A stretch of DNA of 46,212 nt, from IMG/VR virus record IMGVR_UViG_3300035181_000244, positions 1 to 46,212 of that record; one strand, written 5' to 3'. Below, piece after piece: positions 1 to 46,212 of the stretch. How positions within the stretch are numbered: position 1 is the stretch's first letter; each line of letters opens with the position of its first letter. Position numbers and translations under genes: made by a program. This DNA comes from a virus. A model generated the notes under the pieces. It worked only from the letters and a program-made list of their open reading frames with translations, did no database searches and was not told the DNA's origin.

Positions 1-206
1 TCGTCGTTATCCCACTCCAGAAAATCGTCATAATTATCCTGCCACGGTATTCCGAACGACGGGGCGACCACGTTATGTTCTTCCGCCCACTTTTCCGCTT
101 TTATACGGGCATCTTTCGATGATGTTGCTTGCACAGTTATTTCATGGGCATCAGCCGAGGTAGGGCCATGCTCAATTGTAACGTTCCACTTAGATAAGTT
201 TGTCAT
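1..206 (-). CDS. Hypothetical protein, 3' end outside window
   Basis: The first 68 residues of a small protein are visible; the stop lies beyond base 1. The ATG at 206 overlaps the end of the upstream nucleotidyltransferase gene by 17 nt, so it is probably the last visible member of the early operon started by the promoter at 1079-1107. It is rich in Asp, Glu, Lys and Trp, with an N-terminal segment resembling a small beta/alpha domain (WNVTIEHG, then an Ala/Lys-rich helix). I do not recognise a family. Confidence 0.6.
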   Translation of the reverse strand, partial: MTNLSKWNVTIEHGPTSADAHEITVQATSSKDARIKAEKWAEEHNVVAPSFGIPWQDNYDDFLEWDND

Positions 207-618
207 TTTCTGCCTTAAAGACTCTTGCTCTTAAATTACTTGTTGAAAATCCGTGATTGCGGGAATTGTATACAATTTCATGCCCAGATATGTCATGTCC
301 AGTAAATTCTTTACCTTTCCAATCTGCACCTATAAATCTTTTATCGTATTTAATCGATAATAGTAAATTATATAAATCTTGTTCTGTCTCATATACAATA
401 ATTTCATCAATAAATTTATTAGTGCGTAACTGCATAAATCTTTCGAAAATGCTTTGTATAGGTTTGTTTTTTGTGTCAGGTCGATCTAAAGTAGGATCTG
501 TTTGGAGACCTACTATTAAATAATCACACTGTGTCCGAGCTTCTTCAATCATAAGCATATGACCCGTATGAAAAAGGTCGAAACTTCCGAATGTAATGCC
601 GATTATACCTTTATTCAT
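190..618 (-). CDS. Cytidylyltransferase-like nucleotidyltransferase
   Basis: 142 residues with the hallmarks of the HxGH nucleotidyltransferase superfamily: GSFDLFHTGH at residues 11-20 (catalytic HTGH 17-20) and a C-terminal STSNLR (125-130) matching the ISTTxxR signature. Length and layout fit the TagD/glycerol-3-phosphate cytidylyltransferase branch, enzymes that join CTP or ATP to a small phosphorylated substrate and release pyrophosphate. The substrate cannot be told from sequence; nucleotide cofactor or surface-sugar metabolism are both possible. Its ATG overlaps the stop of the 46-codon gene upstream (ATGA) and follows an AGGA ribosome site, so it is translationally coupled in the early operon. 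Confidence 0.85.
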   Translation of the reverse strand: MNKGIIGITFGSFDLFHTGHMLMIEEARTQCDYLIVGLQTDPTLDRPDTKNKPIQSIFERFMQLRTNKFIDEIIVYETEQDLYNLLLSIKYDKRFIGADWKGKEFTGHDISGHEIVYNSRNHGFSTSNLRARVFKAENDKLI

Positions 619-755
619 GGTCTAGGTCCTGTCGGAAACTGTGGTTGTCCCGGTTTCGGTTGACTCGGGCTTGTAGGCCAGGGCCAAGGTTTAGTATCGG
701 GCGAGTTAGATACCACATGCGGTAATAACTCACTGTCATGTGGTATCTTATTCAT
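615..755 (-). CDS. Small proline-rich protein (46 aa)
   Basis: A 46-residue reading frame that fills the gap between the KTSC gene and the nucleotidyltransferase. It starts 5 nt after the KTSC stop and ends in an ATGA overlap with the next start, which is strong positional support. Thirteen of 46 residues are Pro, concentrated in the second half (PWPWP and SQPKPGQPQFP); there is no signal peptide or membrane segment. Function unknown. A perfect 12-bp inverted repeat lies within its first codons (708-748). Confidence 0.6.
   Translation of the reverse strand: MNKIPHDSELLPHVVSNSPDTKPWPWPTSPSQPKPGQPQFPTGPRP
708..748. repeat. Perfect 12-bp inverted repeat in the proline-rich gene
   Basis: AGATACCACATG (708-719) and CATGTGGTATCT (737-748), 17-bp loop, covering codons 3-16 of the 46-residue gene. 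It can form a hairpin immediately downstream of its start codon. Confidence 0.7.
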
Positions 756-760
756 TCGAA

Positions 761-1015
761 TTACTCTGCTGCTTCGGCAACAAACTTACCTTTAATGCTT
801 GCGGCGAAATACTTACCCTTAGATGCTGCTTCTGTGAAGCCTTTTACAGTTGCATCGTCGACGTTTTTGTAAATGTAAGTGCCACCGTTCTTCAATTTCA
901 GTGCAAGATCGCCAGCTTGGCGTGCAAAAGATTCGATCATGCTACTACCTACTACGGCAGTGAATACTACAGATTTGTCAATTTTAGTCAATTTCTTTGC
1001 GTTTGTGTTTGTCAT
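761..1015 (-). CDS. KTSC-domain protein
   Basis: 84 residues. The stretch from about residue 46 (TYIYKNVDDATVKGF, then AASKGKYFAASIKGKF) matches the KTSC domain, a small beta-rich module common in phages and bacteria whose role is unresolved (it occurs beside nucleic-acid enzymes). It is the first gene after a near-consensus sigma-70 promoter (1079-1107) and has a clear GAGAGAG ribosome site, so it should be made early. The last residues are Ala/Glu-rich. Confidence 0.75.
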   Translation of the reverse strand: MTNTNAKKLTKIDKSVVFTAVVGSSMIESFARQAGDLALKLKNGGTYIYKNVDDATVKGFTEAASKGKYFAASIKGKFVAEAAE

Positions 1016-1078
1016 AATACTCTCTCGGTTATGTTATGTTACGTTATATTGCATCTACTAGTAGCTGCAACTGTTACT

Positions 1079-1107
1079 ATAATACACTGTTATTACATTG
1101 ATGTCAA
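1079..1107 (-). promoter_or_regulatory. Early sigma-70-type promoter for the KTSC operon
   Basis: Minus strand: -35 TTGACA (1107-1102), 17-bp spacer, -10 TATTAT (1084-1079). It starts just after the phosphatase stop and precedes the KTSC gene by about 57 nt of leader. Confidence 0.8.
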
Positions 1108-1118
1108 ATAGTGGTGCA

Positions 1119-1883
1119 TTATTTAAAATCTACAAACCGATCAAATTTAAACTTCTTTCGATCTGTAGTAATTACAGCGCCACTTAAGAATCCGCCCTTA
1201 CCGCAGCCAGTATCCATAAAAATTGCGCGACCGCCTCTACTGTTTGTTACAGTCATTGGCTCTGTTATGGCAACATTATGAATGGGTGCCCTATCATGTC
1301 CAACAAAGACTGTTTTACCCATAGGGATCTCGTCTATCCAACTATACAACCGTACAGGATACCCGTCGTCATACCGTTCGCCGTTTGTCTCACCGTATAA
1401 TGCACGAGAATTTACTCCCTTACTGAATTTTACAGTAGAATCCCACATATGTGGATGACTAGCAGCATGTACCATGATAAAATCACCAAATGTATGAAAC
1501 AAGCTGGTATGCACCGGTGTCTCAAATATTTCAGCATACATTCTTAAAAATTCTGCTTCACGTTTGGGACCGACATCAGCCAATGTGCGTTTTGCATCAA
1601 CAGAAAAGGAAGATGTCTTGCCTTGACTTAAACGATAGAATTTATCATCGTGGTTACCTGGTACAAAACCCGCTGTACCTGCCTTAATAAACGATAACAT
1701 TCCGGAAATCGTCTCATAGGGGAACGATCCACGATCCACCAAGTCACCCAACGACATAAAGAATAAATTATTAGCCGTAGCGAACTCATATGCTGACATA
1801 AAGGTTTTGTAGTCAGCGTGAATATCGCCGAATACTAACATTCCGGCGAAATTGTCTTTTACATGATTTGCTAATGTGCTCAT
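1119..1883 (-). CDS. Calcineurin-like metallophosphatase (Ser/Thr phosphatase / ApaH type)
   Basis: 254 residues with the full metallophosphoesterase motif set: GDIH (19-22), GDLVDRG (46-52), GNHD (76-79), a metal His in MVHA (about 139) and GHD (195-197). This is the PPP/lambda-phosphatase and diadenosine-tetraphosphatase family, two-metal hydrolases of phosphoesters. In phage it could dephosphorylate host proteins or cleave ApnA-type nucleotides; motifs alone do not decide. The spacing to the next gene upstream is 13 nt, so it is probably co-transcribed from the promoter at 2698-2726. Confidence 0.9.
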   Translation of the reverse strand: MSTLANHVKDNFAGMLVFGDIHADYKTFMSAYEFATANNLFFMSLGDLVDRGSFPYETISGMLSFIKAGTAGFVPGNHDDKFYRLSQGKTSSFSVDAKRTLADVGPKREAEFLRMYAEIFETPVHTSLFHTFGDFIMVHAASHPHMWDSTVKFSKGVNSRALYGETNGERYDDGYPVRLYSWIDEIPMGKTVFVGHDRAPIHNVAITEPMTVTNSRGGRAIFMDTGCGKGGFLSGAVITTDRKKFKFDRFVDFK

Positions 1884-1896
1884 TTATTACTTTCTA

Positions 1897-2676
1897 TTAA
1901 GTCCATAGGGATCGGCGAACACGAATTAATCTAATAAGCATTTCTTCGTCTTCCTTCTCCCAGTCTTCTGCTTGTTCATTTATTGCATCCATAGATGCAA
2001 TATACTTCTTATAATCTTCTGCGTCTTTGTCAAAATCAATGTCGAAGAAACCCAAAAATCCCAAACCTTGTTGTTCGTAGTCCGGATGTGTATGTTCTAC
2101 TCGTGCAGGGCGAATCTGTGTCCACCAAATATACAATAACTTTATTTCCCGTGCTGTTATAGCTTGGTGATCGCTACGTTCATTCGGAGGTAAAGCAGGA
2201 TCATCTAATGTTGCTGCCCAATCTAAATGTTGAATTCCTAAATCTGGTCGTCTAAATTTATAAAATGTGCGATAGAACGGCATGTGCTTTTCGAACCACG
2301 ATGCAGACTTGTATTCGTCAGACCAACTATATGTTCGCCATGCTTGTTCAACTTCGATAAAGTCTTTTAACATATTAAAATTAACATGTAACATCAATTT
2401 GTCAATAGAATGATAATTTGGCTCTAATCCTGTACTAACTATATGATATCTATCATAGGTACGATAACGAATCCAGTTACTTACTGCTTCGTATTTCCAT
2501 TGTATAGGATATACACAGATTTTCTTAAAATCATTATCGATCCAGTGTCGAATTGGAGCTCGTTCTTTAAATTCTTTGTCAAAAAGACGCCAACCTTTAG
2601 ACGACATAGCGCCCGGTGGATTATAATTCATCCACGCTTTAAATTTTCTTACTGATTTTTTAAATTGTTTATACAT
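1897..2676 (-). CDS. Conserved phage protein of unknown function
   Basis: 259 residues, aromatic-rich and soluble-looking (RYHIVSTGLEPNYHS, then LMLHVNFNMLKDFIEVE). I recognise the general pattern, a YH...DTLMLHxNFxLLxDFVE-like core, from uncharacterised proteins of large phages, but no function is known to me. The C-terminus is a charged helix (EQAEDWEKEDEEMLIRLIR). It is the first gene after a near-consensus promoter whose predicted start is about 15 nt before the ATG. Confidence 0.75.
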   Translation of the reverse strand: MYKQFKKSVRKFKAWMNYNPPGAMSSKGWRLFDKEFKERAPIRHWIDNDFKKICVYPIQWKYEAVSNWIRYRTYDRYHIVSTGLEPNYHSIDKLMLHVNFNMLKDFIEVEQAWRTYSWSDEYKSASWFEKHMPFYRTFYKFRRPDLGIQHLDWAATLDDPALPPNERSDHQAITAREIKLLYIWWTQIRPARVEHTHPDYEQQGLGFLGFFDIDFDKDAEDYKKYIASMDAINEQAEDWEKEDEEMLIRLIRVRRSLWT

Positions 2677-2726
2677 TTGACAGTCCGGTTATGACGTATA
2701 ATACTATGTAATAGCAGGACTGTCAA
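2677..2726. repeat. Inverted repeat spanning a promoter
   Basis: Perfect 10-bp arms TTGACAGTCC (2677-2686) and GGACTGTCAA (2717-2726), 30 bp apart. The right arm contains the -35 box of the minus-strand promoter; the left arm abuts the start codon at 2676. The geometry suggests an operator bound by a dimer, or a duplicated recognition element. Confidence 0.6.
2698..2726 (-). promoter_or_regulatory. Early sigma-70-type promoter
   Basis: Minus strand -35 TTGACA (2726-2721), 17-bp spacer, -10 TATTAT (2703-2698). It drives the 259-residue gene and probably the phosphatase after it. Confidence 0.8.
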
Positions 2727-2741
2727 TGTTTATTGGCAGGA

Positions 2742-2939
2742 TTAATGCGGGGTGTTTGCTTTAGAGATAAAACCGTTCATCTTTTCTGCTTCTGAGATAA
2801 TTTCCTCTGTTGTAGGAGAAGTCTTGCCTGCAGCTAATACAGCTCTAGCTGAATGCTGATTTTCTAAGATAGTCTGAGCAAGTTGTAGAAGTTCGAGTCG
2901 AATTTCATAAGGTGTTTTTGGTGTAGTGCGTGGTGTCAT
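2742..2939 (-). CDS. Small conserved phage protein (65 aa)
   Basis: 65 residues; ATG preceded by TGGAAATAAC. PYEIRLELLQLAQ near the N-terminus and PTTEEIISEAEKMNGFIS near the C-terminus match a widespread family of small T4-like-phage proteins with two predicted helices joined by a variable linker. No function is established to my knowledge. It lies 15 nt after the Sm-like gene, in the same transcription unit. Confidence 0.7.
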   Translation of the reverse strand: MTPRTTPKTPYEIRLELLQLAQTILENQHSARAVLAAGKTSPTTEEIISEAEKMNGFISKANTPH

Positions 2940-2954
2940 GTTATTTCCAGTGTG

Positions 2955-3260
2955 TTAGGTTATGATCGAACTCTTTTGTGGTAAAGCAATGCCCGTAGTA
3001 ATACTTTCGTATTGAGTTATTAATTTCGGGTCGGGTGTGGCAGAAATTATAGGTTTAGGAATATTTATTGTCTTATCTATATCGGCCATCATTAATAATG
3101 GTGCAAACTGCCAACCCTCTTTTGTAGGAACCATACATAAAGGATTTTTAACAGTAAAAGAATCGGTCGATTCTTCTACCACCTTAGTAATAATTTCTTC
3201 ACCTGTAACTAATTTAAGTATTGCTACATACGGTACTTCTTTTTGTTTTTGTGTTAACAT
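2955..3260 (-). CDS. Small beta-rich phage protein, possibly Sm-like
   Basis: 101 residues from the ATG at 3260, which has a clear AAGGA site 7 nt upstream; an in-frame GTG 33 nt further up lacks one. The pattern VAILKLVTGEEIITKV, then SFTVKNPLCMVP, then FAPLLMMAD is typical of phage proteins described as Sm/LSm-like (a small five-strand barrel, known elsewhere to bind RNA). The Sm assignment is by resemblance of strand pattern only. Cotranscribed with the 65-residue gene, following the ribonucleotide reductase. Confidence 0.6.
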   Translation of the reverse strand: MLTQKQKEVPYVAILKLVTGEEIITKVVEESTDSFTVKNPLCMVPTKEGWQFAPLLMMADIDKTINIPKPIISATPDPKLITQYESITTGIALPQKSSIIT

Positions 3261-3284
3261 ATGTGTCCTTTGTTTATTTTGTTT

Positions 3285-3313
3285 ACTATACACAACTTTA
3301 CTGTAAAAAGCAA
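3285..3313 (-). promoter_or_regulatory. Putative early promoter
   Basis: Minus strand TTGCTT (3313-3308), 17-bp spacer, TATAGT (3290-3285), in the short gap after the ribonucleotide reductase stop. Weaker than the other early sites. Confidence 0.45.
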
Positions 3314-3321
3314 CTACTCGA

Positions 3322-5211
3322 TTAAATTTCGCAATTTCCGGCAGTGCAGGCCAGTGTTTGTGCGCCTTCTACATTATCATCTAACTCGACAATAGCATCC
3401 CAGTCGATGTTTGAAGGCATCTTAGCTAAAAATGCTTCGTATTCTGCCTTAGTGCAATCTTCATACGGTGCTTGTTTGTAATTTCCACCGTCGTATGGTA
3501 AAAATGATACACCCGACATCTCATCAAAATGTTCCCAAACAAATGCACCTACTGCCGGCCATTCTGTTTCATTTACCGAAATAGTAACCGACGGTTTATG
3601 TTCACAATAATGACGCTGATATACTAACCATAGATTTAAATGTTGAATAGCGGTAAGGTCCGACCGTAAAACTGCTCCGTCTGGTGCTTTCTTTGGGAAA
3701 GTAAATACCATCGTGCTACCAGGTTTCATTACATCTGGTTCGCAAGGCACACCTGCTGCCATCATAGCTTTAGTTAACGGATCTTTTAAGTCACCGCGAA
3801 CACGACGATAGTAATATGCAGCATGTCGTGGATGAATTCCGCTTGCCGTATCAGTCAATTGCGATACTGTGCCCGATGGTTTAACTGCTGTGATAGATGC
3901 AGATACAGGAATACCTAATATTGCCGCTAATTCAGCATTAACATCAATTGTTAATGAGCGTAATTCTTCTAATCGCCCAGGCAATTCCACATCAGTATGG
4001 TCATTTAATAGCGAATTATCCATAATGCCTGTCATAGATACACCTAACAAACGTTCCTGTTCGGTATTATCGCGCCAGATCTTACGCAAGTATGGAAAAT
4101 GTGTAAGTGTAGATTGAAATGTTCCTAAAATCGCAGCAATACGAGCTTTACGTAGTAAATCTTCTTGTGTATCAGTAGCACGAACAATAATCTCTGTTAA
4201 ATTACAGAATTGATAAGGACGTAAGATAATCTCTGCACACGGATTGGTTCCGAACTCGAAATCCGGATTACGACGACCGTTAATCTTTACAATATTCTTT
4301 GCAGCTTCACGATTAAAAATTCCACGTTCGCCCGATTTTGATTCATACAAAGATGACCATTCTTGCATGAAAATACCTACGTCCGGGCGTTCTGTGTGAC
4401 ATGCACTGTTATTAGCTAATGCTCGTTGTCCTTGAGTCTCCCACCATGCACCGGATTTAGCATTACGCATACGGTCATCGGATAAATTCGACAAAGAGAT
4501 CATTGCAGAACGACGAACACCACCCACAACTACCACTTCGCCTACTTTACACATGATATCGTGGCACTCTAACGAGTTAAGTTTGCGTCCTTGTGCATTT
4601 TTGAAGATTTTTATTACAAATTTGAATAATTCGACTAATGGTTCCGGTCCCGAGGCACGGCCGCCAAATGTTTTCAGCCTTGCTCCTGACACACGAACTT
4701 TACTAACGTCCCATGTTGGTGCTTCACCCGAATAAAGCAATGATATAACTTGGCGGAATGCTTTCGCCCAACCTTCCTTGCTATCTGATACGACTACAAC
4801 AGTTTCACTATCATAAATTCTTTCAGGTACTTCCGGTAATTTAGCAATATACTGACGTTCTACACTAAAACCTACACCCGTACCGCACAATAAGATGAAC
4901 ATTGCTTCATCAAATGCTTTAGGGTCATCGATAGGAAGGTAGGAACAGTTGTATCCAGCTGTATTATCGCGTTCAAGTGCTCTACCTGATGTCATTAAGG
5001 CGCGCATCGATGGCATAACTTCGAACTTAGTAACCGCTGTCTGTAATTCCGACCTAAGCGAGTCCGATAATGTATAGTTATGTTTCTGGAATAGATGATT
5101 TTCTAAGAAATCAAAATAACGATGGACAGTTTCGTCCCAGTTCTCCCGACGCTTCTTAGCATCTATATATCGTGCGTATCTACTCTTTGCAATGTATGTT
5201 TCGTATATCAT
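3322..5211 (-). CDS. nrdJ: Adenosylcobalamin-dependent ribonucleoside-triphosphate reductase (class II, monomeric)
   Basis: 629 residues from the ATG at 5211, chosen because GGAGAAAAT precedes it; an upstream ATG 30 nt earlier has no such site. It reduces ribonucleotides to deoxyribonucleotides using B12. Visible: NPCAE at 323-327 (radical Cys325 and Glu327), the redox pair Cys89 (YNCSY) and Cys336 (FCNLTE), CGTGVGFSVE (109-118), PSGTVSQLTDTASGIHPRH, and the C-terminal dithiol CTAGNC that reloads the active site. It is shorter than the roughly 740-residue Lactobacillus enzyme. T4 itself uses a class I enzyme. No NrdA/NrdB pair is seen in the window. It needs cobalamin from the host. Confidence 0.92.
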   Translation of the reverse strand: MIYETYIAKSRYARYIDAKKRRENWDETVHRYFDFLENHLFQKHNYTLSDSLRSELQTAVTKFEVMPSMRALMTSGRALERDNTAGYNCSYLPIDDPKAFDEAMFILLCGTGVGFSVERQYIAKLPEVPERIYDSETVVVVSDSKEGWAKAFRQVISLLYSGEAPTWDVSKVRVSGARLKTFGGRASGPEPLVELFKFVIKIFKNAQGRKLNSLECHDIMCKVGEVVVVGGVRRSAMISLSNLSDDRMRNAKSGAWWETQGQRALANNSACHTERPDVGIFMQEWSSLYESKSGERGIFNREAAKNIVKINGRRNPDFEFGTNPCAEIILRPYQFCNLTEIIVRATDTQEDLLRKARIAAILGTFQSTLTHFPYLRKIWRDNTEQERLLGVSMTGIMDNSLLNDHTDVELPGRLEELRSLTIDVNAELAAILGIPVSASITAVKPSGTVSQLTDTASGIHPRHAAYYYRRVRGDLKDPLTKAMMAAGVPCEPDVMKPGSTMVFTFPKKAPDGAVLRSDLTAIQHLNLWLVYQRHYCEHKPSVTISVNETEWPAVGAFVWEHFDEMSGVSFLPYDGGNYKQAPYEDCTKAEYEAFLAKMPSNIDWDAIVELDDNVEGAQTLACTAGNCEI

Positions 5212-5273
5212 ATTTTCTCCGATGATTATGTATAGAAGCAAGTACCTAACTGTGCTTGTTTCCGATTTGTGTT

Positions 5274-5711
5274 TTATTTTATTTTTTTGATTTCAGTGCT
5301 TGTATATCTTTGTAATACTTCGAAAGTATCATGTATGTCTGTGTAGTTACTAACATGGCCTAATTCAAAATTCAGGATGAATTGATCATCTATGATAGGT
5401 AATAAATGTATTTTGTGTCCGTATTGCACTAATAATAATTCGACATTATGTGGTGCAGGTAACAGTGTTAATGTGTAAAACATTAATAAACTAACCGAAC
5501 TTATACAAAACGAATCGTTATACAATATTTCCCACGGTGTCGGCCATTCTGCAGGGCTGTAATAATCTAATGTGCGTGGGCCAATTGGCGTCTTAGAACA
5601 AAACTTTGCTACTTCTGTTAATTGTTCTTCACGAGACATCGTTGTAATGTCATCACGGAACTTCTTCCACAGGTGTAGACGCTCATCACTGGATAATGTA
5701 TACCAAATCAT
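5274..5711 (-). CDS. Conserved phage protein of unknown function
   Basis: 145 residues. The segment PIGPRTLDYYSPAEWPTPWEILYND, with FCISSVSLLMFYTL after it and a C-terminal IIDDQFILNFELGHVSNY, is a pattern I associate with an uncharacterised family in large myophages. Conserved Trp-Pro-x-Pro-Trp and the Cys at the start of a helix (FCISS) could be structural or catalytic, as in cysteine-protease or transglutaminase folds, but that is conjecture. It follows the fibre-like gene by 11 nt. Confidence 0.65.
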   Translation of the reverse strand: MIWYTLSSDERLHLWKKFRDDITTMSREEQLTEVAKFCSKTPIGPRTLDYYSPAEWPTPWEILYNDSFCISSVSLLMFYTLTLLPAPHNVELLLVQYGHKIHLLPIIDDQFILNFELGHVSNYTDIHDTFEVLQRYTSTEIKKIK

Positions 5712-5722
5712 GATCTATATTC

Positions 5723-6430
5723 TTAAAATGGTAGCCAGGTGACTGTGTTAGTGTTAAAAATTATATCAGTAGGAAAATCATGTTTATACCATACCTCTAT
5801 CTTAGATCCATTGTAGAATGCATTAAAACTAAGACTAAATATCGGCATTAAACTTATTTCTGTTCCTGTGTCTGTAATCGATACAGGATTGAATGGTGGA
5901 AATGGTAACGGAATAACAGGTGGCACAAGTGGCGGGACGATTGCCGTAATTTGTAACACACCGTTTCTAGAAAACTTAGTTCCTAATGCATTCGGTGCAA
6001 TAGCATCAGTTGCGTCAGTTGCGTCATATAAAATCGTAAAGAACGCGGTGCTATTATATTCGAGCGTAACAGTTGTTGGCCCAGGAATAACTTTAGTAAC
6101 TGGAACAAATGAACCGGAAGGCGGTAATATCCATGTCGACGGATCTAAGAATTCACCGTCAAGTGATACACCTGCTAATTCGATAAATTCGCCACCTGTA
6201 TTACCTAAGAATATCTTCCTAGTATTAGTACATAATGCCAGTTCGCCCGGTAACAATACATTTGGGTAATTTACTGAATTAAAGTCGGGGAAGGTTCCAT
6301 ATCCACCGATACCGGTATATCCATGTGGATATATACTATTAGGTCCTGCAGGATTAAATACAAGTCCGTCAAATTGGTCCTGTCTTCCGCGACGATTCTG
6401 AATTCTTGAAACTATTACTGGTGTTGACAT
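5723..6430 (-). CDS. Tail-fibre / virion protein with Mtd-like N-terminal motif
   Basis: 235 residues, AGAGGAATTAAA ribosome site. The N-terminus RIQNRRG (9-15) followed by LPGELALCTNTRKIFLGN (60-77) matches the RIQxRRG...GELGxxTDTxxxxIG motif at the start of many phage fibres and the Bordetella-phage Mtd-type proteins. The rest is Pro/Thr/Ile-rich beta structure (VPPLVPPVIPLPFPPF), as in fibre shafts. Probably part of host recognition or a head/tail spike; which organelle is unclear. No late box is found immediately upstream. Confidence 0.7.
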   Translation of the reverse strand: MSTPVIVSRIQNRRGRQDQFDGLVFNPAGPNSIYPHGYTGIGGYGTFPDFNSVNYPNVLLPGELALCTNTRKIFLGNTGGEFIELAGVSLDGEFLDPSTWILPPSGSFVPVTKVIPGPTTVTLEYNSTAFFTILYDATDATDAIAPNALGTKFSRNGVLQITAIVPPLVPPVIPLPFPPFNPVSITDTGTEISLMPIFSLSFNAFYNGSKIEVWYKHDFPTDIIFNTNTVTWLPF

Positions 6431-6451
6431 TTTAATTCCTCTGTGATGTAT

Positions 6452-7117
6452 TTAGCATTGGCCAAATCGTTCATAATAATCGCATACTTTATTTGCCCAA
6501 AGTGTTTCGTAATGAGTAAACTCGTCGCCTTCGATTATAAATTCTTGATATTTAGCATCTCGAGTTGCAATCATGATCACACCTCGGTTTATGTTAGAGC
6601 CATACATCTCGTTATGTGAAAGAGCATAGGCTGCTAACTGCATACAGTAGTCTTCAACCCACTCTCGCTTCTTTTCTTTAATACTATTCTTAAAATCCAT
6701 TATAGACGGTATACCGTTATGTAATCCGACTAAGTCCGTTGTACCTGCATATAATTCTGTTGAATATAAAGCTACTTCTGTTCCCCATACCTCATTTACA
6801 TTGCATAATCCCTTCTTAATAATGACATTAGCAAGCGCCTGATCCATAAATGACCCAGACATAGGTTTACCTAGTATGTAATTTTCTAAGTTATTGTGCA
6901 TACCACTACCTAACTTAGACGATTCATTAACAATTCTAGTAGCCTCAACCTCGCCGACATTCTCTTTCCATTTAATTAAGAAAGACTTATCACCCATTTT
7001 GCTAAGGATTGTTGTTACACTGGGAAGTGGGCGACTTTCACCGACTATATATCTTCTACCATGCTCGGTAGTGATTCTTTCTAGCGGTTTATAGTCGTAT
7101 TGTTGTTTTATAAGCAT
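6452..7117 (-). CDS. PD-(D/E)XK nuclease (Cas4/RecB-like exonuclease family)
   Basis: 221 residues. LPSVTTILSKM near the N-terminus, GSGMHNNLENYI (70-81, with His74), Glu114, Asp128 in AGTTDLV, the DFK core (Asp141-x-Lys143) and Gln160 in the MQLAAYAL helix give the RecB-type H...E...D...DxK...Q arrangement of Mg-dependent phage exonucleases. It is likely involved in host DNA turnover or recombination-dependent replication. The ATG lies exactly 7 nt past the -10 box of a good promoter and no Shine-Dalgarno is visible, so the mRNA may be leaderless. Confidence 0.85.
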   Translation of the reverse strand: MLIKQQYDYKPLERITTEHGRRYIVGESRPLPSVTTILSKMGDKSFLIKWKENVGEVEATRIVNESSKLGSGMHNNLENYILGKPMSGSFMDQALANVIIKKGLCNVNEVWGTEVALYSTELYAGTTDLVGLHNGIPSIMDFKNSIKEKKREWVEDYCMQLAAYALSHNEMYGSNINRGVIMIATRDAKYQEFIIEGDEFTHYETLWANKVCDYYERFGQC

Positions 7118-7123
7118 TCACAC

Positions 7124-7153
7124 AGTGTAACACTAAGAGTATCACAAAGTCAA
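7124..7153 (-). promoter_or_regulatory. Early promoter, predicted start at the exonuclease ATG
   Basis: Minus strand -35 TTGACT (7153-7148), 18-bp spacer, -10 TACACT (7129-7124), then 6 nt and the ATG at 7117. The -10 sits in a small palindrome, AGTGTAACACT (7124-7134). Confidence 0.6.
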
Positions 7154-7156
7154 CAC

Positions 7157-8323
7157 TTACCAACAAATTCGCCACTGGATTGTGCTGCCAGTTTGTGGAT
7201 TTGATTGAATAGATATCGTATAACCTAACCCTGTAAAATACGATAATACAGAATTTAGTTGATTTTGAATGGGTTTATTTGTCACTGTATTCGTCCATAC
7301 TTGCCAGTATAGGTGAGGCACTGTACCATATGTATTATTCGCCGTATTTACGGTAACTATAGCCGGAGAAGACGGAGGATTTGGTAGGGCTGCTGTCGGA
7401 GGATTTAATACTGTACCTGTCGCTAACGATGTATATTCTACACCAGGGGTTAATACCGAAATAGATGCTACCGATGTTCCACTCAATGTAACAGATGTTG
7501 TTGCACCAGTACCCGGATCAGTAATAACAAGATATGGTAAGAAATTAGTATAACCGGCACCAGTATTGTTAATTAATACGCCTGAAATTGCGCCTAATGA
7601 ATCAACAATAACTGTACCTATAAAACCGCCACCTAGCGGATACGGAAGCAAGGGATTTAGAGCTGAAACTATTTTTACAGTTGTTACACTATCTTCATAG
7701 CCCGATCCTGGATTCAGAATAGCTATAGATATAATTTCACCTAATATGCCTACTGCTGTAATTGCAAATATAGCATCAACGTAGCCTATATTCGGTAATA
7801 CTGCTCGTGTTGCCGTAACTGTATCGCCTGTCGTGTATCCTGTACCAGCATTAGCAATGTTTACCCCAAGGATAAGGCCGGAAGCATTTACTAACGGTTG
7901 TAATGATGCTAATGTTCCAGTCAGCGAAGCAACTTGCATTGTAGCTGATACCGGGCTATACCCACTACCATTTACACCCATTGTAATAGCTAAAATATTT
8001 CCGCCATTTGTCGTTGCTGTAGCAGTTGCAGTAATAATAGGAGTAACACCGACCGGTGGTACAAATACTATCGATGGAATATCTTGAAAATAACCTGAAC
8101 CACCATTCACCACCGTAACTGATGATACACCTGACACAAAAGTCATAGGTGTTAATCCACCGATCGTTGTACACATCTGGCCACCGCCGGGCTGGCACTG
8201 ACTAGATGCTGCAAGGATGCCTTGCTGTAACATACAAATTTCTTCCCACACTACTGGAAAATTTGTAGCGAGTTGCTCCATCTGAGCAGCATTAGGAAAA
8301 CCTGTTGATGAATTACATGTCAT
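7157..8323 (-). CDS. Repeat-containing fibre-like virion protein
   Basis: 388 residues, Gly/Ser/Thr/Val-rich. After an N-terminal helical piece (NAAQMEQLATNFPVVWEEICML) come about six degenerate repeats of roughly 45 residues, each with a G[ST]GY-type turn: GGSGY (74-78), NGSGY (118-122), AGTGY (159-163), PGSGY (205-209), TGAGY (254-258), and a decayed PGVEY (293-297). This repeat is common in phage tail-fibre and appendage shafts. The C-terminal part, from about 320, is a different domain. Likely a fibre or head decoration; the organelle is not shown by the sequence. Confidence 0.75.
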   Translation of the reverse strand: MTCNSSTGFPNAAQMEQLATNFPVVWEEICMLQQGILAASSQCQPGGGQMCTTIGGLTPMTFVSGVSSVTVVNGGSGYFQDIPSIVFVPPVGVTPIITATATATTNGGNILAITMGVNGSGYSPVSATMQVASLTGTLASLQPLVNASGLILGVNIANAGTGYTTGDTVTATRAVLPNIGYVDAIFAITAVGILGEIISIAILNPGSGYEDSVTTVKIVSALNPLLPYPLGGGFIGTVIVDSLGAISGVLINNTGAGYTNFLPYLVITDPGTGATTSVTLSGTSVASISVLTPGVEYTSLATGTVLNPPTAALPNPPSSPAIVTVNTANNTYGTVPHLYWQVWTNTVTNKPIQNQLNSVLSYFTGLGYTISIQSNPQTGSTIQWRICW

Positions 8324-8328
8324 TATCT

Positions 8329-8649
8329 TTATCCGATTTTGGTAGCACTTTGTGCCATATCACTAACTTGTGAAGCACTATCCTGAGTCTGTCCTGCTTG
8401 TCCGGTTGCAGATTCTGGTGCAGCCAATTCTACAAAATCCTGAGTTACATTCATTACAATAGGATTATTTTGTAAAAGTGTCATTAAACTATCTGCACTA
8501 ACAGAATAGCCCGATGCTTGCAATTTATTAACAAGTTTCTGCGTAGGAATTCTGGTAGCGCCGTGTCCTTTTACACCTATAAGAAGATTATTTAAGTCAG
8601 ATTCTAAACTCTGGTTATAATCTTCATCAAGAAGTTCTCTAGCTCTCAT
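8329..8649 (-). CDS. Conserved small phage protein
   Basis: 106 residues; the start overlaps the stop of the upstream gene (TAATG). A helical core (ESDLNNLLIGVKGHG, then TQKLVNKLQASGYSVSADSLMTLLQ) looks like a small helix-turn or winged-helix-like unit followed by a Gln/Ser/Ala-rich tail. Similar small proteins sit next to virion genes in other T4-like phages of environmental bacteria; no function known to me. Confidence 0.65.
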   Translation of the reverse strand: MRARELLDEDYNQSLESDLNNLLIGVKGHGATRIPTQKLVNKLQASGYSVSADSLMTLLQNNPIVMNVTQDFVELAAPESATGQAGQTQDSASQVSDMAQSATKIG

Positions 8650-10067
8650 TAATTCTGAGATTCTTTAAGTTTTTTTACTTTAGCAACAAGTCGTTGCATT
8701 TCCATAACTTTACGTTGCAGTGTAGATTCCATCTTCTTTGAACGGCCTAGTGCTTCTTCGCCGCCGAATTCGTCATCCATATCTAAATCTGCGCCAATAT
8801 TGTCTAAGTCTTCTTCGTCACCTAGGTCGGCATCCATGCCATCCATGCCGGCATCCATTCCGTCGTCCATTCCATCAACAGGAATATCCATATCAGTCTG
8901 AGCTGTAACTTGGCCGGTCGAAGCCATATTTCCAACTGCATCGTCGACTTGCTGTTTAGCTGTATAAAGTGCATCCATAACACTTTGCAATGCACCGTAT
9001 ATCTGCGTCTGGAAGGCTGACGCTGATTCCATGCCGTATGTTTCGCGCATTTGATCTGTTACTGGCGGGAGATCTTCGTTCTGTAAGCGACCAATCTTTT
9101 CAACCATTTCTTGCAATTCTTGAGCAAAGCCTTTTGCGGCCATCATAACTTCTGCCTGACTAACTTCTGTCTCCAAAAGACGACGTAAGTTCTTTACTAA
9201 ATTTGCATGTTCTTTCATAGCGATTCCTTTCTGTTTTTTACTTGTATTATTCGTTTTTGTTTCGTGGACATAAATACCCTTTCTTCTTTCTGCTGATTGG
9301 GCAGCGAACGGATCAGGAACCATCTTACCTTCTTTATTACGCACCATCGGCACTTGCTCTGTATCTTTTTCTTTATCTTGTATCGATAAGCCTGGTTTAT
9401 TTAACATATTCATTGCGCGTCGGCCTGCGGCTGTATCGGGCACCTCGCCTGCATGACCACCGGAGCCACCCGAACGTTTCATAACATTGCTGAATGGATC
9501 TGCCATTTCTTCAATACCATTATTCTCGGAATCTCCAGATGCTTCGTCTTCGGAATCGTCTTCCATCATCGGTGCTGCATCCATCGATAAATCAGCTGTC
9601 GGAGATTCTGCACGTATTCTCATAGATGCGCCTGAACGTGCTTGTTGTTCAATAGTATCATCGGGAAAACGATATTTACTGGAGCGATATTGTTTCATTG
9701 CATCTCGCACACTTTCTTCAAAGTCGCCACATTTAGCAAAATCTTCAACAATAAAGTCTATCAAGAAACCTAATACTTTTTCTTGATGGTGTGAATTATC
9801 GGGCTGCCCAATTTGCATCATTGCATATTCTCGGAGATTTCTAATTCCTTCAAGGACTAATAGTCTCTTTGAAATTTCTGAAGAGCTACGAGCATCATCA
9901 CCTTTTACTTTTAGGTCAGTAATCTCTTCCTCGAGTTGTTCCATGATAGAGACTAAGTCCTTATCACTTACATCTTCGGAAATCTTAAAACCGTAATTAG
10001 TTTCTAGGTGACGATTTATCCTTCTAAAGGTGTTATCTGGTGATTTACCAATATCATGTAAAAGCAT
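8649..10067 (-). CDS. Two-part acidic virion-type protein with an internal start
   Basis: 472 residues; AGGA site and late box (10099-10106) upstream. Residues 1-130 are helical and charged; about 135-280 is a low-complexity linker with DDSEDEASGDSE. At residue 284 (base 9218) an internal ATG begins MKEHANLVKNLRRLLE, preceded by AAAGGAATCGCT, an excellent ribosome site. The resulting 189-residue C-terminal part (EVMMAAKGFAQELQEMVEKIGRLQNEDLPP) resembles a stand-alone protein I associate with other T4-like phages. The tail is Asp/Met/Gly-rich with DGMDDGMDAGMDGMDAD and a final coiled coil. Scaffold, core or head role is possible but unproved. Confidence 0.75.
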   Translation of the reverse strand: MLLHDIGKSPDNTFRRINRHLETNYGFKISEDVSDKDLVSIMEQLEEEITDLKVKGDDARSSSEISKRLLVLEGIRNLREYAMMQIGQPDNSHHQEKVLGFLIDFIVEDFAKCGDFEESVRDAMKQYRSSKYRFPDDTIEQQARSGASMRIRAESPTADLSMDAAPMMEDDSEDEASGDSENNGIEEMADPFSNVMKRSGGSGGHAGEVPDTAAGRRAMNMLNKPGLSIQDKEKDTEQVPMVRNKEGKMVPDPFAAQSAERRKGIYVHETKTNNTSKKQKGIAMKEHANLVKNLRRLLETEVSQAEVMMAAKGFAQELQEMVEKIGRLQNEDLPPVTDQMRETYGMESASAFQTQIYGALQSVMDALYTAKQQVDDAVGNMASTGQVTAQTDMDIPVDGMDDGMDAGMDGMDADLGDEEDLDNIGADLDMDDEFGGEEALGRSKKMESTLQRKVMEMQRLVAKVKKLKESQN

Positions 10068-10098
10068 ATAAATCTTTCCTGTTAAGTTTCATTTCTAG

Positions 10099-10106
10099 TA
10101 TTTATC
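10099..10106 (-). promoter_or_regulatory. Late promoter box GATAAATA
   Basis: Exact GATAAATA on the minus strand, continuing CTAG, close to T4 TATAAATACTATT. It lies 32 nt before the ATG of the 472-residue gene. Confidence 0.75.
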
Positions 10107-10116
10107 TTTCTTACTT

Positions 10117-10566
10117 CTATTTTATTCTCTTAAAAACAGAGATACTGTTTCTAGTATTTCTTGCCGATGTCTCAGCTACTTGGAATTTATCTTCTAAAAT
10201 TGCCATACGCTCTATATCGTGGCGCTTCTTGGCAAATTTCAGACAATCGAGATAATGAATCATATCATTATGGTATTTTGAGAATCGTTCTTCTAAAGCT
10301 AATACCTTCTTTATTGTAGCCATTTCACCAGAATTATATCGTTGCGCAATGATAACTGCAATATCAAATACCGAAATGTCTTCATAGATTAATAAGCCAT
10401 TCGGCGAAACCACATTATATAGACTATTTAAATTTTTTATCACAATCGTATTACCGATTAATGTAGCTTTGCGTGATATACGAACAGGAATTCCCCTGCT
10501 GATAGCCAATTGGGCACCGCGGTCGGTCGCTTTATCTAATTTATCAAGTAAAGCAACTCGATCCAT
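10117..10566 (-). CDS. Conserved virion-associated protein, unknown role
   Basis: 149 residues with a strong GAGGAG ribosome site. The first half (DRGAQLAISRGIPVRISRKATLIGNTIVIKN) is beta-rich, the second half a long helix (IKKVLALEERFSKYHNDMIHYL, then KDERM-like ILEDKFQVAE). I recognise the ISRKATLIGNTIV...YEDISVFDIAVIIAQRY pattern as a conserved protein of T4-like phages of environmental bacteria without known function. Its position inside a run of virion-type genes suggests a structural or assembly role. Confidence 0.7.
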   Translation of the reverse strand: MDRVALLDKLDKATDRGAQLAISRGIPVRISRKATLIGNTIVIKNLNSLYNVVSPNGLLIYEDISVFDIAVIIAQRYNSGEMATIKKVLALEERFSKYHNDMIHYLDCLKFAKKRHDIERMAILEDKFQVAETSARNTRNSISVFKRIK

Positions 10567-10567
10567 G

Positions 10568-11254
10568 CTATCTCCTCAAGCCGTTTTTATTTCTGCTTGC
10601 AGTTTTAGCTCCACGGGCATGTAAGTTAGCTGATAATTCGCCGGATGCTTGACCGGGTTTCGTATCGCCTATAATTGTCTTTGCAGGCTCAGTTCTTGTA
10701 TATTCTTTCGGTTGTTGTTCATTTGTAGGCTGTCGACGCTTTACTTTACCCATAGGCATAGGTGCAACTGCAATACCACCTGCACAACTTGCGCCACCGG
10801 ATGAATCTTCTTTAATTCCTGCTAATTGTCGCATTCTTGCAAGGGCTTTATCTTCTGCCATCTGTTGTGCCTGACCTGCGGCCGCAGGTTTCATCCATTC
10901 TACCTTACCTGTTGCAGGATTCTTAACTTGGACACCACGTGGATCTGGTGCCGCACCTGTTTGTCCGGGTTTTGCATTGTTAGGTGATGGCGTTGGCGTC
11001 GATCCAGTTGTTCCGGTCGATTGCACAGGTGCATTATTTGCAGGATTGCTACCAGGTGCGTTTGTTGGTGCAATTTTATTACCTGACGGCGGAACAATGT
11101 CAGCACTAGCTTCTTCTAATGCACGATATTCATTGAATGACATTTCTGAAATTAATAATCTTGCTTCAGTTAGCCCTATATTTTTCTGTTGTGCTAATTT
11201 CTGAATTGCATCACCATATATAAGTGAATTAATAATTCGATCATTTTTAATCAT
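10568..11254 (-). CDS. Virion-type protein with proline-rich linker
   Basis: 228 residues from the ATG at 11254, which overlaps the stop of the upstream gene (ATGA); a longer in-frame TTG start is not supported. The N-terminus MIKNDRIINSLIYGDAIQKLAQQ, then TEARLLISEMSFNEYRALEEASADIVPPSG, is a recognisable conserved phage head. It is followed by a 100-residue Pro/Thr/Asn/Gly-rich disordered stretch and a basic tail. Function unknown; probably structural. Confidence 0.7.
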   Translation of the reverse strand: MIKNDRIINSLIYGDAIQKLAQQKNIGLTEARLLISEMSFNEYRALEEASADIVPPSGNKIAPTNAPGSNPANNAPVQSTGTTGSTPTPSPNNAKPGQTGAAPDPRGVQVKNPATGKVEWMKPAAAGQAQQMAEDKALARMRQLAGIKEDSSGGASCAGGIAVAPMPMGKVKRRQPTNEQQPKEYTRTEPAKTIIGDTKPGQASGELSANLHARGAKTASRNKNGLRR

Positions 11255-11751
11255 AAAGAGTCCATCCTTGTAAATGCTATATTTTTTGCCCAACCGCTGG
11301 GACTTCCTGTAACAGTGGTAATTCTTACACCACTCGGTAAAATAACCCCATTGAGGTCATCAACTAATAATCCAACTGGGCCGGGAGAGCCATATGGAGT
11401 AAAATTAAAAAATTGCACACCTCTTTCGACTGCAAATTTCCAAATAAAACCTTCTCCGGATAATTCTAATGTATAATCTGCTAATTCTAGAACAGCATAT
11501 GGATCTGATAGAACAACAGGCATAGCCCGAAGTCCGATACTCATTAATAATACTTCGAAATTTTTCTGACTCTCATCTAATGGACTACCAGTAACTTGTA
11601 TATTTACAAGCCGGGCTAATTCTTGGGAAGGAGGCGGATTAGGATTGGGATTAGTAAATGCGCCAGGTGATGATGCATAACAAACATAGAACGCAAGGTC
11701 CGCTGTAAGATTTTGCATCGATGTCGCTGCACCATGAATTCTTTGTGTCAT
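11251..11751 (-). CDS. Virion-type protein of unknown function
   Basis: 166 residues, AAGGATAATAA ribosome site. Mixed alpha/beta composition: TADLAFYVCYASSPGAF, a Pro/Asn loop (NPNPNPPPS), then LARLVNIQVTGSPLDESQKNFEVLLMSIGLRAMPVVL. The composition and neighbours indicate a minor virion protein. No family recognised. Confidence 0.65.
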   Translation of the reverse strand: MTQRIHGAATSMQNLTADLAFYVCYASSPGAFTNPNPNPPPSQELARLVNIQVTGSPLDESQKNFEVLLMSIGLRAMPVVLSDPYAVLELADYTLELSGEGFIWKFAVERGVQFFNFTPYGSPGPVGLLVDDLNGVILPSGVRITTVTGSPSGWAKNIAFTRMDSL

Positions 11752-11785
11752 TTATTATCCTTGTTTGTTATTTAGTCGCACTTTA

Positions 11786-12709
11786 TTATAATGTTGAACC
11801 AATCTGAAGGTTCCATGTCGATAAGCCGTCGAACACAAATATACATTCTTGTGTTGCATCGAATTCTATAGAATTCGTATTACCTAAATCTGTTGCTATT
11901 ATATCTGTCATACCAGTTGTATTAACAAACACCGATTGTGTATTCGGCTTAGTGACAATAACCGATGTTCCAGCTGGTTTACCGGAACCCGTACCTGTCG
12001 GTAATGTAACCGCTCCAGACGATGTAACATAATATTTTGTGCTAAAGGCTAATGCAGTACCTGGCGGAACTGGTACATAATCTGTACCGCCCGTAGAATT
12101 AATTGTTACACTTTTAGATAATGCATTCGTTGTAATAAAAATATTGGAACCTGCAATTAATGTTAGTGTATCGTTACCCACTGCACTAATAGTCGGCTGT
12201 GTCGGTGATGCTACAAAAGAAAACGCATTAGATACAATACCTACCGGTGAAAATACTAGACCAGTCTCTCCGGGATTTACAGTAACAACATAATTTGCTG
12301 CGCCCGTATATGTGTTTGGCGTATCCGATAAGTCCAGGAATGATGTTGCTCCACCTGTTCCACAGGACCATACATACGGCACCCTTGTGACAGTGCATAC
12401 AGAACAATCGACGTGATCAGTTCCTACATCAGATCCTAGTGATTGTACCATTGCTGTTAACGATGCTTCTGTCCATGCCGACCTACTTTCCTGTAGTGCA
12501 AAAGATAAATTACATGAATTCGGATTCATAATATTTACAGTTGCTTCGGACGATATGTTTTGGAAAATTATTTCTGCTGCTGAATAAGGAACTGGTTGGA
12601 GATATATATCTATCGCACCACTAAAGTCTGCCCCGCAAATTACCCAGTGAGATTGCTCACCGATAAGAATTTGCTGATTAAAGACGCCGCCATTTGTCCG
12701 TGTTACCAT
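11786..12709 (-). CDS. Putative head-decoration or fibre protein (307 aa)
   Basis: Start at ATG 12709, preceded by GGGGAATACTT and a late box at 12733-12740; a TTG-initiated extension of 11 codons would run into the late box and is rejected. The N-terminus MVTRTNGGVFNQQILIGE and the PVPYSAAEIIF segment echo the next gene (KVNGGIINSQTLTG and PVPNSAAALAF), suggesting paralogy. The C-terminal 180 residues are Thr/Ser/Val-rich beta repeats like a fibre tip. Insulated upstream by a strong terminator. Confidence 0.7.
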   Translation of the reverse strand: MVTRTNGGVFNQQILIGEQSHWVICGADFSGAIDIYLQPVPYSAAEIIFQNISSEATVNIMNPNSCNLSFALQESRSAWTEASLTAMVQSLGSDVGTDHVDCSVCTVTRVPYVWSCGTGGATSFLDLSDTPNTYTGAANYVVTVNPGETGLVFSPVGIVSNAFSFVASPTQPTISAVGNDTLTLIAGSNIFITTNALSKSVTINSTGGTDYVPVPPGTALAFSTKYYVTSSGAVTLPTGTGSGKPAGTSVIVTKPNTQSVFVNTTGMTDIIATDLGNTNSIEFDATQECIFVFDGLSTWNLQIGSTL

Positions 12710-12732
12710 AAGTATTCCCCGAATATTTCTTA

Positions 12733-12740
12733 TATTTATC
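12733..12740 (-). promoter_or_regulatory. Late promoter box GATAAATA
   Basis: Exact box (continuing TAAG), 23 nt before the ATG at 12709, directly after the terminator at 12763-12794. Confidence 0.75.
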
Positions 12741-12762
12741 AAGAAATATAGAACCTGTAGCC

Positions 12763-12794
12763 AAAAGAAAAGGAGCCTAGGCTCCTTTTCTTTA
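12763..12794 (-). terminator. Rho-independent terminator after the 179-aa gene
   Basis: Perfect 14-bp arms AAAGAAAAGGAGCC (12764-12777) and GGCTCCTTTTCTTT (12780-12793) with a TA loop; read on the minus strand the stem ends in a T-rich tract. The symmetry makes it potentially bidirectional. Confidence 0.9.
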
Positions 12795-12804
12795 TAATAC
12801 TATT

Positions 12805-13344
12805 TTATGCTAGTTTGAACGGTACTTCCACAATAGTTACTGCTGCAAATGATGCTATAACTGAGACTGGAACATTCGACGGAGTGTCTGGTGCGCCAGC
12901 AGTAATATATACTGTTGCATTAGGTAATGCACGAACTGCTGCCTGCATTTGCGGTGCTGCTGCTGTCAAATCCTCGCCTGTGTTAGCTGGTGGGATATCA
13001 TATGGAGGGGTGTCAGAGCCCCAACCAAATGCAGATGCAGAACATGCAAAATGTATCTGTGTTGTTCCACCGTACAGTAAATTCTGACATGAAATTATAG
13101 TAACATCACATTTCTTAGTAAGTTCTACGAATGCTAATGCTGCTGCACTATTCGGAACAGGCTTATTATTGCCCACCGGAAAGTATGTTGTTGTTGTTAT
13201 TGCGCCGCCAGATACTTGAACTGGTAAATTTACCGATCCATCTGAGACAGTCCATGCAAACGGACCTGTCATCTTGAAATACCTTAGGCTACCTGTCAAT
13301 GTTTGACTATTGATGATACCGCCATTTACTTTAAAAGCTGCCAT
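12805..13344 (-). CDS. Putative abundant virion (decoration) protein, 179 aa
   Basis: Excellent AGGAG ribosome site 7 nt before the ATG, own late promoter (13375-13382) and own terminator, the layout of a highly expressed structural gene. Starts MAAFKVNGGIINSQ, sharing a KVNGG N-terminal motif with its two neighbours. Ala/Thr/Val-rich with few charged residues, two Cys in CDVTIISCQNLL and one in HFACSASA. Likely capsid decoration or tail component; no specific family recognised. Confidence 0.75.
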   Translation of the reverse strand: MAAFKVNGGIINSQTLTGSLRYFKMTGPFAWTVSDGSVNLPVQVSGGAITTTTYFPVGNNKPVPNSAAALAFVELTKKCDVTIISCQNLLYGGTTQIHFACSASAFGWGSDTPPYDIPPANTGEDLTAAAPQMQAAVRALPNATVYITAGAPDTPSNVPVSVIASFAAVTIVEVPFKLA

Positions 13345-13374
13345 GATCGAACTCCTTGTGTTCTTTTATTACTA

Positions 13375-13382
13375 TATTTATC
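13375..13382 (-). promoter_or_regulatory. Late promoter box GATAAATA
   Basis: Exact box (continuing TAGT), 30 nt before the ATG at 13344 and immediately downstream of the hairpin at 13404-13428. Confidence 0.75.
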
Positions 13383-13403
13383 ATTGATAAAAATTTTAGA
13401 GAA

Positions 13404-13428
13404 TAAAAAAGCCTCCGAAGAGGCTTTT
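13404..13428 (-). terminator. Rho-independent terminator with UUCG loop
   Basis: Minus-strand stem AAAAGCCTC / GAGGCTTTT (13428-13420 and 13415-13407) closed by a TTCG tetraloop and followed by a T run. It ends the 194-residue gene's transcript. Confidence 0.9.
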
Positions 13429-13444
13429 ATATTTAATCCGAGGA

Positions 13445-14029
13445 TTAAACTGAGATTGGATACCAACCTGGTGTACCAGTCGGGCTGTTCATCGGGAAAG
13501 CACCAGATGTTGCGCCTGGACCGTTAACCAATGTACCATTTGCACCAGTACCGTCAGGCATTGTGCCGTCGAATGCTGCAAATTTCATATCAAATGTTAC
13601 TGCTGCTGCTGTTACACTTACAAGTGCGCCAACAACGTTTGTCGGTGCTGCACCAGCTGTTGTTACAACTGCTTGAGCACTCGATACTGGCAAGGCTGTA
13701 GCAATAACACCGTCTGTCAATGGTGCAAACCATCCTTCAGCATTACCTAACATGATATCAACTGAAAAAGTTGCTGCATCATATTTTGACACTGCAAGAA
13801 CAGTTGCGCGTGTTTCAAGAACTTTAAGTGCCTGAACCATTGCGCTTTCTACGACAGCAAATACTGAAGTAGCAACTGTACCGGCACCAGCTGCTGTAGC
13901 TGTTCCAAGAACAGTAAGATCTGCTGCTGCTAAAGCTGCGATGTCTTTACTGAATACTAATTTTACAAATGCTACTTTTCTTTCAACCCATACACCTGGG
14001 TAAGCTGCGCCGTTGACTTTTGTCGTCAT
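13445..14029 (-). CDS. Putative abundant virion (decoration) protein, 194 aa
   Basis: Start ATG 14029, with AGGAG 7 nt upstream and a late box at 14077-14084; a 19-codon upstream extension is rejected. Begins MTTKVNGAAYPGVW. It is extremely Ala/Val/Thr/Gly-rich with only a few charged residues, consistent with a tightly packed beta protein made in quantity. Own promoter and terminator. Capsid decoration (Hoc/Soc-like role) is a reasonable guess; no homology recognised. Confidence 0.75.
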   Translation of the reverse strand: MTTKVNGAAYPGVWVERKVAFVKLVFSKDIAALAAADLTVLGTATAAGAGTVATSVFAVVESAMVQALKVLETRATVLAVSKYDAATFSVDIMLGNAEGWFAPLTDGVIATALPVSSAQAVVTTAGAAPTNVVGALVSVTAAAVTFDMKFAAFDGTMPDGTGANGTLVNGPGATSGAFPMNSPTGTPGWYPISV

Positions 14030-14076
14030 GATAAATCTCCTAATATAGTTTCGCAGACTAAATATCTGCATAAACA

Positions 14077-14084
14077 TATTTATC
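14077..14084 (-). promoter_or_regulatory. Late promoter box GATAAATA
   Basis: Exact box (continuing TGTT), 47 nt before the ATG at 14029. Confidence 0.75.
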
Positions 14085-14132
14085 ATTTGTGGAAGATTTA
14101 TGCTTAAAGTAAGGAAAATATCCTAAATAAGA

Positions 14133-15467
14133 CTATTTTTTGGATCTACCAAGGAATATCTGCTGCTGTTCTTTAATACGGGTGTTAAGCATGGACCGTT
14201 CTTTTAAAACCATTGCAGAAAATATCTGTCGCACATCCTCTACAGTAGCCTTTCTACCAAATTTATTCTTTGCCCAATTCATTGCTTTTCCAACTAAACC
14301 ACGGTCAGGTTCTTGTACCGTAAGTTCATCACCGAATTCTTGTTCCATAAACGCAATAATCTCATCTTGTAGATTATGCTTTTTTATATAGTCTGCTATC
14401 TTAATAACTGCTGGACTCGGTTTAGCGGATGTATCTTTAACATCATCTCCCTGGTCATCAGTTTCATCATTATAGTCATAGTCATCGTCACCGAGGACCT
14501 GATCAAATACACCATTTATCTCGTGCTCGTCGTAACCTGCTGAATGTAATATTCTGCCAATATCATTTGTATCGAGCGAGAATCCAGACTTTTTCCATGC
14601 CTTCTGTAAATCATTTATGTCAATCTTGCCGGCCTTTAAGAATCCGTGTTCGCGCGACTGTGCAACATTTTTAAATATTCTATCTGCATCATTTTTACTA
14701 ATCTGTGCTTCGTTAAGGGATCCTTCGTGTAATGCGCGCCACAGTCCCCTGCGTTGTTGCACATTCATACCTTTCTTAATAAGATTTTTTATCTTATTGG
14801 TATCAGGCTCGTCTGTTTGTTGCTCTTGCTCTGGATTTTGCTGCTGTTGAGAGTTTTTCTGTTGCTTATTAGCTGCTGCACCAGACTGAAGTATTGCAAA
14901 AATATCTTCAACGTCTTTCTCATGTAATTCTGTCGGCTTATCAACGAAGTCTTCGTTAATAGCCTGGCGTGCTTTGCTTCTTGCAGCACGTTTTCTTATT
15001 GCATTCGGAGTTTGACTTATTTCTCCGGCTTTTTTGCCGCCGCGGGCCTTTGGTTGCTGTACTGGTGGTGCAGACAGTGCTCTCGGTTCATTATTACGTG
15101 GAACATCTTTATATTCTACATCTTCTGCATCGTCATTTGAATATTTTCGCTGGCGATCAGGTTCAGGTTGATTAGGATCTAATCCAATCGAAGGCTGATT
15201 CTGTTGTTCTGGCTCGTCGGGAGGTGCTTGTAATCGTGCTGGAGAGCCATCTTGTCCTTGTTTCGTAAGAACACTATATATAGCATCATTAATAGTATCT
15301 TCGTCGTAGTCTGTCTTAGCCGTCAAAAAACGAATTACATCATCTGTCGTTACTTTTCGTTTATATGTAAGTTTACCACTGTTAGGATCTGATTGAGAGG
15401 CAGTGATTTGATTATTTTTTAAAAACTGAATCCACGGCCGGGTAAGTGGTGATGTATTAGCAGACAT
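14133..15467 (-). CDS. Low-complexity virion/scaffold-type protein (444 aa)
   Basis: Start ATG 15467 with GGAG upstream, overlapping the previous stop; an in-frame GTG 18 nt earlier is less likely. N-terminus (SPLTRPWIQFLKNNQI, then VTTDDVIRFLTAK) is a small helical domain; the middle is disordered and Gln/Pro/Asn-rich (QQKNSQQQQNPEQEQQ) with basic patches. A second folded part has paired helices around DINDLQKAWKKSGF and DTNDIGRILHSAGY, with an Asp-rich loop (DDDYDYNDETDDQGDD), and the C-terminus ends KEQQQIFLGRSKK. Probably an internal head or scaffold component; function not established. Confidence 0.7.
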   Translation of the reverse strand: MSANTSPLTRPWIQFLKNNQITASQSDPNSGKLTYKRKVTTDDVIRFLTAKTDYDEDTINDAIYSVLTKQGQDGSPARLQAPPDEPEQQNQPSIGLDPNQPEPDRQRKYSNDDAEDVEYKDVPRNNEPRALSAPPVQQPKARGGKKAGEISQTPNAIRKRAARSKARQAINEDFVDKPTELHEKDVEDIFAILQSGAAANKQQKNSQQQQNPEQEQQTDEPDTNKIKNLIKKGMNVQQRRGLWRALHEGSLNEAQISKNDADRIFKNVAQSREHGFLKAGKIDINDLQKAWKKSGFSLDTNDIGRILHSAGYDEHEINGVFDQVLGDDDYDYNDETDDQGDDVKDTSAKPSPAVIKIADYIKKHNLQDEIIAFMEQEFGDELTVQEPDRGLVGKAMNWAKNKFGRKATVEDVRQIFSAMVLKERSMLNTRIKEQQQIFLGRSKK

Positions 15468-15735
15468 TCGGATCGTCTCCGTCACATCCAGTCTTGATTC
15501 GTTTTACCATACGAGTGAAACGATTAGGATCTGCGCCTCGTATACTAGACACAAACCGTTTCTTCAAGGCTTCTGCTTCGTCGGGTGTAAATGATTCGTC
15601 GATTGACTCCAACAAATTAATAGCCGAAACTATTATATGTTGGGCTCGAGCCTCGATAAGATCTTCCTTACTCTTCTGCGGCACATACGAACTAATTTCT
15701 TCAAGGATAGATCTGCTTCTGCGATTTATGGACAA
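15457..15735 (-). CDS. Small conserved phage protein, TTG start
   Basis: 92 residues. The only sensible start is TTG at 15735: GGAGACGAAA precedes it at ideal spacing, a late box lies at 15759-15766, and the family pattern MSINRRSRSILEEIS begins there. Helical and charged (HIIVSAINLLESIDESFTPDEAEALKKRF). I recall homologous small proteins (MSINRKTRNIL-type) in other T4-like phages without known function. C-terminal Cys in GCDGDDPNVC. Confidence 0.7.
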   Translation of the reverse strand: MSINRRSRSILEEISSYVPQKSKEDLIEARAQHIIVSAINLLESIDESFTPDEAEALKKRFVSSIRGADPNRFTRMVKRIKTGCDGDDPNVC

Positions 15736-15758
15736 TTTCGTCTCCGATTACGTTGAAC

Positions 15759-15766
15759 TATTTATC
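15759..15766 (-). promoter_or_regulatory. Late promoter box GATAAATA
   Basis: Exact box (continuing GTTC) in the 36-nt gap after the helicase gene, 23 nt before the TTG start at 15735; it switches from replication to structural genes. Confidence 0.75.
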
Positions 15767-15771
15767 AGCTT

Positions 15772-17214
15772 CTATCGTTTCTTTAGAAAAGCCCGGAGTG
15801 CGGATGCACCTTCAAGCGGATCTACTTTAGTTGTCTGGGTGAATGATGTGATTTCCCCTGTCTTAGGATCAAGTTTCTCACCGGATCTTATAACACTGTT
15901 CTTTTTCAATTGAGCGTATATATCTTTCGAAGTGGCTGTTACTGCATCGTCATCCTCTTCATCTAAGTCATATATTCGTAAACTCTTAGTATTAAATGAT
16001 AGATCAACTTTGGAACCAACGCCAGAGCTCGATCGTGTTTTCATAAACTGGATCTGGTATCTACCACTCTCTTTCATTGCTGCACTTGTAAAAATACCAA
16101 TAACATTATCTGCTGTATTAACTTTAGAAATACCACCTGCAATATGACTTGGATCAAATTCAACCATTTCATACGAGCCTCGATTCAATTGCGAAGCTGA
16201 CACTGTAACCATGTTAAGTTCTACAGCTAAATTACGCAATTCTTCTGTTACATATTTGTCTTTAACAAACAAGTTTTCTGCAGAGATTTTCGTGCTCATT
16301 GGTGACATCAAATCTAAGTAATCAACTAATATAGCATCAACTTTATTCTCTGAATAAATTTCATATTCTTTAATAAATGCTCTAATATCGTTAGTTGTGC
16401 AACCGTTCGGCATTTGTTTAATACGAAGCGATCCTTGACTTTTTTGCTGTGATGCACGAATTTTCATATGCACATCTTCGATATTGCGCATAACATCGCG
16501 GGTTTCATATCCTGTATGCATAGCATCAATACGCATCGCACATAGTTTTTCACTTAATTCTAATGATAGATATACTACATTAAGACCTGTCTCTGCCCAA
16601 TTTACTGCAAGATTTTGTAAGAATAGTGATTTTCCTGCACCAGACTGTCCTGCAAAAATTGTAATCTCACCCTTGTTTAATCCGCCGAATAATTTTTCGT
16701 CGACTGCCTTCCAACCTGTCGAGCATTGTCCTTTATTTTCCTTCAACGCTTCTAACCTAGACTTGGGGTCAGAATAATAATCCAATCCCAGATCCTTAAC
16801 TAATGCAATTTCTACTGCTGCTTTAATATTAGTTAATACTTCGCCATAACGGCCCTCATCTAATCTTTTCGGAGATGATAATATTGCATCACGTAAAGCT
16901 TTATGTTGGCAGAATTTCTCAAACTCGCGTAAGAACCAGCTATCGTGAATAGCTGCATCTGTTTCCATTATAATTATGTCTTTGTTGGTGACTGCGTGTA
17001 TTTCATGCAATGACGGTATAATCGAAAAGTCAGTGCTATAACTCTCGATGAAGGCTACTGTGTCACGATTCTGCTTATCATCAAAATATTCTGACTTAAG
17101 AATACCTTTGCAACGAATAAAGAGATCAGGTTTACTCATCATAAAACTGATAAAGATGTCTTCTATATCTTTACTGTAATCATTTATTTCACTTGCGTTT
17201 TCTTGATCTTTCAT
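15772..17214 (-). CDS. 41: Replicative DNA helicase, T4 gp41 type (DnaB family)
   Basis: 480 residues (T4 gp41: 475). N-terminal helical domain to about 150, then a RecA-fold motor: Walker A GQSGAGKS at 189-196, VVYLSLELS, the Walker B-like AILVDYLDLM, and the SASQLNR sensor. Hexameric 5'-3' helicase unwinding the fork and coupled with the primase. Its start overlaps the primase end by 26 nt, so the primosome subunits are made together. The C-terminal 70 residues are acidic, then basic (RAFLKKR). Confidence 0.92.
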   Translation of the reverse strand: MKDQENASEINDYSKDIEDIFISFMMSKPDLFIRCKGILKSEYFDDKQNRDTVAFIESYSTDFSIIPSLHEIHAVTNKDIIIMETDAAIHDSWFLREFEKFCQHKALRDAILSSPKRLDEGRYGEVLTNIKAAVEIALVKDLGLDYYSDPKSRLEALKENKGQCSTGWKAVDEKLFGGLNKGEITIFAGQSGAGKSLFLQNLAVNWAETGLNVVYLSLELSEKLCAMRIDAMHTGYETRDVMRNIEDVHMKIRASQQKSQGSLRIKQMPNGCTTNDIRAFIKEYEIYSENKVDAILVDYLDLMSPMSTKISAENLFVKDKYVTEELRNLAVELNMVTVSASQLNRGSYEMVEFDPSHIAGGISKVNTADNVIGIFTSAAMKESGRYQIQFMKTRSSSGVGSKVDLSFNTKSLRIYDLDEEDDDAVTATSKDIYAQLKKNSVIRSGEKLDPKTGEITSFTQTTKVDPLEGASALRAFLKKR

Positions 17215-18262
17215 TTCGTCTTATTTCCCATTCTAATTGTATTTTATCCTTGCCATGAATTGCTGACGAAATTATGGTTTGTGTTGTTAACAGCCTGCCG
17301 TATTTTTGTGATGCTTGTGCAGCATCTTTTATACCTTCCATCCTAGTAATCCATTTCGGAAATGCTACTGCCCAACCATTATCCTTGGCTGTCTCAACAA
17401 GATCTCCGCCCTTTAAGTCACCGTCCGGGCATACTATAATTTCTTTTTGTAATCGATTAATTATGTCTACTTTCAACTGTCCTATCTCACCTAATATACT
17501 TATTCCATCTACGCACCATGCATCTAAGACACCCTCTGTCACGATGACATATTTACGCGACCAGTCGTCTTGGTTGTCCAGATTATAGACAAAATCCGTA
17601 GGACATTGTTGAAAATACTTTGGTATAGATTTATCTGGGACATCATAACATAGCCTGGATGTATATCCTACTATATTATTTTTATATAGGTACGGAATAA
17701 TTAATCGCTGATTCATATTATGCAAAGTCGATAGCGACCAATAAAAGTTATCTAAGTCGAATAATTTTCTATCTATAGCATAATTTGCAACACGAAGAAA
17801 ATTAGGGTCATCCATCCCATTCTCTAACCATTCTGTAATTGAATAGGAATCTTTTGGTAATTCTATAGGTACCCATTTTTGAAATAGATCACGAAATTTA
17901 CTTTCCTTATCTACTATTGTGTCGGTATCACCCTCACGTATACTCTGTATTTGATTTTTTTGTTTAAATATTTCAAATTCTAATTGTTTAGTAAATCTGT
18001 CATCTATGTGTAGCTGACTTAAAAAGAATTTAAGTGTTGCCGATAGATCCTCGCCTTCTGTATAAGAGGCACTGAATCCACAATTGAAACAGTTCATTAA
18101 AATTGTTTGTGGACCGAATTGGATTCCGAATCGATTACGTGTATCTTTACCGTGCCCTTGTGTATGACACAGCGGACAGTTCCTCTTGTTCCAATTCTTT
18201 GGAGCAGATTTTAATGGCCCGATATTTTGTAATATTGCATCCTTGAGTATGTCTATAATCAT
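17189..18262 (-). CDS. 61: DNA primase, T4 gp61 type
   Basis: 357 residues (T4 gp61: 342). A zinc-binding domain at the N-terminus (Cys29, Cys32, then Cys58 and Cys61 in CPLC...CFNC) for template recognition, and a TOPRIM catalytic core (TEG at 242-244, ILGEIG, and the Asp pair in CPDGD at about 280-282). It makes RNA primers for lagging-strand synthesis with gp41. The ATG lies exactly 7 nt past a TATAAT box and has no Shine-Dalgarno upstream, so the mRNA may be leaderless. Confidence 0.9.
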   Translation of the reverse strand: MIIDILKDAILQNIGPLKSAPKNWNKRNCPLCHTQGHGKDTRNRFGIQFGPQTILMNCFNCGFSASYTEGEDLSATLKFFLSQLHIDDRFTKQLEFEIFKQKNQIQSIREGDTDTIVDKESKFRDLFQKWVPIELPKDSYSITEWLENGMDDPNFLRVANYAIDRKLFDLDNFYWSLSTLHNMNQRLIIPYLYKNNIVGYTSRLCYDVPDKSIPKYFQQCPTDFVYNLDNQDDWSRKYVIVTEGVLDAWCVDGISILGEIGQLKVDIINRLQKEIIVCPDGDLKGGDLVETAKDNGWAVAFPKWITRMEGIKDAAQASQKYGRLLTTQTIISSAIHGKDKIQLEWEIRRNERSRKRK

Positions 18263-18268
18263 TTACTA

Positions 18269-18297
18269 ATTATAGCAGATACTCTTATGAAAGTCAA
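18269..18297 (-). promoter_or_regulatory. Early promoter, predicted start at the primase ATG
   Basis: Minus strand TTGACT (18297-18292), 17-bp spacer, TATAAT (18274-18269), 6 nt, then the ATG at 18262. One of the strongest sites in the window. Confidence 0.85.
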
Positions 18298-19167
18298 CTA
18301 TGTTCGGACGATAAGTTTTTGCATTACGCCCGGATCTAATACATCCAAGGAGGGAAATAGCCTAAATTTTAGCCACATAAAATTAGCAGCAAATGTCCAT
18401 GCTTGTGTGCCAGTATATCCAACATATTCGATATCTTTTGACATCGAGGACGGATAAATCTTAAACCATCTTACATCATTGAGATATGCATCCGGAGTCT
18501 CTTCTAATGTTCCCCACACTTCTAATACACCTGTAAAATTTTCAGTATAAGTTGAAAATGATTGGACCGATTCTTTATGATTTAATATTCTGCCACCCGG
18601 AATTCGCCCAGTATAGAAGCATGGACGAGGTGCGAAAGCAGTCGATACAATGATATCGGGTGTCCAGTCTTTTGGTGTATATGTAACACTAGGCATCGGT
18701 GCTTTGAATGCTTGTTCTGTGATTTGTAATTCCATAGAGATATTATCATTAATATCACTATACAACGGCTTTTCGATATAATATCCAGGTAAACCAGATA
18801 CAAATTCTTCCGTTCTAATAAGAACCATGTTGTATAACCCCGGAGCAACATCTGCAATATCGCCACTATCCAACATTAACACTATCAATCCTTTTGCTGG
18901 ACCGAGTGTGCATAGTTTTTCTAGAACAATTGTCCTATTTTCTACATTGACTACTCGTGCATATACTTGCTGATTACATGCAATGTCGACTGGTGTTCTA
19001 TCAGGTCCTAATGCCCTGAAGATAATTTTATTGTCGACCCCTTTATGTGCTAAAATTGGAGCTTTGTTCATTGGGCCATTGTCGCGAAGTGGGCAAAAGA
19101 CATCGTCAACTGCAAGTAATTGTCTAACATGATCATATGCGAAAACCTTGTGGAAAGTTATATCCAT
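18298..19167 (-). CDS. Baseplate/tail-type virion protein
   Basis: 289 residues, two beta-rich halves. The N-terminal half (DNKIIFRALGPDRTPVDIACNQQVYARVVN, then APGLYNMVLIRTEE) resembles the Ig-like N-terminal domain of phage baseplate upper proteins (BppU type). The second half (FTGVLEVWGTLEETPDAYLNDVRWFKIYP, then MWLKFRLFPS) looks like a sandwich domain common in tail proteins. Assignment is by resemblance. Its start overlaps the stop of the HNH gene (TAATG), so the endonuclease lies directly upstream in the same message. Confidence 0.65.
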   Translation of the reverse strand: MDITFHKVFAYDHVRQLLAVDDVFCPLRDNGPMNKAPILAHKGVDNKIIFRALGPDRTPVDIACNQQVYARVVNVENRTIVLEKLCTLGPAKGLIVLMLDSGDIADVAPGLYNMVLIRTEEFVSGLPGYYIEKPLYSDINDNISMELQITEQAFKAPMPSVTYTPKDWTPDIIVSTAFAPRPCFYTGRIPGGRILNHKESVQSFSTYTENFTGVLEVWGTLEETPDAYLNDVRWFKIYPSSMSKDIEYVGYTGTQAWTFAANFMWLKFRLFPSLDVLDPGVMQKLIVRT

Positions 19168-19892
19168 TATTTATCTACTCTTAATTTACATTTATTAAAA
19201 TGATGTAGTTTCATTGCTCCAGGCCCGCCTGTTTTATCACAGTGTGGACAAGAAATAACTGCCTGTTTTATACCTTTTAATTTTGACGGTATACCTGTGC
19301 GGGCCTTAATAAAATTTGCCGTATGTGTTGCTGTTCTCGGCGCTTTCTTTACACCATTAAGAGACTCACTTATTTTTTTCTTTGTTTCGTCGGATCTATG
19401 TGTACCTATCTTAGCATCGCTATATTTCTTCTTTGTTTCGTCAGAATGTTTTCTGCCTATATTAGGATTAAAATTAGCAAATGAATCTTTTATCTTCTGC
19501 TTATGTTCGGACGTTAACGGAATTCCCTTTTTAGCTGTTCGTGACGCTTCTTTAACAATTGCATATTCATCTGCATCAATAACACGGTCACCGTTTTTCT
19601 TAAAACATAATCCAGATAAAGCATATAACATCTTTCGCTTGTATATTCCTGAAAACATTTCTGATAATAACTGATGTGCTAAGAAATGCTCCTTAGCAGA
19701 AAATGTTACTAAATTAGTAGGATCCTTTATTTGTAGTTTGTCATTGCACATACATACTGGTAACATATGGTGTTTTTCTACATACCCGTCAATTAAATCT
19801 CGTAACAATGCAGACTCGCATAATGCAATATAATCAATCGACTGTTGATTTTTTAATGAAAGATTCCATATAATATCTAAGTAAGTGTTCAT
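19167..19892 (-). CDS. HNH homing endonuclease with NUMOD3-type repeats
   Basis: 241 residues. HNH core: KHHMLPVCM (40-48, catalytic His41/His42), DPTNLVTFSAKEHFLAHQLL (57-76, Asn60, His69, His73). Then DNA-binding minor-groove repeats of NUMOD3 style: GRKHSDETKKKYSDA and THRSDETKKKISES. Last, a Cys2/His-type finger (CPHCDKTGGPGAMKLHHFNKC). Free-standing mobile gene. A late box lies 5 nt before its ATG and an early promoter at 19940-19968. Its stop overlaps the next start. Confidence 0.88.
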   Translation of the reverse strand: MNTYLDIIWNLSLKNQQSIDYIALCESALLRDLIDGYVEKHHMLPVCMCNDKLQIKDPTNLVTFSAKEHFLAHQLLSEMFSGIYKRKMLYALSGLCFKKNGDRVIDADEYAIVKEASRTAKKGIPLTSEHKQKIKDSFANFNPNIGRKHSDETKKKYSDAKIGTHRSDETKKKISESLNGVKKAPRTATHTANFIKARTGIPSKLKGIKQAVISCPHCDKTGGPGAMKLHHFNKCKLRVDK

Positions 19893-19897
19893 ATCTA

Positions 19898-19905
19898 TAT
19901 TTATC
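19898..19905 (-). promoter_or_regulatory. Late promoter box at the HNH start
   Basis: Exact GATAAATA followed by 5 nt (TAGAT) and the ATG at 19892. No ribosome site fits between, so a leaderless transcript is expected from this box. Confidence 0.65.
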
Positions 19906-19939
19906 AGCTAACCATCAAAAAGTTTTTTAACATATTACC

Positions 19940-19968
19940 AGTTTAACAGATGTTTATACGAAAGTCAA
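19940..19968 (-). promoter_or_regulatory. Early promoter upstream of the HNH gene
   Basis: Minus strand TTGACT (19968-19963), 17-bp spacer, TAAACT (19945-19940), 6 nt, then an ATG (19933) opening a nine-codon frame (19904-19933) whose TGA stop overlaps the late box. Confidence 0.65.
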
Positions 19969-20004
19969 TTGACATCAAAAAAAGTTTCAATCAATTTTAA
20001 ATAG

Positions 20005-20012
20005 TATAAATA
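20005..20012 (+). promoter_or_regulatory. Late promoter box TATAAATA (plus strand)
   Basis: The canonical T4 late box, 5 nt before the ATG of the only plus-strand gene; divergent from the HNH promoters 40-100 bp away. Confidence 0.6.
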
Positions 20013-20017
20013 AGAGC

Positions 20018-20389
20018 ATGATAGATTTGAATGAAATAAACGAGAAATTCCCATTCCTGAGTGGTTTAAAGTGCCAAACGCACGAATACATCGGTATCAT
20101 TCAAAATTCGGATGATAAAATTATAAGCTTTTATGATTACGAAGCTATACGCACACCAGAAGAGAAGGTGTTGTTTATGGAATTGGGTGAAACTTGGTGG
20201 TGGGAAAGTAATAGATTATTGCCGATTAATATCTTTTTGCAAGGGCAGATGACTCCGTTTAGATATTGTATGAAAACTATCGTAAATAAAGATGTAGAAG
20301 TTATGTTTGGATCGCTAACTAGCTTAAACAACATAATGAAGAAACGTATCAAGAAACGTCAAATACAATTGATTCGTCGGGCTGACTAA
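20018..20389 (+). CDS. Conserved phage protein on the opposite strand
   Basis: 123 residues, the single plus-strand gene. Core GETWWWESNRLLPINIFLQGQ then FRYCMKTIVNKDVEVMFGSLTSLNN is a pattern I recall from uncharacterised T4-like-phage proteins, and the third-position base use resembles a real gene. Ends in a basic helix (MKKRIKKRQIQLIRR), so nucleic-acid contact is possible. No Shine-Dalgarno; a late box is 5 nt before the ATG. Its 3' end overlaps the convergent gene by 41 bp. Confidence 0.75.
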   Translation: MIDLNEINEKFPFLSGLKCQTHEYIGIIQNSDDKIISFYDYEAIRTPEEKVLFMELGETWWWESNRLLPINIFLQGQMTPFRYCMKTIVNKDVEVMFGSLTSLNNIMKKRIKKRQIQLIRRAD

Positions 20390-20543
20390 ATTCTATCCCC
20401 GAATACCTAAATTTAACACCCATCAAACGAAATATAATAAGATCGCTCTCATCTAAGTCAACTTTAGCGTGATACTGCTCGTATAGTCCCATAACAGGAC
20501 TAATATCAATTGCCGCCGACACAGTTTCAATTTTTCTATACAT
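20349..20543 (-). CDS. Small hypothetical protein (64 aa)
   Basis: Start ATG 20543, 1 nt after the stop of the polymerase-like gene; an upstream TTG frame start is rejected. Small acidic protein (VDLDESDLIIFRLMGVKFRYSGIEF, then DESIVFDVS). The last 41 bp are antisense to the plus-strand gene, an overlap of coding ends. Family not recognised. Confidence 0.6.
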   Translation of the reverse strand: MYRKIETVSAAIDISPVMGLYEQYHAKVDLDESDLIIFRLMGVKFRYSGIEFSQPDESIVFDVS

Positions 20544-20544
20544 A

Positions 20545-21135
20545 CTATTCTTTTGCCATCTGTTCAATTAGTAGATTCAAATTAACAATAATAGCTAATG
20601 CATAGGCTAGGGCGTGAGATTTTTTGAATCCATATGTGTCATTTTCGACTTTCACCCATACATCTTTCCTAATAGCATCCCACCCAGATTGTTGTAAATA
20701 TGCTTTGGATGGTCGAATGATTGCTAAAATCATAGCTAAATCTTCTACAGACTGTGGTTTATATTTTGTTAATAAACGACTATAGCCCTTAAGATGGAAT
20801 AACTTATCAGTAACTTCTTCAAATTCAAAAAAGTCCCACGGCGGTTCCCTATCTAATAATTCTAATAAATGTGCTTCATTTCTTACACCTTCATACATGT
20901 TTACATTAAGAAAATCTATCTTAAAGTATCCATAATTATTAGCAACTTTGTGATCTAGTGAAGCAATGTTTGTTGCTGGGTCGCGTGGAATATTCTGAAA
21001 ATACAATCCCGTAGGATGTTTTTCAAATTTACCATCTGCCCTATCGATTCTACAAAAGATACATTCGATATCTTTTAGGATACCGTCTCGATTAAACACG
21101 TCTATATCGACGTCTGTCGTAATTTTTCTTGTCAT
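20545..21135 (-). CDS. Miniature DNA polymerase III alpha (C-family) core-like protein
   Basis: 196 residues colinear with the palm-fingers region of bacterial DnaE. TDVDIDV (7-13) resembles PDFDVDF (catalytic Asp401/Asp403 of E. coli), here Asp10/Asp12. KHPTGLYFQNIP (39-50) resembles KHAGGVVIAP. GYFKIDFLNV (69-78) resembles VKFDFLGL, with Asp74 at the third catalytic position (Asp555). LFHLKGYSRLLTKYKPQSVEDL then LAIIRPSKAYL (112-147) resembles FQLES...PDCFEDMIALVALFRPGP. GFKKSHALAYAL (169-180) resembles GFNKSHSAAYAL. No PHP, thumb or beta-binding parts. The match is from memory of DnaE; the activity is unknown. ATGA overlap upstream, near gp62. Confidence 0.75.
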   Translation of the reverse strand: MTRKITTDVDIDVFNRDGILKDIECIFCRIDRADGKFEKHPTGLYFQNIPRDPATNIASLDHKVANNYGYFKIDFLNVNMYEGVRNEAHLLELLDREPPWDFFEFEEVTDKLFHLKGYSRLLTKYKPQSVEDLAMILAIIRPSKAYLQQSGWDAIRKDVWVKVENDTYGFKKSHALAYALAIIVNLNLLIEQMAKE

Positions 21136-21359
21136 AAACTCTTTAACATCTTGTCAAGTGCTGTTAGTTGCCTTCTTGCGCCGAACCGTAACATAAATGC
21201 TACAGCATCTTCTTCGTGTTCAAACACAAATGACATCCTATAATAATATGTAGTAATGGATCCATCTGTAATATTTTCTTTTATCCATGCACTTACTTCG
21301 GCACGAAATTCGTGTTCGAAATACGTTCTGTCTATAACAACAGTAACAGGTAATGTCAT
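21132..21359 (-). CDS. Small hypothetical protein (75 aa)
   Basis: Coupled by ATGA overlaps to both neighbours. VVIDRTYFEHEFRAEVSAWIKEN, then YYYRMSFVFEHEEDAVAFMLRFG. The ExDAxxFMLRF motif also appears as DEADATFFKLQYV in the next gene upstream, so the two look like diverged paralogues of a small beta/alpha phage family of unknown function. Confidence 0.65.
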   Translation of the reverse strand: MTLPVTVVIDRTYFEHEFRAEVSAWIKENITDGSITTYYYRMSFVFEHEEDAVAFMLRFGARRQLTALDKMLKSL

Positions 21360-21565
21360 CGTGAATATGGTTTCATGATAGGAATATATGGGTAATAAAA
21401 TAAATGGTTATTTTTCGGTGCTACATATTGTAATTTGAAAAATGTAGCATCGGCTTCGTCCAGGAAGGTTACTATACGTTCATATCTCTCATATACTAAA
21501 TTTTTCGGATCTATATTAGTATATAACCATTCTTTAATGTGATCATTATATCTTACAGATATCAT
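21356..21565 (-). CDS. Small hypothetical protein (69 aa), paralogue-like
   Basis: Joined to both neighbours by ATGA overlaps. VRYNDHIKEWLYTNI then VTFLDEADATFFKLQYVAP shares the DE-x-DA-x-x-F-x-L signature of the gene downstream. Aromatic-rich C-terminus (FYYPYIPIMKPYSR). Unknown function; translated from one polycistronic message. Confidence 0.65.
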   Translation of the reverse strand: MISVRYNDHIKEWLYTNIDPKNLVYERYERIVTFLDEADATFFKLQYVAPKNNHLFYYPYIPIMKPYSR

Positions 21566-22260
21566 AGTCCTGCTTGCACTAATAAATTACTAATATATTC
21601 TACTTCGTCTGGTTCTTTTTTAAATTTCTTCTTCCAAAAACCCGGATCAATAATTATCCCAATCATTGCACCATGCTCTTCATTAAATCGTGTCATTAAA
21701 TTCTCGCCCGAACTTGCAAGGTATAATACCCAGGGACTTATTCTGCCTGTCTTAATTAGGTGTGATGCTTCACCCGGATGGATGCTCGTGAAGAAATCAC
21801 TGAACTGAACATGTTCTTTATCACACCATTCTGCTATTACAGTAATCGTTCGTTCTGTTGCACTAGATGCAGGTTCTTTCTTAATTAAATCGTCGATATA
21901 CAATTCATAAATAGAGTCTTTTGTCCAATCCTTTAATTTTACACTCTTCATAATAACATAATCTATGTATTTGTCTATATGAATGGGTTTTAATTGGGCA
22001 AGGTGATTTCCAAATTTAACAAAGTCAATATAATACGGACTATCGATAAATTCCTCAACAGTCTTAGTCTTTTTCGAATGCATTGTTAATTCATAGAATC
22101 GCTGAAATATTCTAAGGCCGAATCGAGAACCTGCCGAATTTATATCTATGTTACGCTGTTTCTTAACGCACATATGCGTCGCAAGTGTTCCTGCCTTATG
22201 AAATTTTCTATCACAATATTTGCATACAAAATCTTGTTTCATTATTTTATTAGCTAACAA
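21562..22260 (-). CDS. Zinc-finger protein, probable TTG start
   Basis: 232 residues. An AAAGGA site, formed by the last codons of the clamp-loader gene, sits 8 nt before TTG 22260, while the next ATG (22242) has none, so TTG is preferred. A zinc finger at the N-terminus: FVCKYCDRKFHKAGTLATHMC (Cys13, Cys16, His29, Cys31). The remainder is alpha-helical and charged (FGNHLAQLKPIHIDKYIDYVIM) with no recognised fold. A nucleic-acid-binding or transcription role is inferred from the finger; uncharacterised. Confidence 0.7.
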   Translation of the reverse strand: MLANKIMKQDFVCKYCDRKFHKAGTLATHMCVKKQRNIDINSAGSRFGLRIFQRFYELTMHSKKTKTVEEFIDSPYYIDFVKFGNHLAQLKPIHIDKYIDYVIMKSVKLKDWTKDSIYELYIDDLIKKEPASSATERTITVIAEWCDKEHVQFSDFFTSIHPGEASHLIKTGRISPWVLYLASSGENLMTRFNEEHGAMIGIIIDPGFWKKKFKKEPDEVEYISNLLVQAGL

Positions 22261-22262
22261 GA

Positions 22263-22820
22263 TTATTTTCCTTTAGCTTCACCCCTGAATATTTCTTTGA
22301 TTGTCTTGTCATCGTAGCCATTTTCTTTAAAGAATAGTTCTAAATCGGCTCTTGTATTCATTGAAAGCATTAATTCGATATCATCGTCTTTTAATAAAGG
22401 GTATATATCAATCAATGCTTGTTCTATCTTATTTTTCTTTACACCCTTCGGTGGTGCAATCCATGGGTGGAATTCTTTTCTATTAGTTCCGCACAATGCC
22501 AATAATTTCCATTGTAACTCCGGATGTTTAACTAGACTATTAAAATTACTATTAACTAAATCGTTTACCATCATTAAATGATGTTCTGGATGATTCTGAG
22601 CGGAACTAAAACTTCGCATAAGTTTCCACATGCCAAATTCTTTCTTCTCTTCGGGAGTTAATGTTTTATAAAAATCCTTATCACCCTTGTCTGCTGCCGG
22701 TAATACAACTTTAAACATATCTAGTTCGTATTTTTTAGCTACCTTAGGCTCTTCCTCAATTTCTACAGCATCTGGATTCATTTCAAAGAATCCACTTAGC
22801 CAATCTTGCATGTTATCCAT
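22263..22820 (-). CDS. 62: Clamp-loader small subunit, T4 gp62 type
   Basis: 185 residues (T4 gp62: 187). WKLMRSFSSAQNHPEHHLMMVNDLV then LVKHPELQWKLLALCGTNRKEFHPWIAPP matches the core seen in gp62 proteins of other T4-like phages (LQYDFLLNSIRKRKRFSPW). With gp44 it forms the ATPase that loads the gp45 sliding clamp; neither partner is in this window. The C-terminus MNTRADLELFFKENGYDDKTIKEIF is a characteristic helical tail. A 60-residue gene lies 3 nt upstream. Confidence 0.8.
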   Translation of the reverse strand: MDNMQDWLSGFFEMNPDAVEIEEEPKVAKKYELDMFKVVLPAADKGDKDFYKTLTPEEKKEFGMWKLMRSFSSAQNHPEHHLMMVNDLVNSNFNSLVKHPELQWKLLALCGTNRKEFHPWIAPPKGVKKNKIEQALIDIYPLLKDDDIELMLSMNTRADLELFFKENGYDDKTIKEIFRGEAKGK

Positions 22821-22823
22821 AGT

Positions 22824-23006
22824 TTACTTATAAATTTGTAATATAGCTTTAACTTCTTGTTCTAAATTTTCTATTTTAGATGCTGCTTCGTCTAATAAGT
22901 CTGCTATACGATCAGGTTTACCTTCTTGCACACTCTTTCGCGAGTGTATTTGACGACGGATCTCTGCTCGTTTACGTAACCGAGTTATTAAATCTTCATT
23001 ATCCAT
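22824..23006 (-). CDS. Small coiled-coil protein (60 aa)
   Basis: MDNEDLITRLRKRAEIRRQIHSRKSV, then RIADLLDEAASKIENLEQEVKAI. A basic N-terminal helix followed by a heptad-like coiled coil; the RxADLLDEAA element is common in small phage proteins of unknown role. Tightly packed (3 nt) between its neighbours, so it belongs to the gp62 transcription unit. Confidence 0.65.
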   Translation of the reverse strand: MDNEDLITRLRKRAEIRRQIHSRKSVQEGKPDRIADLLDEAASKIENLEQEVKAILQIYK

Positions 23007-23009
23007 ATT

Positions 23010-23513
23010 TTACTCAAATAAAGCGCCAATGTCAATCACATCAGGTAATTTACTTACTTCTTTAACAAATAATACACAGTTCGGACACGGTTTGTCTTCT
23101 ACTGGTACTACTAAGATATTACCGTTCTTTAGTTTTGGGAAAAACCATTTTACTTCCGCATACACATTAGTAATGTTTACTTCCTGTGGTCTCGGTACCA
23201 TATGCTTCAAAGGATTAAATACCATTGTGTGAAAGCCTCTATCATTAAGACTTGTCAGCGGCATTAGTTCTAAATCACTATAATCCGAATCACAAACTAA
23301 TATCGACCAATCTAACGGCATTTGCACAGTAAAATCGCCGATCTGTAATACAACAGCTGGCGCATAAAAACTTTCTAGGAATATAAGCGGTATAAAGAAA
23401 TAGTCAGGATTCTTTGGATCTGAATAGTCCAAAACACAAAATCGCACATCTTCTACCTCATTTGGTATTTTGTCTAATTCATAACTCTCATTGCATTCTG
23501 TCAATATTTTCAT
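23010..23513 (-). CDS. Conserved phage protein of unknown function
   Basis: 167 residues from ATG 23513, supported by AAGGATAATA; a 12-codon upstream extension is not. FCVLDYSDPKNPDYFFIPLIFLESFYAPAVVLQIGDFTVQMPLDWSILVCD, then LELMPLTSLNDRGFHTMVFNP, is a recognisable phage pattern without known function. Beta-rich; Cys-Pro-x-Cys (CPNC) near the C-terminus could bind metal or be redox-active. Confidence 0.7.
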   Translation of the reverse strand: MKILTECNESYELDKIPNEVEDVRFCVLDYSDPKNPDYFFIPLIFLESFYAPAVVLQIGDFTVQMPLDWSILVCDSDYSDLELMPLTSLNDRGFHTMVFNPLKHMVPRPQEVNITNVYAEVKWFFPKLKNGNILVVPVEDKPCPNCVLFVKEVSKLPDVIDIGALFE

Positions 23514-23584
23514 TATTATCCTTAATTTTATTCCTACAATTGTTACCATGCCACCGTTTATAATTAGCTGGAGAGCATTCTATT

Positions 23585-23613
23585 ATTATAACTGTATTAT
23601 TATGTTTGAGCAA
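23585..23613 (-). promoter_or_regulatory. Early promoter
   Basis: Minus strand TTGCTC (23613-23608), 17-bp spacer, TATAAT (23590-23585), 6 nt, then ATG (23578) opening a four-codon frame (23564-23578). The real gene starts at 23513 with its own ribosome site. Confidence 0.65.
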
Positions 23614-23618
23614 GACTT

Positions 23619-24029
23619 TCATCTACCAAGACCTATAGTTTTTCTATGTTCTTGCCATTGCTTTTCTAATTCTGCCGGATCTCGTTTCACATTATATGTG
23701 CCGATTGATATGTGGCTCGGTGGAATACCACATCTTATAAGATAATCGCATAGCATATTTTCGAGTCCAAGATGCCTAAACGACATAAATGTGATCTTTT
23801 CTGCAGTCTCTGAATTATCTACAAATACCAAAGTAGTAAGTATCCTTGCACTTGTTATTAATGCCGAACTTATAGTTGCTTCTTTTGTAGCAAAATTTGT
23901 ATTCATAAGCGGCATTACATCATCTTTTTCTTCGAATCTTTCTAAACATGACACTGTTAAGTCATTGGCTTCGAAAAATGTTTTTAATAGTGTTACATAC
24001 CCGAAGGATATATTTGTGTTTATGTTCAT
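23619..24029 (-). CDS. Hypothetical protein (136 aa)
   Basis: ATGA overlap with the gene upstream. LLKTFFEANDLTVSCLERFEEKDDVMPLMN, then SALITSARILTTLVFVDNSETAEKITFM. A cluster of short beta strands and helices reminiscent of small alpha/beta domains; no family recognised. C-terminus basic (QWQEHRKTIGLGR). Confidence 0.6.
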   Translation of the reverse strand: MNINTNISFGYVTLLKTFFEANDLTVSCLERFEEKDDVMPLMNTNFATKEATISSALITSARILTTLVFVDNSETAEKITFMSFRHLGLENMLCDYLIRCGIPPSHISIGTYNVKRDPAELEKQWQEHRKTIGLGR

Positions 24030-24292
24030 GTGCTCTCCACTGGGTCAAATCTGCGCATAAAAACAGAAAATGCTTTCTCTATACTGCCGTGTTTTAATAT
24101 TAAGTATGTCATAGTTGCATTAGCATCCATATTCGAATCTTTGTGCAAGTAGCATATTAATTCTTCTTTGTTAAGAATATTATAAAATTTATCATAAGAA
24201 CCAACCGAAATATCCGACATACCATGTTCTGCAAGAAACTCTTCGAAGAATACTGTATATGTTTTATGAATAGTTGTTCTTATTGATTTCAT
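24026..24292 (-). CDS. Hypothetical protein (88 aa)
   Basis: Starts in a TAATG overlap with uvsW and ends in an ATGA overlap with the next gene. Small helical protein (TVFFEEFLAEHGMSDI, then MTYLILKHGSIEKAFSVFMRRF). Function unknown. The overlaps suggest co-translation with UvsW. Confidence 0.6.
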   Translation of the reverse strand: MKSIRTTIHKTYTVFFEEFLAEHGMSDISVGSYDKFYNILNKEELICYLHKDSNMDANATMTYLILKHGSIEKAFSVFMRRFDPVEST

Positions 24293-25752
24293 TAGTAAAT
24301 TACTTTCTTAACACTAAATGGATATTCTGCTTCTTTATAAAATTTCTTTCGACTAGTTAAGTGTCGTTTACTATATTTGCAATTAGAACATATGTCGTAT
24401 ACATTCACAAAATCTTTGTCAGGTGCTACACGAATTCCACGACCAATACTCTGAATTACACGAACAAAACTCTTACCAGCTTCAAATAACACAATATTAA
24501 AAATACGAACGATATTAATACCCGTAGATGCAACACCGTATGTAGCAATAATTATTTTACCATCAACTTCTTGCACTTCTTTATATTCTTCTTTGCGATC
24601 CTTGGATTTCATCTTACCAGATACGAAAACAGAGTCTGGTATAAGTGCGTGTAACACCTCTCCTGTCTGAACACGATCAACCAATATAAGTGTATTGCCT
24701 GATTCAGACATTGTTATAAGCTCTGCTGCGATAAATTTCAGTCTAGCTTGACTAGTAGTTAACCATTTTAGTTCTGCTTGATAATTAGAGAATGCTGCTT
24801 CACCTAAATCTTGCATCTGCCAAACATTAACATGTAATTGTGCCAAAATACCTAAATCTTGCAGTTCTTTTGTATTAATTTTACCCAAAAGTGGGCCAAT
24901 ACATGCAACTACACCAACTTTATCTGCCTCTTCTTCGGGCATTGTACCAGTAAGACCCCAACGAATCGGTGCATTACACAAATAAGTCGATAATAACTTC
25001 CTTAACACGTCGGCTTTAGCTTTATGCACCTCGTCGACCATGACACATACAACACCTTCAAAGAAAGCATTTATATCTATGTCTAAATCCTGGTCTTTCG
25101 ACTTCTTTGCCAAACTTTCCAAACTTTGCCATGTGCATATTGTGTGTGTTCTCAGATAGTCCTTTCTGTCACCAAAGAATACTCCGACATCGAGTCCCAT
25201 ATTGATATAATCCTCTTCAGTTTGCGTTACTAAATCCTTAGTTGGCACAATTACTATACTACGCCCATAAGGTTCGACCTTATGGCTAAGAATCGCCGTA
25301 ATTAGGGTCTTTCCCGCACCTGTTGGGGCGATATTGATACCGGTAATGTTCTCTAAATAAGAGTTAATTACACCAACCTGATGTTCTTTAATAATAATAG
25401 GCTGACCTGCTAATGGATGTCCGGTTGGCCACATAATATGACTGTAACTTTCCTCTGTAACCAAATCAAATTCAAAGTTTTCGCTAGGCAAACGTCTGTC
25501 ATCAATTTCTATTTCATATCCGTGTTGTTGCACAATTGGCAATAACCTGTCTAATAAGTTAACATAGGAAGTTGCACCCATAGAACAATAACTCATCTTC
25601 CCGTCCCATCGGCCCAGCCTCACAGCTGGAAGGAATTTAGCACCGGGCACATAAAACTCTAAAGACTTTACCATTGCCCTGCGACATTCTATGGAAAGTC
25701 CCTCTATCTTTATATTTACTTCGTCGAGTATGATTAATTTAGCTATTGTCAT
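24292..25752 (-). CDS. uvsW: UvsW-type ATP-dependent DNA/RNA-DNA helicase
   Basis: 486 residues, superfamily 2. Walker A APTGAGKT (142-149), DEVH box (240-243), GLTGT (266-270), motif VI QSIGRGIR (434-441). The N-terminal approximately 100 residues carry the UvsW-type substrate domain (FYVPGAKFLPAVRLGRWDGK). In T4, UvsW unwinds R-loops and branched DNA to switch to recombination-dependent replication. The last Cys pair (CSNCKYSKRH) is also typical. It is coupled with UvsY upstream (ATGA overlap). Confidence 0.92.
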   Translation of the reverse strand: MTIAKLIILDEVNIKIEGLSIECRRAMVKSLEFYVPGAKFLPAVRLGRWDGKMSYCSMGATSYVNLLDRLLPIVQQHGYEIEIDDRRLPSENFEFDLVTEESYSHIMWPTGHPLAGQPIIIKEHQVGVINSYLENITGINIAPTGAGKTLITAILSHKVEPYGRSIVIVPTKDLVTQTEEDYINMGLDVGVFFGDRKDYLRTHTICTWQSLESLAKKSKDQDLDIDINAFFEGVVCVMVDEVHKAKADVLRKLLSTYLCNAPIRWGLTGTMPEEEADKVGVVACIGPLLGKINTKELQDLGILAQLHVNVWQMQDLGEAAFSNYQAELKWLTTSQARLKFIAAELITMSESGNTLILVDRVQTGEVLHALIPDSVFVSGKMKSKDRKEEYKEVQEVDGKIIIATYGVASTGINIVRIFNIVLFEAGKSFVRVIQSIGRGIRVAPDKDFVNVYDICSNCKYSKRHLTSRKKFYKEAEYPFSVKKVIY

Positions 25753-26207
25753 AATGTCGCATCATCCAGACCTGCAATACGCAAACGCCCTATATGGCCT
25801 AACATAAATGATTTTTGTTCCATACCTTTGTGTATTCCTAAATATTTGTTACGCAATAATGCTACTTCATTTATCAATACAGTAGAATCTACTATAGATG
25901 CTACACCATCAACATACTTTTCTGCATCTCTGGAACTAAGTGTCTTATTATATGCTTCTAAGAATTTCTTAAATTCTGCAGAACGATCTTTTCGCAACTG
26001 TATATTCATAAATTCCAACACAGCTTCGATTTCTTGAAGTTGTGCATACCGTTGTTCTACAATTCCCGGAAGTTCACCGGCATGTTTTTCTAAGCTACGA
26101 CCCTTCAGTGATAATTCTAGGCGAGCTGTTGCCAACTCGCCTTCGAAATAATCAATAAAATCGGGGATTAACCCGAAGTTATTAGTAACTCGGTGGTACC
26201 AATTCAT
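25749..26207 (-). CDS. uvsY: UvsY-type recombination mediator
   Basis: 152 residues (T4 UvsY: 137). ELPGIVEQRYAQLQEIEAVLEFMNIQLRK, then AYNKTLSSRDAEKYVDG, then ALLRNKYLGIHKGMEQKSFMLGHIGRLRIAGLDD is the pattern of the UvsY-like protein of environmental T4-like phages, and it lies between uvsX and uvsW as expected. It would load UvsX onto gp32-covered single-stranded DNA. Helical throughout. Confidence 0.75.
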   Translation of the reverse strand: MNWYHRVTNNFGLIPDFIDYFEGELATARLELSLKGRSLEKHAGELPGIVEQRYAQLQEIEAVLEFMNIQLRKDRSAEFKKFLEAYNKTLSSRDAEKYVDGVASIVDSTVLINEVALLRNKYLGIHKGMEQKSFMLGHIGRLRIAGLDDATL

Positions 26208-26518
26208 AGTTGATGCACTCGCCTTATCGCAATTTCCATAGCCTGAATTAACAGTGCTGCTCGTTGTGGTCTAGACATCAATACACGTTTAATTGCCATA
26301 GCACGAGGAGGGACACCTAGGTCTTCTGCTATGGCCTTATGCACCCTAGTCAGATTTACTGGCTCTGAAATCCAAATAACATAGTCAGCACCTACAGTAG
26401 GGTCACACATGTTGTCGTGATACTGATGGACTTGTGTTATTGATGCCAGAGCATCCTTACTATTAATTGTCAGTATTAATGTTTCGCCGAATTCAGCAGC
26501 GGTAGGCTTATTCGTCAT
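26204..26518 (-). CDS. Hypothetical protein (104 aa)
   Basis: Start ATG 26518 chosen because GGAAGATAGAT precedes it; it overlaps the previous stop by 11 nt. FGETLILTINSKDALASITQVHQYHDNM, then ADYVIWISEPVNLTRVHKAIAEDLG, then a basic helical C-terminus (AMAIKRVLMSRPQRAALL). Located between the RecA-like and UvsY genes, so perhaps part of recombination; no family recognised. Confidence 0.6.
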   Translation of the reverse strand: MTNKPTAAEFGETLILTINSKDALASITQVHQYHDNMCDPTVGADYVIWISEPVNLTRVHKAIAEDLGVPPRAMAIKRVLMSRPQRAALLIQAMEIAIRRVHQL

Positions 26519-26750
26519 ATCTATCTTCCCTGTCGTCATCTTCTTCATCCAACGCTTCCGGTAAATGACTTCTTACTGCTGCGCGAAGTTCTTTATCTAA
26601 ATCTTCATCTAGTAAGTCATCTTCGACTAAATTAAATTCATCGAACACATTAATAAGAATGTCTGCTACTTCTAGGCGCTCTTTCGGTTGGATATGCGAC
26701 TTCATTCGACTCCACAATTCCATAATCAATTCATTATTTTCGCTTACCAT
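26508..26750 (-). CDS. Small acidic protein (80 aa)
   Basis: Starts 1 nt after the uvsX stop. LIMELWSRMKSHIQPKERLEVADILINVFDEFNLV is a conserved small-phage-protein pattern; the C-terminal half is strongly acidic (DEDLDKELRAAV, EALDEEDDDREDRYDE). Could act as a DNA mimic or partner of UvsX; that is inference from position and charge only. Confidence 0.65.
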   Translation of the reverse strand: MVSENNELIMELWSRMKSHIQPKERLEVADILINVFDEFNLVEDDLLDEDLDKELRAAVRSHLPEALDEEDDDREDRYDE

Positions 26751-26751
26751 A

Positions 26752-27825
26752 TTATTCCCCTGTGTCTAGTTCGGTTGTATCGATTGTTTCTGCTGCTTTT
26801 TGTGAATCTTTAGTTGCAAATTCGGACATAACTAAATCCATAATGCCATTTGTATTTCTGCTCCACTCTTTTCTAAAATACTTATGGACTTCTCCATTTA
26901 AGTCTGTATAAAGATATCTGTTACCTTCTTTAGCAACAAAATGTTTCTTTTCAATCAGATCAAAGAATCCACTATAAGGAGACATACCTGTATCGTATGG
27001 AATCTGAAGTTCGATATCTTCGAATGGTTTGTTGAAACGTGTCTTCATTACTTTGCAACCTGCTCTAATACCTTGCACTTCGGTTACTTTATTTCCTTCA
27101 GTATCTTCTTTTAATTTTAGTTGCTTCATTGCAATAACAATACTCGAAGCGTAAACTGGGCCACTACCGCCACTAATCTTATCATCAGGGGAATACGGAT
27201 CTTGTGAACTGTATGAGTGATTGGTACATACTAATCCGATGTTTAAATCGCCGAACATGTTAAGACAATTACGAACCAATGCCATAAGTTCTTTTGGTTT
27301 TGATCCAAAGTCACCTTTCATTTCGTTCTTTTCAAATTGTGCTGCACCGATAGCCGACGACATCATACCAATCGAGTCTATAACGAATAGAATCTTCTGT
27401 CTATCTTCAGGTGCCTGTAATTTATATTCCTTAACAAAATCATTAATAATTTGTGCTGCATCGTTAATTTGTGATACATTTAATTTTAATAATTTTTCTT
27501 CTGATGTGTCTACACCTAATGCATGTAACCATGCTTCATCTAATGCATTCTCTGTATCCATTACTATACAATAAATGCCTTGTGCCTGTGCATTCTTAAC
27601 AATATTACCTGATACGATATAACTTTTACCTGCGCCGGATTGTCCCGAAAACATCGAAACTTTACCGAGCGGAATACCTCTAGAAAAGTCGCCCGATATG
27701 AGGTAGTTCAGGGCAAAATTTCCAGTCGATATCCATGTATCTGGATCATGAAACCCTGCACTAATACCTGTAATACTTTTTGTAATTGATCTACGAAACT
27801 TACTTATGTCAATTGCTTTTGCCAT
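26752..27825 (-). CDS. uvsX: UvsX RecA-like recombinase
   Basis: 357 residues (T4: 391), GGAGAAATT ribosome site. Walker A GQSGAGKS (61-68), catalytic Glu in MDTENALD, Walker B KILFVIDSIG, and the polymerase-contact/ssDNA loops around GGSGPVYASS. It forms presynaptic filaments with UvsY and gp32 and catalyses strand exchange, feeding recombination-dependent replication. The gp32 gene lies immediately upstream, separated by a 12-bp stem hairpin. Confidence 0.93.
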   Translation of the reverse strand: MAKAIDISKFRRSITKSITGISAGFHDPDTWISTGNFALNYLISGDFSRGIPLGKVSMFSGQSGAGKSYIVSGNIVKNAQAQGIYCIVMDTENALDEAWLHALGVDTSEEKLLKLNVSQINDAAQIINDFVKEYKLQAPEDRQKILFVIDSIGMMSSAIGAAQFEKNEMKGDFGSKPKELMALVRNCLNMFGDLNIGLVCTNHSYSSQDPYSPDDKISGGSGPVYASSIVIAMKQLKLKEDTEGNKVTEVQGIRAGCKVMKTRFNKPFEDIELQIPYDTGMSPYSGFFDLIEKKHFVAKEGNRYLYTDLNGEVHKYFRKEWSRNTNGIMDLVMSEFATKDSQKAAETIDTTELDTGE

Positions 27826-27849
27826 AATTTCTCCAAAATGAGAGACAGT

Positions 27850-27878
27850 GAAATAAGCAACACTAAGTTGCTTATTTC
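27850..27878. repeat. Hairpin between gp32 and uvsX
   Basis: Perfect 12-bp arms GAAATAAGCAAC (27850-27861) and GTTGCTTATTTC (27867-27878), 5-nt loop. No T run follows on the minus strand (ACTGTC), so it is more likely an RNA processing, stability or attenuation element than a terminator. Confidence 0.6.
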
Positions 27879-27891
27879 ATTTGTCTATTGA

Positions 27892-28929
27892 TTACTTCTG
27901 TCTATTGCGCAACATTGCAAGAATCTCTGTCGGACTCTTGCCTGCTGTTGCTGTTGCTGTTGCTGTTTCGGCTACAGGCTCATCTGTATCAAACGGTGCA
28001 TCGTCTTCATCCGCAGCTGGCATTACAACTTTAGCTGCCAGAGTTGGCGCAGGTGTTGTTGGACGCGGTGCATATGTAGAACGAGTGGTCTTTTTTCCTT
28101 CGCCGCCGTCATCATCTTCGCCGGGTGCTGATTCAAAACCAAATGGCTTGAAGTGTTGGCTGAAACGTGCAGGATCATATAATTGACCATCTAACGATTC
28201 TTGGAACAGTTCGAACATAATACCCATTTGCTCTGGTGTTGGACGCTTTGGCAAATAAGTTGACAAGTCGACTGCACCATGTTGGGCAATTGCTGCCTGC
28301 ATGTCTTCTGTTAAACTAGATTCTTTTCTAGCCCATTTCGAAGTACCATAATCAGCAAAACCACCTTTACTTGTTTTAGAAATAATAAAGTCGGTTCCGT
28401 TGATAAAGTCAACTGGACTGTAAGCCATATCAGGATCCATTAATGCAGCCTTGATGATTGCAAAAATTTGTGGACCAATAATAAACTTACGGATCGGATT
28501 TTCTGGTACTTCTTGTTCATTCATTGGATCTTGCTTTACAAAACCTTGCATGTAATAGGTACGCTTGCACCAGTATTTACGTGCTAATTCTTCGAGCGAC
28601 TTATCTTTCCACATTGGACGAACTTCGTTCAAAATAGGGCAAGTCATCTTACCATCCCACATTTCGATACACGGAACCTGAACGATAACTGGCTTAGTTT
28701 CGTCTTGTCCTTTAATACCCGGGAAAGGTAATTTAATTGTTTGACGCTCTACCCAAAAGAAGGTATTATCTTCATTTGCATCTGGCAGGAATCGGAGTGT
28801 TGCGGATGTGCCTTCTGGAATATTCCAGTGTGCATAGACTGTTTTATCGCTGGAACCTTGGTTGGTACCGCCTTTACGTGCATCTAATGCTTGGAGTTTC
28901 TTACGGATTTCGTCGAGAGTTTTTGACAT
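27892..28929 (-). CDS. 32: Single-stranded DNA-binding protein, T4 gp32 type
   Basis: 345 residues (T4: 301); AAAAAGGAAATAAATC site. N-terminal basic cooperativity element (LDEIRKKLQALDARKGG), OB-fold core with FFWVERQTIKLPFPGI, CIEMWDGKMTCPI and RKYWCKRTYYMQGFV (Cys pairs as in the Zn ribbon), and an acidic C-terminal tail (SAPGEDDDGGEG, ADEDDAPFDTDEP) for partner proteins. Covers single-stranded DNA in replication and repair. It has both an early (29089-29117) and a late (29012-29019) promoter and a 221-nt leader, like the autoregulated T4 gene 32. Confidence 0.88.
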   Translation of the reverse strand: MSKTLDEIRKKLQALDARKGGTNQGSSDKTVYAHWNIPEGTSATLRFLPDANEDNTFFWVERQTIKLPFPGIKGQDETKPVIVQVPCIEMWDGKMTCPILNEVRPMWKDKSLEELARKYWCKRTYYMQGFVKQDPMNEQEVPENPIRKFIIGPQIFAIIKAALMDPDMAYSPVDFINGTDFIISKTSKGGFADYGTSKWARKESSLTEDMQAAIAQHGAVDLSTYLPKRPTPEQMGIMFELFQESLDGQLYDPARFSQHFKPFGFESAPGEDDDGGEGKKTTRSTYAPRPTTPAPTLAAKVVMPAADEDDAPFDTDEPVAETATATATAGKSPTEILAMLRNRQK

Positions 28930-29011
28930 GATTTATTTCCTTTTTATAACGCGGTTAATTTGCTTTGGTTTTTATTTTAGTCAGGATGCGTTACTTCTTA
29001 ACTAACAAATG

Positions 29012-29019
29012 TATTTATC
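29012..29019 (-). promoter_or_regulatory. Late promoter box for gp32
   Basis: Exact GATAAATA continuing CATT, about 80 nt before the gp32 ATG and downstream of its early promoter; supports expression through the whole infection. Confidence 0.65.
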
Positions 29020-29088
29020 TGTTTTATTAAGCAATTACGCTATTATTGATAGCAAAATGCAAAACAGGTCTTCGTCTAACATGATGCT

Positions 29089-29117
29089 AGTATACGAAAA
29101 CCTGCCGTGTTTGTCAA
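29089..29117 (-). promoter_or_regulatory. Early promoter for gp32
   Basis: Minus strand TTGACA (29117-29112), 17-bp spacer, TATACT (29094-29089), 6 nt, then ATG (29082) opening a 15-codon frame (29035-29082). A 10-bp-armed inverted repeat (29115-29139) overlaps the -35. Confidence 0.8.
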
Positions 29118-29139
29118 GAATTTCGGGGAGAAATTCTTG
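29115..29139. repeat. Inverted repeat overlapping the gp32 promoter
   Basis: Arms CAAGAATTTC and GAAATTCTTG (10 bp, perfect), 5-bp GGGGA spacer, immediately after the end of the neighbouring gene. Lacks a T run, so an operator or RNA hairpin is likelier than a terminator. Confidence 0.55.
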
Positions 29140-29150
29140 TTAAAAGTATC

Positions 29151-30647
29151 TTACATAAAATTATAATCGAAACGGTCAAAATATGCTGCTAAGTCTACTG
29201 ACTCTTTAATTTCTTTCTTAGTACCTATAGTTTTATCTTCTATTTTAACATTTTCAAGAACTTGTCTAAGAACTGCACGTTCAAAGTCGTTTACAATGCC
29301 TTCCTTGCATAGCTTAGTACCAATCTTATTTACGAAAGTAGATAATTCTTCGTTTTCCATAATACGTAATGCGAATTCATTTAATTTAAATCCTAAACGA
29401 GCATTTTCACTTGCAAATTCAAACATAGGTGTCGTATTTAATGATTCACGACGAACAATAACAATGTTTGCTGCTGCTTCTTCGATACGCTTGTGAAATG
29501 TGTTTTGTTCTTGCACTAACTGCTTTACGATCGGCAATACTTCTTCAAACTTTTCATCAAAGCGTCGAATGGTGAACAAATCTTTTAACTGACTTGTGTC
29601 ATCTTCTGCAAGTGGCTCGCGTTCGAATGTCTCTAAACGTGCTCTTACTGTTTCATATGTTTTAGATCCAGTGATTTTCTTCAATTCTGTGCGAAGAGTC
29701 TGGATATTTTCTTTAATAGTTTCAATAATACCGGAACTATCTTCATTTATTAGTTTGTTAGTAGTAACATAACGGTTGAATGACTGAAGTTTTAACAATT
29801 GCCCAGTGCTTTCAGAAATATATGCACCTACTTTATCTCCCATCATACCGCCATGTGCCATATGCTGTGCCATTGCTCTTGCACCCGGCAAGTAGTTGTG
29901 TTGGAAACGCATACGTTCGCCGTTACATTCTAAGAAAATTGCACTAATATGACGGCTACGCGAACCTCTTACACTCTCGTCCACCGGAGTTTTATGACGA
30001 ACTAAGATTCGCACATTTTCCAGTGTCTGTTGGGAAGTTTTTAACGAACCAAACATTTTACTAAAGCTTTCCATTACTGCTTCTTCGACTGTAATTGAAT
30101 ATTCCAAGCCGTATTGTGAATGGCGTTGTGCAGTTATCTTACCCGACTGTACTAACCTGTTTAATACAGGCTGAATTTCACTTAAAGTGACCCCAATATC
30201 ATCTGCCAATGTATCTGCCGAGGTTGAACCGAACTGCTTAACTTTATGTAATACTTTTCCCATAAGTTGATGATTATATGGTTGCATCGAATCGTTTTCC
30301 ATCATTGCGTCTCCCTTTTTCATTTTTGCCTGGTAGGCGTAATCTCTTGGCTGAATTTGTTTACCGAAAACCTTAATATCCGAATTCATTTGGAATTCGT
30401 TTGCTATATCACGAATATTTTTTTGCAAACTATCTACCGAATTGCCTACATCAGGTCCTTTACTAAATTCTATGCAGTTTGCGTCTTCGTCTATAGTAAC
30501 CATTAAATTAGGTTTGGCGATGAAGAATCTGCACCCCAAAGTAGGATCAGTAGTTTCTGCACCGGCTTCGTCGTAGATTTTGACTTGTAAGTTATTACCT
30601 TTCAGTAATGCAAATATCTTTCCTGCTAACTTATCCATTTCGGCCAT
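29151..30647 (-). CDS. Large conserved phage protein with winged-helix-like segment
   Basis: 498 residues, AAGGAATATT site and late box (30666-30673). The first 100 residues are alpha/beta. Residues about 125-185 (LHKVKQFGSTSADTLADDIGVTLSEIQPVLNRLVQSGKI, then QRHSQYGLEYSI) look like a winged helix-turn-helix. Next comes a conserved beta-rich part (RNVRILVRHKTPVD, then ERMRFQHNYLPGARAMAQHM), and a long charged coiled coil from about 310. I associate this family with virions of environmental T4-like phages, function unknown. Confidence 0.7.
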   Translation of the reverse strand: MAEMDKLAGKIFALLKGNNLQVKIYDEAGAETTDPTLGCRFFIAKPNLMVTIDEDANCIEFSKGPDVGNSVDSLQKNIRDIANEFQMNSDIKVFGKQIQPRDYAYQAKMKKGDAMMENDSMQPYNHQLMGKVLHKVKQFGSTSADTLADDIGVTLSEIQPVLNRLVQSGKITAQRHSQYGLEYSITVEEAVMESFSKMFGSLKTSQQTLENVRILVRHKTPVDESVRGSRSRHISAIFLECNGERMRFQHNYLPGARAMAQHMAHGGMMGDKVGAYISESTGQLLKLQSFNRYVTTNKLINEDSSGIIETIKENIQTLRTELKKITGSKTYETVRARLETFEREPLAEDDTSQLKDLFTIRRFDEKFEEVLPIVKQLVQEQNTFHKRIEEAAANIVIVRRESLNTTPMFEFASENARLGFKLNEFALRIMENEELSTFVNKIGTKLCKEGIVNDFERAVLRQVLENVKIEDKTIGTKKEIKESVDLAAYFDRFDYNFM

Positions 30648-30665
30648 AATATTCCTTGTTTCGCT

Positions 30666-30673
30666 TATTTATC
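30666..30673 (-). promoter_or_regulatory. Late promoter box GATAAATA
   Basis: Exact box (continuing AGCG), 18 nt before the ATG at 30647. Confidence 0.7.
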
Positions 30674-30697
30674 TATTATCGAATACTAATACTGAAT

Positions 30698-32251
30698 TTA
30701 TGTGGGGTTGAGTTTATGTGTAATCTTATATGCTAACTGAGTAACACGTTCTGTCGGATTAGCTATATATTGCAACGTGCTCGGATCTGTGCTAACAGAA
30801 ATTAGCTGAATACGTTCTGTCGGATTCTTAATACCGCGAATTAGCCTAGGATATTGTGTTACAGCATGTATCTGAGCTTCGATCGTTGGGTCGGAGATAC
30901 GTCTTATTGCCAATGGGTCGTTTTTAACTGCTGCAATCTGTACCTTCGGCGAAGGATTAGCAATCCCGTCAATAGTGTTACCATTTCGATTGACTGCTGC
31001 TAATTGTGCGTTTTCGGTCGGTTTAGTTATGTGGTGTATATTTCGAGGATTGTCTTGTATTGCTGCAAGCTGTACCTTTTCTGTCGGATTACTAATAAAT
31101 TCAATATAATGGCCTTTCGCATTTACTGCTATCAATTGTACCTTCTCTGTAGAATTTTCGATATATTGTATATTACGTGGGTTTTCATTAATGGCTATTA
31201 ATTGCAAATGCTCAGCTGGATGCTCGAAGTGTTCGATTACTGCCGGTGTATGTGTAATTGCTACACGCATCACTTCATCTGATGGATCAGTTATATAGAC
31301 AAGGTTGGCACCGTTCTTTTTCACTGTTGCTAACTGAACCTTTTCTGATGGATTCTCAAGGTATTCTATACTGGCCGGATAATCCTCGACAGCCGCTAAT
31401 TGGACTTTTTCGGAGGGATCTTTCACCCATTGTAAAACATCGTCGGTTCTAGGAATGGCTGCTAAAACTATGTCGTCCGGGAAGGTCTGTCTACCGTTTT
31501 TACTACCTATACGTGATATATAATTATCAGAATATCTAGCTGACTTTGTATAAATTAATAATTTTTCGATTTCCGGATTCTTCGATGTTCCATCGAAGTC
31601 CATCATTAACTCTTTTAATCTTCCGACCTGATCTTTATAAGCGCCACGTGCTGTATCTAACGTCTTAGTATTATCATCCGTTTTTGCAAGTTCAAGCAAT
31701 GTCGATACTGATAACCCAGTTTGTGCTCTAAACTCAGGTTCGTCAAGGGATTTATCTTTTTGATCAAATAATTCAATTTGATCAATGTCATTATGATATG
31801 CGATTGCCCACATGCCAGCATTTAATTTATTTAGACAATATATTAGTGTGACTTGTTTATTATAAAAATATTGTTCGAAGTGTGATTGATTTGTTTTCGT
31901 TGTACACCAATCACTATTTTTACCGTGGAAACAACTCGCTTCCTTATCTACAGGAATTACTATCAGCCACGTATCGTCTTCTTGCAATGTTATAGATTTG
32001 CCAGGTATACGCTTACGTTTAACATCGGATTTTGTCGGTTGTGTTGCCTTAGTGGTCACAAATTTATTAAATGCATTCCAGCCTTGTTTGCGCCACCAGT
32101 CGATATTACGCTCGTTACCCTGAACCTGATTTTTAGTAACTAACTGTTTATATGCATTAATAGCATCTTGGGCGGATTCCGGATCAGAAGCATTAGTAAA
32201 TTCTAACTGTGCTTCTTTATAACCTTCTATCAATAATTCAAATAATCGCAT
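30698..32251 (-). CDS. Protein with eleven 22-residue tandem repeats
   Basis: 517 residues from ATG 32251 (MRLFELL, as in other genes here); a longer ATG-initiated form (32293) would overlap the terminase by 41 nt. N-terminal domain to about 265 contains a phage-conserved SDWCTTKTNQSHFEQYFYNKQVTLIY. From about 265 follow eleven near-exact repeats of 22 residues, consensus AAVxxNPxxIxYIxNPTEKVQL (31462-30734). Such repeats, predicted helical solenoid, are common in phage proteins of unknown role. Directly downstream of the terminase large subunit. Function not known. Confidence 0.75.
   Translation of the reverse strand: MRLFELLIEGYKEAQLEFTNASDPESAQDAINAYKQLVTKNQVQGNERNIDWWRKQGWNAFNKFVTTKATQPTKSDVKRKRIPGKSITLQEDDTWLIVIPVDKEASCFHGKNSDWCTTKTNQSHFEQYFYNKQVTLIYCLNKLNAGMWAIAYHNDIDQIELFDQKDKSLDEPEFRAQTGLSVSTLLELAKTDDNTKTLDTARGAYKDQVGRLKELMMDFDGTSKNPEIEKLLIYTKSARYSDNYISRIGSKNGRQTFPDDIVLAAIPRTDDVLQWVKDPSEKVQLAAVEDYPASIEYLENPSEKVQLATVKKNGANLVYITDPSDEVMRVAITHTPAVIEHFEHPAEHLQLIAINENPRNIQYIENSTEKVQLIAVNAKGHYIEFISNPTEKVQLAAIQDNPRNIHHITKPTENAQLAAVNRNGNTIDGIANPSPKVQIAAVKNDPLAIRRISDPTIEAQIHAVTQYPRLIRGIKNPTERIQLISVSTDPSTLQYIANPTERVTQLAYKITHKLNPT
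30734..31462 (-). repeat. Eleven tandem 66-bp coding repeats
   Basis: The DNA under the C-terminal half of the previous gene encodes eleven 22-residue units. The core TTTTCTGTCGGATT and its variants recur on the plus strand. The repeats are diverged at DNA level, so expansion is not recent. Confidence 0.8.
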
Positions 32252-32252
32252 G

Positions 32253-33827
32253 TTAGATACAAATTGGCATAGGAGCGGAGAACGACGAGTCATCCATTGA
32301 CCCTACATTACTATTGATTGCAGCCTGAGATTTATCATCCCATGTCGATATATAATCTGTCATACGCACAGCTAAAATCGTTGCCATAATTAAATCGTCT
32401 GTCTGTCCAACGCGGGCCTCATATGTATTGCCCCTAGATACAAATACTTTAAGCTCTGATATCAATCCTTTCGAATTTAATTTCATCTTACCTGATTCGA
32501 TTAAGAATTTTAGTTTAGCACATGCTTCGAGCTTAGATTTATTAGTTGTAACAAATCCTGCACGTCGGCCGCTCTTGCCTTGTAATCTATTTTTCGGATC
32601 GTGTAACATTGTTCCGCGGAAGTTTTCTTCACCGGTGTCGCGAATAACAACTAATGCTGCTTCGCCCAATGAATTACTTTCCACCGACCAATATAGTTCG
32701 GGTCTACCTACATCGTGTAATTCTTCGAGTATTTTTTTCATTGTTCTTACTTGCTCTTCGATCGGTGCTCTATTACTACTCCATTCAGCTACCTGAACTA
32801 GTGTAGGTAATTCAATAACCTGAATTGCTGCATTGTCACCGCCTGTACCCATCGACGGGTCTAACGATACCACATATGTGCAACTAGGATGAACATCTGC
32901 ATACCATCTTACTTGTCCAGACTTACGTATAGGTAATTTAGATTCGATCTGAGAAAGTTTAACTGGATTGATAAGTGTTTCTTCGAATGTGATAAACTGA
33001 CACTTATGTTCGCGCAGAAATCTATCTTCGCCCAAACTTGCTAGTTGTTCGTCTGCCCATTTTTCATCTCGATCAGGATGAGCTTCCCATGTAGCCATGT
33101 ATGGCTTAAATCCGTTCGTACCGGTTTCTGTTTCGTTACCGTTGTTATCTACTTGCTTATTAGCATTGAACCAAATATCAGCAAATTGATCTTCGTCAGT
33201 GTTTGGTGTGCTTGTTATAATACATTTACCACCGGTAGACAGTGTAGGTGCAAGTGATGTCCAGAATTCTTTAGCTATACCTGCATCCACGAACGCAAAT
33301 TCATCTAAATAAACTAATGATAATGACATACCACGACCAGTATTTTCTGTAGTCGTTGTTGCTACAATCTTAGACCCATTGTCGAATGCTATAGAACGTT
33401 TGTTGTATGTTGTTACACCTGCGCGGATGTGATCAGGTATTGACTCGTATGCATAACGCACACGATCCATAATATCTTGTGCTGAATCATATTTGTATGA
33501 AGTGACTAAAATCTGTGCATCGTCGTTAAACATTGCATACCATAATAGATAACCCGCAGCTACCGCAGTCTTACCCATCTGACGCGATACCATATTGATT
33601 GATTTTTTATAGTGCGTGTATGACTCAATTAAGTCTAATTGAAAATCGTAAGGAACAAATCGTTGTTTACCCTTAGTCGAGTGCTGAACATACATAAAAT
33701 TACTCATGAAATACAATGGACCCGTTACCGGGTCCATACATGCTTTCAATTCATCTATCTGTAATTTTGTATACGATACTTTTGTATAAGCACGTTTTAC
33801 AAGCTTATCATCTTGATATATTGCCAT
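32253..33827 (-). CDS. 17: Terminase large subunit, T4 gp17 type
   Basis: 524 residues (T4: 610). ATPase: Walker A-type SRQMGKT (81-87), Walker B LVYLDE (171-176), coupling motif ITSTPN (204-209). C-terminal RNase H-fold nuclease: SLDPSMGTGGDNAAIQV and GQTDDLIMATI. It translocates DNA into proheads and cuts the concatemer, with gp16 encoded nearby. The start site has no strong Shine-Dalgarno. Downstream gene starts 2 nt after its stop. Confidence 0.95.
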   Translation of the reverse strand: MAIYQDDKLVKRAYTKVSYTKLQIDELKACMDPVTGPLYFMSNFMYVQHSTKGKQRFVPYDFQLDLIESYTHYKKSINMVSRQMGKTAVAAGYLLWYAMFNDDAQILVTSYKYDSAQDIMDRVRYAYESIPDHIRAGVTTYNKRSIAFDNGSKIVATTTTENTGRGMSLSLVYLDEFAFVDAGIAKEFWTSLAPTLSTGGKCIITSTPNTDEDQFADIWFNANKQVDNNGNETETGTNGFKPYMATWEAHPDRDEKWADEQLASLGEDRFLREHKCQFITFEETLINPVKLSQIESKLPIRKSGQVRWYADVHPSCTYVVSLDPSMGTGGDNAAIQVIELPTLVQVAEWSSNRAPIEEQVRTMKKILEELHDVGRPELYWSVESNSLGEAALVVIRDTGEENFRGTMLHDPKNRLQGKSGRRAGFVTTNKSKLEACAKLKFLIESGKMKLNSKGLISELKVFVSRGNTYEARVGQTDDLIMATILAVRMTDYISTWDDKSQAAINSNVGSMDDSSFSAPMPICI

Positions 33828-33832
33828 AAGAT

Positions 33833-34981
33833 TTATTTAAGTTTTTTTGACTCATTCAAATAATTTCTGTATCCATATACAAGTTCTTTATGCACTTCTG
33901 CTACTTGCATCTTTTTCTGTTCCGGATTGTCACCCTGGCGAGCGCCGGATGGTCCAACTTTACGCACAACAGGACTATCTGCACCATTAGGAAAGAAATC
34001 GTTACTATCGGCACAGTCGATGTCGGCATATCCATTATTCATATCAAATGCTTCGTCAAATTCGTTCATATTACTGCCCATACTAGCTTTATGTTTCTGA
34101 CGGGACATTTGGGCAACTAAATCATGACGCTGTTGAAGATGGCGGACTGCCTGATTATATTCCATACCAGTCTGTCGCATTACATCTTTAATTTCTGCCT
34201 CAGAGGGCTGATGCGAATAGTTCATACCTTCATCCATATCTCCATCGCCTGGATGTGGAAGTGGCTCGTATCTTCTGTTAGAGTATGGTTCTCCTTCACC
34301 TTCGCCGTCGTAATCATCGTCATCGAATGGCTGAGCATCTGTTTCATACATATCATGTTCGCCAGAATTAGCGTAGTCCCATACCTGTTCTTCTATGTAT
34401 CGCATAGTTTCATCTGGAAGATTGTTTAATTCTTCGCCCGTATCTAAGCGGCAAATATATGTAATATCTAAATCAGGTTCCTCTGCAGGTTCTTCGCGTG
34501 TTGCAGGCGAATATGATCCGGATATCTTATAATTTACACCAATTGTTATATCATCGGGCTCATCCTCGGATCGTTCTACGAATGGATTGCTAATTGTTAA
34601 TTCACAGTCATATCCACCGAAATTGCCTGTACTACCTTCTTCGACTTGAGCTGCATCAAAAGCTGCATCAGCTTGATTTCGACCAACGGTGCCTGCTGTT
34701 TGCATATTGGCTTCATTATCCGGAGCAATTGTTTCATTAGTTTTATGCTTCATAGCATTACTAAGTTGTTTGGTCCCAGTATCAGCTTTATTGAATTCTT
34801 TGGCTACACTACGATCCATGCCTGCCTTCTTAGCAAATTTAGGATCATGTGCTGCTGCTGCCATAAATCTTGCTTGTTTTTCGGATGACGATTTTTCATC
34901 GACTTGACCACCTACACCCGGCACTGCCATAACACCTTCGGTCAAAATACCTGCCAATTGTTTCATTCTTTGTAAATTCAT
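33833..34981 (-). CDS. Acidic head-associated-type protein
   Basis: 382 residues, AGGAGTTTTATA site, TAATG overlap with the gene upstream. N-terminus (LQRMKQLAGILTEG, then AKEFNKADTG) is a pattern seen in head-region proteins of other T4-like phages. The middle is strongly acidic (DDDDYDGEGEGEPYS, HPGDGDMDEG). The C-terminus is again helical (AEVHKELVYGYRNYLNES). Location between the terminase and gp16 suggests an assembly role. No specific family recognised. Confidence 0.65.
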   Translation of the reverse strand: MNLQRMKQLAGILTEGVMAVPGVGGQVDEKSSSEKQARFMAAAAHDPKFAKKAGMDRSVAKEFNKADTGTKQLSNAMKHKTNETIAPDNEANMQTAGTVGRNQADAAFDAAQVEEGSTGNFGGYDCELTISNPFVERSEDEPDDITIGVNYKISGSYSPATREEPAEEPDLDITYICRLDTGEELNNLPDETMRYIEEQVWDYANSGEHDMYETDAQPFDDDDYDGEGEGEPYSNRRYEPLPHPGDGDMDEGMNYSHQPSEAEIKDVMRQTGMEYNQAVRHLQQRHDLVAQMSRQKHKASMGSNMNEFDEAFDMNNGYADIDCADSNDFFPNGADSPVVRKVGPSGARQGDNPEQKKMQVAEVHKELVYGYRNYLNESKKLK

Positions 34982-35646
34982 TATAAAACTCCTGTCTTCA
35001 TTAGATTAGCTTTTTTAACACGACCAAAAAGCCCTAAATCGTCTTTCTTTAAATTCTTTGGGTTATTAAATCCGTCATAGTCTTTCGGTAATGTCGAATG
35101 ATCAACTGTTTCGTCAGGACTTAACGGATTAATAACTTTAGTAACTGCACGTTCTTTACTTACTTTTTCAAGTTCTTTCAAGAAGCTTGTATTGTATTTT
35201 TCACCGTATGGAACAGTTTCGGTTTCTTCATGGTCACTGCCTAAGCGTGTTTTGTATTTTGATTTGAATTCTGGAGAATTTCTATCAAGGTATAGATCTG
35301 TCTCAATTTGACGAGGGTCATTTTCTGAATACACAGCAAGTTGTGCTGTGGAAATTCCCATACTGTTACAAATATAAGTTCTTAGAAAGTCTAGTGATCC
35401 AGGGTAGCCCAGGACTAAGTCGCAAATGAACACAGGCGTGTTTTTTACGTTTGGAAAATCTAGCGGACTTTCCTGTATTGGGGTTTTTCTAAATGATGAT
35501 GCTGATTTCAGATCATACTTCTGTAAGCAAGCTTCGAGCATATCAATCATTTCATTAGGCATCTCATGCACAGCAAATTTTAAGACATAATTATATTCAG
35601 TCTTTGTTTCAGCTACATATAATGCAAAGTGTTTCTTTTCGGACAT
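34981..35646 (-). CDS. Conserved virion-type protein
   Basis: 221 residues, GGAG site, own late box (35667-35674). ALYVAETKTEYNYVLKFAVHEMPNEMIDMLEACLQKYDL, then PIQESPLDFPNVKNTPVFICDLVLGYPGSLDFLRTYI, is a pattern I know from T4-like phages of environmental bacteria (QETPLDFPGLKNIEV type), without known function. The C-terminal 90 residues are basic and disordered. Position between gp16 and gp17 suggests a head or packaging partner. Confidence 0.7.
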   Translation of the reverse strand: MSEKKHFALYVAETKTEYNYVLKFAVHEMPNEMIDMLEACLQKYDLKSASSFRKTPIQESPLDFPNVKNTPVFICDLVLGYPGSLDFLRTYICNSMGISTAQLAVYSENDPRQIETDLYLDRNSPEFKSKYKTRLGSDHEETETVPYGEKYNTSFLKELEKVSKERAVTKVINPLSPDETVDHSTLPKDYDGFNNPKNLKKDDLGLFGRVKKANLMKTGVL

Positions 35647-35665
35647 AAGGACTCCAGTGTTATGA

Positions 35666-36172
35666 CTATTTATCAGAGTTTTCTGATTTACTATCCACTA
35701 TATACTTGAGTAGTTCGTTCCTGTCGAACTCGCCACCGCCTGCAAGGCGTCTATCGCCGTTACCTTGATCTATGTCAATTTGCTCTGATCGAACTTTCTT
35801 AAGTTGAAGTTCTATCATCTTTATCTTTCGATCGGCTTTAGCATTCTTAGCATCTAGTGCGGTTTTTAACATTTGACCAGCAACTTCATATATTTTACCG
35901 GCGTGCATGTCGGGCACGTTGCCACCAAGAGCAATTAAATCGTTAAAGGTGTCTAATGCTCTTTTTGATATATCGTTCATATCGTTATCGTGTTCTTCTA
36001 ATCCAACTACGATAGGTAATGCAAAATCAACTTTTTCAGCAGTTGTTAAGGATGAGCAGATAGCATCCGCTTCTACAATAAGTTCTTCCCTAGATTTTGT
36101 AGGTAAGTCTTCCTCCACTACCACTTTTTCAGTGGGCGGTAAATTAAAAAAATCTTCCATTTTGCGAGTCAT
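35666..36172 (-). CDS. 16: Terminase small subunit, T4 gp16 type
   Basis: 168 residues (T4: 164). HDNDMNDISKRALDTFNDLIALGGNVPDMHAG, then IYEVAGQMLKTALDAKNAKADRKIKMIELQLKKVR, is the gp16 core: paired helices and a long coiled coil ring-forming segment. It recognises phage DNA and stimulates gp17. Start by ATGA overlap with gp4; AAGGGAAAACTCG site. Confidence 0.85.
   Translation of the reverse strand: MTRKMEDFFNLPPTEKVVVEEDLPTKSREELIVEADAICSSLTTAEKVDFALPIVVGLEEHDNDMNDISKRALDTFNDLIALGGNVPDMHAGKIYEVAGQMLKTALDAKNAKADRKIKMIELQLKKVRSEQIDIDQGNGDRRLAGGGEFDRNELLKYIVDSKSENSDK
35667..35674 (-). promoter_or_regulatory. Late promoter box GATAAATA
   Basis: Exact box (continuing GTCA), inside the gp16 stop region, 21 nt before the ATG at 35646. 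Confidence 0.65.
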
Positions 36173-36612
36173 CGAGTTTTCCCTTTAGGATTATTAAATA
36201 TATTGTCTTCGTTCATTACACGAAAGGACATCCCGTGATTCTTCGCAAATGCTTGCGCTGCTGCCCATTTAAAAGTATTCAATGCGACCGCTGCCTTAGC
36301 CTGTTGTGACTTTGCTTGTTCTAAGAAAGTTTCTTTGGCTGGCTTTACTTCGATAATCTCTGCCTTCTGATTACCTTTAGCATCCACATAAGTGACTACA
36401 AAATCAGGCACATACACAGTATACTTACCTGTAAATGGATTTTGATATGGTATTTTTAAGGATTCACTTGCCCAACTAGATATATTAGGGTTCGTATCGA
36501 ACATAACCATTACTTTATGTTCCCACGAACTTCTGAAAATTGGCAAACTGGATCCTACATACTTTTCCATATTAATTGGTCGGTACGTTCCTTGTACATA
36601 ATTTCTAGCCAT
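36169..36612 (-). CDS. 4: Head-completion nuclease, T4 gp4 type
   Basis: 147 residues (T4: 150). YVGSSLPIFRSSWEHKVMVMFDTNP, then SWASESLKIPYQNPFTGKYTVYVPDFVVTY, then EIIEVKP is the gp4 pattern. It has the PDxDF/EhExK arrangement of a PD-(D/E)XK or TnsA-like nuclease fold. T4 gp4 trims or protects DNA ends before tail joining. SD GGAG lies within the HNH gene upstream, whose stop overlaps this ATG by 8 nt. Confidence 0.85.
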   Translation of the reverse strand: MARNYVQGTYRPINMEKYVGSSLPIFRSSWEHKVMVMFDTNPNISSWASESLKIPYQNPFTGKYTVYVPDFVVTYVDAKGNQKAEIIEVKPAKETFLEQAKSQQAKAAVALNTFKWAAAQAFAKNHGMSFRVMNEDNIFNNPKGKTR

Positions 36613-37474
36613 TATATTTCTCCAATAATTCTTCCAAAGTTTGCCAACACTCTACAGATTTTTTATTATTCTCTTCTCCGGATAATATCTGTAAATTATG
36701 TACAGAAGCAATAATTTTAGACGGAACATTATTTAAAAATCCTTGTTGAATTGAAAATATATGATCTAAATGATATCCTCGATTTCCACGAGAAATTAAA
36801 AAATCATGCGGATTTAATAATGATTTAAACTTTTTATAATTTCTATATGACATAGATCGAACCCTGTCATAATACCGCTGTTTCTCGGATTTAAATATAG
36901 GATCAATCATGCTACCATTCTTGATCATTGTTGCACATCTTTTAACTTGCTGATCATTTCTTTGTTCTTCCGTAGCATTTTTCCACCACAAATGGCAGCC
37001 AGTGTTAAACATTACGTCAGTTTTCCAAATTTCTTTTTCTATAGATGATAATTTATTCAACCATCCGAATCTGTCCTGCCTTTCCTTATTAGTTAGCAGG
37101 ACATTATTCGCAGTTATTGTGTCTCCTACCTTATTGTGAATTGCTCGAGCTGTGCCATTTTCTTTTCTATCTGCCCAAATTTTTTCTTGATTCACTGCAA
37201 CTTTTTCTCGAAAAATTTCAAATTTTTCTGTATCATTTTTTAAATGTTTTCTATATAATTTCGAAGCGCAAGACTTCGAACATGTCGTTCGGTATCCTTC
37301 CGTAAACATATAATATTTTGTTTCTTTATTACAAATTAAACAGGTATCTTCGTTATGTTTCTTTAGATATGTGTCATAATATTCTTTAGGCGAATATTTA
37401 TGATTATTCGAGAGATGTTTAGATAGGTTTCTTAATGATTTTTGTTCCTTACCACATAATTTACATTCACACAT
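36605..37474 (-). CDS. HNH homing endonuclease with zinc-finger N-terminus
   Basis: 289 residues from ATG 37474, with SD AAGG and late box 37492-37499; a 13-codon upstream extension is rejected. N-terminal Cys/His fingers (CECKLCGKE, Cys45/Cys48, Cys65/Cys69) for DNA binding. HNH core YHLDHIFSIQQGF (234-246) with NLQILSGEENNKKS. Its C-terminus (LLEKYNG) overlaps the gp4 start. Closely similar to the partial HNH at 45916-46212. Free-standing mobile gene. Confidence 0.88.
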   Translation of the reverse strand: MCECKLCGKEQKSLRNLSKHLSNNHKYSPKEYYDTYLKKHNEDTCLICNKETKYYMFTEGYRTTCSKSCASKLYRKHLKNDTEKFEIFREKVAVNQEKIWADRKENGTARAIHNKVGDTITANNVLLTNKERQDRFGWLNKLSSIEKEIWKTDVMFNTGCHLWWKNATEEQRNDQQVKRCATMIKNGSMIDPIFKSEKQRYYDRVRSMSYRNYKKFKSLLNPHDFLISRGNRGYHLDHIFSIQQGFLNNVPSKIIASVHNLQILSGEENNKKSVECWQTLEELLEKYNG

Positions 37475-37491
37475 ATCATACCTTAAATATG

Positions 37492-37499
37492 TATTTATC
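37492..37499 (-). promoter_or_regulatory. Late promoter box GATAAATA
   Basis: Exact box (continuing CATA), 17 nt before the HNH ATG; here a Shine-Dalgarno AAGG fits between. Confidence 0.7.
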
Positions 37500-37529
37500 A
37501 TGGGAACTAACATTTATGCGATAATATCA

Positions 37530-38204
37530 TTATGCTACCGGATCTACAATAACTAACTGCGGAAGTTCGCCCGATGTGCGCCACATCATGTTCTGGGCAG
37601 ATACATCAGTTTCTAAATTTGTGTTTTGATCTGCGATATGCGCAACTAATTTTAGTACTCTTTGTAAATTTGGATCTTTAATTTTACTAGGATTCTGTAA
37701 ACCTGCCTCTACTTTCTCCTCAATATACTTAGCCATCATTCTGCCCGTAGCCCTTGTCCATGTACCGAACATCTGAATACACACAGCTTTCATTGCTTCT
37801 GTATTATCTAAAATTTCGAGTGAGTCAAATTCTGTTAATTTTTCTAAGTTAGCTCTGTAGTGGAGTTTCTTATCAGGTGCTCGGCTTATCCTTAAATCAA
37901 CTATAACAGGGAAATAAGGATTGTTTGCACCTAATTTAGTGAATTTATTTACTTGCATTAAATACATCAGGTATCCATCGTCTTCGATATTTTCGACGGA
38001 GCCACTTAAATCAGAAATATTACCTGCTTTAGCAACCTTAGTAACCTGATTTGCACGTTTTGGCGAATCTGTTGCAAATACACTACTAAATGACCCTGAT
38101 CCAATTTCTTTAGCAGATGTTTTAGATTGGACATTTTGGAGATGCTTGTTTAAGTCTCGTTTTGTATTCTTAGGTTCGAAATCTATTAGTTCGTATAGTC
38201 GCAT
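37530..38204 (-). CDS. Kinase-fold-like phage protein
   Basis: 224 residues. A P-loop-like KEIGSGSFSSVFA (33-44) and Lys56/Lys59 (TKVAK) resemble the glycine loop and VAxK of protein kinases. TDVSAQNMMWR (199-209, Asp200 and Asn205) resembles the catalytic D-x4-N loop. VIVDP (218-222, Asp221) resembles the DFG/Mg site. The protein stops 3 residues later, so the C-lobe is absent. It could be a minimal or inactive kinase or APH-like enzyme. Similar kinase-like virion proteins are only faintly known to me. TAATG-coupled to the gene upstream. Confidence 0.6.
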   Translation of the reverse strand: MRLYELIDFEPKNTKRDLNKHLQNVQSKTSAKEIGSGSFSSVFATDSPKRANQVTKVAKAGNISDLSGSVENIEDDGYLMYLMQVNKFTKLGANNPYFPVIVDLRISRAPDKKLHYRANLEKLTEFDSLEILDNTEAMKAVCIQMFGTWTRATGRMMAKYIEEKVEAGLQNPSKIKDPNLQRVLKLVAHIADQNTNLETDVSAQNMMWRTSGELPQLVIVDPVA

Positions 38205-38677
38205 TATGACCTTATTTGATTAGCTTGTAGACTGTATTTATTATCAACACTAGTTGCTGTGCCTACTTGATTGCCCGAGTCCCGTAACATATTAAATGCA
38301 CCATATGCATCTGGCGATAATGTTGTCTGATGATTAACCTCAGAACGCACTAATAATTCTGCAGGAGAAATACCTAATATAGCAGCTATGTCAATTGCAA
38401 GACCTGTCATAGCATCAGCATACACACTAGATGCACCTCTCGATAAAAAATAACATTTCGTAGAATTGTATGATGCTGGCGAATAACTGCCGACTACACC
38501 GGCGCCTAATGCTGCTTGAGCTACAGACCCCGGCGAAGGGAACGTTGTAGGGCCCGTCGCATACTTAAATGTATTTGCTATACTAGTGCCAACTATCTTA
38601 ACTGTACGCTGGGTACCTAAATAAGTTAGCATTTGCGAACTAAATCGCCCTATTGATGGAATATTTTCAGCTGCCAT
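38204..38677 (-). CDS. Small virion-type protein of unknown role
   Basis: 157 residues, Ala/Ser/Gly-rich (QAALGAGVVGSYSPAS), with a hydrophobic helix (AMTGLAIDIAAILGISPAELL) and AGGGACTGTAA site. Overlaps the baseplate-like gene by 11 nt. Probably a tail accessory. Not recognised further. Confidence 0.65.
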   Translation of the reverse strand: MAAENIPSIGRFSSQMLTYLGTQRTVKIVGTSIANTFKYATGPTTFPSPGSVAQAALGAGVVGSYSPASYNSTKCYFLSRGASSVYADAMTGLAIDIAAILGISPAELLVRSEVNHQTTLSPDAYGAFNMLRDSGNQVGTATSVDNKYSLQANQIRS

Positions 38678-39827
38678 TTACAGTCCCTGTTCGATTCATA
38701 TCTGGATATGCGTTTGAGTCTGGTGTAGCTGTAGACCCGAACGGTTGTGTATAGATATCCGGTGTCGCCGGTGTATTAACTGGTTGTGGAGATAAATTTA
38801 TTATGCCGCCAAGTGAACTAGAACTTGTTCGTGCCGATGTAGTTGTATCAAATGGGCTAGTAACTGCTCCGAGGTCACTCTGGACATTCTGATTTCTTAC
38901 AGAATTTTCGCTACCTTGTGTAGCTGGATTAGCTGACTCGATAAAATCCGGATCCCATTGAGTGAATGACAGATTAGTTAATTCTAAAAAATCACCATGT
39001 GTAAACTGGCCTATTGTCGAATTATTATTTGTTTCTCCACCTTCTAATTTCATGTTCTGTATTGTATAGTATGCATATTCATATTCGAACATAAATGTTA
39101 ATTCTAGCGTCTTGTCCCCTGCCGCGTAATTTAATACATCGTGTGTAAATGCAGAAATCCTAGGATTAACTAATGTTACTTGGTTAAATCTTCCACCGTG
39201 AACTTGATATATATCTATCGACTGAATCAAGTTTCGTATATTCTGTACTATGTCTATATTAAACCCGAAGTTATGATTATCTAATGTATCGGAAATAATA
39301 TTCTGGATTGCACTTTTGTCACCGTCTGTATTAGTCGAATATACTTGTTCGCCACCTAAAGTCGAGTCAGTGCCTCCAAAAGTCTGTAATAATTTTGTCT
39401 GATTCTTTCCAGGCTCACTACCGTCTGCAAAATAGTAACGATAATACATATCCCAAAATTTCAAAGTTTTTCCGTCAGCAACATCATGGAATACCATCTT
39501 AATTGGTTCGAATGCTATTTTTGTCTGACTTAGGCGCTTTCGATTATATTGATTCAATGGTGTTGTTTCGATCTTCATCGACGGCATGTCAACAGTCTTC
39601 ACCAATGGCATTATTTGTTCTAAATCTCCCTGTTTAAGGAAATCACTTATAAAATCTTTTGCTGTTCCTAAATTGTTCAATGTAATATTAAGATAATATT
39701 CGAACGGAAATCTAGGCTGATTCCTAAATAATGACTGAGATTCTTGATTAAAATTGTAGGCAGCGTGGTGCGAACTCTTTGTATATAAAAGTTTCGAACC
39801 GTTTAGTGATGATTGTAGGTTGGGCAT
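38667..39827 (-). CDS. Tail-tube-like baseplate or tube-initiator protein
   Basis: 386 residues. PRFPFEYYLNITLNNLGTAKDFISDFLKQGD, then MPLVKTVDMPSMKIETTPLNQYNRKRLSQTKIAFEPIKMVFHDVADGKTLKFW, shares the tail-tube fold logic of gp19 (compare VTCTRPKVTYEEVKLDSYN in the gp19 gene next door). T4 gp54, which starts the tube on the baseplate, is the best candidate; gp54 identity is unproven. The C-terminus is low-complexity (Ser/Thr/Pro/Asn). Late-box variant GGTAAATA lies 6 nt before the ATG. Confidence 0.65.
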   Translation of the reverse strand: MPNLQSSLNGSKLLYTKSSHHAAYNFNQESQSLFRNQPRFPFEYYLNITLNNLGTAKDFISDFLKQGDLEQIMPLVKTVDMPSMKIETTPLNQYNRKRLSQTKIAFEPIKMVFHDVADGKTLKFWDMYYRYYFADGSEPGKNQTKLLQTFGGTDSTLGGEQVYSTNTDGDKSAIQNIISDTLDNHNFGFNIDIVQNIRNLIQSIDIYQVHGGRFNQVTLVNPRISAFTHDVLNYAAGDKTLELTFMFEYEYAYYTIQNMKLEGGETNNNSTIGQFTHGDFLELTNLSFTQWDPDFIESANPATQGSENSVRNQNVQSDLGAVTSPFDTTTSARTSSSSLGGIINLSPQPVNTPATPDIYTQPFGSTATPDSNAYPDMNRTGTVNGS

Positions 39828-39833
39828 AACTAC

Positions 39834-39841
39834 TATTTACC
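39834..39841 (-). promoter_or_regulatory. Variant late promoter box GGTAAATA
   Basis: One mismatch to GATAAATA, 6 nt before the ATG at 39827, just after the tube terminator. Confidence 0.45.
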
Positions 39842-39875
39842 TTCTTATTTAATATTAAATTCCGACGTAGTCATA

Positions 39876-39903
39876 AAAACACCTTACTAAAGTAAGGTGT
39901 TTT
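39876..39903 (-). terminator. Rho-independent terminator after tail tube
   Basis: Arms AAAACACCTTAC (39876-39887) and GTAAGGTGTTTT (39892-39903), 4-nt loop, T-rich flank on the minus strand. Perfect 12-bp stem. Confidence 0.9.
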
Positions 39904-39928
39904 ATAATCACTGTTATTCTTTTAAGAA

Positions 39929-40564
39929 TTAAGTAGCAATTGCGCCACCAGCCGGGCTGTATGGGAATGGGTAAGTTGGATATGGATCTCCACCAACTGA
40001 CATACCTTCGTTTGTATTCGGGCCAGCCAAATTAACTGCATTATCGAAGCGGATAGTCAATGTTACTTCCTGTGGATCGCCACTAGAATAATCACCGTCG
40101 CCATACTGAGCAACGTTAATGAAACATCCTTCTAAATACCAGGACTCAAGTTCTTCATTAACTGTACCATCTAATGAGTGAATTTCCATTGCAAATTTAT
40201 AATTGATACCAGCTACTGCACTTGTCTGTTCAAAATGGTTCATCTGTTTCTGAACTTGTGCGCCAACTGATGTAATAACCGAGTTAGTAATATCATCACG
40301 TAATTTAATTTCGATTGCATCAAAACTATGCTTACCTTGGATCCATACAACAGAGTTGTATGAGTCTAACTTAACTTCTTCGTATGTAACTTTTGGACGA
40401 GTGCATGTCATAACGTTTGCAGTCATTTCACGTAAACCAAAGTTCTCACCAAAGTTATACCAAACTACTCGGAAACGATACTTCTGTTTAGGATGCAAAA
40501 CACCCTGGTTCACACCATCAATCGGTACGCCAAATTTAGATAATGTTGAAAAATTTTGTGCCAT
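39929..40564 (-). CDS. 19: Tail tube protein, T4 gp19 type
   Basis: 211 residues (T4: 163); CAGGAGATAAAA site, late box (40593-40600), own terminator. NFSTLSKFGVPIDG, then RFRVVWYNFGENFGLREMTANVMTCTRPKVTYEEVKLDSYNSV, then FDAIEIKLRDDITNSV matches the gp19 tube fold. The final 25 residues (GGDPYPTYPFPYSPAGG) are a Pro/Tyr tail not present in T4. Polymerises inside the sheath; expressed as a high-copy late gene. Confidence 0.9.
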   Translation of the reverse strand: MAQNFSTLSKFGVPIDGVNQGVLHPKQKYRFRVVWYNFGENFGLREMTANVMTCTRPKVTYEEVKLDSYNSVVWIQGKHSFDAIEIKLRDDITNSVITSVGAQVQKQMNHFEQTSAVAGINYKFAMEIHSLDGTVNEELESWYLEGCFINVAQYGDGDYSSGDPQEVTLTIRFDNAVNLAGPNTNEGMSVGGDPYPTYPFPYSPAGGAIAT

Positions 40565-40592
40565 TTTTATCTCCTGCTATATAAGCTAATAC

Positions 40593-40600
40593 TATTTATC
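40593..40600 (-). promoter_or_regulatory. Late promoter box GATAAATA
   Basis: Exact box (continuing GTAT), 28 nt before the tube ATG. Confidence 0.75.
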
Positions 40601-40615
40601 AATTTTTGATTTTTT

Positions 40616-41290
40616 TCATCCGACGAATTTATTAGAAAAATCAGTAATCACATATGATTCGCCGATGTCAATATTACACGAATAAGGTATTACAGCATAT
40701 CCTTGGTAACCCCATTTAGGTCCAGTTGAATTTGCAATAATCCACGATCCGCCATATAAGGTATCGTCGTATCCTATAATGGTAACTGCATGTCCAATGG
40801 ATTCAGGATTGTCAGTGTTATTTATCGGTTTATATTGATGATTGCAGAATTCACCACTTAAATTCCAAAATAATTTGCCTGTTCGTAATCCGACTATTAT
40901 AGGAATGTTCTTAGTTAAATATTCTTTAAATTCATCCGGTAACACCCATTTATATGTTAGTAATCTGTAATGAGCTGCTTCAGTAAATGCTGGTGGATGT
41001 GGAACTGTCTCTACTCTCGATACTGCAAATGGCCAATGTCTTTCCGGAGGAACACCATATTGCATTAACGCTTCCAGTGTTGTCTTTAATTCTGCACCTT
41101 TTTTACCTAAGCGACCCTGTAATTTTCTAGTCATATAATATAAGAATAGTCTAGAAAAATTTAGTGTAATCCCTTTTGTCGACATCATTATCTCAACAGC
41201 AAGTAATGTAGCACTGGCAGTACAACAATCCACACCCATCTGAGGTTGTATATAATTAATGTATGGTCTTAGAGACATGGATGGATTCAT
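40616..41290 (-). CDS. Papain-like (C1A) cysteine protease
   Basis: 224 residues. Oxyanion Gln17 and catalytic Cys23 (QPQMGVDCCTASA, matching Qx5C of papain), RLFLYYMTRKLQG, LEALMQYGVPPERHWPF, then His167 (SIGHAVTIIGYDD) and Asn187 (IIANSTGPKWGYQGY) with Trp193-Gly-x2-Gly complete the C1A triad. No prodomain and no signal peptide, so it acts inside the cell. It lies between sheath and tube; the late box is 6 nt before the ATG and no Shine-Dalgarno exists. Target unknown: virion maturation or host protein cleavage. Confidence 0.85.
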   Translation of the reverse strand: MNPSMSLRPYINYIQPQMGVDCCTASATLLAVEIMMSTKGITLNFSRLFLYYMTRKLQGRLGKKGAELKTTLEALMQYGVPPERHWPFAVSRVETVPHPPAFTEAAHYRLLTYKWVLPDEFKEYLTKNIPIIVGLRTGKLFWNLSGEFCNHQYKPINNTDNPESIGHAVTIIGYDDTLYGGSWIIANSTGPKWGYQGYAVIPYSCNIDIGESYVITDFSNKFVG

Positions 41291-41296
41291 ATGAAT

Positions 41297-41304
41297 TATT
41301 TATC
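41297..41304 (-). promoter_or_regulatory. Late promoter box at the protease start
   Basis: Exact GATAAATA, 6 nt (ATTCAT) and the ATG at 41290; directly after the sheath terminator. Suggests leaderless mRNA. Confidence 0.7.
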
Positions 41305-41306
41305 GA

Positions 41307-41335
41307 TAAAAAGAAACCAGCCGAAGCTGGTTTCT
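41307..41335 (-). terminator. Rho-independent terminator after tail sheath
   Basis: Minus-strand stem AGAAACCAGC / GCTGGTTTCT (41335-41326 and 41321-41312) with a TTCG loop, then TTTT. Ends the sheath message. Confidence 0.9.
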
Positions 41336-41352
41336 GTTAAGTTATTATAAAC

Positions 41353-43917
41353 TTATAGTGATAAATTTGATCCAGTGTTTTTAATACGGATCGGGATGTA
41401 AATAAATTCAATTGCCTTAACTGGCTGAATCGCAATATCAATCCACAACTCGTTCCTATCAATACGTGCTGGTGTATTATTACTTAAATCACATACAACT
41501 AAGAAATCATACAAGCCACGCAATGTAATAAGTTCCGATAAGAAACGGTTGAATGCGTCAGATACTGATTTACGTGTAGTTGTATCATTTGGCTCAAACA
41601 AGAATGGCTGAGCAAGTAAATTTAACTGGTAACGTAAATAGTTCTCTAAACGAACAACATTAATGCGATCTGTTGCACTTGCGTATGGCTGACGTGTTTT
41701 TTGACCAAAGATAACAATACCGCCTTGTGGCATAACACGAATTGGATTAATACCATTCTGATAAAGTATATCGCGCTGGCCTTCATTCAACTTAACTGTA
41801 ACAAATTGTCCATCGGCATTAACATAACCAACTGCTGCTGCATTATTGACTACACCGCGCTGTAAACCAGCTGGTGCAAACCACGGATATGCAACTTGAT
41901 CATTATAAGCAATTGTGCGTAATGCCATATGTGACGGTGGAACAACAACATCTGTTCCGTCGACATTAGTAGCTAAACCACTTGGATACCATGCAGCAAA
42001 GTATTTACTTGCAGAAACAAGTCCATCTGCACCATTACCGAATGGTAGAGATGCACCAGTTGCCCAATTTTGCAAAGATGTGCCGGATGCATTTAATGTA
42101 AACGGTGTATCGCCTACAACAAAAGCAGTCTGTTTACGATCTTCGTTCAATACAAGCATCTCGTCAATTGCTTCAACAAATCCTGGAGCAGCAATAAGGT
42201 TAAAATACAAATCTTCTGCACGAATTTCTTCGTCGGAGATAATTGCTGACTGGATTGCTCTTACGATAACGATTTGCTGTGCGCCAGCGCCCATGTATGG
42301 AACACCGGCTGCGTTATTACCTGAAGAATTAACCCAACGTCCTGTCGAACCATTATTTGTATTATCTGGAGAAGCTGTTACGCCATCAAATACATACGGA
42401 GACTGCCATTCTTTGACATTGTCAGTAGAATAACGTGTATTCCAAAGTATAAATCCTTTAGGATATAATGCAGCTTGTGGAGCATCTGCGTCTAAATCTG
42501 GATAGTTGCCACCACCGTTATTATCGCCTGTACCTACTATACCGCCCAACTTATATAGTGGATTAGAACGAGCATCATTAAATAAAATACCATTCGGTGT
42601 TGTTTGATCAGTGTTATTAACTAATGTCCAACCGGTACCATTATAACGATAAATCACTGGATATGGTGCAGCATCTGTCTGAATCCATATGTCACCGTAT
42701 GCCAATACTGGAAGCGGAATATCGCTGCGTGGATCAGCTGGCTGAGCATATAATGTAGGATTACCTACTGCGCCAGGAAGTGTAAATCCAGCTAAGTTAC
42801 AATTTTCCCAGTGGTCCAAACCATCCGAGATAAGGATATCAACAACTGACTTACCGTCACTATCCAATCCTAATAATGCATTAAACCAAAGTTGTCCGTT
42901 CGCTGGACCATTTGTTGGTACGGATTTAGAACCAACAATAACTGCTAATGGAGCCCACGGACCTGTTGCACCGGAAGCTATTCTAAATTCTAATTCATTA
43001 GTAAGTGTAGAACCTGTACCAATAACTGGCTCGATATAAATCTGGCCGTTAGAACCAAAAGCGTTTGTGCTATAATATGTATTCGCTGCTGTATCATCTG
43101 TAAGAATTGGTGCTTCAACTTGCAAGAACGCAGAAACTGTAGAATCCATTTTACGCAATACAAGATTTGCACCTTGTGCTGCCGATGATGTCTTAACCCA
43201 GAACGTCTGAGTAGTTAATACGTTTGTAAGATCAGGCCAAATTGACTGAATTAATGTTTGTGTTGTAGGAGTTGTACCTAATTGAACCCATGCACCTGCA
43301 ACTTTCGTCCAATAAGATAATGCTGCGGATGCAGTCTGGAATACTACTGCAAAGTCACCATTTACGCCGTCTGCAAGAGTAGGTGTGTTAGTTGTACCAG
43401 TTGCAAAATCGTATACAAACTTAGGAGTTACTGTTGTCCAGATTTCGTTCGGGAAAGTTCCTGAACGAGTGAACAATCCATACTTGGATCCACTCGATGA
43501 TTGGTCAAACCAGTATGTTCCAATTGTTGCAGGACTTGTAGGTTCGATCGGAGTTGCTTCTAATTGTGCTGTATCCACATCTGCGCGAACTACACGGCAC
43601 AAATTAGAAATACCTAAATACGAATAAGATGCCAGTAGACCGTATTCATTCAATGGATAACCATTAAGTGAAGTACCACTAACAGAATAAAATATTGGAT
43701 CGCCGAATGTAGACACTAAATCTCGCTGAGAAGTAATAGACCATACTTTTCCAGCATTGGATTTAAGTGTACCTTGTGCTATTCCAGTTCCTGTTGGATC
43801 TGATTTGTCTTGTTGTGTCGCTATAAAAATAAGCGGAACAGTACCTGGACCTGCACCAACATTGATGCTCTGATCTATTACCGAAATACTTACGCCTGGG
43901 GAAACTAAAACTGCCAT
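41353..43917 (-). CDS. 18: Contractile tail sheath protein, T4 gp18 type
   Basis: 854 residues (T4: 659); AGGAG site and late box (43957-43964). MAVLVSPGVSISVIDQS is the standard sheath start. GDIWIQTDAAPYPVIYRYNGTGW, then NGILFNDARSNP, and the C-terminal ELWIDIAIQPVKAIEFIYIPI helical/handshake region are gp18-like. About 200 extra residues, relative to T4, sit between the handshake and core domains (after residue 120), built of repeated GTYWFDQSS/TYYSTNAFG-type beta units. Contracts to drive the tube through the host envelope. Confidence 0.93.
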   Translation of the reverse strand: MAVLVSPGVSISVIDQSINVGAGPGTVPLIFIATQQDKSDPTGTGIAQGTLKSNAGKVWSITSQRDLVSTFGDPIFYSVSGTSLNGYPLNEYGLLASYSYLGISNLCRVVRADVDTAQLEATPIEPTSPATIGTYWFDQSSSGSKYGLFTRSGTFPNEIWTTVTPKFVYDFATGTTNTPTLADGVNGDFAVVFQTASAALSYWTKVAGAWVQLGTTPTTQTLIQSIWPDLTNVLTTQTFWVKTSSAAQGANLVLRKMDSTVSAFLQVEAPILTDDTAANTYYSTNAFGSNGQIYIEPVIGTGSTLTNELEFRIASGATGPWAPLAVIVGSKSVPTNGPANGQLWFNALLGLDSDGKSVVDILISDGLDHWENCNLAGFTLPGAVGNPTLYAQPADPRSDIPLPVLAYGDIWIQTDAAPYPVIYRYNGTGWTLVNNTDQTTPNGILFNDARSNPLYKLGGIVGTGDNNGGGNYPDLDADAPQAALYPKGFILWNTRYSTDNVKEWQSPYVFDGVTASPDNTNNGSTGRWVNSSGNNAAGVPYMGAGAQQIVIVRAIQSAIISDEEIRAEDLYFNLIAAPGFVEAIDEMLVLNEDRKQTAFVVGDTPFTLNASGTSLQNWATGASLPFGNGADGLVSASKYFAAWYPSGLATNVDGTDVVVPPSHMALRTIAYNDQVAYPWFAPAGLQRGVVNNAAAVGYVNADGQFVTVKLNEGQRDILYQNGINPIRVMPQGGIVIFGQKTRQPYASATDRINVVRLENYLRYQLNLLAQPFLFEPNDTTTRKSVSDAFNRFLSELITLRGLYDFLVVCDLSNNTPARIDRNELWIDIAIQPVKAIEFIYIPIRIKNTGSNLSL

Positions 43918-43956
43918 AATTTAACTCCTATGAAGATGAATACTTCTTGTTGCTAG

Positions 43957-43964
43957 TATTTATC
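43957..43964 (-). promoter_or_regulatory. Late promoter box GATAAATA
   Basis: Exact box (continuing CTAG), 39 nt before the sheath ATG. Confidence 0.75.
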
Positions 43965-44003
43965 AATAAGGGTCCTAAACATATAGCAAACAAAGTATCA
44001 ATA

Positions 44004-44642
44004 TTATCTTATTTTAGATAATATATCGGATACCTGCATACTAAGCGATTCCAGTGTGCTATCGTTATTTATGTCATAATCAATTTTTGAGCCAACCCAC
44101 GCCCACTCGCTAAGATGTGCTGTGGAATATGTCTTTGTCATTATATCCTTAGCAATAGAATTACCCTTATTTGCAAGAATAGCTGTTTCAAACCATACCG
44201 GAGCCGGGCCACGATTTACACGTATCAATATACCACCCTGATCCTGAATGAATTTTATTTCATTGGGAAATCTAACATCGCTAATAACAACATCCTGATC
44301 TGGATTTTTACGAATTCTATTTCTTAAAGTTAAAAACCATAAATCTTGATGGAAATTATTTCGTAAAACATCTGTACCCATTATTTGCAGAGCATAACGT
44401 GGGCTAAAATTAGGAATACTAAGTTGTTCAGCCCACCACGGATCTACAATTTCACGCCATTCTCTAGATGCAGTCGTATCGCCTTCTAACATATTTCTTG
44501 GCCAATCGAACATCATTGCACATGCATCTTTTAAACTAGATGCAAAACTATCCTGTCTGAATCCGTGAGATTCGACAAGTGTAGAAGCTACTGTGCCTTT
44601 ACCGCTGCCTATAAAACCAAGAATTCCAATAATTTTAGTCAT
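44004..44642 (-). CDS. 1: Deoxynucleoside monophosphate kinase, T4 gp1 type
   Basis: 212 residues (T4: 241). P-loop GFIGSGKGT (9-17), EWREIVDPWWA, the ISDVRFPNEI motif, and a C-terminal helix. Phosphorylates dNMPs to dNDPs to feed replication (T4's enzyme also accepts hydroxymethyl-dCMP; whether this phage modifies its bases is unknown). SD AGGAAAATTAAAAG lies in the overlapping endonuclease gene upstream (8-nt overlap). Confidence 0.9.
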   Translation of the reverse strand: MTKIIGILGFIGSGKGTVASTLVESHGFRQDSFASSLKDACAMMFDWPRNMLEGDTTASREWREIVDPWWAEQLSIPNFSPRYALQIMGTDVLRNNFHQDLWFLTLRNRIRKNPDQDVVISDVRFPNEIKFIQDQGGILIRVNRGPAPVWFETAILANKGNSIAKDIMTKTYSTAHLSEWAWVGSKIDYDINNDSTLESLSMQVSDILSKIR

Positions 44643-45357
44643 CTTTTAATTTTCCTTTTTTCCATGATCCTGCCGGCTTTTTGCCTATATTTATTTCGTC
44701 AATACCGTTATTCCACCAAGTCTTACTCCATCTAATACGACCACGCTGCCAGCCTATACCTGGAGAATCTTTCGACCGAACAGTAATGGTTCCGTCATTC
44801 CACCATGGAGCTACCGCCGATTCTCGTTGCCGTTCTCGTCCTTCTGCCGAGTGGAATCCTAATTTTAAATCTCTGCATTTATTACCGGTTGCTATACGTT
44901 GTTCAATAGAAATCGAATAGATACCGGTTTGGTTCTTCCTGTTTGTTTCGGCTCCCTTACTGCTTGCTGCACTTTTATCAGGTGCCGACATAGCATGAAA
45001 TCCTAATTTTAAATCTCTACATTTATTGCCTGACTTAACACCTATCAGATGTCTTTCGTCATTAGTTAAAATGAAATTTCCATTCGAATGTTTATTAAGG
45101 TAGTTAGACCATTTCATCGTCCACTTATTCACACGACGCTCCCAGCTAACTGCATCTTCTTTGGTATTAAATATTTTTCTAATCTCTATAGTAAAAGCTT
45201 CACGTCCGTGTAATTCGATAAGGTTTTTAACAGATTTAGATGAAGTGAAATACGAGACAAAAAGGTCACTGGGCTTACAATTTTTCGCAAACCTGACACC
45301 ATAGTAATATTCTGATGTTATTTTATTAAAAACTCTGTAAGTGTACGGTATTGTCAT
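44635..45357 (-). CDS. Putative homing endonuclease (GIY-YIG-like N-terminus)
   Basis: 240 residues from ATG 45357 with the late box 5 nt before it; a TTG-initiated extension has no better site. N-terminus TYRVFNKITSEYYYGVRF, then SYFTSSKSVKNLIELHGREAFTIEIRKIF, resembles GIY-YIG-type endonucleases (tyrosines at start, Glu later). Two copies of GNKCRDLKLGFH, about 45 residues apart, and paired WWNDG/WWNNG motifs near the C-terminus look like DNA-contact modules. Ends overlapping gp1. The endonuclease assignment is likely, the subfamily less so. Confidence 0.7.
   Translation of the reverse strand: MTIPYTYRVFNKITSEYYYGVRFAKNCKPSDLFVSYFTSSKSVKNLIELHGREAFTIEIRKIFNTKEDAVSWERRVNKWTMKWSNYLNKHSNGNFILTNDERHLIGVKSGNKCRDLKLGFHAMSAPDKSAASSKGAETNRKNQTGIYSISIEQRIATGNKCRDLKLGFHSAEGRERQRESAVAPWWNDGTITVRSKDSPGIGWQRGRIRWSKTWWNNGIDEINIGKKPAGSWKKGKLKDD
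44855..45028. repeat. Direct repeat inside the endonuclease gene
   Basis: Near-identical 30-bp copies at 44855-44884 and 44999-45028 (2 differences), encoding NKCRDLKLGF twice. Likely a duplicated DNA-binding unit. Confidence 0.8.
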
Positions 45358-45362
45358 ATTAG

Positions 45363-45370
45363 TATTTATC
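45363..45370 (-). promoter_or_regulatory. Late promoter box at the homing endonuclease start
   Basis: Exact GATAAATA, 5 nt (CTAAT), then ATG 45357; follows a terminator hairpin (45402-45452). Confidence 0.65.
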
Positions 45371-45401
45371 TGTAACAACCTAAAAGGCCTACTATTTTAG
45401 T

Positions 45402-45452
45402 CATAAAAATCCCTAAGTTATTGCATGTAGTTATGCATAAATCGCTTAGGGA
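45402..45452 (-). terminator. Terminator hairpin with long loop
   Basis: Arms TCCCTAAG (45410-45417) and CTTAGGGA (45445-45452), an inner TGCAT/ATGCA stem, and TTTTT after the stem on the minus strand. It ends the transcript of the 96-residue gene. Confidence 0.7.
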
Positions 45453-45465
45453 GTTACTTTTTTTG

Positions 45466-45756
45466 TTACGGAATTTGTTTCTTAATCTTATCTAATTCAG
45501 TAATGATATTATTTGCTTCTATTTTCAATTGATCTATGTCGATATCGGGATCAAAGTCGTAATCTAAGAATGATTTTATGGTATTTTCGAGTATTTCTAT
45601 ATCACCTAACAATAGTCTGTGTCGGGCCGCGCTACGAGACGTTGATAAGACAGTATGTGCATCTTCTATCAGGCTGAAGTCAATATCAAATTTAATTTTC
45701 ATCTTTCTTAATTTAATAATAAGAAGATTTTCAGATATTATTTCATCTAACCTCAT
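45466..45756 (-). CDS. Hypothetical protein (96 aa)
   Basis: MRLDEIISENLLIIKLRKMKIKFDIDF, then SFLDYDFDPDIDIDQLKIEANNIITELDKIKKQ. Helical and charged; starts by ATGA overlap. The MRL(D/Y/F)E(I/L) start recurs in two other genes here (32251 and 38204), so a shared N-terminal address or antirestriction-like motif is conceivable, but this is a guess. Function unknown. Confidence 0.65.
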   Translation of the reverse strand: MRLDEIISENLLIIKLRKMKIKFDIDFSLIEDAHTVLSTSRSAARHRLLLGDIEILENTIKSFLDYDFDPDIDIDQLKIEANNIITELDKIKKQIP

Positions 45757-45926
45757 AGATGTGGTCTACCTAGATTAATCCATTCTATAACATCGGGATT
45801 ATCTTTTTTCATTTTTTCAATGTGACTGTCGACACGTCTCGATAGTTCTTCTACGAATGCAATCTGTTCTTCTATACTTGGCCGATTCTTCGGAGTATTT
45901 AATTCATTTAATTTTTTATTTTTCAT
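45753..45926 (-). CDS. Small hypothetical protein (57 aa)
   Basis: ATG 45926 (AGGA upstream) overlaps the HNH gene end by 11 nt; an earlier in-frame start is rejected. KNKKLNELNTPKNRPSIEEQIAFVEELSRRVDSHIEKMKKDNPDVIEWI is mostly helix, Lys/Glu-rich. No recognised family. Confidence 0.55.
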   Translation of the reverse strand: MKNKKLNELNTPKNRPSIEEQIAFVEELSRRVDSHIEKMKKDNPDVIEWINLGRPHL

Positions 45927-46212
45927 TGTTATTATAATCCTCGTATAATTTTTCAATCGTTTTATCGCATCTTGCACATTTTCCATTATTCTCGTTGGCT
46001 AGTAACATCTGCAGATTTGTCCAATGACCAATTATTTCGGGAGGAACATTATTATCGAACCCCTCTTTTCTAGAATAGATATGATCTAAATGATATTCAA
46101 GCCCGCGTTCTAAACCATCTGGATTTATTCTGCTATATGAATAATACCAACTATCTTTGGTAAAATTTTCTACAGCTAACATATAAATTTCTAATGCAGA
46201 TTTCTCTTCATC
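45916..46212 (-). CDS. HNH homing endonuclease, 5' end outside window
   Basis: 98 residues are visible and the frame is open to the window edge (DEEKSALEIYM precedes the first internal Met). YHLDHIYSRKEGF, then NLQMLLANENNGKCARC and KLYEDYN is the same HNH design as the gene at 36605-37474 (YHLDHIFSIQQGF, NLQILSGEENNKKS). It ends overlapping the start of the next gene by 11 nt. Confidence 0.85.
   Translation of the reverse strand, partial: DEEKSALEIYMLAVENFTKDSWYYSYSRINPDGLERGLEYHLDHIYSRKEGFDNNVPPEIIGHWTNLQMLLANENNGKCARCDKTIEKLYEDYNNNEK

Follow-up and report, generated by a model that had tools for sequence, protein, structure and literature searches.

The main finding of this work is that a phage genome fragment carries, between its tail sheath and tail tube genes, a gene for a papain-family peptidase that is predicted to be made without a pro-region and from a late message of the leaderless type. 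The window, that is, the whole stretch of DNA analysed, is the 46,212-nt IMG/VR record IMGVR_UViG_3300035181_000244 (positions 1 to 46,212), and the gene lies at 40616-41290 on the minus strand. Judged by its sequence and modelled fold, the product is a xylellain-type C1A (papain-family) peptidase with an intact catalytic set. Papain-type enzymes are better known from plants and animals, and C1A peptidases are normally synthesized in the form of an inactive precursor. We hypothesize that the phage enzyme is an accessory protease made late, constitutively active in the cytosol and directed at a host protein, and that its gene is carried as a 'moron'-like cassette; this appears to be the best explanation of the data, and we give it a probability of about one half.

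The 224-aa protein matched the Pfam family Peptidase_C1 (PF00112) at 1.6e-11 and 45.1 bits, against a curated cut-off of 20.7, and the same match was obtained for all 30 aligned relatives. When the PDB was searched with phmmer, xylellain, a short prokaryotic C1A enzyme of Xylella fastidiosa (3ois), was the best match (2e-13), followed by mite and vertebrate C1A enzymes. The AlphaFold2 model, built from an alignment of 30 sequences taken from the window and IMG/VR, showed a mean pLDDT of 95.8 and a pTM of 0.93; Foldseek placed 3ois first among its matches (E 1.7e-15, TM 0.83) and cathepsins next, and the model also matched phage Peptidase_C1 models in BFVD (TM 0.90). By sequence, fold and tree the nearest relatives were xylellain-type enzymes. 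An earlier note on this DNA had recognized the family from a Gln17-Cys23-His167-Asn187 arrangement, naming structure prediction as a check and a lack of conservation of these residues as what would speak against it. The papain fold was recovered, and the four residues, found at the positions claimed, were invariant in 40 core and 47 distant sequences, except that one core contig ends before the Gln/Cys region. The same note had taken NSTGPKWG for a typical C1A motif, which is wrong, since T stands where the nearly universal W belongs.

An IMG/VR profile scan returned 320 relatives, the 80 best of which were retained. In about 40 contigs, from one clade of jumbo myophages, the gene sits precisely in the sheath-tube gap. 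Their proteins share 48-66% identity with the window protein and form a monophyletic group (support 1.0), set apart by a long branch, in a tree that also included distant homologues from phages and bacteria. This core clade differs from its relatives in three ways. The pro-region is absent from every core sequence, as the earlier note had supposed for the window protein, while the distant homologues have a GWxPDxxDxRD-type N-terminus. The Trp that follows the active-site Asn-Ser (papain Trp177) was found in 0 of 40 core sequences against 47 of 47 distant homologues, a loss that could lower peptidase activity. Finally, a Cys at position 22, just before the nucleophile, is strictly conserved in the core clade, where 44 of the 47 distant homologues have Ser; among 27 core sequences below 90% identity it is one of 35 invariant positions out of 224, together with the catalytic four. 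As judged from these comparisons, the missing pro-region is a derived state and, because the GWxPDxxDxRD region is missing, the core protein should be regarded as a derived relative rather than a typical member of the xylellain type. The core-clade gene was not found in cultured phages among the records searched.

The position of the gene between two structural genes, as described earlier, was confirmed, with both flanks named by PHROGs; the strand, which had been left unstated, is minus. Its ATG is at 41290 and its TGA at 40618-40616. Upstream lies the tail sheath gene (41353..43917, minus; Pfam and PHROGs) and downstream the tail tube gene (39929..40564, minus; phrog_4542, 2e-53). Among cultured phages, the tube protein is nearest to Pseudomonas phage PA5oct and its relatives, and next to Sinorhizobium phage Phosso and Agrobacterium phage Atu_ph07 (46-48% identity for the set); the window is therefore a fragment of a jumbo myophage. 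Past the sheath gene there is an intrinsic terminator (41308..41335, minus) with a 10-bp stem, a UUCG loop and a T run (-15.8 kcal/mol, z -7.6), which has equivalents in core contigs and would separate sheath transcription from the peptidase message. It is followed by a late-promoter-type box, GATAAATA (41297..41304, minus), 6 nt before the peptidase ATG and with no Shine-Dalgarno sequence. The tube gene has the same box at 40593..40600 (minus), 28 nt before its ATG and followed by a GCAGGAG Shine-Dalgarno. Between the two genes, just past the TGA, an untranslated remnant of the C-terminal tail of the clade (KKSKIDK-stop; 40592..40615, minus) overlaps the tube promoter.

The GATAAATA box occurs 16 times in the window, always on the coding (minus) strand, against 5 occurrences expected. 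Of about 29 distinct sequences of the slot, nearly all have the box or a variant of it ending 4-7 nt before the peptidase ATG, with no Shine-Dalgarno seen. Two slots disturbed by inserts depart from this: L027 has lost its box to an inserted ORF, and the box of L031 is degenerate. Sheath and tube genes of the clade have a Shine-Dalgarno and longer distances from box to ATG, 39-43 nt for the sheath and 27-30 nt (51 in one case) for the tube. In T4, late promoters consist of an 8-bp box about one helical turn ahead of the start site (PMC2988020), and therefore the 5' end of the peptidase message should coincide with its AUG or lie a few nucleotides away. The leaderless late layout proposed earlier was confirmed as a conserved arrangement of box and ATG, with a transcription start that is probably at or next to the AUG. 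Chance as the source of the leaderless look was ruled out by its conservation over the 29 distinct sequences.

Distances from box to start in the window and in two long relatives (G005 and G006) fall into two groups, of about 0-8 and 17-60 nt, with genes of the homing endonuclease type and small accessory ORFs among those at short distance. Short gaps at 14071, at 19167 and, in G006, at 56601 are probably false starts and were left out as evidence. Two homing-endonuclease-type ORFs of the window (NUMOD3, and a weak SegE GIY-YIG match), at 19167-19892 and 44635-45378, both minus, start about 5 nt past a GATAAATA box without a Shine-Dalgarno. It may be common for the mobile genes of these phages to have late starts with a short leader. 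A 123-aa ORF of no known family at 20018-20389 (plus), opposite to all its neighbours, is preceded by a TATAAATA box, 5 nt ahead of the ATG, and a homologue with the same layout occurs in G005 (66516-66887).

The comparison of sheath-tube junctions, obtained from a tube-seeded scan, showed that the peptidase gene was retained in about 40 of 45 junction-bearing contigs of the clade and that five records (L088, L090, L092, G021 and G026) have a slot without it despite intact sheath and tube genes. L088 is the sister of the papain-bearing L025 (UFB 99), L092, with a NUMOD3 ORF in its slot, is placed with UFB 97, and L090, in which the box of the peptidase and an ATG survive, with UFB 89-95; G021 (362,810 bp) branches at the base (UFB 81). 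In L088, L090, G021 and G026 the sequence immediately ahead of the tube box resembles the 3' end of the peptidase gene, with a score above all 3000 shuffles, and L094 showed no significant tail remnant (p 0.11). The simplest reading, despite the basal position of G021, is that these remnants are deletion scars. Alternatively, they could represent an old promoter-upstream element; the second box and ATG kept in L090 and the nesting of the gene-less records in the tree argue for deletion. No papain gene was found elsewhere in L088 (166 kb), PA5oct, Atu_ph07 or G021; in G026, a distant papain with a pro-region lies 13 kb from the empty slot. With near relatives that lack it, the peptidase gene is dispensable.

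Other genes use the same slot. It holds a Hef-like ORF in PA5oct and a Ro60-type ORF in Atu_ph07, and in relatives also NUMOD3 and DUF7487 ORFs of the homing endonuclease type. The Atu_ph07 ORF (L012:5686-7350), annotated 'Clp protease-like', matches Pfam TROVE (2e-36) and Ro60 vWA (6e-42); by these matches it is a Ro60-type protein, and the annotation seems wrong. In L089, an intact papain gene (3503-4228) precedes a second, degenerate fragment of a papain C-terminus (about 4240-4360), with a reversed DUF7487/endonuclease-type ORF also in the slot, an arrangement that suggests a trace of recombination.

These data bear directly on a possible role in the virion, in which the enzyme would trim a sheath, tube, baseplate or head protein, or be packaged and injected. 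The late-type promoter, the constant location within the tail-structural genes of about 40 contigs and the purifying selection would all suit such a role, and phiKZ, another jumbo phage, packages proteases (PMC13282480). A virion component should be retained wherever sheath and tube are kept, and the five close relatives named above keep both without the gene; in more than 50 more distant phages, sheath and tube adjoin directly with no peptidase between them. The slot position itself is a weak argument, because the slot also takes homing endonucleases. Moreover, the canonical S77 prohead protease (PF03420) is present alongside a clade-type tube in the clade records G021 and G026, and also in the cultured relatives PA5oct and Atu_ph07; S77 genes lie elsewhere than the sheath-tube slot, and Pfam found no PF03420 match in the window peptidase. 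The papain as a stand-in for the prohead protease was rejected on the evidence of G021 and G026; the long core contigs G005, G006 and G001 contain neither a major head protein nor S77 and are therefore uninformative on this point. The T4 gp21-type enzyme is likewise a phage-encoded late protease found in the same phages, but it is an unrelated serine protease that adjoins the major head protein and coexists with the papain clade. Because the clade has S77 and relatives such as L088, L090, L092 and G021 drop the peptidase, several of them with scars, while keeping their tail genes, the maturation of a virion protein, which the earlier note had considered, is disfavoured, and we regard a virion role in general as unlikely. 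Of that interpretation, the family, the catalytic residues, the absence of a pro-region and the late leaderless-type message hold.

A second alternative is that the gene is mostly selfish or hitch-hiking, spread and lost by recombination around the homing endonucleases of the slot and of little current benefit. The NUMOD3 and DUF7487 ORFs in the slot of relatives and the arrangement in L089 would be expected of such a gene, as would the weak correlation of peptidase distances with those of tube and sheath (Mantel r 0.30, p 0.003), a pattern compatible with a gene that is mainly inherited vertically and sometimes exchanged. Peptidase pairs are on average 54% identical, tube pairs 79% and sheath pairs 83%, and dN/dS is about 0.07-0.19 for peptidase pairs of moderate divergence and 0.02-0.17 for most sheath and tube pairs, figures that are rough because many dS values are near saturation. 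The peptidase evolves faster than its neighbours, yet under purifying selection. Such low dN/dS and the strict conservation of the catalytic set over divergent sequences require a benefit, and the peptidase itself cannot drive homing, so that a mere hitch-hiker seems to us a rather poor candidate.

A lysis or cell-wall factor, aiding release by cutting an envelope or wall-linked protein or peptide, would fit the late timing. There are precedents for it, since an ORF of Alicyclobacillus phage MMB025 annotated as an endolysin has C1, peptidoglycan-binding and glycoside-hydrolase-like domains, and jumbo phages have NlpC/P60 enzymes of papain fold that act on peptidoglycan (PMC7824862). Nevertheless, neither a signal peptide, a membrane segment, a wall-binding domain nor any extra domain was seen in the 224 aa, the match is to C1A and not to NlpC/P60 or CHAP, and lysis genes do not adjoin the peptidase gene; we consider this role improbable.

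The accessory, host-directed peptidase fits best in view of the S77 enzyme in the clade, the loss of the gene with tail genes kept, and a survey of jumbo phages that took widely conserved peptidases to serve virion processing and patchily distributed ones to act on the host (PMC7824862). Against it, retention in about 40 of 45 contigs is high for a pure add-on, a protein associated with the virion could also be expressed late from among structural genes, and the loss of Trp177 may have lowered activity. We propose that the cassette was inserted once, between sheath terminator and tube promoter, in the ancestor of the PA5oct-related jumbo-myophage clade, and then lost repeatedly within it. Late in infection, a phage-modified RNA polymerase would start at the GATAAATA box, giving a message with its 5' end at the AUG or no more than about 3 nt from it, which would be translated modestly without a Shine-Dalgarno; low expression of the peptidase, also supposed earlier, would follow. 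The enzyme would be active as made, in the host cytosol, and would cleave one or a few host proteins, possibly defence, regulatory or envelope-control factors; cutting of a host defence protein is compatible with the sequence data. The cleavage may favour late growth in only some of the hosts; both patchy retention and faster evolution would then be explained. A more specific version of this proposal is that zymogen control was exchanged for control by message and redox state, with no pro-region, low-dose leaderless late translation and a Cys22-Cys23 vicinal disulfide that locks the nucleophile of a late, host-directed and possibly anti-defence jumbo-phage protease; taken as a whole, this version is doubtful.

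In previous work, xylellain-type C1A genes were reported to have been acquired independently by Myoviridae and Siphoviridae (PMC10380794), and therefore a papain in a phage is not new. As far as our tools show, what is new is a clade that lacks the pro-region and has an altered active site, the constant location of its gene in a tail-operon slot that takes insertions, and a late start of the leaderless type that is conserved. The window protein shares the catalytic set and an SRLF.YY core with xylellain, but it lacks the N-terminal region and the Trp after Asn-Ser, and has Cys-Cys at the nucleophile and, in its clade, a short C-terminal tail. Other xylellain-type C1A peptidases of phages (Burkholderia FLC9 gp163, the huge-phage LR756511, L045-L087, G025, G026, G030 and BFVD A0A6J5TCZ4) have the catalytic residues in common with it at 27-36% identity and, unlike the core clade, keep the pro-region and Trp177. 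Nine of the aligned sequences of this set match phrog_16701 'peptidase', whereas the core proteins lack a PHROG, the window protein matching none. Genes of the distant phage homologues lie at unrelated places, and no neighbours common to them were found that could give a functional clue; nor did we find a paper on the function of any jumbo-phage C1A peptidase. Homing endonuclease insertions in late operons, such as the Hef-like ORF of PA5oct, share the slot and the leaderless-type layout with an own promoter, but the window gene encodes a peptidase and not a DNA endonuclease.

A cytosolic C1A peptidase without a pro-region under a leaderless late message would be a natural case of control by dose and not by zymogen. 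In addition, a gene in a structural operon need not be structural, as the sheath-tube gap is a slot in which homing endonucleases insert as well. Should the enzyme cut a host defence protein, a protease would join the known counter-defence tools of jumbo phages.

Two further observations concern related genes. Record G025 has two different papain-family genes (L318:7652-8599 and L319:7339-8097), one of them with a C-terminal hydrophobic segment. In the window, an ORF at 37530-38204 (minus), with no Pfam match, shows a weak PHROG match to the T7-type protein kinase family (E 0.014) and also matches phrog_3809; it is present at the same place in many relatives and missing in others.
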